Shown piece after piece: positions 1 through 64,000 of a stretch of 64,000 nt of DNA. The notes under the pieces are model-generated. The model did no database searches. It was not told the origin of the DNA and saw only the letters and a program-made list of their open reading frames with translations. Both the position numbers and the translations under genes were made by a program. The stretch's first letter is position 1. The number at the start of each line of letters is the position of its first letter. The stretch comes from Hoeflea phototrophica DFL-43 (GTDB lineage Bacteria; Pseudomonadota; Alphaproteobacteria; Rhizobiales; Rhizobiaceae). The stretch covers positions 3,669,853 through 3,733,852 of the forward strand of contig NZ_CM002917.1 in NCBI RefSeq assembly GCF_000154705.2. Direction: 5' to 3'.

Positions 1-370
1 CGAACACATCCTGGAATGCATGATCGAGCCACAGCCGCGAAGGCGTGCCGCGAAACAGATGATAGTTCTCGGCAAACAACCGCCAGATCTTACGGCCATC
101 GGTTTCAGTGGGACCGCCATCGGCCCGCGGCACACCGAGGCTTTCAAGGCTGATGCCCTGCGAGAACAGCATCCGAAAGACATAGTGGTCAGGCGTGATG
201 AAAAGTTGCGCAGGGTCGGGAAACGGCTTGTTCTCGGCATACCAGCGCGGATCCGTATGCCCATGCGGACTGATGATCGGCATGTCGGCGACACTCTGAT
301 AGAGTTCACGGGCGATTCCGCGGCTTTGCGGATCGACCGGAAACAATCTGTCAGGAGCCAACTGTGTCAA
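1..370 (-). CDS. uxaC: Uronate (glucuronate) isomerase, N-terminal part, cut by window edge
   Basis: Isomerises D-glucuronate/D-galacturonate to the ketohexuronate, the first step of hexuronate catabolism in the cytoplasm. The reverse strand reads an open frame of 123 codons to the window edge. It carries the UxaC N-terminal pattern: MPIISPHGHTDPRWY (metal-binding HxH loop), DHYVFRMLFSQG, then KIWRLFAENYHLFRGTPSR. No ATG is available. I chose TTG at 370 because GGGAGGG lies 5 nt upstream. It is divergent from the GntR regulator and KDG kinase, which belong to the same pathway. The C-terminal three quarters lie outside the window. Family assignment is by motif recognition and is strong. Confidence 0.85.
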   Translation of the reverse strand, partial: MTQLAPDRLFPVDPQSRGIARELYQSVADMPIISPHGHTDPRWYAENKPFPDPAQLFITPDHYVFRMLFSQGISLESLGVPRADGGPTETDGRKIWRLFAENYHLFRGTPSRLWLDHAFQDVF

Positions 371-416
371 TCTAACCCTCCCAGGCGGACCTTCTTTTTG
401 CAGGTCTTTCAATCAA

Positions 417-438
417 ACTAGTAATGTAATATGCTAGT
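417..438. promoter_or_regulatory. Dyad in the uxaC/gntR divergent promoter, candidate GntR operator
   Basis: ACTAG and CTAGT form an inverted repeat separated by 12 nt, in an AT-rich stretch between the divergent uxaC and gntR starts. GntR/FCD regulators usually bind short dyads in their own promoter region, so autoregulation together with uxaC control is a reasonable inference. The arms are short and part of the match could be chance. Confidence 0.35.
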
Positions 439-466
439 ATGCAATTCAAGTCAACGGAGTGACCGC

Positions 467-1171
467 ATGTCCGTATCGTCCCCTTTGCGGGCCCTCGAAC
501 CACTCAACCGCCCGTCTGTCGCGGACACGGTTTTTGATGAACTGCACAGTCAGATTATTCTTTTGGAGTTGGCGCCCGGCACCAAGATGTCGGAGGCTGA
601 AGTCGCCAAGGCCCTCGGCGTTTCACGCCAGCCGGTCAGAGACGCGTTCTACCGCCTGTCCAAGCTCGGGTTCCTGTCGATCCGCCCGCAACGCGCGACC
701 CTTGTGTCCCACATTTCCTCAGCCGCAGTGCTGCAGGCACGCTTCATCCGCAACGCCATTGAAGCCGAAACGGTGCGCACCGCGTGCCGGGTGCTTAAGC
801 CTGAAGACTTCAGCGGGCTTGATACCGTGCTCGATGCGCAGCACAAGGCGGTCAAGGCAAGCGACCCAGTGAGTTTTCATCAGCTCGACGATCAGTTTCA
901 CAGAGAGATTTGCGAGCGCTCGGGCCTTGCCTTCGCGTGGGATATCATTCGCGAAAACAAGGCGCATATGGACCGGGTACGGTTTCTGTCCCTCTCCTTT
1001 GCCTCCAATGACGCCTTCAATGATCATGTTGAAGTGATGGAGGCCATAAGGGCCCGCGACGAGGAACGTGCCATGAAGTACATGCGCAAGCACCTCTCAC
1101 GCATCAAGGAGCAGATAGTCCGGATCAGGGCCGATCATGTTCAGTATTTCGCAGACGAGAGCGATGCATGA
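467..1171 (+). CDS. GntR family transcriptional regulator, FCD (FadR) subfamily
   Basis: Predicted DNA-binding regulator of the hexuronate genes, 234 aa. Residues about 15-80 form the GntR winged helix (MSEAEVAKALGVSRQPVRDA). Residues about 90-215 form an all-helical FCD ligand domain with the usual metal-site histidines (FHQLDDQFHREI and a later DHVEVMEAI). An upstream in-frame ATG at 431 exists, but ATG 467 has GGAG 8 nt before it and removes a tail that would overlap the operator dyad. The stop overlaps the kdgK start (ATGA), so the two are translationally coupled. FCD regulators in such loci typically respond to a uronate or KDG intermediate; that ligand is inferred. Confidence 0.85.
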   Translation: MSVSSPLRALEPLNRPSVADTVFDELHSQIILLELAPGTKMSEAEVAKALGVSRQPVRDAFYRLSKLGFLSIRPQRATLVSHISSAAVLQARFIRNAIEAETVRTACRVLKPEDFSGLDTVLDAQHKAVKASDPVSFHQLDDQFHREICERSGLAFAWDIIRENKAHMDRVRFLSLSFASNDAFNDHVEVMEAIRARDEERAMKYMRKHLSRIKEQIVRIRADHVQYFADESDA

Positions 1172-2082
1172 CGCAGACATTCCTGTCGATCGGCGAATGC
1201 ATGGTCGAGATGGCCCCAAAGGGCACCGGTGACTATCAGCTTGGATTTGCCGGCGACACGCTCAACACCGCCTGGTACGCAAAGCACGCTCTTGGGCCCG
1301 GTTGGGACGTTGCCTATTTCACGGCTGTTGGACAGGACGCGCTCTCGGAACGCATGTGCAGCTTCATGGATACGGCAGGTATCCGCACCAACCACATCCG
1401 CAAGCTCCCGGATCGCACGGTAGGGCTCTATCTAATAGAACTCAGCAACGGCGAGCGCAGCTTCGCCTATTGGCGGTCGGACTCCGCAGCGCGACAACTG
1501 GCCGCCGACCGTGCCGCCCTGGCGAAAGCTCTCGGGTCGGCGCAGGTGATATTTTTTTCAGGAATCACCATAGCGATCCTGTCACCCGCACACCGCCTGA
1601 CGCTGCTTGGGAGTCTGTCACAGGCACGCCAAAACGGTGCGACCATTGTCTTCGATCCGAACCTCAGACCGCGGCTTTGGAACACCCCCGAAACTATGCG
1701 CGATGCGGTGATCGCCGCAGCCAAGGTCAGCGACATCGTCATGCCTTCCTTTGACGACGATGCTCTGGCGTTCGGCGACAAGACGCTCGAGGCAACCGCA
1801 CAGCGCTATGCCGATGCCGGCGTTCCCCTTGTCGTCGTCAAGAACGGTGCCGGCCCAATGATCGCGTTGGACAAGGGCAAGATCGAACATTTCACCCCTG
1901 CCCCGGTGAGTGAGATCGTTGACACCACGGCCGCCGGCGACAGCTTCAACGCTGGCTTTCTGGCAAGCTATCTCGACAGCAAAGATCTCCCCCGGGCTCT
2001 TGCCGCAGGGGCCGAGCTGGCGGCGAAGGTCATCACACGCCATGGTGCGCTGGTCGATCCCGAGGGCCTAACAAGCGCTTGA
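1168..2082 (+). CDS. kdgK: 2-dehydro-3-deoxygluconate (KDG) kinase, PfkB family
   Basis: Phosphorylates KDG to KDPG, joining hexuronate breakdown to the Entner-Doudoroff route. The 304-aa length is typical. The N-terminal motif FLSIGECMVEM and the GFAGDTLNTAWY substrate loop are those of KdgK. The C-terminal PfkB signature DTTAAGDSFNAGF holds the catalytic Asp and the anion hole. The start overlaps the GntR stop by 4 nt. The neighbours uxaC and GntR support KDG over fructose or ribose as substrate. The intermediate enzymes (UxuA/UxaA, KdgA) are not in the window. Confidence 0.88.
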   Translation: MTQTFLSIGECMVEMAPKGTGDYQLGFAGDTLNTAWYAKHALGPGWDVAYFTAVGQDALSERMCSFMDTAGIRTNHIRKLPDRTVGLYLIELSNGERSFAYWRSDSAARQLAADRAALAKALGSAQVIFFSGITIAILSPAHRLTLLGSLSQARQNGATIVFDPNLRPRLWNTPETMRDAVIAAAKVSDIVMPSFDDDALAFGDKTLEATAQRYADAGVPLVVVKNGAGPMIALDKGKIEHFTPAPVSEIVDTTAAGDSFNAGFLASYLDSKDLPRALAAGAELAAKVITRHGALVDPEGLTSA

Positions 2083-2090
2083 GCGGGGCA

Positions 2091-2104
2091 ACCCGTATCC
2101 GGGT
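2091..2104. terminator. Short hairpin between convergent genes
   Basis: ACCCG-TATC-CGGGT forms a 5-bp stem exactly between the kdgK stop and the stop of the opposing permease gene. There is no T-run on either side, so this is at best a weak bidirectional terminator, and the second arm touches the permease stop codon. Confidence 0.25.
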
Positions 2105-3015
2105 CAGGGCTTGTAGGGTTCACCAAGCGATGCCACGCCGTTCAGCTTGAGCAGCCGGCGGTTGGACGAGATGATCCCCAACACGATGATCGTCACCAGA
2201 TAGGGCAGGCTCGCAAGCAGCTGCGATGGCAGTTCCACACCCGTCGTCTGAGCGGCAAGCCCGGCAAGCGAGACGGCGCCGAAGAGACAGGCGCCCAGGA
2301 AGATCCGGCCTGTCAGCCAGGTCCCGAAGACCACAAGCGCGATCGCAATCCAGCCGCGTCCAGCAATCATGCCGTCAGCCCAGAGCGGGGTGTAGACCGT
2401 CGACGCATAGGCTCCGGCAAACCCTGCCATGGCACCGCCTAAAGCCACCGCGCACACCCTGATCAGGATGATCGGATAACCGATGGAGTGAGTGGCCTTG
2501 GGATTTTCGCCCGCGGCCCGCAGGATCAGGCCTGTCTTGGTGCGCGCGAACACAAACCAGACACCGAGGGTCGCCAGCAACGACAACCAGACGACAATGT
2601 CCTGGGTGAAGAGACCGCCCACAAGCGGCAGATCGGAGAGACCCGGGATTTCAATTTTCGGGATCCCGCGGATCGTCAGGCTTTCATAGGATTTGCCAAA
2701 CAGGGCCGAAAGCCCCTGCCCCAGGATCCCGATCGCCAGACCCGCCGCCACCTGATTGGCCTGCAGCCCGATGGCAACAAAGGCAAACAGCAGCGACAAC
2801 ATAGCGGCCGAGATCCCGGCTGCAATGAAACCGGCAAAATGGCCGCCGCCATTGTAAACCACGATAAAGCCAATCGCGGCGCCAAGCGCCATCATGCCTT
2901 CAACGCCGAGATTCAAAACACCGGTGCGCTCGGCCACAAGCTCGCCCAGCGCAGCCAGCAGAAACGGTGTGGCCGCCGCCAGCATCCCGGCGAGAACAAA
3001 CTCGATCGCGTTCAT
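2104..3015 (-). CDS. ABC transporter permease, BMP/nucleoside-type (BPD_transp_2)
   Basis: Inner-membrane channel subunit of an importer for purine- or nucleoside-like solutes, 303 aa with about eight to ten hydrophobic segments. It begins with AAATPFLLAALGELVAERTG and has the GVEGMMALGA segment and the cytoplasmic AAGENPKATHSIG loop, which is the coupling loop of this family. It overlaps the upstream permease by 4 nt and is the last gene of the operon. Together with the second permease, the double-domain ATPase and the BMP-type binding protein it makes a complete transporter. Substrate is inferred from family and neighbours only. Confidence 0.88.
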   Translation of the reverse strand: MNAIEFVLAGMLAAATPFLLAALGELVAERTGVLNLGVEGMMALGAAIGFIVVYNGGGHFAGFIAAGISAAMLSLLFAFVAIGLQANQVAAGLAIGILGQGLSALFGKSYESLTIRGIPKIEIPGLSDLPLVGGLFTQDIVVWLSLLATLGVWFVFARTKTGLILRAAGENPKATHSIGYPIILIRVCAVALGGAMAGFAGAYASTVYTPLWADGMIAGRGWIAIALVVFGTWLTGRIFLGACLFGAVSLAGLAAQTTGVELPSQLLASLPYLVTIIVLGIISSNRRLLKLNGVASLGEPYKP

Positions 3016-4112
3016 GCTTCACCTCGCTTGAGCTGATCAACCCATTCCAGCCGGTACCGGACAAAGGTGAAGGCGATCAGATAGCAAAGCAGGATGCTGC
3101 CTTGAAACACACGGACCGCCGCAATCGGCAGATCGGCAGAAACCATGGCATTGTCACCGCCAATATAGAGAACCGCCATGACGAATGAGGCGAACACGAT
3201 GCCGATGGGATGCAGGCCGCCGAGATAGGCAACGATGATACCGGCATATCCGTAGCCGGTCGAAATCGAGCGCTGCAACTGCCCGATTGGACCTGCAACT
3301 TCCGCAGCGCCAGCAAAACCGGCCGCCAGGCCACCGATCAGCAGTGACAGCCAGATCGTCCGGGATTCCGAAAACCCGGCATAGCGCGCGGCGGCCGGCG
3401 CCAGACCGCCCACCTCCAGCTTGTAGCCCTGAAAGCTCCGCTGCATGAAAATGAAAGCCAGCACGGAGAAGAACAGACCGAACAGCAGCGATATGTTGAC
3501 CCGCGTTCCCTCAAACAGGATCGGCAGCATCGCGTCATACTGGAACATCACGGTTTGCGGAAAATTGAACCCAGCCGGATCCTTCCAGGGGCCGAGCAGC
3601 AGATAGTTGAGCAATTGCGCCGCCACCAGGCTCAGCATCAGCGAGACCAGAATCTCATTGGCATTCAGACGTGCCCGCCAGAAGGCGGTGATCGACGCCC
3701 AAAGCGCCCCGCCCACAGCCCCCAGCAACAGCATCGCGGGCCATATCCAGACACCGGTGGCTTCTGGATACATCACCGGAATGGCTGACGCGAAAATGGC
3801 CCCGAGAATGAACTGCCCCTCTGCCCCGATGTTGAAGATCTTGGCACGAAAGCCGATGGCCAGCCCCTGTGCCACCAAAAGCAGGGGCCCCATTTTCAAC
3901 AACACCTCAGAGAAGCCGTACCAGGATAGAAACGGCTCAAGCAGCATTGCGTAGAAGACCCCGACAGGGTTCTTTCCCATAATCAGGTAAAGCGCCAGAT
4001 TGAGAATGGTTGCCGCCACAAGCGCCACCACCGGCGCCAGCGCCGTCATCATCAGCGAAGCCCGTTCACGGCGGACCAGACGAAAACCGAACATCGAAGC
4101 CAACCAACTCAT
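3012..4112 (-). CDS. ABC transporter permease, BMP/nucleoside-type, larger subunit
   Basis: Second membrane subunit of the importer, 366 aa. After a short cytoplasmic N-terminus it shows repeated hydrophobic helices. The GFRAKIFNIGAEGQFILGA block is diagnostic of the larger permease in BMP/Nup transporters, and a later YKLEVGGLAPAAARYAGFSE segment forms the ATPase-coupling loop. The start overlaps the ATPase gene by 4 nt and the stop overlaps the next permease by 4 nt, indicating one tightly coupled transcript. Confidence 0.88.
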   Translation of the reverse strand: MSWLASMFGFRLVRRERASLMMTALAPVVALVAATILNLALYLIMGKNPVGVFYAMLLEPFLSWYGFSEVLLKMGPLLLVAQGLAIGFRAKIFNIGAEGQFILGAIFASAIPVMYPEATGVWIWPAMLLLGAVGGALWASITAFWRARLNANEILVSLMLSLVAAQLLNYLLLGPWKDPAGFNFPQTVMFQYDAMLPILFEGTRVNISLLFGLFFSVLAFIFMQRSFQGYKLEVGGLAPAAARYAGFSESRTIWLSLLIGGLAAGFAGAAEVAGPIGQLQRSISTGYGYAGIIVAYLGGLHPIGIVFASFVMAVLYIGGDNAMVSADLPIAAVRVFQGSILLCYLIAFTFVRYRLEWVDQLKRGEA

Positions 4113-5632
4113 CCCGCAATCGCTTCCTTGCCGGCTTCAGCACCAATCATGAAGCGGCCGATGTCCTCGGGCCGCGTTTCGCGCTTGTTCAGCGAAGGGC
4201 TGAGCGACCCGGCATGCAGCACCTGGATCCGGTCGCAAAGCTCGAACAGCTCCTCGAGTTCTTCTGAAATCACCAGGATCGCGACACCTTCATTGCGAAG
4301 GGCAATCAGCTTCTGGCGGATGGCGGACGCGGCGCCGATATCCACGCCCCAAGTGGGCTGGGCGACGAACAGAAGCTTGGGCGCCAGCTTGATTTCGCGC
4401 CCGACAATGAATTTCTGCAGGTTTCCGCCCGACAGAGACCCGGCTTCGGCATCGGGCCCGGAGGTGCGAACATCAAAATCGTCGATGCAGCCTTGCGTGA
4501 AAGCCCTGGCCTTCGCCTTGTCGACAAGACCATAGCTGAGCAGACCGAGAGGATGAGCCGTCAGCAGGCTGTTGCGGACCAGCGGCAGTTCAGGCACCGC
4601 CCCGCGCCCAAGCCGCTCTTCCGGAACAAAGGCGAAGCCGAGGCTCCGGCGTTGCGCCGGCATCATTTGGCCGACCGGCTGCCCCATCATCTGGATCTGC
4701 TCGGCCTGCATTTCGGGCAACACCGTCTCACCGGAAATCAAGGCCGAGAGTTCGCTCTGACCATTGCCGGAAATCCCCGCGATTCCGAGGATTTCACCGG
4801 AACGAACCGAAAGCGTGATCTCGGACAGGGACACCTTGAACGGATCATCCGTCTGATGCGACAGACCAAAAAGTTCGAGCCGCGCCTCGCCCAGATCCAC
4901 CGGCTTGGCCGGCGCGGGCTCGGGCATGTCCCGGCCGATCATCATCCGCGCAAGATCATGGGCATCATGCTCGCGCGGATCAACATTTCCGGTCACCAGG
5001 CCACTGCGCAAGATGGTCGCGTGATCGCATACGGCCCGGATCTCCTCGAGCTTGTGGGAGATGAACAGGATCGACACGCCGCTGTCGCGCAGCTTCTTCA
5101 ATGTCTCAAACAGCTTGGTCACCGACTGCGGCGGCAGCACCGAGGTGGGCTCGTCCAGGATCAGCAGTTTGGGATTGGTCATCAGGCAGCGAATGATTTC
5201 GACACGCTGCCGCTCGCCGACCGAAAGCGCGTGAACATGCGCAAGCGGATCGACTTCCAGGCCGAACTCCCGGCCCAGCGTGGTGATGCGCTCAATCAGT
5301 TCGGCCTTCCGCCCGTCTATGACAAGCGCAATGTTTTCGGCAACGGTGAGTGTTTCCAGCAACGAGAAATGCTGGAACACCATGCCAATTCCGTAGCGCC
5401 GCGCCACCGCCGGCGAGGTCAGTTTGAGCGGCTCCCCTTCCCACAGCATCTCGCCCGTATCCGGCATCTCCACACCATAGATCAGCTTCATCAGCGTGGA
5501 TTTGCCCGCGCCGTTTTCGCCAAGAATGGCGTGAATGGATTGCGGCGCCACGTCCAGATCTATGCCCTGATTGGCATGGATCTGGCCGTAGCTCTTCGAA
5601 ACGCCACGAAGCGAAAGAAGGGGAGCCGTCAT
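4109..5632 (-). CDS. ABC transporter ATP-binding protein, two ABC domains
   Basis: Energises the importer, 507 aa with two nucleotide-binding domains in one chain. The first has Walker A GENGAGKST, signature LSVGERQRVEI and Walker B ILDEPTSVL. The second has a degenerate Walker A (GISGNGQSE), signature LSGGNLQKFIVGREI and the family's altered Walker B region FVAQPTWGVD. A degenerate second site is normal for sugar/nucleoside-type ABC proteins. It lies 4 nt after the binding-protein gene and overlaps the permease start. Confidence 0.9.
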   Translation of the reverse strand: MTAPLLSLRGVSKSYGQIHANQGIDLDVAPQSIHAILGENGAGKSTLMKLIYGVEMPDTGEMLWEGEPLKLTSPAVARRYGIGMVFQHFSLLETLTVAENIALVIDGRKAELIERITTLGREFGLEVDPLAHVHALSVGERQRVEIIRCLMTNPKLLILDEPTSVLPPQSVTKLFETLKKLRDSGVSILFISHKLEEIRAVCDHATILRSGLVTGNVDPREHDAHDLARMMIGRDMPEPAPAKPVDLGEARLELFGLSHQTDDPFKVSLSEITLSVRSGEILGIAGISGNGQSELSALISGETVLPEMQAEQIQMMGQPVGQMMPAQRRSLGFAFVPEERLGRGAVPELPLVRNSLLTAHPLGLLSYGLVDKAKARAFTQGCIDDFDVRTSGPDAEAGSLSGGNLQKFIVGREIKLAPKLLFVAQPTWGVDIGAASAIRQKLIALRNEGVAILVISEELEELFELCDRIQVLHAGSLSPSLNKRETRPEDIGRFMIGAEAGKEAIAG

Positions 5633-5636
5633 CAGC

Positions 5637-6734
5637 TCACTTCGGCAGCGGCGTGGTCACGCCCTTGACATGCCAGTCCATCGAGACGACCTCGGCCTCG
5701 CTCATCGTGACACCGTCTGCAACACCCTCGCTGCCATCGGCCTTCATGATCGGACCGGTGAAGGGCGAGAAGCTGCCATCGGCAATCTTGGCTTCGGTTT
5801 CCTTGATGGTGGCCATCATGTCGGCCGGGATATCCGGGCTCCAGTCGACAACCTCGACCACCTTGTCGGCAACACCGAGGAATGCGCTCTTGCCCTCGAA
5901 TGTGCCGGCAAGATGCGCATCCACCTGCGCCTTGAAATACGGACCCCAATCGGTCAGCACACAGCCCAGATAGGTCTTGGGCGCATAGGCCTTCATCGAG
6001 GAGTTCAGGTTGAAGCCGTAGACACCGGCTTCCTCGCAAGCCGAGATCACCGACGGCGTGTCCTGCGCGTTGGAGAAGATCACGTCGCAATCCTGTGCCA
6101 CCAGAGCCTTGGTGGCTTCCTGCGCCTTGGCCGGATCAAACCAGGAATTGAGCCAGACGACGGAGACCTCGATGTCCGGATTGACCGCCTGCGCACCAAG
6201 CGTGAAGGCATTGATCGAGGTGATCAGTTCGGGAATGGCAAAAGCGGACACCGAACCGAGCTTGCCGGTCTTGGAGACGGCTGCGGCAGCCATGCCCATC
6301 AGATAGGTGCCTTGGGAATACTGCGCGGCAAACGGCGAGAAATTCGGCGCGACCTTGAAGCCCGATGCATGCAGCACCGAGACCTTCGGATTGCGCCGCG
6401 CAATCTGCAGCGCGCCGTTCTGATAACCGAAGGAACCGGCGATCAGGAAGTTGTTTCCGTCCGCAACGGTCTTGTTCATGATCCGGTCGGCATCGGGACC
6501 TTCAAAGATGTTCTCGATGACCGTCAGCTTGACCGCATCACCATAGGCCTCGATGACCGGATCGAGACCGGCCTTCAAGGCATGCCCCCAACCCACATCG
6601 GCCACCGGCGACGGGATCACCAGTGAAATACCCAGCGGTTCGCTGGCAAGCGCAGCCTTGCCGCCAAATGCGGTTGCAAGGCCGGTCGCTGCGGCACCTT
6701 GCATGAGTGTCCGTCGTGTCAATTTGTGTGTCAT
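5637..6734 (-). CDS. BMP family ABC substrate-binding protein with Tat-type signal
   Basis: Periplasmic solute receptor of the importer, 365 aa. The N-terminus has a twin-arginine motif RRTLMQ followed by a hydrophobic stretch and an Ala-rich cleavage region (AALASEPLG), so Tat export is likely. The body fits the BMP fold: VIENIFEGPDADRIMNK, GSFGYQNGALQIA and FSNAQDTPSVISACEE. BMP proteins bind nucleosides, purines or related compounds. It is preceded by the amidohydrolase gene with a 20-nt gap, which suggests that the enzyme acts on what the transporter brings in. Confidence 0.88.
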   Translation of the reverse strand: MTHKLTRRTLMQGAAATGLATAFGGKAALASEPLGISLVIPSPVADVGWGHALKAGLDPVIEAYGDAVKLTVIENIFEGPDADRIMNKTVADGNNFLIAGSFGYQNGALQIARRNPKVSVLHASGFKVAPNFSPFAAQYSQGTYLMGMAAAAVSKTGKLGSVSAFAIPELITSINAFTLGAQAVNPDIEVSVVWLNSWFDPAKAQEATKALVAQDCDVIFSNAQDTPSVISACEEAGVYGFNLNSSMKAYAPKTYLGCVLTDWGPYFKAQVDAHLAGTFEGKSAFLGVADKVVEVVDWSPDIPADMMATIKETEAKIADGSFSPFTGPIMKADGSEGVADGVTMSEAEVVSMDWHVKGVTTPLPK

Positions 6735-6754
6735 GCCTGTCTCCTGTCGAGTGT

Positions 6755-8134
6755 TTAGAATTCCACGGTTGAAAGTGCGGCCTCGGCATCGGCAAACAGT
6801 TTTGCCTCATCAAGACCGGTAAACTCGCCTTTCGACCAGACGATGCGCCCGTTGATCATCGTCAGGTCGGTGGGCATGCCAATGCCGACCTTGGCCAAGA
6901 GGCTCAAAGGGTCGTGCCTTGTGCCGACATAATCCATGCGGCGGGTGTCGATGGCGAACAGATCTGCGGCCATACCCGGCGCCAGTCGCCCGATGTCGCT
7001 GCGCCCCAGCAGCGACGCACCACCGCTGGTCGCCTGGCGGAAAAATTCGGCCGGCTCCGGCACCTGATGCTCACGGGTCGAAGCCACCAGGCACTGCAGC
7101 ATGTAGGCCGAATGCACACAGTGCATCAGGTTGGAATTGTCATTGGAAGCCGCACCGTCGCATCCCAGGCCGACGCGCACGCCCAATGCCGACATCGCCG
7201 GAATGTCGGTGACTTCAGCACCGACGAGATAGACCGGTTCCGGGCAATGCGACACGCCGGTCCCGTCAGCTGCCATCTTGCTGAGCTCGTCATGGGTGAG
7301 TTCCCAGCAATGGGCGTAGAAGGCATCAGGCCCGGCAAAGCCCAGTTCGGCGCAGTAATCCACCGTGCGCATCCCGTGCCGCGCCTCGATCACCGGGCTT
7401 TCGCCCTCACCCACATGGGTGTGCATCAACACACCCCGGTCCCGCGCCAGCGCAACCGATTCAACGAATGTCTCCCGGTAGCAATTGACCGGCTGGCAGG
7501 GCGCAACAGCCACCTGACGCATGCTGAACTGCGAACCGTCATGATAGCTGTCGATCAGCCGGGCACAGTCGGCGATGAATTCATCGGTCGTCTCGAGCAT
7601 CTCGTCGGGGATCGTGGAGCCTTCCGATTTTGGCAGCGTGTTGCCGCCGCGCCCCGCATGAAACCGCATCCCCAGAAGCTCCGCCGCCTCGAACTGCCGG
7701 TCGATGATCCGTTTGCCAGCATGCCTGGGAAAGCAGTACTGGTGATCAAACGCCGTCGTGCAACCATGCTTGATCAGCTCCGACATGGCGGTCACCGACG
7801 AGTGATAGAAGCAATCCTCGTTCAGCCGCGAGAAGACCGGATAGATCCGGTCCAGCCATTCGATCACGGAGAGTTTTGTCCAGTCCAGATCCGCCCGGTT
7901 GCGCACGAAGGTCTGGAAGAAATGGTGATGCGTGTTCACCAGCCCCGGATAGACAAACCAGCCATCAGCCTTGACCGTGGCGATGCCATCCATTGAATGG
8001 GTCGCATCAAGACCGGCCCCGGCCGCAACAACCGCCGGCCCGACGATGAGAAGGTCAATATTGCGATGGACCTTAGGCCCTGCGCCCTCCTCCAGAATCA
8101 CGGCTTCGCAGTTTTTCAGAAGATAGCCGCTCAT
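6755..8134 (-). CDS. Amidohydrolase, 8-oxoguanine deaminase / AtzB-TrzN-like
   Basis: Probable cytoplasmic metal-dependent deaminase or hydrolase of an N-heterocycle, 459 aa. The metal ligands of the amidohydrolase superfamily are visible: VNTHHHFFQTF (HxH), MHTHVGEGE, FYAHCWELTHDE, and the late Asp in GLGCDGAASNDNSN. The whole pattern is closest to the 8-oxoguanine deaminase/hydroxyatrazine hydrolase branch. An ATG at 8143 is also possible, but GGAG is only 1 nt from it and 10 nt from ATG 8134, so I prefer 8134, which lies just after the GST stop. Exact substrate cannot be read from sequence. Confidence 0.82.
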   Translation of the reverse strand: MSGYLLKNCEAVILEEGAGPKVHRNIDLLIVGPAVVAAGAGLDATHSMDGIATVKADGWFVYPGLVNTHHHFFQTFVRNRADLDWTKLSVIEWLDRIYPVFSRLNEDCFYHSSVTAMSELIKHGCTTAFDHQYCFPRHAGKRIIDRQFEAAELLGMRFHAGRGGNTLPKSEGSTIPDEMLETTDEFIADCARLIDSYHDGSQFSMRQVAVAPCQPVNCYRETFVESVALARDRGVLMHTHVGEGESPVIEARHGMRTVDYCAELGFAGPDAFYAHCWELTHDELSKMAADGTGVSHCPEPVYLVGAEVTDIPAMSALGVRVGLGCDGAASNDNSNLMHCVHSAYMLQCLVASTREHQVPEPAEFFRQATSGGASLLGRSDIGRLAPGMAADLFAIDTRRMDYVGTRHDPLSLLAKVGIGMPTDLTMINGRIVWSKGEFTGLDEAKLFADAEAALSTVEF

Positions 8135-8135
8135 C

Positions 8136-8795
8136 TCAGCCATGCTCCATTTCGGCGGAGGGTTCCGGCTTGAGTTCATGCAGACGGTGAATGCCGGGCA
8201 TCTCGATAAATCCGTCAAGCGCCCTGAGCGCGCGCATCCACTCGCGAATGTTTGGATAGGGATCGAGCGAGACACTGCCGTCGGGTGCCAGGGCCACATA
8301 GGGAAAGCAGGCAATGTCGGCGACCGTCGGCCGGTCGGAGACAAGAAAGCGCATGCCGCGCAGATTCTGCTCGAACAGCGCCGCCTCCAACTCCCGAAGG
8401 GCCAGGATGCCGGCCTTTTGCAAGGCTCCCAGATCGCCCGGCCTGAGCAGCATTTCACACAGCCTCGCGCCGCCAAGCGAGGCGGTCAGCCGCGACGAGA
8501 AAGCCAGCCACTGCGTGATCCGCGCGTTTGCCGCGGGCGATCCGTCACCCATCCACTCCGGCGCGTGTCTGCCGGCGATGTAGACCAGGATCGCCGACGA
8601 GTCCGTGAGGATCAGCTCGCCATCCTCAAGGATCGGAATGGAGCCCGCCGGATTGAGCGCCATCAGCTCCGGCCCGCGATGTTCCTCGCCGGGATGGAAA
8701 TCCACAGATCTCAGACTGATTTCGGTGCCCGTCAGCGCGGCCAGCAGGCGGACTTTGTAGCAGCTGGGTGAGAGGATGTAATCGTAAAGCTTCAT
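8136..8795 (-). CDS. Glutathione S-transferase-like protein
   Basis: A 219-aa GST-fold protein. The N-terminal thioredoxin-like half has SPSCYKVRLLAAL and the cis-Pro GSIPILEDGELILTDSSAIL glutathione-site segment. The C-terminal half is all-helical (FLVSDRPTVADIACFPY). The start overlaps the oxygenase stop by 4 nt. In the NdmCDE methylxanthine demethylase a GST-like subunit, NdmE, is thought to bridge a Rieske-less oxygenase and a separate Rieske carrier. The same gene types are adjacent here, so a structural role is as likely as conjugation. That parallel is inference. Confidence 0.85.
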   Translation of the reverse strand: MKLYDYILSPSCYKVRLLAALTGTEISLRSVDFHPGEEHRGPELMALNPAGSIPILEDGELILTDSSAILVYIAGRHAPEWMGDGSPAANARITQWLAFSSRLTASLGGARLCEMLLRPGDLGALQKAGILALRELEAALFEQNLRGMRFLVSDRPTVADIACFPYVALAPDGSVSLDPYPNIREWMRALRALDGFIEMPGIHRLHELKPEPSAEMEHG

Positions 8796-9637
8796 TGCGC
8801 CACCAACTGAGCACCATAGGTGTAGTCGTGACGCTTGAGCCAGCGCCGGTAGGCAACCGATGTCATGTCCGCGCGCGTCGGGATCTCCTTGCCCGGATCA
8901 AGCGGCAACCGCGCCGGGATCTGGTTTTCCAGGATCGAACGGTCCTGGACAAAGATCATCTGCTGAAAATGGATGAGATCCGTCATCGATGTTTCGTCGT
9001 CATAAAGCGCCATCCACGGCCAAACGTCACACAGATCTTCGGAGATCGGCTGGACAAACAGGCAGATCACGTCCCATTCGCCGGGACGGGCCGGACAGGT
9101 CTTGTAAAGAACCGAGCATGTGGGCGCTGGCACCCGGTACATGTACTCCGTGGTGATCCCGCCCTCGGCCGATTTTGCCGCCTGCGGCTGGTAGAACGAC
9201 ACCTTGGTCGCCCAGACCTCATCTTCCTTTTCCCGGATCTCGACCTCGTATTTCGCCACTTCCGTGTGCGGCTCGGCGCCCAGAATATCGGTATGCACGA
9301 AGGGGAAATGGGCGATATCGAGAAAGTTCTCGACCGCCCGCAAGGGCGAACACCGAACCCGCACGACGCCGACATCAACCAGCCGACGGCCTGGTTGATC
9401 GGCTTCCGACAATGCGAACAGATCCTCTGGCGGCGTCCCCAGCGATGTCCAGACATGGCCGAAGCGTTCCAGCACCGGCAGGCTGCGCCCCTCGGACCGC
9501 GTCACACAGGCTAGACCGTCAACAGCTTTGGAGACATGGATGGCAGTTCCCATCAGCACGGTGTCTTTGCCCACCTCGTCGAGCTGGCTGACAAGGCCAA
9601 CCGGATACCATTGATCGATCATCGCGCTGGCACTCAT
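8792..9637 (-). CDS. Mononuclear-iron oxygenase subunit lacking its own Rieske cluster (NdmC-like)
   Basis: Catalytic subunit of a Rieske-type oxygenase, 281 aa. The C-terminal domain keeps the iron site: ENFLDIAHFPFVH gives bridging Asp107 with His110 and His115, and VQDRSILENQ supplies Asp232. The N-terminus keeps the framework of a Rieske domain (MIDQWYPVG..., VWTSLGTPP) but has no CPH or CxYH cluster ligands, so it cannot carry a 2Fe-2S centre. The start at 9637 forms ATGA with the stop of the upstream Rieske gene, with AGGAG 8 nt before it. The upstream 232-aa protein has the missing cluster. The architecture matches NdmC of methylxanthine N-demethylation. Confidence 0.82.
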   Translation of the reverse strand: MSASAMIDQWYPVGLVSQLDEVGKDTVLMGTAIHVSKAVDGLACVTRSEGRSLPVLERFGHVWTSLGTPPEDLFALSEADQPGRRLVDVGVVRVRCSPLRAVENFLDIAHFPFVHTDILGAEPHTEVAKYEVEIREKEDEVWATKVSFYQPQAAKSAEGGITTEYMYRVPAPTCSVLYKTCPARPGEWDVICLFVQPISEDLCDVWPWMALYDDETSMTDLIHFQQMIFVQDRSILENQIPARLPLDPGKEIPTRADMTSVAYRRWLKRHDYTYGAQLVAQ

Positions 9638-10332
9638 GAACATGGCTCCTTGTCCGCCAGCGCCTCGGCCGCCCGCCGCAGTGCTTCGGCAGATCTCGAA
9701 ACCGCAATACGCTCCGCCAGGGTGGCGTCCGGCCCGATCAGAATGTGGACCAGCGTCGCGCCGTCTCCCTGATCGACACAAAGCACTCTCGCGGCAATCC
9801 CGCCAAGCATGCAGCCAAGCGCCAGCCCCTCTTCCCGGGCCTCATCCACTGAAGACCTGATCTGGTCAGGCGATGCCATCACGGTGATCGAGCGCAGCGG
9901 CTCATATCCGGCGATGTGAGGCGGCGGCGTGTCCGCCGCATCGCGGCTCACCCAGATGACGCCCCCCACCTCCGCAGCGGTCTGGGTTTCCACCTTGATC
10001 GCCGTTGGCGGGGTCAGGTCGGGATGCGCCGGAATGCGCACACACTGTCCCGACAGGCCATAGCTCCAGCCATGATAGATGCATGAGAGCGCTTCACCAC
10101 GCACAAAGCCATGCGACAAACGCATGCCGCGATGCGGGCACCGGTCGGCGCAGGCGGAGAGCTTTCCACTCGCACTGCGCCACAGCGCCGCTGCGCCCTG
10201 GACAGTCCTGATCGGCGCAACACTTGCTGGCCGCACATCATTGGAAAGGGCAACTGGCACCCACTGGCAATCTGGATTGGGGAAGAACACGGAAAACCCG
10301 ACTCGCACTTGTCTCAAAAAGCAGCGCACCAT
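9634..10332 (-). CDS. Stand-alone Rieske 2Fe-2S protein, partner of the adjacent oxygenase
   Basis: Electron-transfer protein, about 232 aa. It has a full Rieske site: CPH (Cys65, His67) in CADRCPHRGMRL and CxxH (Cys84, His87) in CIYHGWSYG, 17 residues apart as in ring-hydroxylating oxygenases. The domain starts FFPNPDCQWVPVALSNDVRP. After it comes an unassigned tail of about 90 residues (IRSSVDEAREEGLALGC...) with no mononuclear iron ligands and no reductase motifs. The start is uncertain: ATG 10332 is used, with GTG 10308 and GTG 10290 as alternatives. It is first in the operon. The electron donor (a reductase) is not in the window. Confidence 0.8.
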   Translation of the reverse strand: MVRCFLRQVRVGFSVFFPNPDCQWVPVALSNDVRPASVAPIRTVQGAAALWRSASGKLSACADRCPHRGMRLSHGFVRGEALSCIYHGWSYGLSGQCVRIPAHPDLTPPTAIKVETQTAAEVGGVIWVSRDAADTPPPHIAGYEPLRSITVMASPDQIRSSVDEAREEGLALGCMLGGIAARVLCVDQGDGATLVHILIGPDATLAERIAVSRSAEALRRAAEALADKEPCS

Positions 10333-10367
10333 CCCGATGCACCACATATCCGTCAGATAGACTTGCA

Positions 10368-10408
10368 TGCATTTTATGCACTTGCAATAGTGCAAACAAA
10401 TTGTGCAC
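10368..10408. promoter_or_regulatory. Cluster of TGCA-centred dyads upstream of the Rieske operon
   Basis: Three inverted repeats lie within 41 nt: TGCAT-TTT-ATGCA (10368-10380), TTGCA-ATAG-TGCAA (10382-10395) and the palindrome GTGCAC (10403-10408). They sit in the gap between the divergent Rieske operon and the acylphosphatase-like gene, where an operator would be expected. The cognate regulator is not identifiable in the window. Confidence 0.45.
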
Positions 10409-10508
10409 GCACCCGGAAACCCGACTCTCGAAACAGCTGCAATCGGGGGCAGAACCCGGTTCGGCACACACCGAAAACAACATGCTGGTGGCGTGGAGAA
10501 TTTCTGAA

Positions 10509-10781
10509 ATGGCGCAAGCCTCAAATGCCCGGGAACAGATGATCTTGCGCGGCGAGTTCAGCGCCGGAAGCTTCGTGCCATGGATTGAGGCCTACGCACA
10601 CAAACTGGGCCTGACCGGGATCATTCAAAAGGCAGATTCGGGCCGCATCGAGCTGCAACTGGAAGGCCCGCCGGAACTGGTCGACGCCATGGAAGTGGGC
10701 TGCCTTCTGGGGCCAATCGACATCTGGGTGGAAACAATCGAGCGCACGCCAGATACGGAACCGCCGCAACATCGCGTCTGA
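10509..10781 (+). CDS. Acylphosphatase-fold protein lacking the catalytic arginine
   Basis: Small cytoplasmic protein of 90 aa, the usual acylphosphatase length. The alignment to the family is visible in LRGEFSAGSFVPWIEAYAHKL, GLTGIIQKADSGRIELQLEG and the late GPIDIWVETIE strand. The catalytic loop normally reads GxVQGVxFR; here it reads GEFSAGSFVP, so the Arg is lost, and the Asn of the GxVxN strand is replaced by Gln. It is therefore unlikely to be an active acylphosphatase. GGAG lies 10 nt before ATG 10509. It is divergent from the Rieske operon and has no partner on its strand. Function unknown. Confidence 0.6.
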   Translation: MAQASNAREQMILRGEFSAGSFVPWIEAYAHKLGLTGIIQKADSGRIELQLEGPPELVDAMEVGCLLGPIDIWVETIERTPDTEPPQHRV

Positions 10782-10954
10782 AATGCGAACCCGGACGCCG
10801 CGACAAGGACATGGGCGAGTGCTCGGATCTCAAAACCAATTTGAAGCCAGCAGCACCACCGCTCTTGCGAGGGCATCACCCCGCTGAAACGAGACAGACA
10901 GCCGTACTGCTCCGTGAGTGAATTCAATTCATGCGTCCGACAGAACGAATCCGT

Positions 10955-13861
10955 TCAATTCTCTCCATTGACGAAATCGACAATGGTGCGTGCATCTCTG
11001 ATATCCCCGAGCTTGTCCAGGCTTTTGACGTGCTTGCGCAAGCCCTCTATCCCCACCTCTGCAGGATTGCCCGCCTTCCAACTCTTGACGCCTGAATGCA
11101 GCGCCAGACCTGACCAGCCCACCTCAAACATACGCCTGAGCGGACTGGTCGCCAGGCGTTCCGCTTCGGTGAGATAGGAGTCGCCAAGCACGCCGGTCGC
11201 CCCCTTCGCGATGGTGAGATTGCTATAATCTTCCATCGATCCGCAATAATTGTCGGCACAGGTATAGGCAAAATCCGCGCTGTTGGCGGCCAGCGCCAGA
11301 CCTGCGTAATAGCTGGCGCCATAATAGGCGGCACCGACGCCACTGGCGATTCCCACGGTGGAAACGATCCCATTCAGCGTCGCCCACTGGGCTTTGCCAT
11401 AAACCGAAACCGTATCGAACTCGGCCAATTTTGGGATCAGCGAATCGAGTGCCCTACGCGCCACCATGTCAGGCCGGCGCACCCGCGCATTGGTGCGGCC
11501 ATTGGTCTGAACACGGGTCACGGTGCTCTTGAGTACATCAATGATCGGGCTGAAGCCCTTGCCCGTGATCTCCAGCAGTCTTTTGACATCACAACCCGAC
11601 ACAAGGTTGAGATTGCTGCGTGTGCCCACAATGGCTTCGCGCTGAGTTGCCAGGAAATCGCGGATATCACCGGCAACATCGGCTGACATGGAGCCATCGG
11701 CCCCGCGCAAGGCATCACCGCTGGCCTTGCGCTGCCGGATTTTTGCAGCAAGTGAATTCTGCTGCGATCGTGCCAGCAACGTAATGAACGAAGGCTCGCC
11801 ACGCCATACGCTTTCAGCAGCGCGCGCGAAGGCTGGATTGGCCCCATTCTGGTCCAGCAGACCATCAATTGCCGTAATATGGCTGTTGAGCGTATCAACA
11901 AACTTGCCTCTAACCATCAGCATCGCAGCATGCTGCCCGAACGTGATGGGTACCCCGTGCGAGGCGACAAATGTGCCACCGGAAATCGCTTCTTCTTCCT
12001 CGACGCTCAACTTGTCCCAATCGGTCGTACCATAACGATCAGCACACTTGGCTGCTTCCCGCAGGGCGGCAATGAAATCGCCGGAAACTGTATCATCAGC
12101 TTTCACCACCTGCGCATCGCCGGACGGCGGTATCTGTTCGATCTTCGAGTTCCCGTCCGAGAAACGAGGTCTCAGAAATTCGTTTTCAGCCAGCAGAAGT
12201 GTCCGCTCCGCTGGCAGATCGTCATAGGCATCGGTCTTGGCCAATCTGACCTTTTCACCCGTTCCACCAGTCGACTGCATGATGCTGTCCATCGTGTCGT
12301 CAGCATCGAGCTTCAAGAACCCGGTCTCTTTGCCTTCTGCCGAGACGAAATCGCGATAGGTTTCCTTATCCGCCAAAACATAGCTTTGGGAGCGATAGGT
12401 TCGTGGCTTTCCAGCAACCCGGTTGAGGCTGATCTCCAGAGATGCGCCCGCGCGCGCCTCGCTTGCCAGGCTGACATTGCCGCCAGCAAAATCAATGGCG
12501 AGGGTTTCACGATCAATCTCGTTGTTGAGTTCTGCCTGGAAGACAATTTCATCACGAAAATAGAGGGGCCGGCTGGTTGTCTCCGATGAACGGAGCTCAT
12601 TGCCCGCATCTCCTGCTTCAAGAAGTTCGGACGTGTCGGGGCGGACAATGGCAATCAGGCCATTCAGATCACCATAGAGAAGAGGCCATTCGCCCGAGGC
12701 CTTTCCATAGTGAAGGTCAACAACACCTGTTTCGATTGGTTCCGAGATCGTCGCGGTGACCCAATAGACTTTGAGGTCGTCATCGGCCTGAGCATCCTGC
12801 GCAGCGCTCAGAGCTGTCTCGCTCACCGCCTCGGGTGCCAGATTGCTAAGCCGCTCGCGCACCCAACCCGGTTCGAAAACCTCCAGACTGGAATAGGTGA
12901 TTCCATCAGTTTGGCTGGTAACCGTCTCGGCATCATCAATCTCCAGGTCGCGGGCAATGACGATGAGTTCGCGCAGATGCGGCTGCGATTTTGAATCATC
13001 GACACGTTCGACCGAGCCTTCCTCGACTTTTGGATAGACCGGCGCCAGCGGCGTGCCGGTCACCGCTTTTTGTGCCGACGCCACCAATATTTGTTCAATT
13101 CTCGGTGCCGCCCCCCAGACAATAGGGTTTTGCAGTTCTGCCGAACCGCTGAATTTCTGGATAGGTCCGAAAGCTCCATCGAAGCCGATCTGGGCCTCCC
13201 AATCCCATGTCGTGGTGCGGCCAACACTTTGTGGATTGAACAAGCGCAACTTGAGGCCTTGCAGGATGCTTCGACCATCGCCTGGAATGTGCAATCCTCC
13301 AAGGTACAATGGCGCTGCGCCTCTCTTTCCGACGGCTCCACCCAACATTTGAATAAAGTGAGAAAGTGAAGTGCGTTGCGCACTTTTTTTGGACGATTGA
13401 CCGGAAGTTACCCAATGTTCGGCCAGGAATGCTTCTTGAGTCGCAACTTTGCCATCAACAAAATAGCGCGCCTCTTCACCTTGGACGATTGCAACCAGTT
13501 CCTTGTGCTCGAAAACCAACTCCTGGGCACTGGCCGTGGTGGTTTTGGGCGGTTCCCAATCGGGGACAAAGCCGGGCAGTTCCACGATCGATTCATCCGA
13601 CCCCTCAGGCTCACGGGATGACAAGCTGAGAACGGTCTCGCCGCTATTCTGCACCACCTCACCGATCAGCTTGAAGCTTCGCTCCGCATCCTGATACATC
13701 ATGGTAAAAGAGTTGTCGGCAGCTGTGGCCGGTTGCGCCACGGCGCTTGGCGCAAGAGAAAGAACTGCTACCAGCGTCATTGCCCGGGCCCAAGACGCGG
13801 CCAGTGCCAGGAACAAGAGAAATGTCCCAGATCGATGTGCTGAGGCTATCTTTGTGCTCAT
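10955..13861 (-). CDS. Large exported protein of unknown function (968 aa)
   Basis: Not recognised. The N-terminus has a basic start followed by a hydrophobic signal-like segment ending near APSAVAQPATA, so it is probably exported. Residues about 50-600 are rich in Ser/Thr/Glu and beta-type segments. Residues about 640-830 look helical. A Gly/Ala-rich hydrophobic stretch near residues 860-890 (GIASGVGAAYYGASYYAGLAL) may be a membrane segment, next to a Cys pair in YTCADNYCGS. It is downstream of SH3 and VWA genes on the same strand, with only a 66-nt gap, and probably belongs to that set. Confidence 0.6.
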   Translation of the reverse strand: MSTKIASAHRSGTFLLFLALAASWARAMTLVAVLSLAPSAVAQPATAADNSFTMMYQDAERSFKLIGEVVQNSGETVLSLSSREPEGSDESIVELPGFVPDWEPPKTTTASAQELVFEHKELVAIVQGEEARYFVDGKVATQEAFLAEHWVTSGQSSKKSAQRTSLSHFIQMLGGAVGKRGAAPLYLGGLHIPGDGRSILQGLKLRLFNPQSVGRTTTWDWEAQIGFDGAFGPIQKFSGSAELQNPIVWGAAPRIEQILVASAQKAVTGTPLAPVYPKVEEGSVERVDDSKSQPHLRELIVIARDLEIDDAETVTSQTDGITYSSLEVFEPGWVRERLSNLAPEAVSETALSAAQDAQADDDLKVYWVTATISEPIETGVVDLHYGKASGEWPLLYGDLNGLIAIVRPDTSELLEAGDAGNELRSSETTSRPLYFRDEIVFQAELNNEIDRETLAIDFAGGNVSLASEARAGASLEISLNRVAGKPRTYRSQSYVLADKETYRDFVSAEGKETGFLKLDADDTMDSIMQSTGGTGEKVRLAKTDAYDDLPAERTLLLAENEFLRPRFSDGNSKIEQIPPSGDAQVVKADDTVSGDFIAALREAAKCADRYGTTDWDKLSVEEEEAISGGTFVASHGVPITFGQHAAMLMVRGKFVDTLNSHITAIDGLLDQNGANPAFARAAESVWRGEPSFITLLARSQQNSLAAKIRQRKASGDALRGADGSMSADVAGDIRDFLATQREAIVGTRSNLNLVSGCDVKRLLEITGKGFSPIIDVLKSTVTRVQTNGRTNARVRRPDMVARRALDSLIPKLAEFDTVSVYGKAQWATLNGIVSTVGIASGVGAAYYGASYYAGLALAANSADFAYTCADNYCGSMEDYSNLTIAKGATGVLGDSYLTEAERLATSPLRRMFEVGWSGLALHSGVKSWKAGNPAEVGIEGLRKHVKSLDKLGDIRDARTIVDFVNGEN

Positions 13862-13927
13862 TCTCAGGTCTCGCGATTTCAGCCCGTTCCAGGGCGTGAC
13901 GCCATGTCCGTGTGAACTCGCCGCGGC

Positions 13928-14326
13928 TTAACCCGCGATGAACTCGACCCAGTTCTTGTGAACCCAGCCCTTTTTGCCTTTGTGGTTTACCTCACGGTCC
14001 TGCTTTATCCGGGAGCAACTCATATCCGGCGCGTCATACATCACGCCAACCCAGTTGCCCTTTTCCTCAAACAGCCAAAGTTCGTCATCATTGTGAACCT
14101 CATCGAGCTTCTTGTATTTCGACCCTGGCCCTGAACGCACAGCCAGAAAACCATCGCCATCAGCCTTCAATCCGGTCACCTTGCCATAAGCGCAGGTGTC
14201 CAGATCATCAACCGCATATTCCATAACCGGAACATCGAGTTCCTGTGCTTTGACCGGGGCTGGCATCAGCACCAAACCGCCGATTGACAACGCGAGCATT
14301 GATGAAAGAACGAGCGAATTTGTCAT
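13928..14326 (-). CDS. Small exported bacterial SH3-domain protein
   Basis: 132 aa with a signal peptide (about 28 residues, ending PVKAQE). The mature part is one SH3b-like domain: GFLAVRSGPGSKYKKLDEV is the typical start of a bacterial SH3 fold, followed by ELWLFEEKGNWVGVMY and GKKGWVHKNWVEFIAG. Such domains bind cell-wall peptides or proteins in the periplasm. Two Cys in the mature part (DTCAYG and MSCSR) could form a disulphide. It lies 9 nt after the VWA gene stop, which indicates co-transcription. Confidence 0.75.
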   Translation of the reverse strand: MTNSLVLSSMLALSIGGLVLMPAPVKAQELDVPVMEYAVDDLDTCAYGKVTGLKADGDGFLAVRSGPGSKYKKLDEVHNDDELWLFEEKGNWVGVMYDAPDMSCSRIKQDREVNHKGKKGWVHKNWVEFIAG

Positions 14327-14335
14327 AGCAGTCTC

Positions 14336-16099
14336 CTAGTTGATCGTGGCCTTGAACATCGTGGTCTGTCCCGCGAAAATCTCGAAATCTTCGGTTACCA
14401 CGCGTTTATCCCGAAGGCGTCGTAGAAACCGGTAACGCCCCGGGGGCAGTGCGGCGATATCTGCCCGATTTGGAGATCCGCCAGCCTGTGTGCCATCAGA
14501 TCCGTCCGGATTGACTTCCAATATTCTCACCACGAAAAACACTCCGACGTCTTCGCCAGCGCTGGTAATTTCGAAGTCGACAACGCCAACATTCATATCG
14601 AACACCGGGCTTGAGAGTTCATTGGCCGTAACCACGACCGGAAACAGACGGTCGACCAATGATGCAGCAGAAGGCGAATACCTTGCCCAGACCCAATAGG
14701 TCCCGGCCTTGAGCGCGAAATTTGCATTTGTAATGCCGGCCGTAACGCCCTTGCCCGTCATGCCGCCGGCAATCGCAGCCTCTTCTGTCGCATATATGCG
14801 ATAGGTCATGTGCCCCGTCCGTTTGCCGCCTTCGGTCATGACCGCGACCGGTTGCAAATTGCCAAACCGCATATCGAACGTATATTCAACGATTTCACCG
14901 GCAATGATTTCAATCCGGGCGGTTTCGCTGATCGTTTGGTGTGTTGCCACCACCTTGTAGGTGCCTGCTGGCAGCCATGTGACATCGCCCCCCTGGATGG
15001 CAACATCCAGTTCGGTGGTGGCGTCCACGCCATCAATCACCGGGTAGAAACGGTACAGCACCCGATCCGGTGCAAGCGTTTCATCATCACCGGCAAAGGC
15101 GTAAAGCGACACACCGCCGCCATCGAGATTGACCTCGCCGAGCTGTTGCCCGTCGTCCCCGATGGTGATCTCGGCGTCGCGCAGCAGAGCTGAGTTCAAA
15201 TACCGGGCCGCAACCTGATAGGCTCCTGGTTCAAATTCGGGATCGTCTGGATAAAGCACACCCAGCCCCTGATAATGTGGCTCCCCGTCCTTGAGGACGG
15301 TCCAGTATACGTCGAGTGGCTTTGCACGCTCACAGGCTTCACACAACTTCGCGTACAGAAAGAAACCGGGCTCAGGCTCCGCTGCTGGCGCGGGCGCGGG
15401 CTCGGGCTCGGGCTGAGCTGCAATCGCGGGCGCCGGTTCAACGACCGGAGCAGTTGCAACAGTCCGGCGGAGCGCGTCCTTGAGCTCCTCGGCATTGTTG
15501 GCCCGGAAGAACTTTCCGCCCGTCTCGGTGGCGATGCACTGCAGGCTTTTGAATTCCTCCTCGGTGACATCAAAGCCGATAACGTGAACATCAAATCCGG
15601 GATTGATGATCCCCAGTGCTTTGGCTTGCGCGCAAGGGTCAGCATCACAGGTCTCCAACCCATCGCTGACAAGCACCACGGACGATTTGCCGGAGAAATA
15701 GCCAACGCTTGTGGCCGCAAGCAATAGTGTCTTGCTGATCGGGGTTTTACCGCGTGGAGAGATCGATTGGACCTTGTCAATGAGAGCTGGCCGGTTGACC
15801 TTGCCCGGCAAGGCGACAACCTCGATATCCGAGCAATCGCCTTTACGACGGTGACCATAGACCATTAGACCAAGATCAACCGCATCATCCCAATTGCTGA
15901 TGAGATCGGTCATCACGTCCTTGGCAATGGTGATCTTGGCCTCACCATCGACCTGCCCCCACATGCTGTTGGAGCCATCAAGCACGATCATCACCTTGCC
16001 GACCTTGGCAGATGGGACAGCGTTTTCTTGAGCATGCATTGTGGAAGTGACAGAACAAACCAGGGCGAGCGTCGCCAAAAAGCGAATAAGAAAAATCAT
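14336..16099 (-). CDS. Exported VWA-domain protein
   Basis: 587 aa. A signal peptide covers residues 1-23. A von Willebrand A domain (about 33-215) has a MIDAS site DGSNS at Asp41-Ser45, a Thr in RGKTPIS and the Asp in VSDGLETC. A Pro/Ala/Glu linker follows (PEPEPAPAPAAEPEPG), then about 340 residues of repeated beta-sandwich-like segments (AGTYKVVATHQ, AGTYWVWARYS, PGRYRFLRR) that look like carboxypeptidase-regulatory or Ig-like modules. It is probably periplasmic and ligand-binding. First gene of a three-gene set with SH3 and the 968-aa protein. Partner unknown. Confidence 0.8.
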   Translation of the reverse strand: MIFLIRFLATLALVCSVTSTMHAQENAVPSAKVGKVMIVLDGSNSMWGQVDGEAKITIAKDVMTDLISNWDDAVDLGLMVYGHRRKGDCSDIEVVALPGKVNRPALIDKVQSISPRGKTPISKTLLLAATSVGYFSGKSSVVLVSDGLETCDADPCAQAKALGIINPGFDVHVIGFDVTEEEFKSLQCIATETGGKFFRANNAEELKDALRRTVATAPVVEPAPAIAAQPEPEPAPAPAAEPEPGFFLYAKLCEACERAKPLDVYWTVLKDGEPHYQGLGVLYPDDPEFEPGAYQVAARYLNSALLRDAEITIGDDGQQLGEVNLDGGGVSLYAFAGDDETLAPDRVLYRFYPVIDGVDATTELDVAIQGGDVTWLPAGTYKVVATHQTISETARIEIIAGEIVEYTFDMRFGNLQPVAVMTEGGKRTGHMTYRIYATEEAAIAGGMTGKGVTAGITNANFALKAGTYWVWARYSPSAASLVDRLFPVVVTANELSSPVFDMNVGVVDFEITSAGEDVGVFFVVRILEVNPDGSDGTQAGGSPNRADIAALPPGRYRFLRRLRDKRVVTEDFEIFAGQTTMFKATIN

Positions 16100-16549
16100 G
16101 TTACACCCATGGTTGACTGCAAATAAAGATTAAAAAAACCCTTTTTGTTAAGTGAGTCAATGATTTCGGACCCAAAGGTTTATGCAACGCAATGCAATAT
16201 GGGCAAAAACAAAATCGACAAAAAACATCTGAAATCAAAGACATCTCCACAAATGAGGGAATATTCCCGAAAATTTGGATGATAACTGCGACAAGACCGT
16301 GAACTTGTGGCGTTTGAGTGAACCAGTTGTCGAAGGCATGTCATCCGATCGTCAGCATACTTCGACCGCGCTCTCGGTAGGTATGGGCTCTAATTGAACC
16401 TGGGCTGCTTATAAACGTAGGTCGGCTAAGGGCCGAAAGTGTCGGTGCAAAGTCCGTCTTTCGACGACGGCTTCTCCGGTTTCAGCACCAAAAACAACGA
16501 AAACCGGCACTGCCAAACGCAAAAGTATGTTCAAAACAGCGTTCAATAT

Positions 16550-16568
16550 CACTGTGTTCAACACAGTG
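16550..16568. repeat. Perfect 19-bp palindrome
   Basis: CACTGTGTT-C-AACACAGTG, two 9-bp arms around one base. It could be a regulator site or a hairpin. No gene start lies close to it. Confidence 0.6.
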
Positions 16569-16624
16569 CTTCCGCAGCAAAAACCGCAAATCGCTTTGTA
16601 GTTTGTCACCCGGTTCTGCCAGGA

Positions 16625-16661
16625 GGCGGGAAAAGGTGGGATTTGGCGGGAAAAGCTGGGA
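16625..16661. repeat. Tandem 17-bp direct repeat
   Basis: GGCGGGAAAAGGTGGGA at 16625-16641 recurs at 16645-16661 with one mismatch, a 20-nt period. Purine-rich; no function assigned. Confidence 0.5.
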
Positions 16662-17039
16662 AAGCTCGTTAATTCAGGGGTTTGACGGCGTGGAGTTGGG
16701 GTGAACTGTGGGTGCCGTTTTTGACGGGCGGTTGTTCCCTGGGAACGGAAGTACGGGGCGGGCGGGATGTGTGATGCAGGGCTTTCGAAGTCCCTTCAAA
16801 ACGGCTGTGAGGGCCGTTTGGCACTGCCTGAAACGCAATCAAATCAACGCTCTTTCGAAACCAAAGGCCTAGCTTTGCCGTCAGCTGGTTGGAGCCAAAA
16901 TGGTGGCTAATTCTAAGCCAAAACAGGAAGACAGCTCCGGTGTCGATTTTCCGTTGGAGACGGCAACAGAAAACTCAAAAAAAACAATGAATTGGTGCCA
17001 CCTGAGCGGAAAATGCAGATTCAAAAGATCCATCCACTA

Positions 17040-17880
17040 GGGCCTGTGGACATTCAGGATTCCCATCGGGTTTGATTTCTGATTCAAACTTTCCAAACGG
17101 AGGTTTGAATGAACGAGCAGCGCTTTGTGGTGACGGATGATGTATGGCAGCGACTTGAGCCGCATTTGCGTGGAAAGGCCAGCGATGCGGGAGCCACGGC
17201 AAGAGACAATCGGCTGTTTCTTGAATCAGTTTTTTGGCGCGTTCGGACCGGCTCACCATGGCGCGACCTGCCGCCAGCTTTCGGGAATTGGAACAGTCAG
17301 TTTCGGCGGTTTCGCCGCTGGGCGAAGGCGGGAGTATTCGAGGGTCTTTTCAAAGCCATGAGCGGTGACCCCGACCTCGAATATGCGCTCATCGACGGCA
17401 CCATTGTTCAGGTTCACCAGAAGGCAGCTGGCGCAAAAGGGGGACTCAGGCTCAGGCCATCGGGCGCTCACGCGGCGGCCTGACGACCAAAATCGTTGCA
17501 CTCGTCGATGCTCTTGGCAACTTGGTCCGCTTTCTGCTGCTGCCGGGTCATGCGCACGACATGAAAGGCGTTGCGCCGCTGATCCGGGATGTCTCCTTCG
17601 GCGCGCTAATGGCGGATAAAGCATTCGACGCGAACTGGCTTCTAGAGGAGTTGGATGAGCGTGGCGCAAGCGCCGTGATCCCACCGAAATCAAACCGAAA
17701 GCAACAGCGTGACTACGATGTCGAAGCCTACAAGTGGCGGCATCTGGTTGAAAACTACTTCGCGAAGATCAAGGAATTCAGAGGCATAGCAACACGCTAT
17801 GACAAAACGGACTGTAGCTACACAGCCAGTTGGAACCTTGCCGCGACCCTGATTGCGTCAAGATGATTGTCCACAGGCCC
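17040..17880 (+). mobile_element. IS5-family insertion sequence (IS427-like), complete
   Basis: 841 bp bounded by inverted repeats: GGGCCTGTGGACATTCA on the left and its complement with one mismatch on the right (16 of 17). TA is duplicated at both flanks (17038-17039 and 17881-17882), within a CTAG target. The interior codes one transposase in two overlapping frames. The ends, target and frameshift layout all fit the IS427 group of IS5 and the element looks intact. Confidence 0.88.
17109..17866 (+). CDS. IS5-family transposase made by -1 frameshifting
   Basis: The first frame (17109-17483) begins MNEQRFVVTDDVWQRLEP and includes the DUF4096-like N-terminal region and the first catalytic Asp (YALIDGTIVQ). 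It then runs out of frame. The -1 frame continues TQAQAIGRSRGGLTTKIVAL, with the second Asp in MADKAFDANWL and the Glu in VENYFAKIKEFRG. The switch point has the slippery run A-AAA-GGG at 17435-17441, read as GCA AAA GGG in the first frame. That arrangement is typical of programmed frameshifting in this group, so this is probably a working gene and not a pseudogene. Confidence 0.82.
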
Positions 17881-17997
17881 TAGTTGGAAACATCAATTCC
17901 GCAATAGAATCTAGCTGTTTCACAGAATCAGCGTACAGACATCGAAACTCACATCGACAATAAGGTGCCTCATAATGAGCTATTGGGGCAGGCCTTG
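17881..17997 (-). pseudogene. Fragment resembling the C-terminal part of the neighbouring 175-aa gene
   Basis: On the reverse strand this stretch reads RCEFRCLYADSVKQLDSIAE, which resembles SRFRCLYADFIDRR in the intact gene just upstream on that strand (17998-18525). The similarity is short. The simplest reading is a partial duplicate or decayed paralogue, cut on its far side by the IS5-family element. Confidence 0.35.
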
Positions 17998-18525
17998 TCA
18001 GCAGTCCCCAGATTTTTCTGCCAGGGCAATCAACCCAGATCCGAACGGGCCGCTGGCGCCAAAATCGCCAGCAATCCTGCGGTCGATGAAATCGGCGTAG
18101 AGACATCTAAACCGTGATGCATAGTCGGAGAGATGCTGCTCCAGAAGTTCGCGGTTGCAAACCTTAGATTTTGCGCAAAGGTCAACACTGTCAAAGAAAT
18201 TGACCAAGGTGACAACCGCCAATTCGTGTGCAGTGACTTCTGAGCCTTGCATTGATCTATCGATAAATGCAGATCGCGCCTTATTCGGAATATCGACCAA
18301 CAGCATGTTTTCTTTCTGCCTAATAAACCGGTACAGCTCGTTTCGTGCTGCCAGTACGTCGCCACTATTGAACTCCTCAATATATGTTAGAGAAGCCTCA
18401 TGCTGCGAGCGCTGCCATTCACCGGAATAGGCAAGTCCGGCAAAAACAACACCTCCGATTACCGCGATTTCGGCGGCAAGAGAAACCCAGCGACGGATAC
18501 TGGCAAAGTGAATTATCTTCATCAA
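17998..18525 (-). CDS. Membrane-anchored hypothetical protein (175 aa)
   Basis: Not recognised by name. A single hydrophobic helix near residues 14-33 (AAEIAVIGGVVFAGLAYSG) follows a basic start, so it should sit in the inner membrane with a long helical domain beyond. That domain begins EWQRSQHEASLTYIEEFNSGD and has four Cys. The layout resembles the DUF4760-type proteins often found in accessory regions. Codon use and GC are lower than in the catabolic operon, which fits a transferred region. Confidence 0.6.
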   Translation of the reverse strand: MMKIIHFASIRRWVSLAAEIAVIGGVVFAGLAYSGEWQRSQHEASLTYIEEFNSGDVLAARNELYRFIRQKENMLLVDIPNKARSAFIDRSMQGSEVTAHELAVVTLVNFFDSVDLCAKSKVCNRELLEQHLSDYASRFRCLYADFIDRRIAGDFGASGPFGSGLIALAEKSGDC

Positions 18526-18827
18526 ATCTCCCAGAAAGTCCTGTGGTTAACACTCCGGTTTGGATGGCAGCCTGACTTCGCTTCCTTCAACCACTATCAT
18601 TTCGCTGCTGAGACAAATTAGCTCCTCCCGAGTATAGACAATGACATCGTCAAGCGCGCTATTGCTCACTTTGCTGCCAGGTAGAGCGGAGTTGCGAGAA
18701 GCGAGTTGCATCGCCTTGACCGTATCCGCCTCCGGGCAGGCCGAGGGCACAATCAAAAGAGGCGAACGATCTCCTTCCAGATAGCTATGCTTGTTTTCCA
18801 GAAGGCATTTCGCCTGTTGTTCTGATA

Positions 18828-20203
18828 GGTAGTGTCCGTACACGTGGTGTAATTTCATCGGCATTGCCGGTGTAATCTGGGTGGCCATCGAGGTGTATGG
18901 TCGAGGTGGAGTTAGCAGCTTCAACTACGAGCCACACGGAGACCCCGATGACCAAGACCAATATGGACCTTTCAGAGCTTCTGCAAAAGCACGATCAGGG
19001 CGACTTGCTGCGCTCGATTGCCGAGGCTGTTCTTCAGCTGATGATGGAGAGCGATGTCGACGGCCTGATCGGCGCAGGACGCCACGAACGGGCCGAGCAG
19101 CGGACGACCTGGCGCAATGGCTACCGTGACCGTTGTCTCGATACCCGATTGGGGACGCTGAACCTGAAGGTGCCGAAGTTGCGGCAGGGCACCTATTTCC
19201 CCGGCTTCCTCGAAGCCCGCAAGACCTCTGAGCAGGCTCTGGTTGCGGTGATACAGGAAGCCTGGATTGGCGGAGTGTCCACAAGGCGGGTGGACGAACT
19301 GGTTCAGGCTATGGGGCTGAGCGGCATCTCGAAGAGCACGGTGTCCAAGCTGTGCAAGGACATCGACGAGCGGGTCGGCGAGTTCCTCAATCGCCCGCTC
19401 TCCGGCGAATGGCCCTATGTCTGGCTCGACGCCACCTACCTCAAGCAGCGCCAGGGCGGTCGGATCGTCAGCGTGGCCGCCATAATCGCTGTTGCCGCCA
19501 ATACCGAGGGCCGCAGGGAAATCATCGGCCTTGGCGTCGGCCCCTCGGAAGCTGAGACCTTCTGGATGGACTTCCTGCGCTCGCTGAAGGCCCGCGGTCT
19601 TGACGGCGTGAAGCTGGTGATCAGCGATGCCCACAGCGGCTTGAAGGGCGCGATCTCCCGGGTCTTCGAGGCAACCTGGCAGCGGTGCCGCGTTCACTGG
19701 ATGCGCAACGCCCTGGCTCATGTCTCAAAGGGCCAGCACACGGTCGTCGCGGCCGCCATCCGGCAGGCCTTCGATCAGCCAGACCGCAAGCATGCAGGCG
19801 AAACATGGCAACGGGTCGCAGATCAGCTCCGCCCGAGATGGCCCAAGCTCGCCGATCTGATGGATGTCAGCGAAAACGATGTGCTGGCCTACATGGCGTT
19901 CCCCCGCCAACACAGGACCAAGCTTCACAGCACCAATCCGATCGAGCGGCTGAACAAGGAAGTGAAACGACGTGCCGACGTCGTCGGGATATTCCCCAAC
20001 GAGGCCTCGATCATGCGTCTCATAGGCGCGGTGTTGTTCGAACAGAATGACGAGTGGCAGACTTCAAGCCGCTACATGATGGTCGAAGCCTTCGCCCAGA
20101 TCGACAAGGAGGAGATCGACCCCATCCTCAGCATAACAATGAAAGCCGCCTGATCATGACCTCAGGCCATCTGGAAAATTACACCACCTTGACGGACGTG
20201 ACC
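18828..20203 (+). mobile_element. IS256-family insertion sequence, complete, with 8-bp target duplication
   Basis: 1376 bp. The ends start GGTAGTGTCCGTACACGTGG on the left and GGTCACGTCCGTCAAGGTGG on the complement of the right, both continuing TGTAATTT, matching at 22 of 28 positions. TTCTGATA is repeated directly at 18820-18827 and 20204-20211. The transposase gene is uninterrupted. The preserved duplication and intact gene indicate a fairly recent insertion. Confidence 0.9.
18948..20153 (+). CDS. IS256-family (mutator type) transposase
   Basis: 401 aa, the usual length. The DDE residues are seen in YVWLDATYLKQRQGG (Asp), KLVISDAHSGLKGAI (Asp) and NPIERLNKEVKRRADVVG (Glu), with the family's WQRCRVHWMRNAL motif between the second Asp and the Glu. 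I chose ATG 18948, with an upstream GGAG, over an earlier in-frame start because it gives MTKTNMDLSELLQKHDQ, the common N-terminus. Confidence 0.92.
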   Translation: MTKTNMDLSELLQKHDQGDLLRSIAEAVLQLMMESDVDGLIGAGRHERAEQRTTWRNGYRDRCLDTRLGTLNLKVPKLRQGTYFPGFLEARKTSEQALVAVIQEAWIGGVSTRRVDELVQAMGLSGISKSTVSKLCKDIDERVGEFLNRPLSGEWPYVWLDATYLKQRQGGRIVSVAAIIAVAANTEGRREIIGLGVGPSEAETFWMDFLRSLKARGLDGVKLVISDAHSGLKGAISRVFEATWQRCRVHWMRNALAHVSKGQHTVVAAAIRQAFDQPDRKHAGETWQRVADQLRPRWPKLADLMDVSENDVLAYMAFPRQHRTKLHSTNPIERLNKEVKRRADVVGIFPNEASIMRLIGAVLFEQNDEWQTSSRYMMVEAFAQIDKEEIDPILSITMKAA

Positions 20204-20357
20204 TTCTGATACCCTCCAGTAATCGGCTGCGCCAGCATTGACAGAGCCACATATTAGACTGATCGCACAAACCATGATTGCATTGCCCGTACGCATGATT
20301 AGTATTTTGTCTTCGATCATCATGCCTGCATTCCCACTATCGCGGAGGCTTCTTAAT

Positions 20358-21479
20358 TTGGTCTGGAATCTAAATATCACAATATGGCGAGTTGTCCTGC
20401 TGGCAATATGCTTGTTATCGGCTGGCCCAGCGAACTTTAAGGCTTTTGCGGCGGAAATTTACGTCAAGAGTAAATTGCCGCTGAAAGGAAGCGATCGTGG
20501 TGCCGGCAGTTGCCAGCTTTCCCTATCAGGTGAAATCGTCAAGGGTGATGCGGAGAAGCTTGCTGAAATATATAGGCAACTTGAGCCACCTCTAATGGAA
20601 GGAAATCCTTACTGGGGCCAAGGTGGTGATGGTTTCGACATGTGTCTTGACAGTCCCGGCGGGCTGTTATCAGAAGGAATTTTGATTGCGCGCTACCTGC
20701 GAGAGAAAGGTATTTCTACATACCTGCCTGCAGGTTCAGAATGCGTGTCCGCATGTGCAATTGCATTTTTTGGCGGATCAATCTTTGCCGATATTCGGTT
20801 CGACATTTATGTGATGAATGCTAGAGCCAAGTTGGGACTGCATGCTCCAAGCCTCACACTGAACGCCGATCTTACCACTTTACCTGTTGAAGTTATGCGA
20901 TCAGCAATTGACGTATCCTACAAGTCGGCAGTCGCAGACATACGCGAAATTTCGGAGACATTGGTTGCACCAGAAAACGGCAAATCGAGTCTTTCACCGG
21001 AACTTTTCATAGAAATGCTTTCAACACCGCCGGATCAAATATTTTGGATTGAAACCGTAAACCACGCAGGCCTATATGATATCCCAATAGCCACCCAATT
21101 GTCTTCACTTCCACTTAGTCAGGAAACGTTGTTGCGTGGATGTGACAACATGCTGAATTGGGCCGAAAGCCTGTCGGCAGGGAACTATGATCAGTCATCG
21201 TTTGTTAGGACCAACGTAAACATAAGTCAGATCCGAGATCCACGAACACGGCGCAATGAAGAAGCCTGGCAGTTCGAGGAAATCTCAAGTTGGGGGGGCG
21301 GCCTCCGGAACAGTTCCTGTACATTCTTTTTAACCAAGGGTAGCGGCCAAATCTCAACAGAAAGCCTACGGGCGGAAGTCTACAACTCGAGGGTCGACAG
21401 CAGCAAGTTCTATGAAACGCTTCAACCGTGGATGTTTCTTAGCGCGGAGACGAAGCTAGGTGAAATCTCCGGTCAGTAG
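20358..21479 (+). CDS. ClpP/crotonase-fold periplasmic protein (COG3904-like)
   Basis: 373 aa. A signal-anchor lies at about residues 1-30 (MVWNLNITIWRVVLLAICLL...). The core reads FDMCLDSPGGLLSEGILIARYLREKG, then GSECVSACAIAFFGG, which is the ClpP-like fold with an SPGG turn and a Ser at the nucleophile position. A HAPSL segment supplies a possible His. Function is unknown in this family. I prefer the TTG start at 20358 because GGAGG lies 9 nt upstream; earlier ATGs have no ribosome site and would overlap the divergent gene. GC is low compared with the catabolic genes. Confidence 0.65.
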   Translation: MVWNLNITIWRVVLLAICLLSAGPANFKAFAAEIYVKSKLPLKGSDRGAGSCQLSLSGEIVKGDAEKLAEIYRQLEPPLMEGNPYWGQGGDGFDMCLDSPGGLLSEGILIARYLREKGISTYLPAGSECVSACAIAFFGGSIFADIRFDIYVMNARAKLGLHAPSLTLNADLTTLPVEVMRSAIDVSYKSAVADIREISETLVAPENGKSSLSPELFIEMLSTPPDQIFWIETVNHAGLYDIPIATQLSSLPLSQETLLRGCDNMLNWAESLSAGNYDQSSFVRTNVNISQIRDPRTRRNEEAWQFEEISSWGGGLRNSSCTFFLTKGSGQISTESLRAEVYNSRVDSSKFYETLQPWMFLSAETKLGEISGQ

Positions 21480-21544
21480 TGCTGGTAGCTAATGTGCGGA
21501 AAAGTGAATGCCGTTCGAAGTCAAAGTGAATAGCCCCGAGTTTT

Positions 21545-21619
21545 CTAGACACCCTCGGTCTTCATTTTCTGCTGCTCTTCGAACTCAACGGGATACAGAA
21601 CCAGTTCCATATATCCGTT
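21545..21619 (-). pseudogene. C-terminal remnant of an IS3-family transposase
   Basis: The reverse strand reads NGYMELVLYPVEFEEQQKMK followed by TEGV and a TAG stop. This closely resembles the end of many IS3-family OrfB proteins (…LSPVEFEEQQKMK-type tails). The frame is closed by a stop just upstream and nothing else of the gene is left. It indicates an older insertion now mostly deleted. Confidence 0.45.
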
Positions 21620-21712
21620 TTATGCGACCGGGACGCTCGGCCAAAACTCCAAAGGCTGCCTTAGGTAATTTTCCGCAAGCTTGAGGCGAAACAATTCGAA
21701 CTACCCACCAAC

Positions 21713-22561
21713 CTAATTCTTGCAAACCACTCTTTGAACTAGCCTGACTTCGCCCTGACCAATATTAAACCGAGGTATTGGTGTTCCATCAGAGCCGTCG
21801 TTGGAATACACACTGTATTTGCCGTTATCATTGACACGAAAATAGCCAGATTTTTCATTGAAAAATGCCACTGGACCATATTTGGGTCTACCGTTGGTTT
21901 CAATCGCTGAGCAAATTTGGGTGGCTGTATATTTGAGGCGCGGCAAATAAAGTATCTTGTCGATTTCAATTGCGAACATCGGGACTTCCAGTCGCTCGCC
22001 ACCAGCACCATCCGTCATGTATCTGGGAAGATCCAACTCCACGGTTGCTGGCAGCGGCGGCTCTTCCGCAGGCGTGACTACCGCAGTCTGATCACCAAGC
22101 TGGCAGCAGTTAATCGTGCAGGTGAATTCATTTTCGGGGATATTTGTATTCGGTTTCGCAAAAATGCATTTCCAGCCCTCAGTGGAATTCACTCCTGGTG
22201 AGGGAACAGTCGGTTGGATTTGCACGGGATACCACTCAGGAATAACGAGCTGTCTATTTCGGTCCCTAGCGTGTGTAATTCCACCTCCAGTAGGTTGGTA
22301 CTTTCTTTTCAGAGTCTTGGACAGCGCATCACATGAGACGACAACCCCCCAATAATATCCAGCTTGCGGCGTACCTTTGTATTGGTCGACCCAAGCCGAT
22401 GGCTTCGACGACACCGGATAGCAAATTGGCGGATTGTCTTTAAAATCCTGCCCCATATTCTCGGGCCGTAGGTGTTTGCTGCCAATCTCGTCCGCAAACG
22501 AAATTGACGCCAAACAGAAAAACACCAAAAATGAAAATGATGATGACTTTAATTGCAACAC
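21713..22561 (-). CDS. Exported hypothetical protein (282 aa)
   Basis: Not recognised. The best start is GTG 22561, with GGGAGG 5 nt upstream. It gives a short basic start and a hydrophobic signal ending SISFADE. The mature part has many Cys (FTCTINCC, SCDAL, CYPV, RVVCKN) and Pro/Gly-rich loops, suggesting a disulphide-bonded periplasmic or outer-surface protein. No enzyme motif is visible. Low GC and isolated; it lies next to the left end of the prophage. Confidence 0.6.
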   Translation of the reverse strand: MLQLKSSSFSFLVFFCLASISFADEIGSKHLRPENMGQDFKDNPPICYPVSSKPSAWVDQYKGTPQAGYYWGVVVSCDALSKTLKRKYQPTGGGITHARDRNRQLVIPEWYPVQIQPTVPSPGVNSTEGWKCIFAKPNTNIPENEFTCTINCCQLGDQTAVVTPAEEPPLPATVELDLPRYMTDGAGGERLEVPMFAIEIDKILYLPRLKYTATQICSAIETNGRPKYGPVAFFNEKSGYFRVNDNGKYSVYSNDGSDGTPIPRFNIGQGEVRLVQRVVCKN

Positions 22562-22770
22562 GTTTGCCTCCCGAAAAAATCGCGTGAACAATAATAAGTC
22601 AACTTCGGATTGAACATAAGAGATAATATTCGAATCTCTTTTGCTATTGATTTACAGAGAAATCCTATGCTTTAGGAAAGCATCCCGAGCACAAACCACA
22701 ATGGCTGATGTAACAGAATCAGGGTAGCTAAGATCGCAGCCATGACTGAGATCGCGGCCGTCATCACCGG
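22562..22770. other. Gap that should contain the prophage left end
   Basis: 209 nt between a host-like gene and the prophage repressor. It holds a hairpin ATGCTTT-AGG-AAAGCAT (22667-22683) and an 11-bp direct repeat, AGATCGCAGCC (22731-22741) and AGATCGCGGCC (22749-22759), 18 nt apart, which could be transposase end-binding sites. No matching inverted end or 5-bp target duplication could be identified at the right side, so the exact junction is open. Confidence 0.4.
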
Positions 22771-23460
22771 TCAGCGCTTCCGGATCGGACCGCCGGCCCA
22801 GACCACCTTGGCGTGGACGGTGATCCGCTCGTCGGCGAATTCGCGGGTGACTTTTTCCTGCTCATAAAGGTCGTTGTCGGAGCGGATCAGGATGTGGCCG
22901 TCGACAGTGAGCTGGAGCCGTTTGACCAGGAGGGCGCCGTCGACGGAGATGACGAAGACGCCGCCGTCACTGACCACTGAACTCGAGATTGAGAAATCCA
23001 GGAGCAGGATATCGCCATCAGCGATGGTGGGCTCCATGGAATCGCCGCGCGCTTCGATGATTCCGGCCTTGGCGCCCTTGGGTAAATAGCGGGCAAGCCA
23101 ATCGGGAGAGACCGTGAAAAAGTCCTCGATTTCCTGGGACAGGACCACGGCACCATCACCGGCAGAAGCCTGGATGGCATATCTCGGGATCGAGACCTGG
23201 TTCGGGGCTTCACCGCGAACAGCGAGTGCCCTTTCCGCGGTCCCCTCGCCGGTGATCAGCCAGTTGATATCGGCCCCGCATATGGTTCTCACGCGGCGCA
23301 GAAATTCGTAGCTGGGTTCGCGCTCGCCGCGGAGATAGTTCCCCAGCGTTCTGCTGGAAACGCCGATTTTTTGCGCGAATTGTTCAAGGGTCTGGTCCTT
23401 GCCGACCAACGACTGAATGCGCTCGCCGACGCCCGGTGCGGTTTGCCTTGCTCTTGCCAT
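22771..23460 (-). CDS. CI-type phage repressor with S24 self-cleavage domain
   Basis: 229 aa from ATG 23460, which drops an unsupported 19-residue extension. The N-terminal XRE helix-turn-helix is at about 22-60 (TLEQFAQKIGVSSRTLGNYL). The C-terminal LexA/S24 peptidase has Ala100-Gly101 as the likely cleavage bond, Ser141 in GDSMEPT and Lys180 in LLVKRL. It is expected to hold the early promoter closed and be inactivated by RecA-stimulated cleavage, as known for this class. This differs from phage Mu, whose c repressor has no S24 domain. It is divergent from the early operon. Confidence 0.9.
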   Translation of the reverse strand: MARARQTAPGVGERIQSLVGKDQTLEQFAQKIGVSSRTLGNYLRGEREPSYEFLRRVRTICGADINWLITGEGTAERALAVRGEAPNQVSIPRYAIQASAGDGAVVLSQEIEDFFTVSPDWLARYLPKGAKAGIIEARGDSMEPTIADGDILLLDFSISSSVVSDGGVFVISVDGALLVKRLQLTVDGHILIRSDNDLYEQEKVTREFADERITVHAKVVWAGGPIRKR

Positions 23461-23469
23461 ACGGTAATC

Positions 23470-23511
23470 GGAACGTTTGGGGTTTACAAAAACTTCAAAT
23501 GTTCCTATTCT
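23470..23511 (+). promoter_or_regulatory. Prophage early promoter with overlapping repressor-type operators
   Basis: TTTACA (23483-23488), a 17-nt spacer and TATTCT (23506-23511) make a good sigma-70-type promoter pointing at the early operon. Two inverted 10-mers, GGAACGTTTG (23470-23479) and CAAATGTTCC (23496-23505), match at 9 of 10 positions. One lies upstream of -35 and one between -35 and -10. This is the expected place for CI or Ner operators. Confidence 0.65.
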
Positions 23512-23540
23512 CCCCACATTCGCAGAATTTGGTTGTCCAG

Positions 23541-23564
23541 ATTGGAGGCTGAAACCCCTCCAAT
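23541..23564 (+). promoter_or_regulatory. Perfect 8-bp dyad in the early leader, operator or attenuator
   Basis: ATTGGAGG, an 8-nt loop and CCTCCAAT, followed directly by TTTTA. It sits between the early promoter and the first early gene. It could be a transcription attenuator/terminator or a binding site for the Ner-like protein; the sequence alone does not decide. Confidence 0.45.
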
Positions 23565-23583
23565 TTTAGAGTCGGAGCACACT

Positions 23584-23889
23584 ATGCCCGCGACCGATGA
23601 CAGAGTCGATCCGCTCGTTAAAGAGCAATCCCGCATCAAAGCCAAGCTGCTTGAGGCAGGGCTGACCCTCGCCGAGATCGACCGCATCTACCAGCTTTCC
23701 AATGGCACCGCCAGAAACACCATGCGCGAGCCCAACGCCAGGGGCGAGCGTGCGATCGCCGCTGCTCTCGGCACAAGACCACATCTGCTGTGGCCGACCC
23801 GTTACAGGCCCTCCGGTCAGCGGCGATCACCGCAGAATTGGACACGGGTTCCGACGCTTGAGCAACGCCGAAACGAACAGGCGGCCTAG
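23584..23889 (+). CDS. Ner-like (Nlp family) early DNA-binding protein
   Basis: 101 aa. The N-terminal half holds a helix-turn-helix of Ner type: RIKAKLLEAGLTLAEIDRIY, then LSNGTARNTMREPNARGERA and AAALGTRPHLLWPTRY, the last being the classic Nlp end (LWP.RY). In Mu, Ner turns down the early and repressor promoters. Here it is the first gene after the early promoter, in the same position. The last 25 residues are basic and unassigned. Confidence 0.85.
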   Translation: MPATDDRVDPLVKEQSRIKAKLLEAGLTLAEIDRIYQLSNGTARNTMREPNARGERAIAAALGTRPHLLWPTRYRPSGQRRSPQNWTRVPTLEQRRNEQAA

Positions 23890-23891
23890 AC

Positions 23892-24017
23892 ATGGACCCG
23901 ACCTCTTTTCTCTCTCGCCTTGACGCCAACCGGCCGATCCCGGTTCCCGTGATCCTGCTTATCGGTTCGCTGGTTACCGGACTGGCGCTTGGCGTCTTCG
24001 CCCTTTTGTTTTTGTAG
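23892..24017 (+). CDS. Very small membrane protein in the early operon (41 aa)
   Basis: Starts 2 nt after the Ner-like gene stop. The product is MDPTSFLSRLDANRPIPVPV followed by a single strongly hydrophobic helix (ILLIGSLVTGLALGVFALLFL). Predicted inner-membrane peptide with a short cytoplasmic N-terminus. Position within a compact early operon and intact spacing suggest a real gene. No function can be assigned. Confidence 0.5.
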   Translation: MDPTSFLSRLDANRPIPVPVILLIGSLVTGLALGVFALLFL

Positions 24018-24027
24018 GAGCGACATC

Positions 24028-24375
24028 ATGAACCGTTTCAGTGAAGACGACCTCTACGACCTGACCTTCCGGGTCTGCGTGGCCTCGGTCAAACAAGCCT
24101 TCCCGCATATTCCCGTCGCCAACATCATCGATCCGCCACGCGGACAGTTCGATGCCACACTTGCCCGACAGATCGCACTTCATGTAATGGTGTCACGGTT
24201 CGGCCTGGTCAAAAAGCGCGCTGGTGCACTGTTCGCCCGGAAGCGGACCGCCGTCAACAGCGCCCTGGTAGTCGTTGATGCCCGCATAGATGAGCCTGAG
24301 TTCGAGGTCCAATACCGGATCATCGCAGATCGCGCCGTCGCCATGTTCGACGACAAGGTGCGGGGGGTCGCGTGA
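24028..24375 (+). CDS. DnaA domain IV-like DNA-binding protein
   Basis: 115 aa. The central part, DATLARQIALHVMVSRFGLV followed by FARKRTAVNSALVVVDARI, resembles the DnaA C-terminal DNA-binding domain (ARQIA helix, then an RRxxTVxxA-like helix). There is no AAA+ domain. Such stand-alone domains occur in early regions of alphaproteobacterial phages. A role in phage replication or early regulation is inferred. SD GGAG lies before ATG 24028, and the stop touches the start of the ParB-like gene. Confidence 0.5.
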   Translation: MNRFSEDDLYDLTFRVCVASVKQAFPHIPVANIIDPPRGQFDATLARQIALHVMVSRFGLVKKRAGALFARKRTAVNSALVVVDARIDEPEFEVQYRIIADRAVAMFDDKVRGVA

Positions 24376-25214
24376 TGGCGATCTCCAAGTCCATTCCTCT
24401 TGAAAACATTCTCGTGCCTGACCGGCTTCGTGCGGTCGACGAGGACCATGCATTGGCAATCAGCAAGTCGATTGCCGAACATGGGCTTATGAACCCGGTG
24501 ACGATCCGGCAGACACCCAATGGCGCACGCACCTACACACTTGTGGCGGGCGCGCACCGGCTGCGCGGCATCGAGCTTTTGAAGAGGGACAAGGTCGATG
24601 CCATCGTGGTCAAGGCAGACGCAAATGAGGCAGTGCTGCTGGAAATCGCTGAGAACCTGTTTCGCAACGATCTCTCGGTCATGGACCGCGCGGTGTTCGT
24701 GCAGACCTATCGCGATATTTGGCAGAAAACCCGCGGCGAGATAAAGCGCGGGAACCCACAACTCTCCAATAGTGCAAAGTTTGCACAATTGGGAAACTCG
24801 CCCGTCGATCTAATCGCGCAAGGGACCGCGAACGGATTTTCGGAGGTATGTGCTGACCGTCTCGGGATGTCGCGCCGGGCCATTTATCTTCTGAACACTA
24901 TCGCCCAGAATTTACCACGTGAACTGCGTCAGGAGATCGCCGGCACTCGGATCGCAAACCACCAGAGCCAGCTTCTCAAGCTCGCGAAATTAGAGCCCTC
25001 TAAACGGGCCAAGGCCCACATAGCGATCCGTGAGACCAAGGGCGATTTCAAGGCGGCAATCGATCTGCTTGAGCCACCGGCAAAGAAGCCGGACCCGGAA
25101 TTGCAGATCCTGTCGCGGCTGATCGACGCCTGGGAGCGCGCGAAGCCCGCCACCCGCAAGAAATTTCTGGCCCATGCCGGTCTCGCGGCCACAGCAAAAG
25201 GCGGTCAATCATGA
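24375..25214 (+). CDS. ParB/Srx-fold nuclease-domain protein
   Basis: 279-280 aa. The N-terminal ParB-type domain spans about residues 5-100: IPLENILVPDRLRAVDEDHA, then SIAEHGLMNPVTIRQT, VAGAHRLRGIELLK (GxHR box) and IAENLFRNDLSVMDRAVFV. A helix-turn-helix-like part follows (LGMSRRAIYLLNTI). It begins directly at the preceding stop (GTG 24372 is an alternative start) and overlaps the next gene by 4 nt. ParB-domain proteins are common next to MuA in B3-like transposable phages. CTP hydrolysis or nuclease activity is not proven. Confidence 0.8.
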   Translation: MAISKSIPLENILVPDRLRAVDEDHALAISKSIAEHGLMNPVTIRQTPNGARTYTLVAGAHRLRGIELLKRDKVDAIVVKADANEAVLLEIAENLFRNDLSVMDRAVFVQTYRDIWQKTRGEIKRGNPQLSNSAKFAQLGNSPVDLIAQGTANGFSEVCADRLGMSRRAIYLLNTIAQNLPRELRQEIAGTRIANHQSQLLKLAKLEPSKRAKAHIAIRETKGDFKAAIDLLEPPAKKPDPELQILSRLIDAWERAKPATRKKFLAHAGLAATAKGGQS

Positions 25215-25678
25215 GTGACCACCATCCCGACCAGCTGGGCCTGTTCGAGACCCGTGTCTATCCCGAGCGGATCGAAGCCGGTTCCGTTGATCTCGACCGC
25301 TTCCGCTCGGAAATCAAACGGGCGATGTCGCGCGCCATCCGCGAGAGTGGCTATGACCGGCAGACAATTGCGCTTCGCATGGCGCAATATCTCGGCCTGC
25401 CGAACCTGTCGAAAACCACGCTCGACGCCTATACGGCCGAGAGCAAGGACAGCCACGACATCAGCTTGCTCAGGTTCTCGGCCTTCGTTCATGCGACAGG
25501 CGCCAAATGGCTGTTCGATCTCGTCGTCTCCAAAGCGGGAATGACCGTGCTTGAGGGCTCGGAAGCAAAGCTTGCCGAGATCGCCCGGCTTGACCAGGAC
25601 CGGCGCGCGATCAATGCGGAGCTGAGAAAACTGCGCGCCCGGCCGGTCAAACCCAAAGACTGGAGGCGGCTCTCGTGA
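25211..25678 (+). CDS. Early phage protein of unknown function, 155 aa
   Basis: No named family recognised. It is helical and charged. Residues about 30-85 (RFRSEIKRAMSRAIRESGYD, LSKTTLDAYTAESKDSHDIS) look like an HTH or DNA-binding domain. The C-terminal 40 residues are a coiled-coil-like Arg/Lys/Glu helix (LAEIARLDQDRRAINAELRK). It overlaps both neighbours by 4 nt and sits directly before the transposase, a constant position in related transposable prophages, so an accessory role in transposition is possible. Confidence 0.6.
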   Translation: MSDHHPDQLGLFETRVYPERIEAGSVDLDRFRSEIKRAMSRAIRESGYDRQTIALRMAQYLGLPNLSKTTLDAYTAESKDSHDISLLRFSAFVHATGAKWLFDLVVSKAGMTVLEGSEAKLAEIARLDQDRRAINAELRKLRARPVKPKDWRRLS

Positions 25679-27618
25679 GGCAGTTCTTCACGCCGAAGGA
25701 AATCGCCGATGCCGCCGGTGTCAGCGAGCGGGCGATCAACCAGATGGCCCGGAAATCGCATTGGCGGCACCAGGACCAGAAAGCCCGCAAGCGGGCCGGC
25801 CGCGGCGGCGGCTGGGAGTACCATGTCTCGCTGTTTCCGCAGGCAGCCCAGGCGCGTTTGATGGTGATCCATGGCGCGCCAGCCAATGCCAACCGGAACA
25901 AGCTTGCCGACGCCCGATCAAAACTCTGGGCAAGATATGAATGCCTCTCGAAAGACCGTAAAGCTGCCTGCGAAGCGCGTTTGAAAATCGTGGCCGACGT
26001 GGCGCTTCTGATCACCGGAGGGCTGAGCGAAACGGCGGCGGTCGCCATGGCGGCTCAGACCCATCATGTCAGCCCGCGCGCGGTGCGGAACTGGCGCGGG
26101 CGCATTGCCGGTCATGAACGGCAGGACTGGCTCGCCGCGCTCGCGGACCAGTATCAATCCACCTCAAGCTTTGCCGAATGCGATCCAAACGCCTGGGCGG
26201 CGCTCAAGAGCGATTTCCTGCGGCCCGAACGTCCGGCTTTTTCGGCCTGCTACCGGCGGATGAAGGCGGCTGCGAAGGAACAGGGCTGGTCCCCGATCCC
26301 GGCCGAGCGCGCACTTCGGCGCAGGCTCGAAGCAGAGGTGCCGAAACCGGTTCAGACCGCCGCAAGGCAGAAGCGCGACCAGGTCAAAAACCTCTACCCG
26401 GCCCAGCGCCGCGACCGTTCGATGCTGCACGCCATGGAAGCGGTCAATATGGACGGCCACAAGATTGATGTGTTCGTGATGCTGCCCGGCAAGAAACTGC
26501 CAACGCGCGTCATCCTGCTTGCGTTGCAGGATCTCTACTCGGGCAAGATCGTGGCCTGGCGTCTGGCGCCGACGGAAAACAAGGACACCATTCGCCTGGT
26601 CATCGGCGACATGGTCACCAATCACGGCATTCCCGACAAGTGCCTGCTCGACAATGGCAGGGCCTTCGCCTCCAAGTGGATTTCCGGGGGCTCACCAAAC
26701 CGCTACCGGTTCAAGATCCGGGACGAAGACCCTCTGGGCCTGTTCACCACCCTCGGCGTCGAGATCATCTGGGCAATGCCCTATTCCGGCCAATCCAAAC
26801 CGATCGAACGGGCCTTCCGGGATCTGGCCGAGGACATCGCCAAACACCCGTTCTGCGCCGGCGCCTATACAGGCAACACGCCGGACGCCAAGCCCGAGAA
26901 CTATGCCTCGCGCGCCATACCACTCGATGAATTCACACCGCATGTCGCCCGGATGATTGCCGAGCACAATGCGCGGCCCGGACGCAAGGCCGGCACCGCC
27001 AAGGGCAGGTCGTTTGACGAGACCTTCTCCGCATCGCTTGAGGATCCGGCAACACTCATTCGCTGGCCTACCGAAAACCAGCGCGCGCTCTGGCTTCTGG
27101 CGGGCGAGCGCATCCGGACCAAGAAGGGATCCGGCGAGATCGAGATCTTCGGCAACCGCTACTGGAACGCGGCGCTCAACGCCCATGCCGGAGACCACGT
27201 CACCATCCGCTTCGATCCGGATCATCTGACGCGGCCCATCCGGGTCTATGACGCCATGGACAATCTGATCTGTATTGCCGAGTGCATCGCCGACACCGGC
27301 TTCTTTGACACGAGTGCTGCACGCGAACACGCGGCAAAGCGCAATCAACTGACCAGGGCGATCCGCGAAAGCGCGCGGCTTCATGCCGAACTGTCACCCG
27401 ATGCGCTGGCCGAGATTTATGGAGCGGGCAAGGCCGCTCCCGCCACCATGCCTGAACCGCCGAAATTCAAACGCATCGCGGTTGGCGCTTTGCGGGCGGA
27501 ACCGCAGGCCCAAACCGAATGGGACGAGCAGTCGGAGCAAGCGTTCTCGCGCGCCATGCGGATGCTTGAGGAAAACGTCGTCGAATTTCCCGCCAAAGGA
27601 GAAAAACCGGTCCGCTAA
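25675..27618 (+). CDS. Phage Mu-type transposase (MuA homologue)
   Basis: 647 aa from GTG 25675, which overlaps the preceding stop. The N-terminal MuA winged helix reads FFTPKEIADAAGVSERAINQ. Further DNA-binding helices lie at about 115-145 (SETAAVAMAAQTHHVSPRAV). The catalytic core has Asp260 (VNMDGHKIDV), Asp326 (CLLDNGRAFA) and Glu378 (SKPIERAFRD), close to the spacing in MuA. A Mu transposase beta-barrel domain follows (FGNRYWNAALNAHAGDHVTI). It cuts and joins the prophage ends, with the next gene as partner. Confidence 0.95.
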   Translation: MRQFFTPKEIADAAGVSERAINQMARKSHWRHQDQKARKRAGRGGGWEYHVSLFPQAAQARLMVIHGAPANANRNKLADARSKLWARYECLSKDRKAACEARLKIVADVALLITGGLSETAAVAMAAQTHHVSPRAVRNWRGRIAGHERQDWLAALADQYQSTSSFAECDPNAWAALKSDFLRPERPAFSACYRRMKAAAKEQGWSPIPAERALRRRLEAEVPKPVQTAARQKRDQVKNLYPAQRRDRSMLHAMEAVNMDGHKIDVFVMLPGKKLPTRVILLALQDLYSGKIVAWRLAPTENKDTIRLVIGDMVTNHGIPDKCLLDNGRAFASKWISGGSPNRYRFKIRDEDPLGLFTTLGVEIIWAMPYSGQSKPIERAFRDLAEDIAKHPFCAGAYTGNTPDAKPENYASRAIPLDEFTPHVARMIAEHNARPGRKAGTAKGRSFDETFSASLEDPATLIRWPTENQRALWLLAGERIRTKKGSGEIEIFGNRYWNAALNAHAGDHVTIRFDPDHLTRPIRVYDAMDNLICIAECIADTGFFDTSAAREHAAKRNQLTRAIRESARLHAELSPDALAEIYGAGKAAPATMPEPPKFKRIAVGALRAEPQAQTEWDEQSEQAFSRAMRMLEENVVEFPAKGEKPVR

Positions 27619-27661
27619 GTGCTGTGTGCGGACCCGAGAAACGAAGCAAGGACAGACCTAG

Positions 27662-28723
27662 ATGAACGACACAGCAGCCACAAGCCCGACACAAAGCGGA
27701 GCATATTCGAACAGCCCGAACAGTGGCTGGGCGCTCCCGACCATCCAGCCCGACATTTCCGGGATCCGGCCAGGCCGCTCCGAAGCGGATCTGAAGATCT
27801 GGAACATCCTGGTGACCCAGGTTGCCCGGATTGGCGAGATGAACGGCTGGAGCAAGTCGGATGTGGCAGGCCGCATCGACATGCCGACAGCCACTTTCAG
27901 CCAATGGTTTTCCGGCAAGTATGACGGCCGGCTCGACACGCAGAACGAGAAGGTCGAACGCTGGATCGCCGCCGTTGAGGAGATGGCGGGAGTTTCTGCG
28001 ACTGTTCCGGCCAGCCCCGGCTTCATCCGCACACGCACGGCGGGTGAAATCACCGACACGCTGGTGTTCGCACAGATGATGCCTGATTTCGTCACCATCA
28101 CGGCGGCGGCGGGAACCGGCAAGACGGTCGCCTGCAGGCAATTTTCGATCACCCGGCCCAATGTGTTCATGGTCACCATGAGCCCGCACACCAAGACCGT
28201 GCACGGGATGCTGGTCGAACTGGCAACTGCGCTTGATGTCACCCAGCACAATCCGGCCAAGCTGGTTCGCGCGGTCGGGCGCAGGCTTCTCAACACAGGC
28301 GGCGGATCGCTGCTGATTGTCGATGAGGCGCAAAACCTGGTCGACAGCGCGGTCGATCAGCTCAGGCACTTTGTCGATATCTATTCCTGCGGCGTGGCGC
28401 TGGTCGGCAACGAGGAAATCTACTCGCGGTTTTCACGGCACACCGACGGACCGTCCTATGCCCAGATCAAGCGCCGGATCGGCAAAAGGGTGCGTCTGGC
28501 GAAGCCGCGCGCCGAGGACATCAATGCGCTGCTTGACGCCTGGGCCATCACCGACCCGGATACCCGCAAGGTGCTGACCGGCATCGGCATGAAGGACGGC
28601 GCGCTCGGCCAGATCGACAAGACATTGAAGCTTGCCTCCATGACGGCTGCAGCCAATGGCAAGCCCGTCGATGCGGCGGCTGTCCGCGCCGCCTGGTCCA
28701 ACCGCGATGTGGAGGGGATGTGA
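27662..28723 (+). CDS. MuB-like AAA+ ATPase, transposition target factor
   Basis: 353 aa. The N-terminal domain has a helix-turn-helix (WSKSDVAGRIDMPTATFSQW). The AAA domain has Walker A TAAAGTGKTVAC and Walker B LLIVDEAQNLVDS, then a sensor-like VALVGNEEIYSRF. The C-terminal part is helical. MuB binds target DNA and stimulates MuA. The gene lies 43 nt after the transposase gene and is the classical B position. Confidence 0.92.
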   Translation: MNDTAATSPTQSGAYSNSPNSGWALPTIQPDISGIRPGRSEADLKIWNILVTQVARIGEMNGWSKSDVAGRIDMPTATFSQWFSGKYDGRLDTQNEKVERWIAAVEEMAGVSATVPASPGFIRTRTAGEITDTLVFAQMMPDFVTITAAAGTGKTVACRQFSITRPNVFMVTMSPHTKTVHGMLVELATALDVTQHNPAKLVRAVGRRLLNTGGGSLLIVDEAQNLVDSAVDQLRHFVDIYSCGVALVGNEEIYSRFSRHTDGPSYAQIKRRIGKRVRLAKPRAEDINALLDAWAITDPDTRKVLTGIGMKDGALGQIDKTLKLASMTAAANGKPVDAAAVRAAWSNRDVEGM

Positions 28724-28724
28724 G

Positions 28725-29048
28725 ATGCCCACGGCGCTCTCAAAAACATCGCCGGTCAGCCGCGAGGTTGGCCTGATCGCCGAACTTATCGCACAGAACC
28801 TTGGCGAAGACGGTCTTCATCTGCCCGGTGACAAGGCGGGCATTCTCCTCAGGCGGCTCGACCTGATCAAGCGGCAGATTGCCAGTCTTGAACACGAACT
28901 CGGCACCTTCCGCGTTGTCGAACAGGCAAGCGGCGCAGCCGGTGTTCTCGATGATCTCTGCCTGGAAGTCCTGCAGGGCGGCGTTCTCGACAGCGCCCAG
29001 GGAGCGCCTGTTGTCTATCCGGATTTCAGCAAGGGGAAACGGCGATGA
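28725..29048 (+). CDS. Early phage protein of unknown function, 107 aa
   Basis: Starts 1 nt after the MuB stop. No motif recognised. The middle forms an amphipathic helix with coiled-coil character (LLRRLDLIKRQIASLEHELG), followed by a Val/Leu-rich stretch (GVLDDLCLEVLQGGVLDSAQ). It overlaps the next gene by 4 nt, which supports translation. Confidence 0.6.
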   Translation: MPTALSKTSPVSREVGLIAELIAQNLGEDGLHLPGDKAGILLRRLDLIKRQIASLEHELGTFRVVEQASGAAGVLDDLCLEVLQGGVLDSAQGAPVVYPDFSKGKRR

Positions 29049-29509
29049 CGGTTTCGGTGCGCGGAGAGAGCGGCATGAACGCCAATGTCGCCAGGTCGCT
29101 CAAGGCAGACACGCCGGAGAAAGCCGTGCTCACCCATGTCGAGGCCGCCCGGATCCTGGTGGGCAGCCGCCATGCCGCGCTCGACCTGACCGTCGACCAG
29201 ATCCGCGAGCTGGCGGCGGCGGTTCTGATCCTCGACCAGCAGCTTGAAGACGCCAACCGGCGCATGGCCGCGATGATTCTGGCCGAGGCGGAGCCGCCTG
29301 TGCAGGCCACCGCCAAGCCCGGGATCGTTCACGTTCCGCTGATGACAGGCGGAGACCCGAAACTCGCCGCAGCACTTGAGGCGCTTGTCAAAGCCCGGCG
29401 GCATCTGGAGGCCAACCGCTTTTCCAGCGAGGAAAACCAAGCCCGCAAAGCACTCGAAAAGGCGGCCTTTGCTGTCGCCGACATCACAACGCCCAAACAA
29501 AGGACATGA
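29045..29509 (+). CDS. Early phage protein of unknown function, 154 aa
   Basis: No named family recognised. Almost entirely helical with Ala/Leu/Arg repeats (QIRELAAAVLILDQQLEDAN, LAAALEALVKARRHLEANRF), suggesting coiled coils. It overlaps the gene before and the DUF3164 gene after by 4 nt each, so it is a coupled member of the early operon. Could be a host-nuclease inhibitor or replication accessory by position only. Confidence 0.6.
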   Translation: MTVSVRGESGMNANVARSLKADTPEKAVLTHVEAARILVGSRHAALDLTVDQIRELAAAVLILDQQLEDANRRMAAMILAEAEPPVQATAKPGIVHVPLMTGGDPKLAAALEALVKARRHLEANRFSSEENQARKALEKAAFAVADITTPKQRT

Positions 29510-30168
29510 CCATGAACACGGCCGTCATTCTCGAAGAACGCCCCGATGAGGGCATCACCCAGGTAAACGGTAAGCCCTACATGGCCGACGCCAAGGGCGC
29601 GCTGGTACCGCTCGAAATGGTCAAGGCGGCGGACAAGCTCGAAGACGAGACAGTGCGCAAGATCATTGGGTTTGCCCGCGATCTCTCGGCCCGGATCGCG
29701 CGGTTCCGGGGTCACACCATGACCGATCTCGGCGAGTTCGATGCACTTCTCGAACAGGAGTACGGCACCAGGAAGGGCGGCAAGAAGGGCAACCGCACCT
29801 ACCAGAGTTTTGACGGGCTGATGAAGGTCTCGGTCGCTGTGGCCGACTTTGTCGATTTCGGCCCGCAGTTGCAGGTCGCCAAGACCCTGATCGACGAGTG
29901 CCTGAATGAATGGTCCGCTGACTCGCGTCCCGAGATCCGCGCAATCGTAACCCGCGCCTTCAACACCGACAAGCAAGGCCAGATCAACCGCTCGGAGATC
30001 TTCATGCTGCTCAGGCTTGAGATCGAGGACGAGCGCTGGCTTCGCGCCATGGAAGCGATCCGCGACGCCATGCGGGTGACCGGCTCGAAGGAATACGTGC
30101 GCTTCTACGAACGCAAGCGCGTTACCGATCCCTGGCAGGCGGTCACCATCGATCTGGCGAAGGCGTAA
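29506..30168 (+). CDS. DUF3164 family protein of Mu-like phages
   Basis: 220 aa. The family pattern is visible: YMADAKGALVPLEMVKAADK near the start, then EQEYGTRKGGKKGNRTYQSF, GLMKVSVAVADFVDFGPQLQ and DKQGQINRSEIFMLLRLEIE. DUF3164 proteins are conserved in the early region of Mu-like prophages but their function is unknown. Overlaps the previous gene by 4 nt. Confidence 0.88.
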   Translation: MTMNTAVILEERPDEGITQVNGKPYMADAKGALVPLEMVKAADKLEDETVRKIIGFARDLSARIARFRGHTMTDLGEFDALLEQEYGTRKGGKKGNRTYQSFDGLMKVSVAVADFVDFGPQLQVAKTLIDECLNEWSADSRPEIRAIVTRAFNTDKQGQINRSEIFMLLRLEIEDERWLRAMEAIRDAMRVTGSKEYVRFYERKRVTDPWQAVTIDLAKA

Positions 30169-30172
30169 GCCC

Positions 30173-30376
30173 ATGCGCAAGACCGCGCCCAAACATGCCT
30201 CAACCGGGATCATCGATCTATTCAGGTGGCGCGCGGCCTCCGACATACAAGCACGCCGCCGGGAACTTGCCCGGCGCATCCAGACCCTCAAGCCCAACGC
30301 CTGGCGGCGCGTCGAACTGCAGGCGGAATTGAGGCGGCTGACCACCGAGGCGTTGAGACTGGAGACCAGACAGTGA
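30173..30376 (+). CDS. Small basic early phage protein, 67 aa
   Basis: Arg/Lys-rich helical protein (RWRAASDIQARRRELARRIQ, RVELQAELRRLTTEALRLET). It begins 4 nt after the DUF3164 stop and its stop overlaps the GTG of the GemA gene. No family recognised; the charge suggests nucleic-acid binding. Confidence 0.55.
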   Translation: MRKTAPKHASTGIIDLFRWRAASDIQARRRELARRIQTLKPNAWRRVELQAELRRLTTEALRLETRQ

Positions 30377-30987
30377 CCGCCCTTGCCACCATCCACATTG
30401 GCCTGAAGCAGCTGGGCATCGCCGAGGATGATGCCCGCGATCTCTATGAGCGGCTGACCGGCGAACGCAGCCTGCGCGCCATGGGGCCGGATCAGCATCA
30501 GGCACTGATTGATGAACTCAAGCGGCTGGGTTTCAAACCAGCATCGACGGAGTCGAGGCGGCGGCTTGACGGCAAGTATGCACCCAAGCTGCAAGCGCTG
30601 TGGATCGCCGGATACAATCTCGGCCTGATCCGCAACCGGGACGACGCGGCACTGCTCGCCTTCGTCAAACGCCAGACCGGCATCGATCATACCAGGTTCC
30701 TGCACTATTCCGACGACGCCTCGAAGGCGATCGAGGCGCTGAAGGCATGGCTATCCCGCGATGGCGGCGTCGACTGGCGGGCATGGAAGGACTGGGAGCC
30801 AAGCAACGGCTGCCGGATCGCCATGGCACAATGCCTGATCCTCGATCCGGAACATGGCGCGCGCGATTTCTGGCCGACGGTGTGTGAAGCTGGCGGGATC
30901 GGCGCACCCAATCAGTTCAATTCGGAGCGGGATTGGCACAGGGCGATGAACGCGCTCGGCGCGCGCATTCGGGCGCAGCTCAGATGA
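30373..30987 (+). CDS. gemA: GemA family protein (phage Mu gp16, DUF1018)
   Basis: 204 aa from GTG 30373, which overlaps the preceding stop as GTGA. The GemA/gp16 core is recognisable: IHIGLKQLGIAEDDARDLYE, RLTGERSLRAMGPDQHQALI, then APKLQALWIAGYNLGLIRNR. In Mu, GemA modulates host gene expression and DNA topology. The C-terminal 80 residues (DWRAWKDWEPSNGCRIAMAQ) are less conserved. Overlaps the Mor-like gene by 4 nt. Confidence 0.85.
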   Translation: MTALATIHIGLKQLGIAEDDARDLYERLTGERSLRAMGPDQHQALIDELKRLGFKPASTESRRRLDGKYAPKLQALWIAGYNLGLIRNRDDAALLAFVKRQTGIDHTRFLHYSDDASKAIEALKAWLSRDGGVDWRAWKDWEPSNGCRIAMAQCLILDPEHGARDFWPTVCEAGGIGAPNQFNSERDWHRAMNALGARIRAQLR

Positions 30988-31349
30988 GTATCCGCCCGCC
31001 GGCGCAGATTGCGGCCATCGTCGAGATCCTCGGCCAGGATGACGCTTTCGATTTTCTCTACGACTATGGCGGCGCGCCGATCTATCTGGCGGGCAATCCC
31101 GGCGCGCGCAATCCGCTGGTCAAGCGCTTCGGGCGCGAGCGGGTGGTCAGGCTGTCGGACGCGCTCGGGGGACCTGGCAATTTCTATGTGCCGGTGGCCA
31201 AGAGCTGGATGATGCGGGTGCTCGCCTCGCGCGGCCTTGGCCGCTTCGAGATTGCCAGAAGGATGCGCGTCAGTCATGTTTCCGTGCGCCGTGTTATCGG
31301 CCGGCAGGATCATCTTCAACTAAGCCTGTTCGACGCCGACGAGCGCTGA
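30984..31349 (+). CDS. Mor-like middle transcription activator
   Basis: 121 aa. The C-terminal helix-turn-helix LGRFEIARRMRVSHVSVRRV is of Mor/C type, preceded by the dimerisation region (AIVEILGQDDAFDFLYDYGG). In Mu, Mor activates the middle promoter leading to late transcription. It is the last early gene and directly precedes a non-coding 79-nt gap and the lysis module, matching that role. Confidence 0.75.
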   Translation: MSIRPPAQIAAIVEILGQDDAFDFLYDYGGAPIYLAGNPGARNPLVKRFGRERVVRLSDALGGPGNFYVPVAKSWMMRVLASRGLGRFEIARRMRVSHVSVRRVIGRQDHLQLSLFDADER

Positions 31350-31428
31350 TGTGAACGCCGTTTCATCGGGTTTTCCCGGCTTGGCCATTGCATTGTCCGG
31401 ACACAGATTGTGACCCCGGAGCAAGGCA

Positions 31429-32388
31429 ATGCCCGACTATCATCCCAACCTGATTGTGTTCACCGGCCAGCATGAGGGCAAGGTCTTGCGGGCCTATCGC
31501 TGCCCGGCGAACGCCATCACCATCGGCTTCGGTTTCACCTGGGGCTCGAAGGTCTTCAAGGACTGGTGGCTCAAACGGCATGGGCGCCAATTGCGCCTGG
31601 GCGACACGATCGCGCAAGCCGATGCCTTCTTCCTGCTCAAGGCGATCATTGACGCGGAATACTCCCAGCCGGTGAAAAAGCACGCGCCCAAGGCCTCAGC
31701 GCATGCCAAGGCGGCGGCGATCGACATGCTGTTCAATTGCGGGCTGGGGGCTGCCAAATGGACCTGGTTCAAGGCGCTTGTGCGCGGCGACATCAAGGAC
31801 GCAGCACGCCGATTGAAAGTGACCGCCACCACCGCCAAGGGCCGCCGCCTGCCGGGACTGGTGCGCCGCCGCGCAGAAGCCTCCGCCATCATGGAGTTCA
31901 ACCGCTGGCCGGTCTGGGTGAAGGCGCCGCGGACATCCTCGCCAAAGGAGATCGCGGCTGCCATGCCCGCCTGGCGGCTGGGCGAGGATGATTTCAAACA
32001 GGGCGTCGACTGGCTGATCAAGCTGGGCTATCTGGCAGACGCAGCGCGTGGGGACATGAAGCGGGTCCGCTCGGCCGTCCGGCGGTTTCAGGAGGCGCAC
32101 CCGCAGCTTAGCAATGACGGGGTGATGGGCCGCGCCACGCTCGACCAACTCCAGCGGGTGATCGACCTCAAGGCGAAATCCGCCAAGGGGGCTTCCGGTT
32201 CAGCAGCAGGCGCGGCAACTGGCGCGGCCGATCACGCCGCCGCCGTCTCCGGCTATGGCGATCTGGTGCTATACGGCAGCCTGGCGTTGCTCGTGGTTGG
32301 CGGGGTCTATCTCGCCTGGCGCTACCGCGACGAAGTGCGGCTTGCCCTGAAGGGGTCAGGGACGCTTCGCAGGGGAGGCCTGGCATGA
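31429..32388 (+). CDS. Phage lysozyme with peptidoglycan-binding domain and C-terminal membrane helix
   Basis: 319 aa. The N-terminal GH24-like lysozyme has HEGKVLRAYRCPANAITIGF, with the catalytic Glu in HEG and a Cys where T4 lysozyme has Asp20, a known variant. A central PG_binding domain follows (FKQGVDWLIKLGYLADAARG and SNDGVMGRATLDQLQ). A Gly/Ala linker and one transmembrane helix (LVLYGSLALLVVGGVYLAWR) come last, so it may be membrane-tethered until lysis. SD GGAG is before ATG 31429. It overlaps the holin gene by 4 nt. Confidence 0.8.
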   Translation: MPDYHPNLIVFTGQHEGKVLRAYRCPANAITIGFGFTWGSKVFKDWWLKRHGRQLRLGDTIAQADAFFLLKAIIDAEYSQPVKKHAPKASAHAKAAAIDMLFNCGLGAAKWTWFKALVRGDIKDAARRLKVTATTAKGRRLPGLVRRRAEASAIMEFNRWPVWVKAPRTSSPKEIAAAMPAWRLGEDDFKQGVDWLIKLGYLADAARGDMKRVRSAVRRFQEAHPQLSNDGVMGRATLDQLQRVIDLKAKSAKGASGSAAGAATGAADHAAAVSGYGDLVLYGSLALLVVGGVYLAWRYRDEVRLALKGSGTLRRGGLA

Positions 32389-32921
32389 GCGGGCTCGCGG
32401 TCATCCTGGCCGGCATCGCCGCCGAAGTGGGTGCGCCGCTGATCAAGAGAATTCTGGAGCCCAAGATCGGTTCTGCCGGCGGAGCGCTGGCCGAGACGGT
32501 GATCAAGACCATTGCCGAGAAAGCCGGCGCGGAACCTGTCGACCTACCGGCTCTCGACCGGCCAAGGCTCGAAACCGCGATCAAACAGGCCGAAGCCGAA
32601 GCGCCAGAGCTGATCGCCGTCTACGCGGCTGGGCTTGAAGGCCAGTTCGCGCTGCTGCAGGCCGAGACCAGGGAAGGCCTCTGGCAGTCGGCATGGCGCT
32701 GGGGCTGGATGTATCTGCTCGCCGCCTTCTGGATCTGGCGCATCATTGTTCTGCCGGTCATCAACCGCGCCGCTGCGCAGCCGATCGAACCGGTCGACCT
32801 GGCCGTGCTGATGACGCTAACCAGCTGGTTCATCGGCCTCTATATGGGCGGCCATACGATCAAGGAGCTGGGCCGCAGCGTCGCAGAAGCGGCGAAGGCC
32901 CGGAAGGGTGGCCTGTGGTGA
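32385..32921 (+). CDS. Three-TM holin family protein (GTA holin type)
   Basis: 178 aa. The segments SGLAVILAGIAAEVGAPLIK, WMYLLAAFWIWRIIVLPVIN and LMTLTSWFIGLYMGGHTIKE are three membrane-associated stretches with a helical charged insert between the first and second. This is the layout of pfam GTA_holin_3TM. It would form the inner-membrane lesion for lysozyme release. Overlaps lysozyme and the next gene by 4 nt. Confidence 0.82.
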   Translation: MSGLAVILAGIAAEVGAPLIKRILEPKIGSAGGALAETVIKTIAEKAGAEPVDLPALDRPRLETAIKQAEAEAPELIAVYAAGLEGQFALLQAETREGLWQSAWRWGWMYLLAAFWIWRIIVLPVINRAAAQPIEPVDLAVLMTLTSWFIGLYMGGHTIKELGRSVAEAAKARKGGLW

Positions 32922-33238
32922 ACGAGCTCAAGGAATGGCTGGGGCTTGCCGCGCTCGCCATCTCGGTCGGCGGCTTCATCTATGCCTGGATCACCTCGCG
33001 CTCGAAGGTCAATGCAGAGCACCTCAAAAGCGTCGATGCGACGCTTGCCAATCACGCGCTGCGGATTCAGGCGATCGAGGGCGAGCTCAAGCATCTGCCG
33101 GCCAAGGACGATGTCAACGATCTCAAACTGGCGCTGGCCGAACTGCGCGGCACGGTCGGCCGGCTCGATGAAAGCCTCAACGGCATTTCGAGGACTGTTC
33201 GACGGGTCGAGGATTTCCTGATGAAGGAAGGAAGCTGA
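32918..33238 (+). CDS. DUF2730-like membrane protein of Mu-like phages
   Basis: 106 aa from GTG 32918, which overlaps the holin stop. One N-terminal membrane helix (LAALAISVGGFIYAWITSRS) is followed by a long coiled coil (NHALRIQAIEGELKHLPAKD, RLDESLNGISRTVRRVEDFL). That is the organisation of DUF2730 proteins located between lysis and terminase genes in Mu-like phages; they may act as spanin- or holin-like factors. Confidence 0.7.
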   Translation: MNELKEWLGLAALAISVGGFIYAWITSRSKVNAEHLKSVDATLANHALRIQAIEGELKHLPAKDDVNDLKLALAELRGTVGRLDESLNGISRTVRRVEDFLMKEGS

Positions 33239-33239
33239 G

Positions 33240-33536
33240 ATGGGCTATGAGGAACATCTGGCCGAGGACGCCAGGCTGGTGATCCTGCGCGAACTGACCG
33301 CCCAGACCGACGGCCGGCTCAACGACACGATCCTGACCTCGGTGCTCGACAGTTTCGGCTACCGGCGCTCGCGCGAATGGGTACGGACCCAGATGGCCAA
33401 GCTGCAGGAACTCGGCGCGGTCACGATCGTCGAAGCCGGGACCGTGCGCATCGCCTCGATCACCCGCGCCGGGATCGACCATGTCGAGCGGCGCTCGGTG
33501 ATCGATGGGGTCGCCCGCCCGTCGCCGGAGGCGTGA
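33240..33536 (+). CDS. Winged-helix-like phage protein (VpaChn25_0724 family)
   Basis: 98 aa. RLVILRELTAQTDGRLNDTI, then WVRTQMAKLQELGAVTIVEA and ASITRAGIDHVERRSVIDGV make an ArsR-like winged helix. The family is conserved between DUF2730 and the small terminase in Mu-like phages. It probably binds DNA; whether it regulates late genes or helps packaging is unknown. It starts 1 nt after the previous stop. Confidence 0.75.
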   Translation: MGYEEHLAEDARLVILRELTAQTDGRLNDTILTSVLDSFGYRRSREWVRTQMAKLQELGAVTIVEAGTVRIASITRAGIDHVERRSVIDGVARPSPEA

Positions 33537-33537
33537 G

Positions 33538-34128
33538 ATGGGTCGCAGGGGGCAGCGCGGCAGTGGCAGGCACGCGCTCTCGTCGATCGACCTTCTGCCG
33601 GAAGATGCGACTGCCGACATCCAATGGGCGATCAAGACGCTGGAAGAAGGCAAACGCACCGACAGCGACATCCTGTTCGAGTTCAATGACCGCCTGGCGG
33701 TGATCGGCCACGGCCCGGTCTCCAAATCGGCCTTCGGCCGCTACGCGCTGAAAAAACGCCTTGTGTTTGCCGGCACCAGCGAATTCCGGATCATCTCGGC
33801 CGCGTTCGCCAGGGAATACGGACCCGGCGATACAGACGAGCTGACACTGCTTCTTGTGCAGATGCTAATGACGGCGATCTACAAGTTCATCGCCTCACGG
33901 GACGCCAAGCCCAAGGAGATCATGGAAATGTCACACGCGCTGCGGGCGCTGCTCAATGCGCAGCGCTCAAGCGCCGAGAATCGGGCCAAACACGACGCGG
34001 CAACCCGGAAGAAAATGGATGAGGTGTTTGACGCGGCGGAAACCGCGCTCACCGAGAACAGCCGGCCCGATGGTGCCGCGGTGCTCAAGAGCATTCGCGA
34101 AGACGTCTACGGAATTTTCGAATCATGA
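33538..34128 (+). CDS. Terminase small subunit-like protein (DUF3486, Mu gp27)
   Basis: 196 aa from ATG 33538. Starts MGRRGQRGSGRHALSSIDLL, the conserved basic N-terminus of DUF3486, and continues with helical segments and a coiled-coil-like C-terminus (RAKHDAATRKKMDEVFDAAE). It recognises phage DNA for packaging with the next gene product. The start is 1 nt after the previous stop and the end overlaps the large subunit gene by 4 nt. Confidence 0.85.
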   Translation: MGRRGQRGSGRHALSSIDLLPEDATADIQWAIKTLEEGKRTDSDILFEFNDRLAVIGHGPVSKSAFGRYALKKRLVFAGTSEFRIISAAFAREYGPGDTDELTLLLVQMLMTAIYKFIASRDAKPKEIMEMSHALRALLNAQRSSAENRAKHDAATRKKMDEVFDAAETALTENSRPDGAAVLKSIREDVYGIFES

Positions 34129-35507
34129 GTACGCCGGCGGTTCCGCTTTACAGTTACCAGCGCAAATGGATGCTCGATCCGGCGCGCTTCAAAATAGGCA
34201 TGTTCGCCCGCCAGACCGGCAAGACCTTCACCACCACGCTTGAGGTGGTCGACGATTGCTTCGCCGCAGCGCTCGCCAGCCGGCGGCAGCGCTGGGTGAT
34301 CCTGTCGCGCGGCGAACGCCAGGCGCGCGAGGCCATGAATGAAGGCGTCAAGCTGCATGCCAAGGCCTATGATCTGGCCATCGAGGCGCATGAATATGAC
34401 TGGCAGGGCCAGGAAGGCTCCTACCGGGCGATGGAGGTGGATCTGCCGCATGGCTCGAAGATCACAGCGCTGCCAGCCAATCCGGACACGGCGCGCGGGT
34501 TCTCGGCCAATGTCTTTCTCGACGAATTCGCCTTTCACAAGGATTCGGGCGCAATCTGGAAGGCGCTGTTTCCGGTTATCTCCGCCGGGTGGAAACTGCG
34601 GATCACCTCGACCCCGAATGGCAAGGGCAACAAGTTCTATGAGCTGATGACGGCGGAGGGCGATCGCTGGTCCAAGCATGAGGTCGACATCTACCGAGCC
34701 GTCGCCGACGGGTTGCCGCGCGACATCGAGGAGCTGCGCGAGGGCCTGGCTGACGAGGACGCCTGGGCGCAGGAATATGAACTCAAATGGCTCGACGAGG
34801 CTTCGGCCTGGCTGTCTTACGAGCTGATCTCCTCGGTCGAGGACGAGCGCGCGGGCGATCCGTATCTGTACCAGGGCGGCCCCTGCTATGTCGGCCGTGA
34901 CATCGGCCGGCGAAACGATCTGCATGTGATCTGGGTTTGGGAACTGGTCGGCGACGTGCTCTGGGAGCGCGAGCGGATCGAGCAGAAACGCGCGACCTTT
35001 GCCTCAATGGACGCGGCCTTTGACGATGTGATGGAGCGCTACCGCGTGGTTCGCGCCTGCATCGACCAGACCGGCATGGGCGAGAAGGTGGTCGAAGACG
35101 CGCAAACCCGTCACGGCAGCCGCATCGAGGGCGTGCTGTTCACCGGCCCCAACAAGCTGGTGATGGCGACGGCCGGCAAGGAGGCTTTCGAGGACCGGCG
35201 CGTGCGCATCACCATGGGCGACGCAAAACTGCGCGCGGATCTGCACAAATTGCGCAAGGTGGCCTCGGCCACCGGCGCGCCGCGTTTTGTCGCCGAGCGC
35301 GACGACGACCATGCCGACCGGACCTGGGCGGCGTTTCTCGGCATTCATGCGGCCTCCGAAGGCCGGGCCGATTATGACTACCGGCCGGTCACTGCCGCCA
35401 CGCCCTCGCAACAAGCCCGGCGTTTCGACGATCCAGGCGAGGACGAGGACTTTGGCCGCGGCTGGTGGACGCCGCCCTTGGGCGCAGGCGTTAGAGGAGG
35501 TTTCTAG
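34125..35507 (+). CDS. Terminase large subunit (Mu gp28-like)
   Basis: Packaging ATPase-nuclease, 460 aa. Walker A is MFARQTGKTFT, Walker B is NVFLDEFAFHKD, and the ATPase coupling segment is LRITSTPNGKGNKFYEL. The RNase H-like nuclease domain starts at YVGRDIGRRNDLHVIW with its first Asp. Length and order match Mu-type large terminases. It overlaps the small subunit gene by 4 nt; the portal follows 2 nt later. Confidence 0.92.
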   Translation: MSTPAVPLYSYQRKWMLDPARFKIGMFARQTGKTFTTTLEVVDDCFAAALASRRQRWVILSRGERQAREAMNEGVKLHAKAYDLAIEAHEYDWQGQEGSYRAMEVDLPHGSKITALPANPDTARGFSANVFLDEFAFHKDSGAIWKALFPVISAGWKLRITSTPNGKGNKFYELMTAEGDRWSKHEVDIYRAVADGLPRDIEELREGLADEDAWAQEYELKWLDEASAWLSYELISSVEDERAGDPYLYQGGPCYVGRDIGRRNDLHVIWVWELVGDVLWERERIEQKRATFASMDAAFDDVMERYRVVRACIDQTGMGEKVVEDAQTRHGSRIEGVLFTGPNKLVMATAGKEAFEDRRVRITMGDAKLRADLHKLRKVASATGAPRFVAERDDDHADRTWAAFLGIHAASEGRADYDYRPVTAATPSQQARRFDDPGEDEDFGRGWWTPPLGAGVRGGF

Positions 35508-35509
35508 GA

Positions 35510-37108
35510 ATGGACTATTTCAAGGGACTGACCGACCAGTGGGGCCGGCCGATCGAAAAGCGGCTGCTGACCGAGGAGATCGCAGCACCGACGATCACCG
35601 GCGTGCGTTCGCCGCTCACCGGCTATCCCGGCGACGGGCTCAATCCGGTCCGGCTTGCGGCGATCCTGCGCGAGGCCGACACCGGCGATCCACTGCGCTA
35701 TCTCGAACTGGCCGAAACGGTTGAGGAGCGCGACCTGCACTATGCCGGCGTGCTTGGCACCCGCAAGCGCTCGGTCAGCCAGCTGGAGATCACCGTCGAG
35801 GCGGCCTGCGAAGACGCGCAGCACGAAGCGCAAGCCGAGGCGGTGCGCGAATGGCTCAAGCGCGATGAACTGGCCGACGAGCTGTTCGACATGCTCGACG
35901 CCGTCGGCAAGGGCTACTCCTTCACCGAGATTATCTGGGACACCTCGGAAGGCCAATGGCGGCCGGACCGGCTGGAATGGCGCGACCCACGCTGGTTCCG
36001 GTTTGATCGCAATGACGCCACCACGCCCTATCTGATCGGCGAGCATGGCGAGGAGTTGCAGCTGCCGGGCTTCAAGTTTGTGCGCGCGGTGATGCGGGCC
36101 AAATCCGGCCTGCCGGTGCGCTCGGGCCTGGCGCGCATTGTCGCCTGGGCCTGGATGTTCAAGGCGTTTACCCAGCGCGATTGGGCGATCTTCACCCAGA
36201 CCTATGGCCAGCCGGTCCGGATCGGCAAATACGGCCCCGGCGCCACCGAGAAGGACCGCGATACGCTCTACCGGGCGGTGGCCAACATCGCCGGCGACTG
36301 CGCCGCCATCATTCCCGAATCGATGCTGATCGAATTTGTCGAGGCCAAGAATCTCGGCACCGGTCATTCCAACTATCTGGAGCGCTCCGACTGGCTCGAC
36401 CAGCAGGTCTCCAAAGCCACGCTTGGCCAGACCGCGACCACCGACGCCATCGCCGGCGGCCATGCAGTCGGCCGCGAGCACCGCCAGGTGCAGGAGGACA
36501 TCGAGCGCGCCGACGCCAAGACGCTGTCGGCGATCATCAACCGGGACCTGATCCGGCCCTGGATGATGCTGGAGCATGGCGAGGCGAAGGATTGCCCGCG
36601 GGTGAAGATCGGCCGCGCCGAGGAGACCGACATCAAGACCGCCGTCGACGCGGTGACCTCGCTGGTGCCGTTCGGGCTGCGCGTCGGACAAAACCAGATG
36701 CGCGACATCATCGGCATCGGCGCACCGGCCGAGGATGATGATTTGCTGGCGGCTCCGGTTCCTTCAACCGTCAACGAACCAGGCGAACACAGTGACTCAA
36801 ACACCTCAACGCCGCCTGAGCCGGAACGCAAGGAGGCGCGCCACGCCGAAGAACCCAGGCCGGCGCGATTGCCGCTCGACGCCATCGCCGAGAGCGCAGC
36901 GGCTGAGGCCCGGCCAGCGGTGGCGCAGCTGCTGACCACGATCCGCGAGATCGCGGACCAAGCGGAGAACCTGGACGAACTGCGCACCCTGCTGGAAACG
37001 GCCAGCGGCGGCGATCTCGCCGATCTGGAAGCGGCGATGCGCCAGGCGATGCTGCTGGCCGAGCTGGCCGGCCGCGCCGAGATCGAGCCTCTACCAGGTC
37101 CGGACTGA
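35510..37108 (+). CDS. Portal protein (DUF935, Mu gp29-like)
   Basis: 532 aa. DUF935 hallmarks: YAGVLGTRKRSVSQLEITVE, GKGYSFTEIIWDTSEGQW, FVRAVMRAKSGLPVRSGLAR and SDWLDQQVSKATLGQTATTD. It forms the dodecameric ring through which DNA is packed. The C-terminal 110 residues are Glu/Ala/Pro-rich and helical. Normal position between terminase and MuF. Confidence 0.92.
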   Translation: MDYFKGLTDQWGRPIEKRLLTEEIAAPTITGVRSPLTGYPGDGLNPVRLAAILREADTGDPLRYLELAETVEERDLHYAGVLGTRKRSVSQLEITVEAACEDAQHEAQAEAVREWLKRDELADELFDMLDAVGKGYSFTEIIWDTSEGQWRPDRLEWRDPRWFRFDRNDATTPYLIGEHGEELQLPGFKFVRAVMRAKSGLPVRSGLARIVAWAWMFKAFTQRDWAIFTQTYGQPVRIGKYGPGATEKDRDTLYRAVANIAGDCAAIIPESMLIEFVEAKNLGTGHSNYLERSDWLDQQVSKATLGQTATTDAIAGGHAVGREHRQVQEDIERADAKTLSAIINRDLIRPWMMLEHGEAKDCPRVKIGRAEETDIKTAVDAVTSLVPFGLRVGQNQMRDIIGIGAPAEDDDLLAAPVPSTVNEPGEHSDSNTSTPPEPERKEARHAEEPRPARLPLDAIAESAAAEARPAVAQLLTTIREIADQAENLDELRTLLETASGGDLADLEAAMRQAMLLAELAGRAEIEPLPGPD

Positions 37109-37112
37109 GACC

Positions 37113-37793
37113 ATGGTGGACAGCGTCAAGTTCAACGAGGCGATCAACTTCCTGCGCCAGCGCCTGGCGCTGCCCGACGGCGTCTGGCTGAAGTTGTTCC
37201 AGGAAGCGGACAAGGCGGCGCGTGATCGCTCTGCCGGGATGAGCGAGGCGATGGTGCGCGACATCCTCGAAGCGGTGCTGACCGCGCTTGAAGAGGGTAC
37301 AACGGTTGAAACTTTCCGCGACGATTTCGACGCGATCGCCACCGCGCGTGGATGGGCGGGAGATAATACCGTCGGCTGGCGTTCGGCGCTGACCTTCCGG
37401 GTGATGACGGCGCAGGCGATGGCAGCCGGACGCTGGCGGCAGATCCAGCGGCTGAAAGCGCGCCGCCCCTGGCTTAGATACATCACCGCCGGCGACCACC
37501 GCGTCCGCGACGCGCACAAGGCCTGGCACGGGATCATCCTCTCAGCTGATGACCCCTGGTGGCAAACACATTTCCCGCCCAACGGCTTCAACTGCCGTTG
37601 CCATGTGCAGCAGTTGTCGGACCGGGATCTTAAGCGCTATGGATTGAACGTTACGCCGGAAGCGCCGTCGCGCAAGACTGTGATCAGGTTTGCACGCGGG
37701 GTGGATGGCGTTCGGAAGCCGGTGGAGGTGCCGGAGGGGATTGATCCGGGTTTTGCGGTGAATTTGGGGGAAATGGATATCAATTCTGCTTGA
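37113..37793 (+). CDS. Head morphogenesis protein (MuF, Mu gp30-like)
   Basis: 226 aa, shorter than Mu gp30. The MuF domain is marked by RRPWLRYITAGDHRVRDAHK and the terminal FPPNGFNCRCHVQQLSDRDL, with the Cys-Arg-Cys motif. It is a minor capsid protein injected with or bound to DNA. In the usual order the protease follows directly; here a reverse-oriented modification gene separates them. Confidence 0.88.
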   Translation: MVDSVKFNEAINFLRQRLALPDGVWLKLFQEADKAARDRSAGMSEAMVRDILEAVLTALEEGTTVETFRDDFDAIATARGWAGDNTVGWRSALTFRVMTAQAMAAGRWRQIQRLKARRPWLRYITAGDHRVRDAHKAWHGIILSADDPWWQTHFPPNGFNCRCHVQQLSDRDLKRYGLNVTPEAPSRKTVIRFARGVDGVRKPVEVPEGIDPGFAVNLGEMDINSA

Positions 37794-37997
37794 TGGCCTA
37801 AATTAGGGCTTTTGCAACTTGTCCGGATAGGCAAACCGCCTCCAACTGGGTGATGATGGCTGCTCCAAATTGGGATGACAACAGGCATCTGCCAAGTGCA
37901 CCAGAGGCGCGTTGGCTGAGCCATTGCGGCACCCATTTTTCTCATCAGTAGCTCTGAAGAAGGGAGTTGTGAGATCTAATTCTGTCTTAAGTTGCCG

Positions 37998-40900
37998 CTA
38001 CCCAAGCAGTTCAAATACGAGCTCGTCTATTTCCTGACCCTCGCTGGTAGCTTCAAGATGAGCACGGATATGCCGCCGCGTTGCCGCAAAATGCAGGTTG
38101 GGGTCGATAGGAAACACTGCGGCGATTTCTTCAGCGCGCTTTCCCAGTTCGGAGAGGCGGTTATGCAACGCGATCGCCGGATCATATTTGGGGATAGGCA
38201 CCTCCCACACGTGCTTGTGAATATCCCTCTCGTCCTTACCGTAGGACATGAACGGTCGCACCAACTCGGTCGTGACGGGTGCATTCATGACAGCGCACAA
38301 ATAGTCCGCCTCCGCCTCAGTTTCCATTGAAGCCCAGTACAAGCCATTGGCAATTACAGCCCTCTTGTTTTTTACCTTGGCAGCCATCAGATGCATTCCA
38401 GCACGATTATATACTAGCCGAAGCTGTGGGATCGGGAACTGTTTGGAAAGCGAAGATTGGTAGTCCAACCGCTGCGTAAGGGTTAGCCGATCACTAGACC
38501 GTTTTTCGAGCCAGATAGCCTCCGCGCGTTCCCACCACTGGCTGAGTCCTGGGTGAAGATCGAATTGAGATTTATTTAGCATACCGCTCTTTTGGCAGGG
38601 GAGCACGGCCATCTGCGCGTCGCCCAAGCGGAATGGATAGGCGTTGTCGCCGGTGAAGAAGGGGCGAAGGAATTCCGTCTCAACGACGCCTGTTATGCTC
38701 GGTACATCTTTCCAAGGCTTCTTCTCCTGAACGCTCCTTGAGGAGATTATGGCCTTTCTGCCCGTTGGAAGCCCAAGCGAGCTTGCGGGTTGTTCCTCGA
38801 CCACGAAGACCATCCTTGGAGTGAAAGTGGCTCCCTGAGCGAAGGCCTGATGGTAGGGTGATTTCGTCAGCTGGCCAACATATTTGACCTGACCCGACTC
38901 CCTGCTTAAGGTCTTGCTGGCTTCCATCCAAGGCATGTTCGGCTCGGACAAACCACCGCTCCAGATTTCCGCCTTTACTGGCATCTCGCGTCCGGCCCAG
39001 GTCCCTTCGCCTTGCCTTGTCTCACGAGTGTGTTCTTCGCGCATTCCAAACACCACAGACGCTGCCCGTGGAAAGAAATGCGGACGGATGCGTCGCAAGT
39101 CCCATGACGGTTCGAATGCTATAGCGGCATTACCGGAACCGTCTCCATAGTAGCCGCTCCGGAAACCCGTGTAGTGCTCCCGATCGATCGCAGCATTCGG
39201 CAGCACCAGTCCGAACCTGCCATTGACTTTCAGATAGAGCTCGCAAGCCCTGACAGCGAACAGTCCTGACAAGTCTTGATGGGTCGAAAGTTCTCCCCCG
39301 GCCCACAGTCCCCGATCCTCACTCATGTTGCGGAACGAGGTCTGCATGTCCGACGTCATTTTCCGATAGGCGAGCCAAGGGGGATTCCCGACTAGGACAT
39401 CGACCCGGTTTTTCGGGCGCGACAGCCAGAGCGGCCGGGCAAGGTTCCTGATATAGTAGCCCCAGATGTGGTCACGACCTTCATCGTGCAATTGACACAT
39501 AGTCTCAAACGTCGCCTCAATCGTCGGCTTAAACCTGTCCGGTATGGCAAGGCGCTGGAAAACCGCGTTCATTGACGGCACCGCCGACTTCGGCTTTCGT
39601 GTCGCAGCCTTTTTGGCCATCTCGTTCACAAGTTCGTCGAATCTCGCCGCGTCGTCCACAAGCGCGTCCGGGAAGGAAAGCTTGTTGCCGAACAGGTCCT
39701 TCTTGTCGTCCGTCTGAATAACCAGATTCCCGGCCGTCCACAGATCAGTGTTCTGCTCCTGCCATTGAAGACTGTCGCCGAGATAGACGGGTATGTGAAT
39801 CGTTCCGCGGTCGGGATCGATTAATCTATGCCTACCTATAGCCAGTAAATAGGTAACCCGGGCCAGCGTGACGGCAACGGGATGGAGGTCCATACCAATG
39901 ACGTGCTCCGTAACGCCATCAATTAATTGTCCGACAGTCATACCCTTTGCCTCGGCCGCAACGATGTATCTCCGGATTGCATGGAAGAGAAAGGTTCCTG
40001 AGCCACATGCCGCGTCGAGCACTCGGGAATTCAGGGGCTCGGTCACTGTTTCCTGAACGACAATGTCGGCGAGCCAATCAGGTGTGTAATATTCGCCGAG
40101 GCGTTGCCTTGTTTCGGTTCCGATGACGCTCTCGTAGAGCACCTTTAATACGTCTTGTTCGACTTTGCTCCACTCGAAACGAGCGAGGCGCTTTGCGAGT
40201 GTCCTGACAAAAACGTCGCCACCGTCGATCTCTACGATCCAATCGAAGAAGTCCGCCTCGACCACCCCATGAATGCCACTTTCGTCAAATTTCTCTCCAG
40301 CCAACAGCGCGGCGGGGTTCAGCGATTGTACGGGAAGGCCAAGGACGGCATGAGCGATGATCTCGGCCGTGTTCACAAGAAGCGTGTGTTCGATGAAGAG
40401 GTCGTCCGTGTCCTCGAATGCGGTACCGAGAGCGGATGTCAGCAGCCGCGACCAAAGCGTCCGTTTCATTTGGACAGTAGGGCTGTCCTTGAATTGCTCA
40501 TAAAGCGACGCCATGGTGGCGCGGTCTAGTTGGTACGAGCTGCTCCCGGCACCCAGCCTCAGCTCAATGTTGCGGGCGGTTGGGGCGATATTTTGCGCTG
40601 TTGCAAGTACGCCTTCCAGCCAGACAGTGAACTTCTCCATATCCACCGCAGTCGGCTCAACCGTTATTGTCGATACTTCACGCAGCTTACCTTCGACGAG
40701 GTCGTAGCACAGCCATTCAGTACCGTCGGTCAATACCCCTACGTAGCGGAGGCCCGTCTGGTTCATCCGTAGTTCTACGTATCCGGCCAGTTGTTCGACG
40801 GCGTCCGGTTTAACCTTTCCCTTTCGAAGATCGCGCTTGACTTCGATAACCGTCGAACCGACTTCGACATCGATGCGCCTGCGGTCTCCCGTCTGCGATT

Positions 40901-41036
40901 CGAGCAAGACATTTGTGACATCGTCTTCGTGCAGATTGAGTGGCGCGCTCAAAATGAACTGGCGGACGTCGGCTTGAATCTCAGACTCAGTCCGCTTATC
41001 GTTTCGCTTTGCTATCCTTTCGAAAATTTCCAACAA
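37998..41036 (-). CDS. Single-chain nuclease/adenine methyltransferase, type IIG-like, prophage cargo
   Basis: 1012 aa. The N-terminal PD-(D/E)xK nuclease is seen as Asp56 and Glu65-Val-Lys67 (RRIDVEVGSTVIEVKRDL). A helical linker runs to about 300. The Eco57I-like gamma N6-adenine methyltransferase follows: GEYYTPDWLADIVV, SAM motif I VLDAACGSGTF (340-348) and catalytic NPPW (551-554). The last 350 residues should be target recognition. The start is TTG 41036 with AAGGGAG 6 nt upstream. It runs against the surrounding head operon, splits MuF from the protease, and has lower GC than both, so it was probably acquired as cargo. It may protect phage DNA or block rival phages. No separate partner gene is seen. 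Confidence 0.8.
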   Translation of the reverse strand: MLEIFERIAKRNDKRTESEIQADVRQFILSAPLNLHEDDVTNVLLESQTGDRRRIDVEVGSTVIEVKRDLRKGKVKPDAVEQLAGYVELRMNQTGLRYVGVLTDGTEWLCYDLVEGKLREVSTITVEPTAVDMEKFTVWLEGVLATAQNIAPTARNIELRLGAGSSSYQLDRATMASLYEQFKDSPTVQMKRTLWSRLLTSALGTAFEDTDDLFIEHTLLVNTAEIIAHAVLGLPVQSLNPAALLAGEKFDESGIHGVVEADFFDWIVEIDGGDVFVRTLAKRLARFEWSKVEQDVLKVLYESVIGTETRQRLGEYYTPDWLADIVVQETVTEPLNSRVLDAACGSGTFLFHAIRRYIVAAEAKGMTVGQLIDGVTEHVIGMDLHPVAVTLARVTYLLAIGRHRLIDPDRGTIHIPVYLGDSLQWQEQNTDLWTAGNLVIQTDDKKDLFGNKLSFPDALVDDAARFDELVNEMAKKAATRKPKSAVPSMNAVFQRLAIPDRFKPTIEATFETMCQLHDEGRDHIWGYYIRNLARPLWLSRPKNRVDVLVGNPPWLAYRKMTSDMQTSFRNMSEDRGLWAGGELSTHQDLSGLFAVRACELYLKVNGRFGLVLPNAAIDREHYTGFRSGYYGDGSGNAAIAFEPSWDLRRIRPHFFPRAASVVFGMREEHTRETRQGEGTWAGREMPVKAEIWSGGLSEPNMPWMEASKTLSRESGQVKYVGQLTKSPYHQAFAQGATFTPRMVFVVEEQPASSLGLPTGRKAIISSRSVQEKKPWKDVPSITGVVETEFLRPFFTGDNAYPFRLGDAQMAVLPCQKSGMLNKSQFDLHPGLSQWWERAEAIWLEKRSSDRLTLTQRLDYQSSLSKQFPIPQLRLVYNRAGMHLMAAKVKNKRAVIANGLYWASMETEAEADYLCAVMNAPVTTELVRPFMSYGKDERDIHKHVWEVPIPKYDPAIALHNRLSELGKRAEEIAAVFPIDPNLHFAATRRHIRAHLEATSEGQEIDELVFELLG

Positions 41037-41430
41037 TGCCTGCTCCCTTGGACAGCAAGTCTCCGGATTTCATGGAGAACAATAATGTCACCCTGGATTC
41101 CTATCTGCCGTTGATTCCCCAACATCAACTTACTCTGCCAATTTTCATGCGCGGACAAGCCAAGCGTGCGAACTATTCCCTGTTTGCTGCCAACCGGGCC
41201 GGATCTCACTGCGTGCCTACGTGTATACCGCACACATCCGAAGATCTGTGCTGCTTTGCACATTACAACCAAGCCAACCGCACCCACGGGCTTTGAAACC
41301 CCTTTAAATTCGATTTGAAACCGAATGCCCGACCGCATTTCGCGCCAAACCGGGCTGATGCCCTTCCGGCCATTCCCCTGAACACCGTTTCATATGTTTT
41401 GCGAGCTGCCCGGCGGCCACTGTCGTCACC
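41037..41430. other. Gap upstream of the modification gene
   Basis: About 390 nt between the divergent modification gene and the protease gene. It should hold the promoter of the former. Short open frames on both strands show no ribosome site or family. GC rises toward 41400, where phage-like sequence resumes. No direct repeat flanking the cargo could be found by eye. Confidence 0.4.
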
Positions 41431-42546
41431 ATGATGACCGCAGCCCAATCACAACGCAACTCCCGATCCGATCAGGCCCTAACGGCGCTGTGCACAGCCT
41501 TGCCCTTGCCCGATGCCGCCCAGGACAAGCCGGCACCAGAGTGGATCCATCTGCTGCCGACCGGATCGTTTTCCGGTGCGGACGGGCGTGGACCCTACCA
41601 TGTCAAAGACGCCAACCGGCTGGTCGAGGCCAGCCTTGAGGCGATGGCAGGCTCCGGCGTCGTTGACGAGAACCATGCGACAGATCTGGCAACGCCCAAA
41701 GGGGAGCCGGCGCCTGCGCGTGGCTGGATCACGGCGCTGGAAGCCCGGACCGATGGCATCTGGGGCAAGGTCGACTGGACCAGGGCCGGGCTGGCGCTTC
41801 TGGCCGACCGCGCCTACCGGCACATTTCGCCGGTGATCATGCATCTCAAGGACGGCACGGTGACCGCGATCCTGCGCGCGTCGCTGGTCAACAAGCCCAA
41901 TCTGCGCGGACTGGCCGCGCTCAACCAGGAGACCCCGATGGATTTCATGGACAGGTTACGCGCGGCGCTCGGTCTTGGCGACGAGGCCGGAGAGGACGCC
42001 GTGCTCGCTGGCATCAATGCTGCCAAGGGTGGGACCGCGCTGCAGGCAGCACTCAATGACGCGCTTGGGCCCATCGCCAGGGCGGCAGGGCTTGCCGAGG
42101 GCGCGGACGCCAAGGCTGTGCTGGCCGGCGTCGAGCAAATGGCCAAGGCGAAAACCTCGGGTGACGACACGACCGTGAAGGCGCTGCAGGCCGAGCTCAC
42201 CGAGGTGACCACCAAATTCACCGCACTTCAGACATCGATCGCCACCGACAGGGCGACAGCCTTTGTCGACGGCGCGATCAAGGCCGGACGGGTCGGCGTC
42301 AAGCCGCTGCGCGACCATTACATCGCCCGCCACGCCGCCAATCCGGCGGAGGTGGAAAAGGAGATCAATTCCTTTCCGTCTCTCGGACGCTCGGGCGCAA
42401 GCATCGAGCCACCGCCTGCGGCCAAGGATGGCCAGCTGGCGCTGAACGCAGAACAGCGCAGCGTTGCCACCATGCTTGGAATCGATCCGAAGGATTACGC
42501 CGAGACGCTGAAAGCCGAACGGGACGCCAGGGAGGCGATGCAATGA
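41431..42546 (+). CDS. Phage prohead protease with fused scaffold (Mu I-like)
   Basis: 371 aa. The N-terminal 165 residues are the Mu I-type prohead protease: WIHLLPTGSFSGADGRGPYH, then ENHATDLATPKGEPAPARGW, AYRHISPVIMHLKDGTVTAI and ASLVNKPNLRGLAALNQE. The C-terminal 200 residues are a helical scaffold (KALQAELTEVTTKFTALQTS). An internal start yields the scaffold alone. It overlaps the next gene by 4 nt. The assigned start (ATG 41431) could also be the next codon. Confidence 0.85.
   Translation: MMTAAQSQRNSRSDQALTALCTALPLPDAAQDKPAPEWIHLLPTGSFSGADGRGPYHVKDANRLVEASLEAMAGSGVVDENHATDLATPKGEPAPARGWITALEARTDGIWGKVDWTRAGLALLADRAYRHISPVIMHLKDGTVTAILRASLVNKPNLRGLAALNQETPMDFMDRLRAALGLGDEAGEDAVLAGINAAKGGTALQAALNDALGPIARAAGLAEGADAKAVLAGVEQMAKAKTSGDDTTVKALQAELTEVTTKFTALQTSIATDRATAFVDGAIKAGRVGVKPLRDHYIARHAANPAEVEKEINSFPSLGRSGASIEPPPAAKDGQLALNAEQRSVATMLGIDPKDYAETLKAERDAREAMQ
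41938..42546 (+). CDS. Internal scaffold protein nested in the protease gene (Mu Z-like)
   Basis: In-frame internal start at ATG 41938 with AGGAG 7 nt upstream, giving MDFMDRLRAALGLGDEAGED and 202 residues of helical, Ala/Lys-rich scaffold. Phage Mu makes gpZ the same way from within gene I. The strong internal ribosome site makes separate translation likely. Confidence 0.6.
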   Translation: MDFMDRLRAALGLGDEAGEDAVLAGINAAKGGTALQAALNDALGPIARAAGLAEGADAKAVLAGVEQMAKAKTSGDDTTVKALQAELTEVTTKFTALQTSIATDRATAFVDGAIKAGRVGVKPLRDHYIARHAANPAEVEKEINSFPSLGRSGASIEPPPAAKDGQLALNAEQRSVATMLGIDPKDYAETLKAERDAREAMQ

Positions 42547-42956
42547 CCGCGCTGACACAAGACCGCAACACGCTGGCGCAGCTGGGCGAGGTCCAGGAAT
42601 ATCCGGTGCTGGCTGCCGCAGTGATTTACGCCGGCTCCATCGCCTGCCTCGACGCCGCCGGCTGGGCGGTGCCAGGGACGACCGCCACGACGCTGATCGC
42701 CGCCGGCCGCGCCGAAGAACGCGCCGACAATTCCTCAGGCGGCAACGGGGCGATCACCGCCAAGGTGCGCGCCGGCGTGTTCCGGTTCGACAACTCCGCC
42801 GCCGCTGACGAGATCACCCGGGCCGAAATCGGCGACGATTGTTTCATCGTCGACGACCAGACCGTGGCCAAGACCGACGGCACCGGCACACGGTCGAAGG
42901 CCGGGACAATCGTCCAGATCGACACGCTCGGCGTCTGGGTCAGGATCGGGTTCTAA
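42543..42956 (+). CDS. Capsid decoration/cement-like protein (DUF2190-like)
   Basis: 137 aa, beta-rich and Gly/Ala/Asp-rich: VLAAAVIYAGSIACLDAAGW, AITAKVRAGVFRFDNSAAAD, DDCFIVDDQTVAKTDGTGTR and GTIVQIDTLGVWVRIG. This is the pattern of small head-stabilising proteins placed between the protease and the major capsid gene. Overlaps the protease gene by 4 nt. Confidence 0.75.
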   Translation: MTALTQDRNTLAQLGEVQEYPVLAAAVIYAGSIACLDAAGWAVPGTTATTLIAAGRAEERADNSSGGNGAITAKVRAGVFRFDNSAAADEITRAEIGDDCFIVDDQTVAKTDGTGTRSKAGTIVQIDTLGVWVRIGF

Positions 42957-42979
42957 TCCCTCTTTCAGGAGCAAGCTTC

Positions 42980-43873
42980 ATGCTGATCAATTCTGCCAAT
43001 CTCGACGCGCTGCGCGTCGGCTTTTCCACCGCCTTCCAGGCAGGCCTCACTCAGGCGCCCAGCCAGTGGTCGAAGATCGCCACGAGGTTCACGTCAACAA
43101 CTGCGTCCAACAAATATGGCTGGCTCGGCGACGTTCCCGGCATGCGCAAGTGGATCGGACCACGCCACGTTCACGGGCTTAATCAATACGACTATTCGAT
43201 CGAGAACGAGCCATATGAGGAAACCATCGGAGTTGATCGGGACAATGTCGAGGACGACAATCTCGGCATTTACGCCCCGCGATTTTCGGCCATGGGCCGC
43301 GCGGTCGCCTCGTCCAAGGACACGCTTATCTTCGGCCTGTTGAAGGCCGGCTTCTCCACGCCCTGCTATGACGGCCAGTTCTTCTTCGATACCGACCATC
43401 CGGTTCTCGATAAGGACGGCAGTCCCGGCTCCGTGGCAAACACCGATGGCGGTGCCGGTGCGGGCTGGTATCTGATCGACAGTAAAATGCCGATCCTGCC
43501 GCTGATCTTGCAAATCAGAAAGGAAGCGCAATTCGTTTCCAAGGACCAGCCGACCGACGACAATGTCTTCATGGAGAAACGTTTTCTCTACGGCGCCGAT
43601 GGCCGATGGGCGGCCGGCTTCGGTTTCTGGCAGTGGACCTGGGGGTCGAAACAGACGCTCAACAAGGCCAATTATCGCAATGCCCGCGAAGCCCTTATGA
43701 GCATGAAAGGCGACTACGGCCGGCCGTTCGGCATCATGCCCGACCTGCTGGTCGTCCCGCCCTCGCTGGAGGGTGAAGCATTGGAAATCATCAATGCCGA
43801 ACGCGACGCCGCCGGCGCGACCAATGTCTACAAGGGCACGGCCGAACTGCTGGTCGTGCCCTGGCTCGCCTGA
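42980..43873 (+). CDS. Major head protein (Mu gpT-like)
   Basis: 297 aa from ATG 42980 with AGGAG upstream. Mu gpT features: LINSANLDALRVGFSTAFQA at the start, VPGMRKWIGPRHVHGLNQYD, EETIGVDRDNVEDDNLGIYA, and CYDGQFFFDTDHPV. It builds the icosahedral shell. The position after protease and decoration genes is the normal one. Confidence 0.93.
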   Translation: MLINSANLDALRVGFSTAFQAGLTQAPSQWSKIATRFTSTTASNKYGWLGDVPGMRKWIGPRHVHGLNQYDYSIENEPYEETIGVDRDNVEDDNLGIYAPRFSAMGRAVASSKDTLIFGLLKAGFSTPCYDGQFFFDTDHPVLDKDGSPGSVANTDGGAGAGWYLIDSKMPILPLILQIRKEAQFVSKDQPTDDNVFMEKRFLYGADGRWAAGFGFWQWTWGSKQTLNKANYRNAREALMSMKGDYGRPFGIMPDLLVVPPSLEGEALEIINAERDAAGATNVYKGTAELLVVPWLA

Positions 43874-43899
43874 CGCAAAACCCGACCAGGAGATCATTT

Positions 43900-44235
43900 A
43901 TGGCCAGGAAGAAAGCCAATGACCAAACCGTGTCTGCGAACGGGGCGGCGGCGCAAGGCGGAATGCCGCAGCAAGCCAACGCATCAACGTCGGAAAGTCC
44001 GGCTCCCAGCCAAGCTGCCACGCAGACGAAGGCAACGCCTGCCGCGAACAACGCTGCCACTGAGGCGTTGAAGGTGGAACCCGTTTTGCGCATTACCGCC
44101 AAGCCGAGAAAAGGGTTCCGCCGCTGCGGCGTCCATCATCCGGCAGAGGCGGTCGATCATCCCGAGGGCCGCTTCAGCGCGGCCGAGATCGAGGTGCTGA
44201 AGGCCGAACCCAATCTGGTGGTCGAGGATCTCTGA
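43900..44235 (+). CDS. FluMu HI1506-like phage protein
   Basis: 111 aa. The first 60 residues are a low-complexity Ala/Gln/Thr linker. The C-terminal 45 residues form the conserved domain (VLRITAKPRKGFRRCGVHHP, then FSAAEIEVLKAEPNLVVEDL) seen in Mu-like head-tail genes after the capsid gene. Role unknown, possibly head completion. Confidence 0.7.
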   Translation: MARKKANDQTVSANGAAAQGGMPQQANASTSESPAPSQAATQTKATPAANNAATEALKVEPVLRITAKPRKGFRRCGVHHPAEAVDHPEGRFSAAEIEVLKAEPNLVVEDL

Positions 44236-44255
44236 CGCCGGAAGGAAGGCGAGAC

Positions 44256-44684
44256 GTGGATTATTGCACGCAAATCCAGCTCGAAGCCCGCTACGGCGAG
44301 GCACTGCTCGTCGAGATCTCCGACCGCGCCGATGTCCCGACCGGGACGATCGACGCGGAGCTGATCACCCGCGCCATCACAGACGCCACGGCCCTGATCG
44401 ACGGCTATCTCGCTGGCCGCTATCAGCTGCCGCTGGCCACCATTCCGGCGCTGGTCACCGATCTCGCCCAGCGCATCGCCATCTATTACGCCCATTCCAA
44501 TGTCGCCTCGGAAAAGATCTCCAAGGATTACGAGGCGGCACTGAGGCAATTGAAGGACATCGCCTCGGGCCTGATCAAGCTCGACGCCGGGGGCGCGGAG
44601 CCCGCCGGGTCCGGCGCTTCGGAAGTCCGCACCAACGATTCGGAGCGGCCGCTCTCAGCGGCGACCATGAAGGGGTACATCTGA
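44256..44684 (+). CDS. Head-tail connector protein (DUF1320, Mu gp36-like)
   Basis: 142 aa from GTG 44256 with GGAAGGAAGG upstream. DUF1320 pattern: YCTQIQLEARYGEALLVEIS, ITDATALIDGYLAGRYQLPL and VTDLAQRIAIYYAHSNVASE. Such proteins fit under the portal as connector subunits. A 127-nt gap with a strong hairpin follows. Confidence 0.88.
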   Translation: MDYCTQIQLEARYGEALLVEISDRADVPTGTIDAELITRAITDATALIDGYLAGRYQLPLATIPALVTDLAQRIAIYYAHSNVASEKISKDYEAALRQLKDIASGLIKLDAGGAEPAGSGASEVRTNDSERPLSAATMKGYI

Positions 44685-44752
44685 TGTCGCTCACGGGCCG
44701 CACCGATCGCTGCGCTCACTGGCCCTGCGCGGGCGCGCGCAATCCTGCGCGA

Positions 44753-44786
44753 CGGCCGGTCGGCCTTGCGGCCTGCGGCCGGTTTT
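44753..44786 (+). terminator. Strong GC hairpin followed by T-run inside the structural operon
   Basis: CGGCCG (44753-44758) pairs with CGGCCG (44776-44781), and GGCC (44762-44765) with GGCC (44770-44773) around a TTGC loop. TTTT follows at 44783-44786. It looks like an intrinsic terminator or attenuator in the only sizeable gap of the head-tail operon, and could lower expression of the genes downstream. Confidence 0.45.
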
Positions 44787-44811
44787 GGGTTCTGGGCACG
44801 AGGACAACATC

Positions 44812-45318
44812 ATGACCGGTGTGCGTCTGGAGCTCGAAGGATCGGAGGCCGCTCTGGCCGCACTTGGCGCTGCCGCGGCCCGTCTGGACGATCCGATGCC
44901 GCTTTATGACGAGATCGGCTCGATGCTGGTGGTCTCCACCCAGAACCGATTCGAACGCGAGGAAGCGCCTGACGGCACGCCCTGGCCGATGTCGATCCGG
45001 GTGCTGACCGAGGGCGGCAAGACTCTGTCCGACACAAGGCGGCTCGTGAATTCGATGACGCATGAGGCGAGCAATGAAGGCGTCGCCGTCGGCACCAATG
45101 TGATTTATGCGGCACCCCACCAGATGGGTGCGACTATCAAGGCCAAGACGGCCAAGGGGCTGCGCTTTCAGGTCGCCGGCGGCTGGGTCAACAAGCAATC
45201 CGTCGACATTCCACAGCGCGCCTTCCTTGGCCTTGACGCAGACGACGAGAAAGTGATCGGCGACATCGCCGGCGACTATCTGGGTGATCCGCTGGGAGGT
45301 GTCGATGTTGACCGATGA
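44812..45318 (+). CDS. Phage virion morphogenesis protein (Mu gpG-like)
   Basis: 168 aa from ATG 44812. The family pattern is seen in PMPLYDEIGSMLVVSTQNRF, APDGTPWPMSIRVLTEGGKT, VIYAAPHQMGATIKAKTAKG and IPQRAFLGLDADDEKVIGDI. It helps join tails to heads. In Mu it lies next to gp30; here it lies after gp36, as in some other transposable phages. Confidence 0.85.
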   Translation: MTGVRLELEGSEAALAALGAAAARLDDPMPLYDEIGSMLVVSTQNRFEREEAPDGTPWPMSIRVLTEGGKTLSDTRRLVNSMTHEASNEGVAVGTNVIYAAPHQMGATIKAKTAKGLRFQVAGGWVNKQSVDIPQRAFLGLDADDEKVIGDIAGDYLGDPLGGVDVDR

Positions 45319-45745
45319 TCTCATCACCCGGATCGAGGCGGCGGTGCCGGCGCTTGATGGCCGCGCCAAAGAGGCCGCCGATCTCGCCGAACTGGTCCGG
45401 CGCAAGGCGTTGCCTCAGGCCGCCGTGACAGTTTTTGTCCTGCCGCTCGGGCTGAGGCCGCGCAGCGAGGGCGACGCGGCCGCCGGGGCGTTCACCCAGA
45501 TGCTCGACGAGACTGTCGGCGTACTCCTGGTGGTGCGCGCGGCCGGCGACGCCAGCGGCTCACGCGCGCTGCCGCGCATCGGCGAGCTGGTCGACGCACT
45601 CATCGCCGCCATCGCCGGCTGGGGGCCGGACGGCGCCATCGGCGTCTTCCGCGTGGCGCGCGGGCAGCTGCTCTCCGCCGAAGCCGGCGCGGTCATGTAC
45701 CAGCTCGACTTTTCGATCCAGAGACAGGTGAGGAATTTGGCATGA
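45305..45745 (+). CDS. Tail terminator-like protein (gp37 family)
   Basis: 146 aa from ATG 45305 with GGGAGG upstream, overlapping the gpG gene by 14 nt. LVRRKALPQAAVTVFVLPLG and FTQMLDETVGVLLVVRAAGD, then GAVMYQLDFSIQRQVRN, fit the alpha/beta fold of phage tail terminators (Mu gp37 type), which cap the tail tube. Confidence 0.75.
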   Translation: MLTDDLITRIEAAVPALDGRAKEAADLAELVRRKALPQAAVTVFVLPLGLRPRSEGDAAAGAFTQMLDETVGVLLVVRAAGDASGSRALPRIGELVDALIAAIAGWGPDGAIGVFRVARGQLLSAEAGAVMYQLDFSIQRQVRNLA

Positions 45746-45882
45746 CAAAGAAACCGGCCCCGTTACCGCAAGTCGGCGGCAGTTACGTGCGTGAGAAGGA
45801 CGGATCGCTGAAGCCGGTAGAGACCGGTTCGAAACCCGAAACCGATCCGCCGGCCACGTCGGCCAAACCCAGGAAGGACTAA
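45742..45882 (+). CDS. Very small tail-region protein (46 aa, DUF2635-like position)
   Basis: Starts ATGA with the stop of the terminator gene and ends 3 nt before the tail tube gene. The product MTKKPAPLPQVGGSYVREKD continues with GSLKPVETGSK and a Pro/Lys-rich end. Small proteins with a similar 'V.R..DGSL.P' segment occupy this place in Mu-like phages. Function unknown. Confidence 0.5.
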   Translation: MTKKPAPLPQVGGSYVREKDGSLKPVETGSKPETDPPATSAKPRKD

Positions 45883-45885
45883 GCC

Positions 45886-46815
45886 ATGCCGCTCAAATGG
45901 CGATCCAAGATCATCCTGTTCAAGATCGAGGCGAGCTACGGCGTCGACGCGGTTCCGGCCGGCGCCAACGCCTTCCTGATGACCAATGTCTCGTTTTCGC
46001 CGATGGAAGGCGAGGATGTGAGCCGCGATCTGGAGCTGCCCTATCTGGGCGCGCAGGCCATGATCCCGGTGGGCCTGCGCGGAAGGCTGCGCGGCCGGGT
46101 GGAGCTGGCGGGATCCGGCACAGCGGGCACCGCGCCGGCCTGGGGGCCGATGCTGCGCGCCTGCGCGGTCGCCGAGACGATCACGCCGGCAACCTCGGTC
46201 ACCTACAATCCGATTTCCGACGGCATGGAATCGGGCACGCTTCATTTCTGGATGGCCGGCACGCGCCATGTACTGACCGGCTGCCGCGGCCAGTGCACCA
46301 TGCGCTTTACCGCCCAGGGCCTGCCCTATCTCGAATTCGACATGCTGGGCCTGTGGTCGGAACCCTCCGAGCAGGCGCGGCCTGCGCCGGTGCTGACCGG
46401 CTTCAGGCCGCCGGTCGTCGTCACCCACGCCAACACGCCCGATTTCACGATCGATGCTGTTTCCATGGTGCTGCGCGAGGCGGTGCTGGCGCTCAACAAC
46501 CAGGTCGAGCCCAGGTTGCTGGTCGGATCGGAATCGATCCTGATCACCGACCGGGCCGATGCGTTCACGGCGCGTGTCGAGGCGGTGCCGGTCAGCACAT
46601 TCGATCCTTATGACCTCGCCAACGACCAGACGAAAGTTGCGGTCGAGATGGTGCATGGAACCGCCGCCGGTTCGATCGTCACGCTGTCGGTTCCCTCGGC
46701 CCAGCTCAAGCGGCTGTCCGGTTACGAGGAAGCCCAGAAGATCGCCGAATGGCCGCTTGAGCTGGTGCCGCTGCCGGTCTCCGGCAACGACCAGTGGACG
46801 CTGACCCTGACGTAA
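45886..46815 (+). CDS. Phage tail tube protein
   Basis: 309 aa. Beta-rich: KWRSKIILFKIEASYGVDAV, NVSFSPMEGEDVSRDLELPY, CTMRFTAQGLPYLEFDMLGL and VEAVPVSTFDPYDLANDQTK. It fits the larger tail tube/major tail proteins of siphophages and replaces the sheath plus tube pair of contractile Mu phages. Directly before the assembly chaperones and the tape measure, the expected order. Confidence 0.78.
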   Translation: MPLKWRSKIILFKIEASYGVDAVPAGANAFLMTNVSFSPMEGEDVSRDLELPYLGAQAMIPVGLRGRLRGRVELAGSGTAGTAPAWGPMLRACAVAETITPATSVTYNPISDGMESGTLHFWMAGTRHVLTGCRGQCTMRFTAQGLPYLEFDMLGLWSEPSEQARPAPVLTGFRPPVVVTHANTPDFTIDAVSMVLREAVLALNNQVEPRLLVGSESILITDRADAFTARVEAVPVSTFDPYDLANDQTKVAVEMVHGTAAGSIVTLSVPSAQLKRLSGYEEAQKIAEWPLELVPLPVSGNDQWTLTLT

Positions 46816-46840
46816 AATCAATCCGGAAAAGGACCCCGGC

Positions 46841-47158
46841 ATGTTCAACATCGATTCCGCGCCCTGCTTCTGGGAGACCGTCACCGTCCGGCTGCCCAAC
46901 GCCGAACCGGAGAGCTTCCGGGCCAGGTTCCAGGTGATGCCGGTGTCCGAATTCAAGCAGATCGACCTTGGCGATCCCGACCAGGTCGCGGGCTTTCTCG
47001 AAACAACCGTCACCGGACTGGAAGACATCGAGGATGGTTCCGGCCCGCTCCCCTTTTCCGATCCTCTGCTCGCCCGTCTGATCGACCGGCCGGACATCAG
47101 GGCGGCGATGGTGCGCGCCTATGTCGAGGGAATCGGCAGGGCCGCCCAGGGAAACTGA
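46841..47158 (+). CDS. Tail assembly chaperone-like protein
   Basis: 105 aa, acidic and helical: ESFRARFQVMPVSEFKQIDL, AGFLETTVTGLEDIEDGSGP and ARLIDRPDIRAAMVRAYVEG. Small proteins of this kind sit between tail tube and tape measure genes and act as chaperones for the tape measure. A frameshift product with the next gene is possible, but the 2-nt gap argues for separate translation. Confidence 0.65.
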   Translation: MFNIDSAPCFWETVTVRLPNAEPESFRARFQVMPVSEFKQIDLGDPDQVAGFLETTVTGLEDIEDGSGPLPFSDPLLARLIDRPDIRAAMVRAYVEGIGRAAQGN

Positions 47159-47160
47159 TC

Positions 47161-47565
47161 ATGGCGGCGCGGGCCTGGGCAAACGCGACACTTGCCGATC
47201 AGCCGCAGGTTGCCGATGACGACGCGCTCGCCGATGCAAGTGCTGCCGGTCTCGACGCTGCGGCGCAAGCTGCGATCGCCCGATGGGCGATTGACCGAAC
47301 CGGACCTGCCTTTTGCGGCGTGTGGCCAGACAACGCCGACGCCGTCGCCGCCTTCCTCGCTGCCGCCAGCCAATGGCGCACCATGATCGCGGACCGGAAC
47401 GGACGCATCGTCACCCGCTTTCTGGGACTCGATTATGCCGGCGCCGCGATCGCCTGGTCGGCGCGCGGCATCGAGCCCGACAGCGATCTGTTTGATCGTC
47501 TGACCGTCATCGAGATGGCCGCGCGCGACGCGCTCAATGGCGAGACCGGGGTGATGCTGCCATGA
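47161..47565 (+). CDS. Second tail assembly protein (DUF1799-like)
   Basis: 134 aa, Ala-rich and helical: AQAAIARWAIDRTGPAFCGV, WPDNADAVAAFLAAASQWRT and GAAIAWSARGIEPDSDLFDR. DUF1799-type proteins are short helical partners of tail assembly. Starts 2 nt after the previous gene and overlaps the tape measure gene by 4 nt. Confidence 0.6.
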   Translation: MAARAWANATLADQPQVADDDALADASAAGLDAAAQAAIARWAIDRTGPAFCGVWPDNADAVAAFLAAASQWRTMIADRNGRIVTRFLGLDYAGAAIAWSARGIEPDSDLFDRLTVIEMAARDALNGETGVMLP

Positions 47566-49553
47566 CGCTGCGGCTTGCCCTGGTGATTGACGGCGATCCG
47601 GCCGGCGCCAAGAAGGCGCTGAGCGAAACCGCCATCGCCGTCGAGGATCTGGGCAACAAGGCCGAGACGGCAGGGAAAAAGGTCGAGGCCTCGTTCAAGG
47701 GGTTTGAATGGGAAAGCGGCGAAGCGACCCGCGCCCGGCTTGGCCTCAAGGAGATCGCCGACGAGGGTGACCGGGCGGCATCGGGCATAAGGGCCGCGGG
47801 CGAAGCGGGGCAGACCGCCACACCGGATATCGCCAAAGCGGGCGACGCGGCCGGGATGGCGCGGGAGAAATTCGAAGGGCTCTCAAGCGTCGTCATCGGG
47901 GCGGCCGGCGGGTTGGCTGCCAGCGTCGCCATCACGGCGGTCAGCGAGGGCCTGGGGGTCGCCGCGGGTGCTGCCGCGGAGCTTTTCCGCGAAATCACCT
48001 CCAACCAGCCGATGATCGAGCGGGCGCTGACATCGCATGCAGACCTGGTCGGCCGCATCAAGCACGCCTGGGCGGAGGCCGGCGGCGCGGCGTCGAGCTA
48101 CGGCGTCGACTCGATCGCGCAACTCAGGTTCGAGGGTCAGCAGAATGTGAGCCGCCTCAATCGCTCGGCCGAGGCGGCGCAACGTGACCTCATTCGCGGC
48201 AGCGATGGCTTGCGGCCCTCGGATGTGCTGGGCGCGCCATTTGCCCGCTTCGGACCGTTCCGGGATCAGGTGAGCGCGTTTCGAAAGGAGCTGAAGGACG
48301 GAACAGCCGATGTGATCGCGTTCCGCCGCGAGGTCGCCGAAATCGCCGAGGCGCTGCCCTCCGACTCTCCGTTCCGCGGCCTGGCCGAGCAGATCCTCGA
48401 AGACACCACTGCGGCGGCGCAATTGCAGGCCGAGCTTGAACGCTCGCGCGATCTGCTCGACGGATTGAAAGGCAGCGCTGATGCCGCGGCCACGGCGCTC
48501 GGCGGCAAGTCCGAGAAATATGGCACGCTTGCCGACCGCGCGGCGACCGCCGGCGGCGCGGTAACCCATAGCAATCAGGCGATCGGCGCTACCGCCGGTG
48601 CGGCGACGCAAGCCATCGCCCCGCTGTCAGAATACAGCCGGCTGCTGGGCGCGATCGGCGGCGCGGGGACGCTCCGGCCCTTCAACGCGGTGCGCGCGGC
48701 GACGACCCCTCCCTTTGCCGAGAATGACTTCGCCGAGGGTGATTTTGCCAGAGTCGGTTTTGCAGGGGGCGGCCACACCGGTTACGGTCCCGAAAGCCAG
48801 ATCGCCGGTTTCGTCCATGGCCAGGAATATGTTTTCGACGCCGAGGCCACGCGACGGATCGGCGTTTCCAATCTCGACGCCATCCGGCAAGGCGTAAAGG
48901 GCTATGCCGCAGGCGGCTATGTCGGCGGTTCGGTTCCCGCGGTCAGAAGCGGCGGCTCGATTGTGACCGCCACCGCCGAAGATTTTGCGGTTCTGCGCGG
49001 ATCGCTCCGCCAGTTCCTCTCGGAACTTAACACCAATGGCGATGCGCTCGCGGCACTTGGCAGTGTCATCAAATCGGTGTCGGACAGGTTTGTCGATTTC
49101 GCCTTTCAGGCGCTCGACAACATGATCTTCACCGGCAGCGCAAGCGGCGGCGGGATGGGCGGGATCCTTGGCTTTCTTGGATCGGCCTTCGGCGCCACTG
49201 ATCCCTGGGCGGGCCTGCGGGTCCCGACAGCGCATCAGGGCGCGATGGTTGGTCCGGCGATGGTTCCAACCAGGACGGTTCCGCTTTCGGTCTTTGCCAG
49301 CGCGCCGCGCCTGCATACAGGCGGGACGGTTGGCCAGGGCGGCAATCTGTTTGCCCCCGGCGAGCGGCCGGTGATCGCCATGGATGGCGAGGAGATCGGC
49401 TGGCCCGATCAGCTGGCGGCAAAATATGGCGGCGGATCGACGGTCAACAATTTCTACATCGAGACAGCTTCGCCGCGCGCCTTCGCCGAGTCCAAGGCCA
49501 CCGTCGCCCGCGGCGCCGGGCGGTTCCTCGGCCGCGCCGGGAGGCACATGTGA
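47562..49553 (+). CDS. Tail tape measure protein
   Basis: 663 aa. Coiled N-terminal part (AKKALSETAIAVEDLGNKAE), a hydrophobic segment near 115-140 (VVIGAAGGLAASVAITAVSE), then a Gly-rich C-terminal region with YGPESQIAGFVHGQEYVFDA. This short C-terminal pattern is typical of GTA/siphophage tape measures. At about 0.15 nm per residue it would set a tail of about 100 nm, a rough estimate. It is flanked by assembly chaperones and distal tail genes. Confidence 0.85.
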   Translation: MTLRLALVIDGDPAGAKKALSETAIAVEDLGNKAETAGKKVEASFKGFEWESGEATRARLGLKEIADEGDRAASGIRAAGEAGQTATPDIAKAGDAAGMAREKFEGLSSVVIGAAGGLAASVAITAVSEGLGVAAGAAAELFREITSNQPMIERALTSHADLVGRIKHAWAEAGGAASSYGVDSIAQLRFEGQQNVSRLNRSAEAAQRDLIRGSDGLRPSDVLGAPFARFGPFRDQVSAFRKELKDGTADVIAFRREVAEIAEALPSDSPFRGLAEQILEDTTAAAQLQAELERSRDLLDGLKGSADAAATALGGKSEKYGTLADRAATAGGAVTHSNQAIGATAGAATQAIAPLSEYSRLLGAIGGAGTLRPFNAVRAATTPPFAENDFAEGDFARVGFAGGGHTGYGPESQIAGFVHGQEYVFDAEATRRIGVSNLDAIRQGVKGYAAGGYVGGSVPAVRSGGSIVTATAEDFAVLRGSLRQFLSELNTNGDALAALGSVIKSVSDRFVDFAFQALDNMIFTGSASGGGMGGILGFLGSAFGATDPWAGLRVPTAHQGAMVGPAMVPTRTVPLSVFASAPRLHTGGTVGQGGNLFAPGERPVIAMDGEEIGWPDQLAAKYGGGSTVNNFYIETASPRAFAESKATVARGAGRFLGRAGRHM

Positions 49554-50182
49554 TGGCGGGCTTTATCGACGGCGCGGTGTTTCCCGTCCATATCAGCCGC
49601 GGTTCGCCCGGCGGACCGGACTGGCCGGCGGAGATCGTCGAACTCGCCTCGGGCCACGAAGAGCGCAACACGCCCTGGGCGTCGCCCTTGCGGCGTTACG
49701 ATGCGCGCTTCGGCGTGCGCACCCCGGCCGAACTTTATGAGGTGCTGTCGCTCTACAAGGTCGCATTCGGCCGCTTGCGGGGTTTCCGCTTTCTCGACTG
49801 GAGCGACTACCGCTCCGGCGCGCCGCATCTGGCGCCGGCGGCTCTCGACCAGGCGCTTGGGACCGGCGACGGCGTGACCACGCAATTCCAGCTGTCCAAG
49901 CGCTATGCCTTCGCCGGCGAGAGCTTCGACCGCAGGATCACACGCCCATTCGGAACGACCCTGATCGCCGTCAATGGCGTGCCTACCGCATCCGGCTGGA
50001 GCCTCGATGCGACAACCGGGCTGGTCAGTTTCGAAATAGCCCCGGCGGTGGACGCGGAACTCACCTGGGGCGGACAGTTTCATGTGCCGGTGCGCTTTGA
50101 CTGCAAGCTCGACCAGATCGCCATGCGGACCGCTGCCGTCGGCGACATTCCATCGATCTTTCTCAAGGAGCTCAGGGAATGA
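49553..50182 (+). CDS. Distal tail protein (DUF2460, GTA type)
   Basis: 209 aa from ATG 49553, right at the tape measure stop and with GGGAGG upstream. DUF2460 pattern: IDGAVFPVHISRGSPGGPDW, NTPWASPLRRYDARFGVRTP, FRFLDWSDYRSGAPHLAPAA and WGGQFHVPVRFDCKLDQIAM. Homologues in the Rhodobacter GTA form the distal tail/baseplate ring. Overlaps DUF2163 by 4 nt. Confidence 0.9.
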   Translation: MAGFIDGAVFPVHISRGSPGGPDWPAEIVELASGHEERNTPWASPLRRYDARFGVRTPAELYEVLSLYKVAFGRLRGFRFLDWSDYRSGAPHLAPAALDQALGTGDGVTTQFQLSKRYAFAGESFDRRITRPFGTTLIAVNGVPTASGWSLDATTGLVSFEIAPAVDAELTWGGQFHVPVRFDCKLDQIAMRTAAVGDIPSIFLKELRE

Positions 50183-51075
50183 AGACCGTACCACCCGGCT
50201 TGCAGGCCTTGCTCGACAGTGGTGTCACCACGCTCTGCACCTGCTGGCGCATCGAGCGGCTCGACGGAGAAGTGTTCGGCTTCACCAATCACGACCGCAT
50301 GCTCAGATTTGCCGGGACCGGCTACCAGCCCGAAACCGGCTTCACCCCGGCCGAGACCGCCGCGTCGCTGGGGCTTGCCGTCGACACAGCCGAGATCGAG
50401 GGCGCGCTGTCGGCCGATGTGATCACCGACGCCGACATTGCGCTCGGGCTCTGGGACAATGCCCATGCCGAGATCTGGCGCGTCGACTGGACCGATACCG
50501 CCAACCGCGTGATCCTGCGCAAGGGCTCGCTGGGCGAAATCAGTCGCGGAACGCAGAGCTTCTTTGCCGAGATCCGCGGCCTGGCGCACCAGCTGGCGCA
50601 ACCCGGCGGGCGCACTTTTCAGCGCAATTGCGACGCGGTGGTCGGCGACGCGCGCTGCGGCGTCAATCTCGATCAGCCGGCCTTCAAGGGCACCGGCGCG
50701 GTGAGCGCTGTGACCGACGACCGGCTGATTTCGGTGTCCGGCCTCGGCGGATTTGCGGCCGGCTGGTTTGCGCAAGGCTTGCTGACCTGGACCGCTGGCA
50801 GCAATGCCGGCGCCAGGAGCGAAGTCGCCGGTCACCGGCTCGGGGCATCGGGATCGGTGACGATCGAGCTCTGGCGGCGCGCCGAGCGCCCGATCAGGAT
50901 TGGCGACACTTTCACAGTGACGGCGGGCTGCGGCAAGACCTGGGAGATCTGCCGGGCGAAGTTTTCCAACGGCGCCAACCATCGCAGCTTTCCACACATT
51001 CCGGGCAATGACGCGGCCTACCAGACCGCCAAGACCGGCGGCGTCAATGACGGGGGGAGCTTCTTCAATGACTGA
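50179..51075 (+). CDS. Baseplate hub protein (DUF2163, GTA type)
   Basis: 298 aa. DUF2163: LLDSGVTTLCTCWRIERLDG, VFGFTNHDRMLRFAGTGYQP and RKGSLGEISRGTQSFFAEIR, then RNCDAVVGDARCGVNLDQPA with paired Cys. The C-terminus has the CGKTWEICRAKFSNGANHRS domain. The Cys-rich hub of GTA carries an iron-sulphur cluster in the related particle; the Cys residues are present here. Overlaps both neighbours. Confidence 0.9.
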   Translation: MKTVPPGLQALLDSGVTTLCTCWRIERLDGEVFGFTNHDRMLRFAGTGYQPETGFTPAETAASLGLAVDTAEIEGALSADVITDADIALGLWDNAHAEIWRVDWTDTANRVILRKGSLGEISRGTQSFFAEIRGLAHQLAQPGGRTFQRNCDAVVGDARCGVNLDQPAFKGTGAVSAVTDDRLISVSGLGGFAAGWFAQGLLTWTAGSNAGARSEVAGHRLGASGSVTIELWRRAERPIRIGDTFTVTAGCGKTWEICRAKFSNGANHRSFPHIPGNDAAYQTAKTGGVNDGGSFFND

Positions 51076-51541
51076 ACCGATGCAGACAGCGATTGGAGAC
51101 CCTGAATGGCGCGCCGCCATCGTCAGCGAGGCGCGGGCCTGGCTTGGCACTCCCTATCTGCATCAGGCCTCGGACAGGTTGGCGGGATGCGATTGCGTCG
51201 GCCTGGTCCGTGGCGTCTGGCGCGCGCTCTACGGTCCAGAGCCTGAAATGATGCTCGCCTATTCGCCCGACTGGTCGGAAGCGCGCGGGCTCGAAAGTGT
51301 TCTCGAAGCCGCTTCAAACCACCTTCAAACAGTCTCTGACGGGAATGCGCAGCCCGGCGATGTGCTGGTGTTCCGCTGGCGGCCGCATCTGCCGGCCAAG
51401 CATTGCGGCATTCTGGCAGCACACGACCGGCTGGTCCATGCCTACCAGGCGGCGGGCAAGGTCACCGAGAGCGATGTCAGCCACTGGAAAAAGCGGATCG
51501 CAGGCGTCTTCGCCTTTCCCAGGCCGGGAGGCGCGCGCTGA
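51068..51541 (+). CDS. NlpC/P60 family tail peptidase
   Basis: 157 aa from ATG 51068. ARAWLGTPYLHQASDRLAGC, then DCVGLVRGVWRALYG with catalytic Cys, QPGDVLVFRWRPHLPAKHCG, and the His in HDRLVHAYQ. It cuts peptidoglycan peptides at the tail tip during entry. It overlaps DUF2163 and shares one base with the megatron gene. Order matches GTA gene clusters. Confidence 0.9.
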   Translation: MTEPMQTAIGDPEWRAAIVSEARAWLGTPYLHQASDRLAGCDCVGLVRGVWRALYGPEPEMMLAYSPDWSEARGLESVLEAASNHLQTVSDGNAQPGDVLVFRWRPHLPAKHCGILAAHDRLVHAYQAAGKVTESDVSHWKKRIAGVFAFPRPGGAR

Positions 51542-54500
51542 TGGCGACGATCCTGCTCGGTCTCGCCGGCGCCTCGCTTGGCGGCGGATTGTTCGGCCCC
51601 GGCCTTGGCGTCGTCGCCGGACGGGCGATCGGGGCGCTGGCCGGATCGCTGATCGACCAGGCCATTGTCGGCGCGCTCACGCCGCCGGTCGAACGCACCG
51701 GGCCGAGGCTCACCACCACCGACATCCAGGACGCCACCGAAGGCGCACCGATCGACCGGCTGCACGGCCGGGCACGGCTGACCGGCCACATGATCTGGGC
51801 CACCCGCTTTGAGGAACAGGTGACCACCGAGACCTCCGGCGGCAAGGGCTTTGGCGGGCCGAAGGTGACGACCACCACCTATGCCTATTTCGGCAATTTC
51901 GCTGTGGCGCTGTGCGAGGGGCCGGTCGCAGGCATCGGCCGGATCTGGGCCGACGGCAAGGAAATCGATCAGACCGAAATCGAGTTCCGCTTCCATTCCG
52001 GCAGCGAGACGCAAATGCCTGATCCGCTGATCGAAGCCAAGGAAGGTCAGGCGCCGCCCTATCGCGGCGTCGCCTATATCGTGTTCGAGCGGCTGGCGCT
52101 CGCCAGTTACGGCAACCGCTTTCCTCAAGTGTCGGTCGAGGTGTTCCGCCCGCCCGGCGATCTGGAAACAGCGCTTCCGGGCGTCGCCATCATCGGCGGC
52201 AACGAGTTCGGCTTCGACACGCAACGGGTGAACGAGGGCGCCGGAAACACCTTTGCCGGAACGAGCGAAGAGCGGCCGCTCAACCGTCACCAGACGATTG
52301 CGGCAACCGATTGGGCGGCCTCGATCGACCGGCTGCAGATGCTTTGCCCCAATGCCAAGAGCGTCATGCTGGTGGCCCCTTGGTTCGGCGACGATCTTCG
52401 GTGCGGGCAGTGCACGATCCGGCCCAAGGTCGACGACGACGCCAAGCAAACCAGCCCGCATCTCTGGACCGTGAGCGGGCTGACCCGCGACACGGCGCTG
52501 GTGATCAGCAAGGTCGGCGGCAGGCCCGCCTATGGCGGCTCGGCCAATGATGCGAGCCTGATCCGGGCGATCCAGGATCTGAAAGCGCGCGGGCTGAAGG
52601 TGACGCTTCTGCCTTTCATCATGATGGACATCGCCGCCGGCAACGCGCTCGCCAATCCCTGGTCGGACAATGCGGCCACCATCGGCCAGCCGCTCTATCC
52701 CTGGCGCGGACGCATCACCGGTTCACCTGCAGTGGGCTATGCCGGAAGCGTCGACAAGACCGCCACAGCCGCGGCCCAGGTGGCGGCGTTTCTGGGAACA
52801 GCAGCGCCAAGTCACTTCTCCGGGTCCGGCACGGCGATCGCCTATTCGGGACCGGCGGAATGGTCCTATCGCCGCTTCATCCTGCACCATGCGCGATTGG
52901 CGCAACTGGCTGGCGGCGTCGACAGCTTCCTGATCGGTTCGGAGATGGTGGCGCTGACGCAATTGCGCTCGGGCGCCTCGACCTATCCCTTTGTCGACGG
53001 GCTGGTTGCGCTCTTGAGTGACTGCCGCTCCATTCTCGGCGCGGGAACGGACATCGGCTATTCGGCCGACTGGAGCGAATATCATTCGCACCGCCCGGCA
53101 GACGGATCAGGCGACGTCTATTTCAATCTCGATCCGCTCTGGGCGCATGCCGATTGCGATTTCATCGGCATCGACAATTACTTTCCATTGAGCGACTGGC
53201 GCGACGGCTCCGGCCATCTCGATCTCGCCCTTGATCACGGCCCGACCGGCCGCTCCTCGATCCACGACCAGGCCTATTTGCGCGCGAACATCGAGGGCGG
53301 GGAATATTTCGACTGGTACTATGCCAGCCAGGCCGCGCGCGACGCGCAAGACCGGACACCGATCACAGACGGCCTGGCGGCCAAGCACTGGGTGTTCCGC
53401 CAGAAGGACATTCGCAACTGGTGGCTCAACCCGCACTACAATCGCCCGGCCGGTGTGGAGGCCGGCGCGCCGACCGGCTGGACGGCGCAGTCCAAGCCGG
53501 TCCGCTTCATCGAATTCGGCTGCCCGGCGGTCGACAAGGGCGCCAACCAGCCCAATGTCTTTGTCGATCCGAAATCGAGCGAGAGCTTCTACCCGCATTA
53601 CTCCAATGGCGCGCGCGACGACGCCATGCAGCGGGCCTGGCTGGAGGCGATGATCGGATACTGGTCGGGCGCGGCCAACCCGGCCTCAAACGTCTATGCC
53701 GGGCCGATGATCGATCTGGCGAACAGCAACGCCTGGTCCTGGGACGCGAGGCTGTGGCCGGATTTTCCGCTGACCGGCGACTGGGGCGACGCGCCCAATT
53801 GGGAAACCGGTCACTGGCTGGTCGGCCGCGCCGGCACCGCGCCGGCGCTGGAGACCATCCGGGCTATCCTCAAGGATGCGGGTTTTGCCGACTATCTGAT
53901 CGAGGCCACGCCCGTGGGCGCCGATGGCGTGACGGCGGGAAACCTGACCAGCCCGCGCGCCATGCTCGACGCGCTGCGCCCGGTGTTCCAGTTCGACGCG
54001 GTCGAATCCGATGGGCTGATCAAGTTTCTCTCCCGCCACGGCCACGCCCCGGCGCTGACCATCACCGAACAGGATCTGGTGGCCGATCCCGAGGACCCGG
54101 TCCGCTACCGCCTGACCCGGACCCAGGAGACCGAACTGCCGGCGGCGGTGAAGATCCGCTATGGCGATCCGGGCCGAGACGACCAGCCGGCCGGCGCCGA
54201 GGCAAGGCGTGCGGCCGGCGGCGGCCGCAAGATCAGCGAGTTCTCGCCGCCGGTGCTGCTGGCCGAAAACCTCGCCGCACTTGCTGCCGAACGCGAGCTG
54301 CATGCGGCCTGGACGGCGCGCGAACAGGCGAGTTTCGCGCTGCCGCCAAAATATCTGGCGCTCGACCCCGGCGACGTGATCGACTTTGTGCCTGCCGGCA
54401 TGACGCTCAAAGCGAGCGACATCGGCGATGCCGGTGCGCGGCAGGTCGAGGCGTTCCGCGTCGACAGGCTGGCGCGCGGATCCGCACCGCTGCCCAGATC

Positions 54501-55467
54501 CGCAAGCCCGCCCAGGCCGGCGCCCACAACCCGGCCGGCATCGGTGGTGTTTGTCGACGGCCCGCTGCTGGGCGACGAGGATTCCGGCCATGCCGGCTAT
54601 GCGGCCGGGATCATGCTGCCCTTTGGCGGTGGCATCGCGCTGTGGCGGTCGCCCGGCGACAGCGGCTTCACGCTTGATAGCCTGTTGAATGCGCCGGCCA
54701 TTCTGGGCGAGACCACCGGTGATTTCCATTCAGGCCCGGTCTGGCGCTGGGACCGGGTCAACACGCTGCATCTGCGGCTGGCGCGCGGTACGCTGTCGTC
54801 TGCCACCGAAGAGCTGGTGCTGAACGGCGCCAACGCGCTGATGGTTGAAAACCAGGATGGCGAATTGGAGCTTCTGCAATTTACGACCGCGACCGCGACC
54901 GGACCCTTTGAATGGGCGCTGACCGGCTTGCTGCGCGGCCAGAAGGGCAGCGAGCATGCGATGCGCGATCCGGTGCCCGCCGGCGCGCGGGTGGTGGCGG
55001 TCAATTCAGCACTTCGTCAGACCGCACTGCCCTCGGAGCTGATCGGCCTGCCGCTCAACTGGCGGAGCGGCCCGGCCAATCTCGACATCGCCTCGGATGG
55101 ATTTACCGAGCAGCAGGTGACGCTGTCGGCCAAAGGGCTCAGACCGCTGGCACCTGCGCATCTGCGCGCCGTCACCTCGCCTGCGGGCGATACCGCGATC
55201 AGCTGGATCCGGCGCACCCGCATCAGCGGCGACAGCTGGGATCAGCCGGACGTGCCGCTTGGCGAAGAGGCCGAGGCCTACGAGGTCGACATTCTCGACG
55301 GGCTGGGCGCGCCGGTGCGCACCATCGCCAGCTCTTCGCCATCCGCCGTCTACACCGCCACCCAGCGCGCCAGCGACGGGATCGCTGCGCCCTTCGACAT
55401 CGCCGTCACCCAGCTTTCGGCCAGCTATGGCCGGGGCATTGCAAAGAGGATCACCGTCCATGCCTGA
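51541..55467 (+). CDS. GTA-like tail fibre/host-specificity 'megatron' protein
   Basis: 1308 aa from ATG 51541. The N-terminus is hydrophobic (LLGLAGASLGGGLFGPGLGV). A hub domain with ATRFEEQVTTETSGGKGFGG is followed by a TIM-barrel-like domain, about 330-770 (LLPFIMMDIAAGNALANPWS, DFIGIDNYFPLSDWR, FIEFGCPAVDKGANQPN). A phage-tail Rcc01698-like domain follows, then a C-terminal region (LRAVTSPAGDTAISWIRRT) of fibronectin-like type. In GTA this protein forms the tail tip and binds the host. Overlaps NlpC/P60 by one base and DUF2793 by 8 nt. Confidence 0.9.
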   Translation: MATILLGLAGASLGGGLFGPGLGVVAGRAIGALAGSLIDQAIVGALTPPVERTGPRLTTTDIQDATEGAPIDRLHGRARLTGHMIWATRFEEQVTTETSGGKGFGGPKVTTTTYAYFGNFAVALCEGPVAGIGRIWADGKEIDQTEIEFRFHSGSETQMPDPLIEAKEGQAPPYRGVAYIVFERLALASYGNRFPQVSVEVFRPPGDLETALPGVAIIGGNEFGFDTQRVNEGAGNTFAGTSEERPLNRHQTIAATDWAASIDRLQMLCPNAKSVMLVAPWFGDDLRCGQCTIRPKVDDDAKQTSPHLWTVSGLTRDTALVISKVGGRPAYGGSANDASLIRAIQDLKARGLKVTLLPFIMMDIAAGNALANPWSDNAATIGQPLYPWRGRITGSPAVGYAGSVDKTATAAAQVAAFLGTAAPSHFSGSGTAIAYSGPAEWSYRRFILHHARLAQLAGGVDSFLIGSEMVALTQLRSGASTYPFVDGLVALLSDCRSILGAGTDIGYSADWSEYHSHRPADGSGDVYFNLDPLWAHADCDFIGIDNYFPLSDWRDGSGHLDLALDHGPTGRSSIHDQAYLRANIEGGEYFDWYYASQAARDAQDRTPITDGLAAKHWVFRQKDIRNWWLNPHYNRPAGVEAGAPTGWTAQSKPVRFIEFGCPAVDKGANQPNVFVDPKSSESFYPHYSNGARDDAMQRAWLEAMIGYWSGAANPASNVYAGPMIDLANSNAWSWDARLWPDFPLTGDWGDAPNWETGHWLVGRAGTAPALETIRAILKDAGFADYLIEATPVGADGVTAGNLTSPRAMLDALRPVFQFDAVESDGLIKFLSRHGHAPALTITEQDLVADPEDPVRYRLTRTQETELPAAVKIRYGDPGRDDQPAGAEARRAAGGGRKISEFSPPVLLAENLAALAAERELHAAWTAREQASFALPPKYLALDPGDVIDFVPAGMTLKASDIGDAGARQVEAFRVDRLARGSAPLPRSASPPRPAPTTRPASVVFVDGPLLGDEDSGHAGYAAGIMLPFGGGIALWRSPGDSGFTLDSLLNAPAILGETTGDFHSGPVWRWDRVNTLHLRLARGTLSSATEELVLNGANALMVENQDGELELLQFTTATATGPFEWALTGLLRGQKGSEHAMRDPVPAGARVVAVNSALRQTALPSELIGLPLNWRSGPANLDIASDGFTEQQVTLSAKGLRPLAPAHLRAVTSPAGDTAISWIRRTRISGDSWDQPDVPLGEEAEAYEVDILDGLGAPVRTIASSSPSAVYTATQRASDGIAAPFDIAVTQLSASYGRGIAKRITVHA

Positions 55468-56512
55468 CCAGACCGCCAATCTCGCCCTGCCGCTCCTCGC
55501 TGCCAGCCAGGCGCAAAAGCACGTGACCCACAATGAGTCACTCACTGATCTGGACGCCCTGGTGCAGATCTCGGTTCTTGACCGCAATCTGACAGCACCT
55601 CCCGGCGGCGCGACAGAGGGCGACCGCTATATTCCCGCCAGCCCCGCGACCGGCGCCTGGGCCGGTCAGGAGAACAGGATCGCGGTCTCGCGCGACGGCG
55701 GCTGGGTGTTTTACACGCCCCGCGAAGGCTGGCTTGCCTGGGTGGCCGATGAGGACACGCTGATCGCCTGGGATGGCGGGGCCTGGACTGGCGCGGGCGG
55801 GGCGAACGCCGCGCTCGTGACGCTGGGGGTGAATGCCAGTGCGGACTGGACAAACCGGCTTTCGGTCACGGCGCCGTCGGTTCTGTTCAACAGCGAGACA
55901 GACGACATCAATGCCACGCTGAACAAGCAGGCGGCGGGCGATGACGCGCGCTTTACCTTCCAGACGGGATTTTCCACCCGCGCGCTGTTCGGTCTGTTGG
56001 CAAATGATGATTTTACCCTCAAGGTCACCCCGGATGGATCGGTCTTTCATGACGCGATGGTGGTCGACAAGGACACCGGAGGCGTGTCGTTTCCGAATAT
56101 GTGCCGCTTCTCGGCCTACCTCAATTACGATCACTATGCGGCGACAAGCTATGTGACCACGGACCTCAACAACGAGGATCTGGACATCGGAAATGTCTTT
56201 GCATCGGGAACCTTCACCGCGCCTCGAACGGCTTCATACCTGCTGGGCTACACAATGGGCTGGACACAGAACGGAACCAACCTTCCTGCCAACTGTCACG
56301 GCCGGCTCCTTGTCAATGGGACGGACGAGCTGTTGCCGGCAGCCGATCAGGGAACAACGGCCGCGGCGAACTCCGGGAAGATCATCCTGGCCTGCACCGG
56401 CCTCGTGCCACTGATGGCGGGAGACACCGTGCAGCTTCAGCACAAGTTCTCCAGCACCGACGGCTACGCCTCGGCCGGCATCACCCGCTTCTGGGGGGAG
56501 ATGGTGGCTTAG
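55460..56512 (+). CDS. DUF2793 family tail tip/fibre protein
   Basis: 350 aa from ATG 55460. The N-terminal 100 residues are DUF2793: TANLALPLLAASQAQKHVTH, NESLTDLDALVQISVLDRNL, then GDRYIPASPATGAWAGQENR. The C-terminal 150 residues are beta-rich with a C1q-like pattern (ASGTFTAPRTASYLLGYTMG, GDTVQLQHKFSSTDGYASAG) and would be the host-contact domain. Last structural gene. Confidence 0.85.
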   Translation: MPDQTANLALPLLAASQAQKHVTHNESLTDLDALVQISVLDRNLTAPPGGATEGDRYIPASPATGAWAGQENRIAVSRDGGWVFYTPREGWLAWVADEDTLIAWDGGAWTGAGGANAALVTLGVNASADWTNRLSVTAPSVLFNSETDDINATLNKQAAGDDARFTFQTGFSTRALFGLLANDDFTLKVTPDGSVFHDAMVVDKDTGGVSFPNMCRFSAYLNYDHYAATSYVTTDLNNEDLDIGNVFASGTFTAPRTASYLLGYTMGWTQNGTNLPANCHGRLLVNGTDELLPAADQGTTAAANSGKIILACTGLVPLMAGDTVQLQHKFSSTDGYASAGITRFWGEMVA

Positions 56513-56522
56513 GCCAATCAGC

Positions 56523-56645
56523 CTATCCGAATTGAAGATAGAGGAAGAGGAACACCAAAAACGCGATCCCGATGGCGCCACCCACATAGGAGCGCCAGGT
56601 GACCGGAGGTCCAGCATAATCCTCTGATTTTTCGTATCCGCTCAT
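56523..56645 (-). CDS. Very small membrane protein at the right end (40 aa)
   Basis: MSGYEKSEDYAGPPVTWRSY followed by one membrane helix (GGAIGIAFLVFLFLYLQFG). It is opposite to the late operon and 10 nt after the fibre gene stop. A short reverse-strand membrane protein in this place could be a lysogeny or exclusion gene. No family recognised and no good ribosome site, so existence is uncertain. Confidence 0.4.
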   Translation of the reverse strand: MSGYEKSEDYAGPPVTWRSYVGGAIGIAFLVFLFLYLQFG

Positions 56646-56836
56646 GACAGCGAGAATACCACGAATGCGGAAGCTGCGCCAACAAGTGAACGATGGACGG
56701 ATGGACCGGGGCTTGCGCTCCGGTCGGCGGGCAAGTCGCCAAACCAGATCCGCCGGACAGCAAGATGAGTTAACCGTCACCACCCGCCGCCTCTTTCGAG
56801 GCAGGTGGAGGGTGACCGACAGCTGGTTAATTCGAC

Positions 56837-57022
56837 ATGAAAGACATTCGATGCGGGAAATGTTCGGCCCTCTTGTTCAGGGCTGGACAGAACGCCACTT
56901 TGGGCGATATCGAAATCAAGTGCCGCCGTTGCGGCACCATCAATCATCTGAGGCCAGCCGAGCCCGCGACCGAACGCCAGGAGCGTCGATCAAGGAGCTC
57001 AGACATTGTCAAATCCGGTTAA
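56837..57022 (+). CDS. com: Com family zinc-binding translational regulator
   Basis: 61 aa. MKDIRCGKCSALLFRAGQNA, then DIEIKCRRCGTINHLRPAEP, gives four Cys in two CxxC pairs, as in phage Mu Com. In Mu, Com binds the mom mRNA and opens its ribosome site. Here the next gene is a DNA adenine methylase whose start lies inside com, with AAGGAG at 56992-56997. The product is therefore likely to control that methylase. Confidence 0.88.
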   Translation: MKDIRCGKCSALLFRAGQNATLGDIEIKCRRCGTINHLRPAEPATERQERRSRSSDIVKSG

Positions 57023-57809
57023 ACCTATCTCGCCGCCAGCCGCCTATATCGGTGGCAAACGCATCCTCGCCAAGGCAATCATTGAGCGAATCAATGCCAC
57101 ACCGCACACCGGCTACGCAGAGCCCTTTGTCGGCATGGGCGGTGTGTTTCTGCGCCGAGCGAGCAAGCCCAGGACCGAGGTGATCAACGACTTCAATGGT
57201 GAGGTCGCCAATTTGTTCCGGATCCTGCAGCGGCATTACCCGCAGTTCATGGAAACGCTCAAATTCCAGATCACGTCGCGGCGCGAGTTTCAGCGCCTGG
57301 TCGGCTGCGATCCGGCAACCCTCACCGATCTCGAACGCGCCGCCCGCTTCCTCTATCTCCAGCGGCTGAGTTTCGGTGGCAAGGTCACCGGTCAGAATTT
57401 TGGCGTCGCCAAGGATGGCGGCGGCCGCTTCAACATCACCCGCCTCGGGCCAGTGTTGGAAGACATTCACGAGCGCATGGCCGGCGTCGTCATCGAGCAG
57501 CTCGATTGGCGCGATTTCCTCAAACGCTGGGACCGGCCGGGCATGCTGTTTTATCTCGACCCGCCCTATTACGGGAACGAAGACGACTATGGTCCGGGCA
57601 TGTTCTCAAGATCGGATTTCGAGGAAATGGCAGCCACTTTGAAGGGGCTTCGAGGCGGCGTCATACTGTCTTTGAACGACCGTCCCGAGGTGCGTGCGAT
57701 CTTTAAAGGCTTCGCGATCAAGGCGATCGACTGCACTTACTCGATCGCCGGCGGTGTTGGTAAAAAGGTTAAGGAGGTCATTGTTTCGAAACAGGCAAAC
57801 AAACGTTGA
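57006..57809 (+). CDS. dam: DNA adenine methylase (D12 class, Dam-like), com-coupled
   Basis: 267 aa. SAM motif AYIGGKRILAKAII, motif EPFVGMGGVFLRRASKP, DPPY catalytic box in LFYLDPPYYGNEDDYGPG, and ENDFNGE-like NDFNGEVANLF. It methylates adenine in phage DNA. The start is TTG 57006 with AAGGAG 8 nt before it; it overlaps com by 17 nt. Weak start inside com suggests translational control. The stop TGA (57807-57809) ends 2 nt before an IS3-family element, so the gene is intact but what lay after it was separated. Confidence 0.9.
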   Translation: MSNPVKPISPPAAYIGGKRILAKAIIERINATPHTGYAEPFVGMGGVFLRRASKPRTEVINDFNGEVANLFRILQRHYPQFMETLKFQITSRREFQRLVGCDPATLTDLERAARFLYLQRLSFGGKVTGQNFGVAKDGGGRFNITRLGPVLEDIHERMAGVVIEQLDWRDFLKRWDRPGMLFYLDPPYYGNEDDYGPGMFSRSDFEEMAATLKGLRGGVILSLNDRPEVRAIFKGFAIKAIDCTYSIAGGVGKKVKEVIVSKQANKR

Positions 57810-57891
57810 ACTGAGCTACCCCCCGAAATTTGGACACTGACATAAGCTACGATTTGCAGTCTGCTGATCTTCGACGAGAAGGAGATCAGAG

Positions 57892-58185
57892 ATGTCGAAA
57901 CGCAAGCAACACGCGCCTGAGTTCAAAGCGAAGGTCGCGCTGGAAGCCCTGAAGGGCGAGGAAACCGCCGCTGAGTTGGCGAGCCGGTTCGGGGTGCATC
58001 CAACGATGATCCATCAATGGAAACGTGCGCTCCTTGAGGGCGCGTCCGGCGTGTTCGAACGCGGCGGTCGAAAGAAGCCCGAGATCGACGAGGAGCAGGT
58101 GAAGGAACTCCACGCCAAGATCGGGGAGCTGGCCGTGGCCAACTCTTTTTTGGAAAGAAAGCTGAAGCCATGGGGCGGGAAGTGA
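57892..58185 (+). CDS. IS3-family transposase OrfA
   Basis: 97 aa with an N-terminal helix-turn-helix: HAPEFKAKVALEALKGEETA, then ELASRFGVHPTMIHQWKRAL. A leucine-zipper-like helix follows (EQVKELHAKIGELAVANSFL) and LERKLKPWGGK ends it. The end overlaps OrfB in the -1 frame, where the fused transposase would be made. Confidence 0.9.
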   Translation: MSKRKQHAPEFKAKVALEALKGEETAAELASRFGVHPTMIHQWKRALLEGASGVFERGGRKKPEIDEEQVKELHAKIGELAVANSFLERKLKPWGGK

Positions 58186-59045
58186 GGCGCGGCATGGTCG
58201 AACCCGATCACCCCCAGCTGTCGATAGGCCAGCAGTGCAAGCTGCTGTCGATCGCGCGCTCGTCCTTCTACTACACGCCTAAGGGCGAGACCGAGCAGAA
58301 CCTCGACCTGATGCGTCAAATCGACGAGCAGTTCCTTGAAACGCCGTTCTTCGGCGTCCGGCAGATGACCTGGCATCTGCGCAACGATGGCCATCTGGTG
58401 AACGAGAAACGGATACGCCGGTTGATGCGCCTGATGGGGTTGATGCCGATCTATCAGAAACCCAATACCAGCAGGCCGGCGAAAGGGCACAAGACCTATC
58501 CCTACCTGCTGAAAGGACTGCGCGTGGATCGACCGAACCAGGTCTGGTGCTCGGACATCACCTACCTGCCCATGCGGCGTGGCTTTCTCTACCTCGTCGC
58601 CATCATGGACTGGCACACCCGTAAGGTTCTGGCCTGGCGCGTCTCGAATACGCTGGAGGCCGACTTCTGTGTCGAGGCGCTGAATGAGGCCATCCACAAG
58701 TTCGGCCAGCCGGAGATCATGAATACAGACCAGGGCAGCCAGTTCACATCCTTCGCCTGGACGGACCGCTTGCGCCGGACCGGCGTGCGCATCTCGATGG
58801 ATGGAAAGGGGCGGTTCCTCGACAATATTTTCATCGAGCGCCTGTGGCGGACGCTGAAATATGAATGTGTCTACCTGCATGCCTGGGAGACCGGATCAGA
58901 AGCGAAGGCGGGCATCCGCAAATGGATGACGTTCTACAACCATCAACGCCCACACTCAGCCCTTGGTGGAAGACCACCTGCCGTGGTCTATTGGCTGGGA
59001 AAAGACGAAACCCAACCCGATCAGCAAGTGCAAAGAGTAGCTTAA
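58170..59045 (+). CDS. IS3-family transposase OrfB (DDE integrase)
   Basis: 291 aa in the -1 frame relative to OrfA. HTH_21 region (FFGVRQMTWHLRNDGHLVNE), then rve core with Asp in NQVWCSDITYLPM, Asp in IMNTDQGSQFTS and Glu in NIFIERLWRTLKYE. A run TCTTTTTTGG near 58143-58152 is a possible slippage region for the OrfAB fusion. No disabling change seen. Confidence 0.92.
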   Translation: MGREVRRGMVEPDHPQLSIGQQCKLLSIARSSFYYTPKGETEQNLDLMRQIDEQFLETPFFGVRQMTWHLRNDGHLVNEKRIRRLMRLMGLMPIYQKPNTSRPAKGHKTYPYLLKGLRVDRPNQVWCSDITYLPMRRGFLYLVAIMDWHTRKVLAWRVSNTLEADFCVEALNEAIHKFGQPEIMNTDQGSQFTSFAWTDRLRRTGVRISMDGKGRFLDNIFIERLWRTLKYECVYLHAWETGSEAKAGIRKWMTFYNHQRPHSALGGRPPAVVYWLGKDETQPDQQVQRVA

Positions 59046-59223
59046 TTTACGCCAGAAACTGTCCAACGAATGGGGAGTAGCTCAAACCTCGACAATTTTA
59101 GTGGTTTCGTTATCAACTCGTTTGCCTGCGTTGGTTCTATGGATTATCGATGAAGCTGGACTTGGGAAGGTGTTTTGCGCCCTATCGCAGGTCTTTTGAG
59201 CATTCTTGAATAGGATACTGATT

Positions 59224-62200
59224 GTGTCGATCGGCTTCGAAGCTCTCACATTGATCTATGCAATTCTAGGAAGCCCGATCGGAATCGCTGCTACGTTCTT
59301 TATTGCAACAAAAATCGCGATCAATGAACTGAGAGATGAGAAAAGAGAAAAGCTTATACTCTGGTTTAAGAGTGAAGGGGATCCGCAAAAGTGGTCGCAA
59401 AGCTATCTAAACATCTTTGATGCCTTATTTGGCAAGCAGCACCTCTCACTCCGATGTTTCGTCAGCTCTTCCTTAGTCTCGATAATTTTCGTCAGCCTAA
59501 TTTGGTTGATGATGGACAAGTCTGGCGCCTTATCCACGCGAGGCGCACTTGGTGAACGAGCGTGGATCGAGGCTCTTGTCATCGGCATCGTAGTCAACAT
59601 GATTGCTGACTATGCCTCGTTACTGGAAACACGCTATCTGCTCGGTAAACTTCCCAATATTCGGAGCTGGTTCGGGCAGGCTCTTATCCTCCTACTAGAT
59701 TTTGTCTTAACTGCTGCCATTATCGTCGCAGTAATCTGGGCCGTTCAACGCATCGGGATTTTTGGAGGAGATTATGACGATCCTCTTGCCGTTATTTTGG
59801 CGTTTTCAATTTATACAGCTCCGTTCTATTCAACATTTTTCACATCTATTTGGACATGGGCTTACATATTTGCAAGCTGGAGCGCGAAGCTGTTCAGCCG
59901 GTTGAAAGTTGCGGAATGGTTTAAAGTAGAGCGCAGACCTGCTGACTACGTGGCACTGTTTTTAAGCCTATTTGTTTGGTTGGGTGCACAGGGCGGCTCT
60001 TGGTTGCTCAAGGACAATGAAACTGGCTTTTCGAACCTAGATTTGGCAGTTTGCGCGCTCTTTCAAGGAGAAATCTGCAATCGTCTGAGCCTAATTGCAA
60101 AATCTGATGAAGGGCGTTTCCTTCTGCAAATCTATGCTTGTAGTGGCGGGTTGACGGAGGATTGCCTCAAAGAGGGACGTGAGAGATTTAGCATTGAACC
60201 CAAGCGGTCGGAGCAACTGCTAAGAGCAGCCTGTGATGGTGGAAACATGCGAGGCTGCGTTGGTCTAGGCGTGTTGCATATGGAGGAAAAAGCAGAAGTA
60301 GTATCCCCCGCAATCGCTGCTCAGTTATTTAGGCAAGCCTGCGATGGCGGCGATCCGTTGGGGTGCCATAACTTGGGGCAGATGATCGGCAATGGGGTTG
60401 GCATTCCTTCAGACCAGGCAAGCGCCGCAGTACTTTACGAGCGCGCCTGCGAGGGTGGTGAGGTCATTGGTTGCTTGAGCCTCGGCTTCGCCTATGAAAA
60501 TGGCTATGGTGTAAACACCGATCCAAATCGGGCAGTGGAGCTCTACGGTCGGGCGTGCGACGCCGCTGAAGCGGCAGGCTGCCTATATCTTGGGGTCGCC
60601 TATGAGAATGGACTGGGTGTAGAGGCAGATCCAAAGCGGGCAGTGGAGCTCTATGGTCAGGCGTGCGACGCCGGAGTAATGTCAGGCTGCCTGTATCTTG
60701 GGGTCGCCTATAAGAATGGACTGGGTGTAGAGGCAGATCCAAAGCGGGCAGTGGAGCTCTATGGTCAGGCGTGCGACGCCGGAGTAATGTCAGGCTGCCT
60801 GAATCTTGGGGTCGCCTATGAGAATGGACTGGGTGTAGAGGCAGATCCAAAGCGGGCAGTGGAGCTCTATGGTCAGGCGTGCGACGCGGGAACAATGTCA
60901 GGCTGCCTGAATCTTGGGGTCGCCTATGAGAATGGACTGGGTGTAGAGGCAGATCCAAAGCGGGCAGTGGAGCTCTATGGGCAGGCGTGCGACGCGGGAA
61001 CAATGTCAGGCTGCCTGAAACTCGGGGTCGCCTATGTGACTGGCAACGGCGTAAACGCAGATCAAGAGCGGGCAATAGAGCTCTACGGTCAGGCGTGCGA
61101 CGCGGGAATAATGTCAGGCTGCCGAAACCTCGGCCTCGCCTATGAAAATGGCATCGGCGTGGAAGCAGATCCAAAGCGGGCAGTGGAGCTCTATGGTCAG
61201 GCGTGCGACGCCGGTGAAACGACAGGCTGCCTGTATCTTGGAGTCGCCTATGAGAATGGATTGGGTGTAAAGGCAGATCCAAAGCGGGCAGTGGAGCTCT
61301 ATGGTCAGGCGTGCGACGCCGGAATACTGTCAGGCTGCCTGTATCTTGGGGTCGCCTATGAGAATGGACTGGGTGTAGAGGCAGATCCAAAGCGGGCAGT
61401 GGAGCTCTATGGTCAGGCGTGCGACGCCGGTGAAACGACAGGCTGCCTGAAACTCGGGAGCGCCTATGTGGCTGGCAGCGGCGTAAACGCAGATCAAGAG
61501 CGGGCCTTCGAGCTTTACAAGCAGGCGTGCGACGCAAGCGAGATTACGGGCTGTAGATTGCTCGGTGTCTTATTTCAAAAAGGTATAGGTGTCGCTGCAG
61601 ATCCTCAACGGGCCTCGCAACTCTACGAAATGGCTTGCAATGGCGGTGAACTGCCTGCCTGCTTGGTCCTAGGGGCCGCATATCATAATGGCAGCGGCGT
61701 AAACAAAGATCCAAAGCGGGCCTCCGAGCTTTTCGAGCGGGCTTGCGAGGGTGGCATAATTGCGGGCTGCCATAGCCTAGGAGTCGCTTACCAGAATGGT
61801 AGTGGCGTCAATGTAGATACAAAACGGGCCTTAGAACTTTACGACAAAGCATGTAAGGGAGGACACATAGCAGGTTGCACTGATTTTGGGGTTCTTTACC
61901 TTGAAGACCTAAATGAGACAATGGATCCAGAACTTGCCGTTCAAGCGTTGGACCAGGCGTGCACAGGCAACGATGCTGAGGCCTGCAAAGGCCTTGGCTA
62001 TGCTTATGAGAATGGCATCGGCGTCAAAACGGACCCCAAGAAGGCCTCCCAGTTCTACGAGCAGGCATGCAACGGCGGTGATTTCGTGGGTTGTACCAAT
62101 CTAGGTACTTTCTATTCACGCGGCTTGGGCGTTCCAGCAGATCCGAAGCGAGCCTCTGAGCTCTACGAGCAGGCATGCAATGCTGGAGAAATGACGGCCT

Positions 62201-62667
62201 GCCACTACTTATCCGTTTATTTTGTGAATGGTACTGGTATGCCGGTAGATCTGAAACGGGCCATCGAACTTGCTAAACAGGCTTGCAACGGTGGAGAAAT
62301 GCAGGCTTGCTCCAATCTTGGCGTGTCATATCGCGACGGTTTGGGGACGAGTGTGGATCCAACACGTGCGGCCATGTTTTTTGATCAAGCATGCAAAGGC
62401 AACCATCCAGAGGCCTGCAATTCTCTCGCGAACCTATATCGAGAAGGACGGGGCGTCGCCCAAGATCTTGTTCAGGTCTTTGCACTGTACAATAACGCCT
62501 GCGAAAATGGATCAATGCTCGGCTGCATAAATCTCGGAAAATTGTTTGAGAGCGGCATGGGCGTAGTCGCTGACCGCAAACAAGCCGCCATTTTCTACGA
62601 TAAGGCATGTCAGGGGGGCGAAGAATTAGGATGCAGTGAGCTCAGAGAGATAAACAGACTGCGCTAA
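59224..62667 (+). CDS. Giant membrane-anchored Sel1-repeat protein (Hcp-like, Cys-paired)
   Basis: 1147 aa from GTG 59224 (AGGA 8 nt upstream; TTG 59206 is possible). The N-terminal 275 residues have about five to six membrane helices (LVSIIFVSLIWLMMD, ILLLDFVLTAAIIVAVIWAV). From about residue 300 on it is about 23 Sel1-like repeats of 36 residues, each with a paired Cys (ELYGQACDAGVMSGCLYLGV). That Cys spacing is as in Helicobacter Hcp proteins, whose repeats have disulphide-linked helices, which would point to periplasmic exposure. Sel1 proteins are scaffolds for protein complexes. Low GC, just outside the prophage right end. Partner unknown. Confidence 0.78.
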   Translation: MSIGFEALTLIYAILGSPIGIAATFFIATKIAINELRDEKREKLILWFKSEGDPQKWSQSYLNIFDALFGKQHLSLRCFVSSSLVSIIFVSLIWLMMDKSGALSTRGALGERAWIEALVIGIVVNMIADYASLLETRYLLGKLPNIRSWFGQALILLLDFVLTAAIIVAVIWAVQRIGIFGGDYDDPLAVILAFSIYTAPFYSTFFTSIWTWAYIFASWSAKLFSRLKVAEWFKVERRPADYVALFLSLFVWLGAQGGSWLLKDNETGFSNLDLAVCALFQGEICNRLSLIAKSDEGRFLLQIYACSGGLTEDCLKEGRERFSIEPKRSEQLLRAACDGGNMRGCVGLGVLHMEEKAEVVSPAIAAQLFRQACDGGDPLGCHNLGQMIGNGVGIPSDQASAAVLYERACEGGEVIGCLSLGFAYENGYGVNTDPNRAVELYGRACDAAEAAGCLYLGVAYENGLGVEADPKRAVELYGQACDAGVMSGCLYLGVAYKNGLGVEADPKRAVELYGQACDAGVMSGCLNLGVAYENGLGVEADPKRAVELYGQACDAGTMSGCLNLGVAYENGLGVEADPKRAVELYGQACDAGTMSGCLKLGVAYVTGNGVNADQERAIELYGQACDAGIMSGCRNLGLAYENGIGVEADPKRAVELYGQACDAGETTGCLYLGVAYENGLGVKADPKRAVELYGQACDAGILSGCLYLGVAYENGLGVEADPKRAVELYGQACDAGETTGCLKLGSAYVAGSGVNADQERAFELYKQACDASEITGCRLLGVLFQKGIGVAADPQRASQLYEMACNGGELPACLVLGAAYHNGSGVNKDPKRASELFERACEGGIIAGCHSLGVAYQNGSGVNVDTKRALELYDKACKGGHIAGCTDFGVLYLEDLNETMDPELAVQALDQACTGNDAEACKGLGYAYENGIGVKTDPKKASQFYEQACNGGDFVGCTNLGTFYSRGLGVPADPKRASELYEQACNAGEMTACHYLSVYFVNGTGMPVDLKRAIELAKQACNGGEMQACSNLGVSYRDGLGTSVDPTRAAMFFDQACKGNHPEACNSLANLYREGRGVAQDLVQVFALYNNACENGSMLGCINLGKLFESGMGVVADRKQAAIFYDKACQGGEELGCSELREINRLR
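60586..61470 (+). repeat. Near-identical 108-bp tandem repeats inside the Sel1 gene
   Basis: About eight units of 108 nt (36 codons). Most share long identical stretches such as GAGAATGGACTGGGTGTAGA and GGCAGTGGAGCTCTATGGTC; the variable part is the 4-6 codons between the two Cys. The near-identity at the DNA level shows recent unit amplification or gene conversion, and repeat number probably varies between strains. Confidence 0.85.
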
Positions 62668-62804
62668 ACGCCAACACTATTGTTTAAACCAAGAGCACCA
62701 AAAACTGCAGAATTCTCACCGATCAACTCCCATTGACCAGCAGACCACCTCTCCGGCACTGTCGGGCTACGGGCGGGATGATTCACCAATTGTGGAGCAC
62801 CCCT

Positions 62805-63011
62805 ATGAAACGACACAAGCGCGACAAACACCTCACGGCAGCTCAAAAGGCGCAATTCATCGAAGCGGCACAAGGCTTCAAGAAGGACATGATTCCGCTG
62901 TTTATTAGCCTCACGGCCTTCGGCGATGGCTACAAAGCGATCCATGCGATCACCGAGGCGATCGACGCCGCCTATGGCAAACTTGACATCGAGAAGCCTG
63001 ACATACGTTAG
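62805..63011 (+). CDS. Small hypothetical protein (68 aa)
   Basis: ATG 62805 with GGAG 8 nt upstream. A basic start (MKRHKRDKHLTAAQKAQFIE) is followed by an amphipathic helical part (MIPLFISLTAFGDGYKAIHA). No family recognised. It converges on the small genes downstream of the AHL synthase. Confidence 0.5.
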   Translation: MKRHKRDKHLTAAQKAQFIEAAQGFKKDMIPLFISLTAFGDGYKAIHAITEAIDAAYGKLDIEKPDIR

Positions 63012-63027
63012 GCCCCAACACCCAAAA

Positions 63028-63213
63028 TCACGCCGGCGGCTCGGCCTCTCTGTCAACCGCCAACCGATCCTCACGATCCCCGGCATCACGCATATTGTGC
63101 ACGAAGACCGACCGGGCCATTTCATGCGCATCCGCAGCCGGGGTGCCTCTGGCGAATTCGGTCCGCATGCGCTCAAGGGTCAATCGCAGCTTGGATTCGC
63201 GCTCGCCTGCCAT
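63028..63213 (-). CDS. Small hypothetical protein downstream of the AHL synthase (61 aa)
   Basis: From ATG 63213 with GGGAGA about 8 nt upstream: MAGERESKLRLTLERMRTEF then RGTPAADAHEMARSVFVHNM and an acidic tail. Helical and charged. Follows the 61-aa coupled gene by 71 nt on the same strand. No family recognised. Confidence 0.45.
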   Translation of the reverse strand: MAGERESKLRLTLERMRTEFARGTPAADAHEMARSVFVHNMRDAGDREDRLAVDREAEPPA

Positions 63214-63284
63214 CAGCAGTGTCTCCCATGCAATCTCGTGAGAAAGGTTGCATGGGAAACTAGGTGTGCCGCCCCAGATTGCAA

Positions 63285-63470
63285 TCAGCAATCTTCGCGC
63301 GCGCGGGCTTCTCCACCGGTTTTCGGGTCCTGCAGCGTTTTCATACAGGTCTCCATCAGGGCGACTTCGATCAGATAGGCGAGGAAATCATCCCCCATCT
63401 GCCTGGCGTCCTCCATGGCATGGCGCAGATGCACCTCGATCGTTTGATAGCGTGCCTGCCGGTCATGCAT
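63285..63470 (-). CDS. Small helical protein overlapping the AHL synthase stop (61 aa)
   Basis: MHDRQARYQTIEVHLRHAME, then DDFLAYLIEVALMETCMKTL. It starts at ATG 63470, 8 nt inside the end of the synthase gene (stop 63463-63465), so translation is coupled. Length and helical character suggest a small regulator or partner of the quorum-sensing gene, but no family is recognised. Similar short genes after luxI-type genes are seen in some rhizobia. Confidence 0.55.
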   Translation of the reverse strand: MHDRQARYQTIEVHLRHAMEDARQMGDDFLAYLIEVALMETCMKTLQDPKTGGEARAREDC

Positions 63471-64000
63471 GGGCGGCCACCTTTCTTGTCCCGGAGTTTC
63501 TGGGCGCGGCTGCGTTCCGAATGATCGACGGCAAATGGGCGTGGCGGTAAAGCGGAAGCCCTACATTGAGCTTGTGCCTCATCGCAGTGATCACGTTCTC
63601 GCTGACCTCAAACACACCGCAGCAGACCGGAAAGCGGCCGTAGCCATCGGCCCGGCCGATCTCATCGACTGACAAGCCGGTGCGCGTGTAGACACGCGAG
63701 ACATGCGGCTCGTAATTCGTCACCATGGTGTGGATGCCATGGGCAAGCGCGCACTCGCCAAGCGCCAGCAGCATCAGGCCGAAGGCGCGGACCGGTTGGA
63801 TGTCCGGGTGATCTTCGCCAAGTTTGGCCTTGTCGATGCAAAGCCGCGTGCCTTCCCATATGCCCGGCGCCGCCAGGCAGGCATCGCCGGGAAAGGTCGC
63901 CCGGAAGGTGTCGTAGAGCAGGGTCGGGCCGGTGGTGGGCAACAGGCGCAGAGAGCCGTAAAGCCGCGTGCGCTCCGAATTGCACCAGACCAGATAGGCC
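63463..64000 (-). CDS. Acyl-homoserine-lactone synthase (LuxI type), C-terminal part, cut by window edge
   Basis: Makes an N-acyl-homoserine lactone from SAM and acyl-ACP. The visible 178 residues include YGSLRLLPTTGPTLLYDTFR, WEGTRLCIDKAKLG and PVRAFGLMLLALGECALAHG, which match LuxI conserved blocks (the R-L-P-T-T-G and E-x-T/S-R regions). The tail of about 30 residues beyond is variable. The 5' end lies outside. No LuxR gene is in the window. The gene reads leftward and is followed by a coupled small gene. Confidence 0.88.
   Translation of the reverse strand, partial: AYLVWCNSERTRLYGSLRLLPTTGPTLLYDTFRATFPGDACLAAPGIWEGTRLCIDKAKLGEDHPDIQPVRAFGLMLLALGECALAHGIHTMVTNYEPHVSRVYTRTGLSVDEIGRADGYGRFPVCCGVFEVSENVITAMRHKLNVGLPLYRHAHLPSIIRNAAAPRNSGTRKVAAHA

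Follow-up and report, generated by a model that had tools for sequence, protein, structure and literature searches.

A putative heteromeric Rieske N-demethylase encoded with an NdmH-like hydrolase in Hoeflea phototrophica DFL-43

In Hoeflea phototrophica DFL-43, the two halves of a Rieske oxygenase are encoded by separate, overlapping genes. They likely form one heteromeric Rieske N-demethylase, in which two complementary pseudo-enzymes would be joined by a GST-like scaffold and for which a methylated guanine is the best substrate guess. We give this reading a probability of roughly 0.6; its substrate, complex, and electron donor are what we infer. The gene set suggests an operon for demethylating guanines, for example those freed as RNA decays. 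The window analyzed is a stretch of 64,000 nucleotides (contig NZ_CM002917.1, positions 3,669,853 to 3,733,852), and the host genome searched is a single 4.47 Mb contig.

Gene organization and conservation

The operon consists of eight contiguous minus-strand genes. The Rieske subunit (9634..10290, 218 aa from GTG 10290, [2Fe-2S] ligands C51, H53, C70, and H73) is followed by an NdmC-like oxygenase subunit (8792..9637, 281 aa; VanA_C, 78 bits), a GST-like homologue of NdmE (8136..8795, 219 aa), and an amidohydrolase of putative NdmH (N2,N2-dimethylguanine hydrolase) type (6755..8143), whose start is ATG 8143 or 8134. The other four genes encode a BMP-type ABC importer, made up of a BMP/PnrA-type substrate-binding protein (5637..6734; Pfam Bmp, 141.5 bits), an ATPase (4109..5632; ABC_tran, 152.5 bits), permease 1 (3012..4112; BPD_transp_2, 131.3 bits), and permease 2 (2104..3015; BPD_transp_2, 97.1 bits). 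Neither an NdmA- or NdmB-type gene nor a reductase gene is present in the window operon; as the initial annotation had noted, the 218-aa Rieske frame contains no reductase domain. Four-base ATGA overlaps connect the Rieske and oxygenase genes (9634-9637) and the oxygenase and GST genes (8792-8795), which bears out the same annotation's view of one oxygenase split over two overlapping genes with a GST-like gene coupled next. Its 232-aa Rieske protein was correct in the ligands (Cys65, His67, Cys84, and His87 when numbered from ATG 10332, equal to 51/53/70/73 from GTG 10290) but not in the length. ATG 10332 adds 14 residues relative to GTG 10290 (VFFPNPDCQW...), and the GTG is the better start: it is the exact start of one relative (P0126), and many other relatives begin at most about one residue away. 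On the plus strand at 431-2082, a GntR/FCD regulator and a PfkB-type kinase face the operon end. The best model for the kinase is 2-dehydro-3-deoxygluconokinase, under its cut-off, and the genes beyond the same regulator and kinase at another locus (L150) resemble, by eye, a TRAP transporter.

The operon is widespread in rhizobia and their relatives, and the unfused arrangement is common beyond this genome. R. johnstonii (leguminosarum) 3841 carries its copy on pRL10. We compared the best 80 of 490 confirmed related loci, so the sample leans to near relatives. The order Rieske, oxygenase, GST, and amidohydrolase was present in all 80, and the full series from the acylphosphatase-like gene (see below) through these four to the binding protein, the ATPase, and the two permeases was kept in one order and strand in 76. 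Among these best 80 loci, the binding protein was found in 79, and the ATPase, permease 1, and permease 2 in 80 each; the four-base overlap was kept between Rieske and oxygenase genes in 77 and between oxygenase and GST genes in 78. The cluster and iron ligands were intact in 80/80, with the same oxygenase string, ENDHHD. In a second set of 35 loci, which includes four fused clusters and contains some genes twice through overlapping stretches, the ligands were intact in 34 of 35 Rieske proteins (one was not found) and in 35 of 35 oxygenases. The median dN/dS, calculated for non-independent pairs of equal length and 85-97% identity only, was 0.07 for the oxygenase (369 pairs), 0.15 for the Rieske part (120 pairs), and 0.47 for the tail of the Rieske subunit (117 pairs). 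The window oxygenase is 95% identical to one of Hoeflea sp. (P0001). The distribution of the oxygenase family is patchy: at E 1e-20, the window's own genome was the only one with a match among 18 of its genus, and matches turned up in 73 of 297 genomes at family level and in 10 of 385 at class level. These counts mix fused and unfused types and include, in the class, two genomes (G334 and G335) with full-length oxygenases by length.

Divergent from the operon in the window is a plus-strand gene for a 90-aa acylphosphatase-like protein (10509..10781; Pfam 31.2 bits, over the 22.5 cut-off), the only such match in the host genome. Acylphosphatases use an Arg and an Asn for catalysis, and PDB alignments indicate that both are replaced in the window protein. 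The neighbor was found in 77 of the best 80 of 490 loci, where it lies on the operon strand, and none of these 77 relatives kept the catalytic Arg or Asn. Both residues were also lost in 18/18 further loci (one genome counted twice). At E 1e-6, no acylphosphatase-like gene was detected near the fused clusters L084, L086, L087, and L088, nor near a few split clusters; the dead gene is beside most split Rieske clusters looked at. Its product may be a further structural subunit.

Complementary lesions in the two subunits

The oxygenase subunit retains the iron ligands His110, His115, and Asp232, together with Glu103, Asn104, and the bridging Asp107. Alignment to NdmC and to NdmA/B revealed that it lacks the cluster-binding stretch and that the identical stretch is absent from NdmC, consistent with the earlier description of a 281-aa protein with an iron triad and no cluster ligands. 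Its first ~65 residues are what is left of a Rieske domain, minus this stretch; the remnant aligns to both flanks of the NdmD Rieske domain with 97.5% probability, and none of 100 shuffles was as good.

The Rieske subunit appears to have the opposite lesion. Its residues ~130-214, the tail that had been left unassigned at first, are predicted from modeled structure to be a shrunken catalytic-type domain of a Rieske oxygenase without the iron ligands. In the predicted structure, 206-214 of the subunit's 218 residues align with complete Rieske oxygenases; a new domain, which we considered for the tail, is ruled out by this predicted fold. When the tail alone was compared by profile with the catalytic domain of the oxygenase, no signal emerged (65/100 shuffles as good), and the tail assignment is therefore carried by the fold match. 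The tail looks to correspond to the NdmD region between the Rieske and reductase parts: profile probabilities were only 21% and 66%, and 0/100 shuffles matched either. That NdmD middle region in turn matched the oxygenase catalytic domain at 67% with the P. putida reference (0/100 shuffles) and at 26% with the S. meliloti reference (1/100). The middle-region match relies on predicted secondary structure and on pLDDT, which is 88-96 over residues 131-240 of the NdmD-type model. A structure search with this model was uninformative on the N-terminal part, its listing being filled by reductase-domain matches.

Judging from alignments and models, each subunit looks like a whole oxygenase minus the active site of the other. 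If true, this would be a clean case of one enzyme split into two pseudo-enzymes, with the active site rebuilt across their interface. Each gene on its own lacks half of a complete active site, as would be expected of decayed pieces of one broken oxygenase. This reading has next to no credibility and is refuted by conservation, since the pair is kept in order in 80/80 loci (best 80 of 490) with intact ligands and low dN/dS. The initial annotation had pointed to a second full-length oxygenase as a sign of decay, and the host genome has no second NdmC-type copy, the one match being the window's own. Three Rieske-domain matches occur in that genome, including the window protein; the second is an oxygenase with BenA-like best models, below cut-off, which adjoins its own reductase, and the third, a short one, is taken to be of cytochrome bc1 type. 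The Rieske protein might instead act as a mobile ferredoxin, binding only transiently to an oxygenase that is independent of it, given that it is a separate polypeptide and has weak matches among classical Rieske ferredoxins, CarAc for example. We consider this distinctly unlikely. The alignment with whole Rieske oxygenases over nearly the full protein fits a subunit, and the oxygenase, being without a cluster itself, needs one in a neighboring subunit. The accessible text on NdmCDE also describes a tightly bound complex, of unsolved structure (PMC13237722). The small unfused subunits of the proposed N-demethylase may make the structure of an NdmCDE complex easier to solve.

The NdmH-type hydrolase and the proposed substrate

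A 2026 paper, in its accessible part, defines N2,N2-dimethylguanine hydrolases and lists the residues of poNdmH from Pleomorphomonas oryzae, which converts N2,N2-dimethylguanine to xanthine and dimethylamine (PMC13054789). All 13 listed residues (Q74, W85, W93, Y98, Y133, N165, C213, Q214, N217, E243, H275, P300, and D326) are present in the window amidohydrolase at a constant offset of +3, versus 2/13 at the next best offset. The Rhizobium leguminosarum and Qingshengfaniella amidohydrolases also have 13/13, and the same 13-letter string occurs in 80/80 loci (best 80 of 490). The 8-oxoguanine deaminase model (NCBIfam PRK08203) scored 368 bits, below its 532 cut-off. By its residue pattern, the window amidohydrolase is of NdmH type. 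The same operon is present in locus L182 (genome G973), where the Rieske protein is 100% identical to P0164 of P. oryzae and the amidohydrolase matches the published poNdmH numbering at offset 0; at E 1e-10, this genome has only one other amidohydrolase match, 28% identical. Because the numbering fits exactly and the genome has only that one distant match, an operon of this type in P. oryzae very likely encodes the characterized poNdmH. Its discoverers state in the accessible text that the physiological context of NdmH is under investigation, and the main text in its accessible form, where the hydrolase is treated alone, does not contain 'Rieske', 'operon', 'genome neighborhood', 'ABC transporter', 'tRNA', or '7-methyl' (PMC13054789). 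Here, in contrast, the hydrolase sits in an operon with an oxygenase and an importer, which gives a testable answer to the question of its context.

We also inspected a wider sample of 19 split clusters in 18 genomes, outside the 80 loci, with bit-score thresholds. All 19 had the GST gene, 11 a BMP gene, and two an NdmD-type reductase. An NdmH-, guanine deaminase-, or 8-oxoguanine deaminase-type gene was present in eight and a xanthine dehydrogenase (XDH)-type gene in three, with either kind in nine; the other ten had no gene of these four types, some stretches ending at contig ends. Guanine deaminase exceeded its cut-off in the split clusters L184, L191, and L145, as did 8-oxoguanine deaminase in L188. 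In L184 and L191, guanine deaminase ends a one-strand run of Rieske, oxygenase, GST, and importer genes, and the L145 one is found further downstream, sharing a strand with the oxygenase and importer genes. Two polypeptides of 1047 aa (L135:3033-6176 and L188:13289-16432), each composed of the FAD-type (pucC-like) and molybdopterin (pucD-like) parts of XDH, adjoin split-oxygenase clusters. The host genome encodes guanine deaminase (562.8 bits) and XDH (1372 bits) elsewhere, so the operon need not perform those steps.

The activity of poNdmH, the guanine or 8-oxoguanine deaminase genes that accompany the split genes in certain other lineages, and the homology to an N7-demethylase together point to methylated guanines, perhaps N7-methylated ones, rather than caffeine as the substrate. 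The N7 position is the weakest link of the proposal, drawn from homology to NdmCDE at 43% identity only. NdmCDE performs N7-demethylation of 7-methylxanthine and needs its GST for activity. If its N7 preference is kept, 2,2,7-trimethylguanine would be converted to N2,N2-dimethylguanine for NdmH. In the alternative order, NdmH would act first on an N7-methylated N2,N2-dimethylguanine, with 7-methylxanthine, on which NdmCDE is known to act, as the presumed product. In nature, 2,2,7-trimethylguanine can come from trimethylguanosine caps. A broader and tentative extension, which we regard as somewhat doubtful, is that the alphaproteobacterial operon is a dedicated RNA-turnover route for methylguanines, in which the unfused N-demethylase takes the N7-methyl of 7-methylguanine-type bases and, with NdmH, of the trimethylguanosine-cap base, and from which the fused NdmCDE of caffeine degraders was recruited.

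Two other substrates have to be weighed against methylated guanines. The closest characterized homologues are NdmC, NdmE, and the NdmD N-terminus, and the NdmC group forms one clade within a family of unfused forms in the oxygenase tree; on this basis the system could be an N7-demethylase of methylxanthines for caffeine or theobromine breakdown, with a merely detached reductase. We judge this unlikely, as the window operon lacks genes of NdmA or NdmB type and the partner hydrolase is apparently of the type that serves N2-dimethylated guanine, not methylxanthines. The NdmCDE precedent proposed in the initial annotation is thus supported for architecture and ancestry by the sequence identities given below, while the operon context shifts the substrate from methylxanthines to methylated guanines. 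Xanthine itself is the product of both NdmH and guanine deaminase, and an oxygenase that hydroxylates it to urate would complete the route; HpxD, whose record name is molybdenum cofactor-independent xanthine hydroxylase subunit, is among the weak homologues in plasmid records. However, HpxD shares only 29-30% identity over 79% of the query, compared with 43% for NdmC, the host has a full XDH, and three other split clusters adjoin an XDH-type gene of their own, which makes xanthine hydroxylation very unlikely.

For the preferred N-demethylase, the BMP transporter would import methylated purines, and the operon would convert them to xanthine for the housekeeping xanthine dehydrogenase. Electrons from NAD(P)H would reach the Rieske subunit by way of a reductase whose gene lies outside the operon and would then cross the subunit interface, via Asp107, to the Fe(II) of the oxygenase. 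The oxygenase would hydroxylate the N-methyl group, which would leave as formaldehyde, and the GST-like protein would hold the subunits together, as proposed for NdmE.

Electron supply and relation to known systems

With the NdmD reductase as the query, one of the best 80 of 490 loci had a match at 1e-3 and none exceeded 100 bits. The host genome contains four NAD_binding_1 matches: a PaaE-like protein just under cut-off, NqrF over cut-off, a ferredoxin-NADP reductase-like protein under cut-off, and, adjoining the BenA-like oxygenase, a PDR-type reductase. This PDR-type protein shares 40% identity with the NdmD reductase and is the best candidate electron donor. Stand-alone NdmD-type reductases occur in two split clusters. 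In L190, the GST stop codon is also where the reductase gene begins, and in L185 that gene is beside a Rieske gene with an open frame of 228 aa. L185 also brings together an NdmA-like oxygenase (29% to NdmA), this reductase, and the split Rieske/oxygenase/GST trio.

Among characterized proteins, the oxygenase is closest to NdmC (43% over 277 aa, with the same deletion), the GST-like protein to NdmE (40% over 205 aa), and the Rieske domain to the NdmD N-terminus (39% over 108 aa); the likeness to NdmCDE is supported for architecture and ancestry. Our NdmCDE reference was the cluster of Pseudomonas putida plasmid pTmex-577K (L084), whose proteins match the NdmA and NdmB PDB chains at full length and also the NdmD ferredoxin chain. 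Fused and unfused forms belong to one family. The best trees, built from chosen loci rather than every fetched locus and with long outgroup branches, nest the fused among the unfused forms; neither a single clade of all unfused rows (p-AU 0.194) nor one of all fused rows (p-AU 0.31) was rejected, so the trees accommodate either direction of change.

Some clusters have more than one oxygenase gene. On pSymA of Sinorhizobium meliloti (L088:8980-10791), two NdmC-type oxygenase genes stand in tandem before one fused NdmD, and several genomes of the family seem to have similar tandems, where one Rieske protein may serve two oxygenases. Two pairs of stretches (L135/L136 of G403 and L143/L144 of G613) carry two oppositely directed oxygenase genes ~15-16 kb apart with a single Rieske-GST-acylphosphatase set between them, again hinting that one Rieske subunit feeds two oxygenases.

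The NdmCDE-like kind is already known: a review, in its accessible part, says that Sinorhizobium and Mesorhizobium were seen in 2013 to have ndmCDE homologues (PMC4408171). NdmCDE contains three copies of each subunit, and NdmC alone is insoluble, as stated in the accessible text of another paper (PMC10380055). In the accessible open-licence literature that names NdmCDE, we found no description of an unfused Rieske subunit or a guanine substrate. As far as that literature shows, three things are new: the unfused architecture of complementary lesions, the identity proposed for the tail and for the middle region of NdmD, and the connection to NdmH and to guanine deaminases. The arrangement had been called new at first, which holds relative to NdmD but not for this genome in particular, as relatives commonly share it.

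Among single-chain VanA_C Rieske oxygenases, SxtT/GxtA and related proteins are the best PDB sequence matches of both halves, and the SxtT/GxtA type is the best Foldseek match of the Rieske subunit; unlike the window pair, they carry both centers on one chain and act in a different pathway. HpxD is a related oxygenase with a purine substrate by annotation, at 29-30% identity in the matches seen. As in NdmCDE, the window oxygenase keeps the iron triad without a Rieske cluster site, the cluster is on a second polypeptide whose gene adjoins that of the oxygenase, and the third gene encodes a GST-like NdmE homologue. NdmD-type proteins have, after the Rieske domain, a middle region that matches the window Rieske tail, but in NdmD the Rieske part is fused to a flavin and ferredoxin reductase, whereas the window Rieske subunit is not. 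Unlike the NdmCDE clusters, the window operon has no NdmA/NdmB and instead combines the unfused pair with genes for a BMP importer, a hydrolase of NdmH type, and an acylphosphatase-like protein that has lost its catalytic residues.
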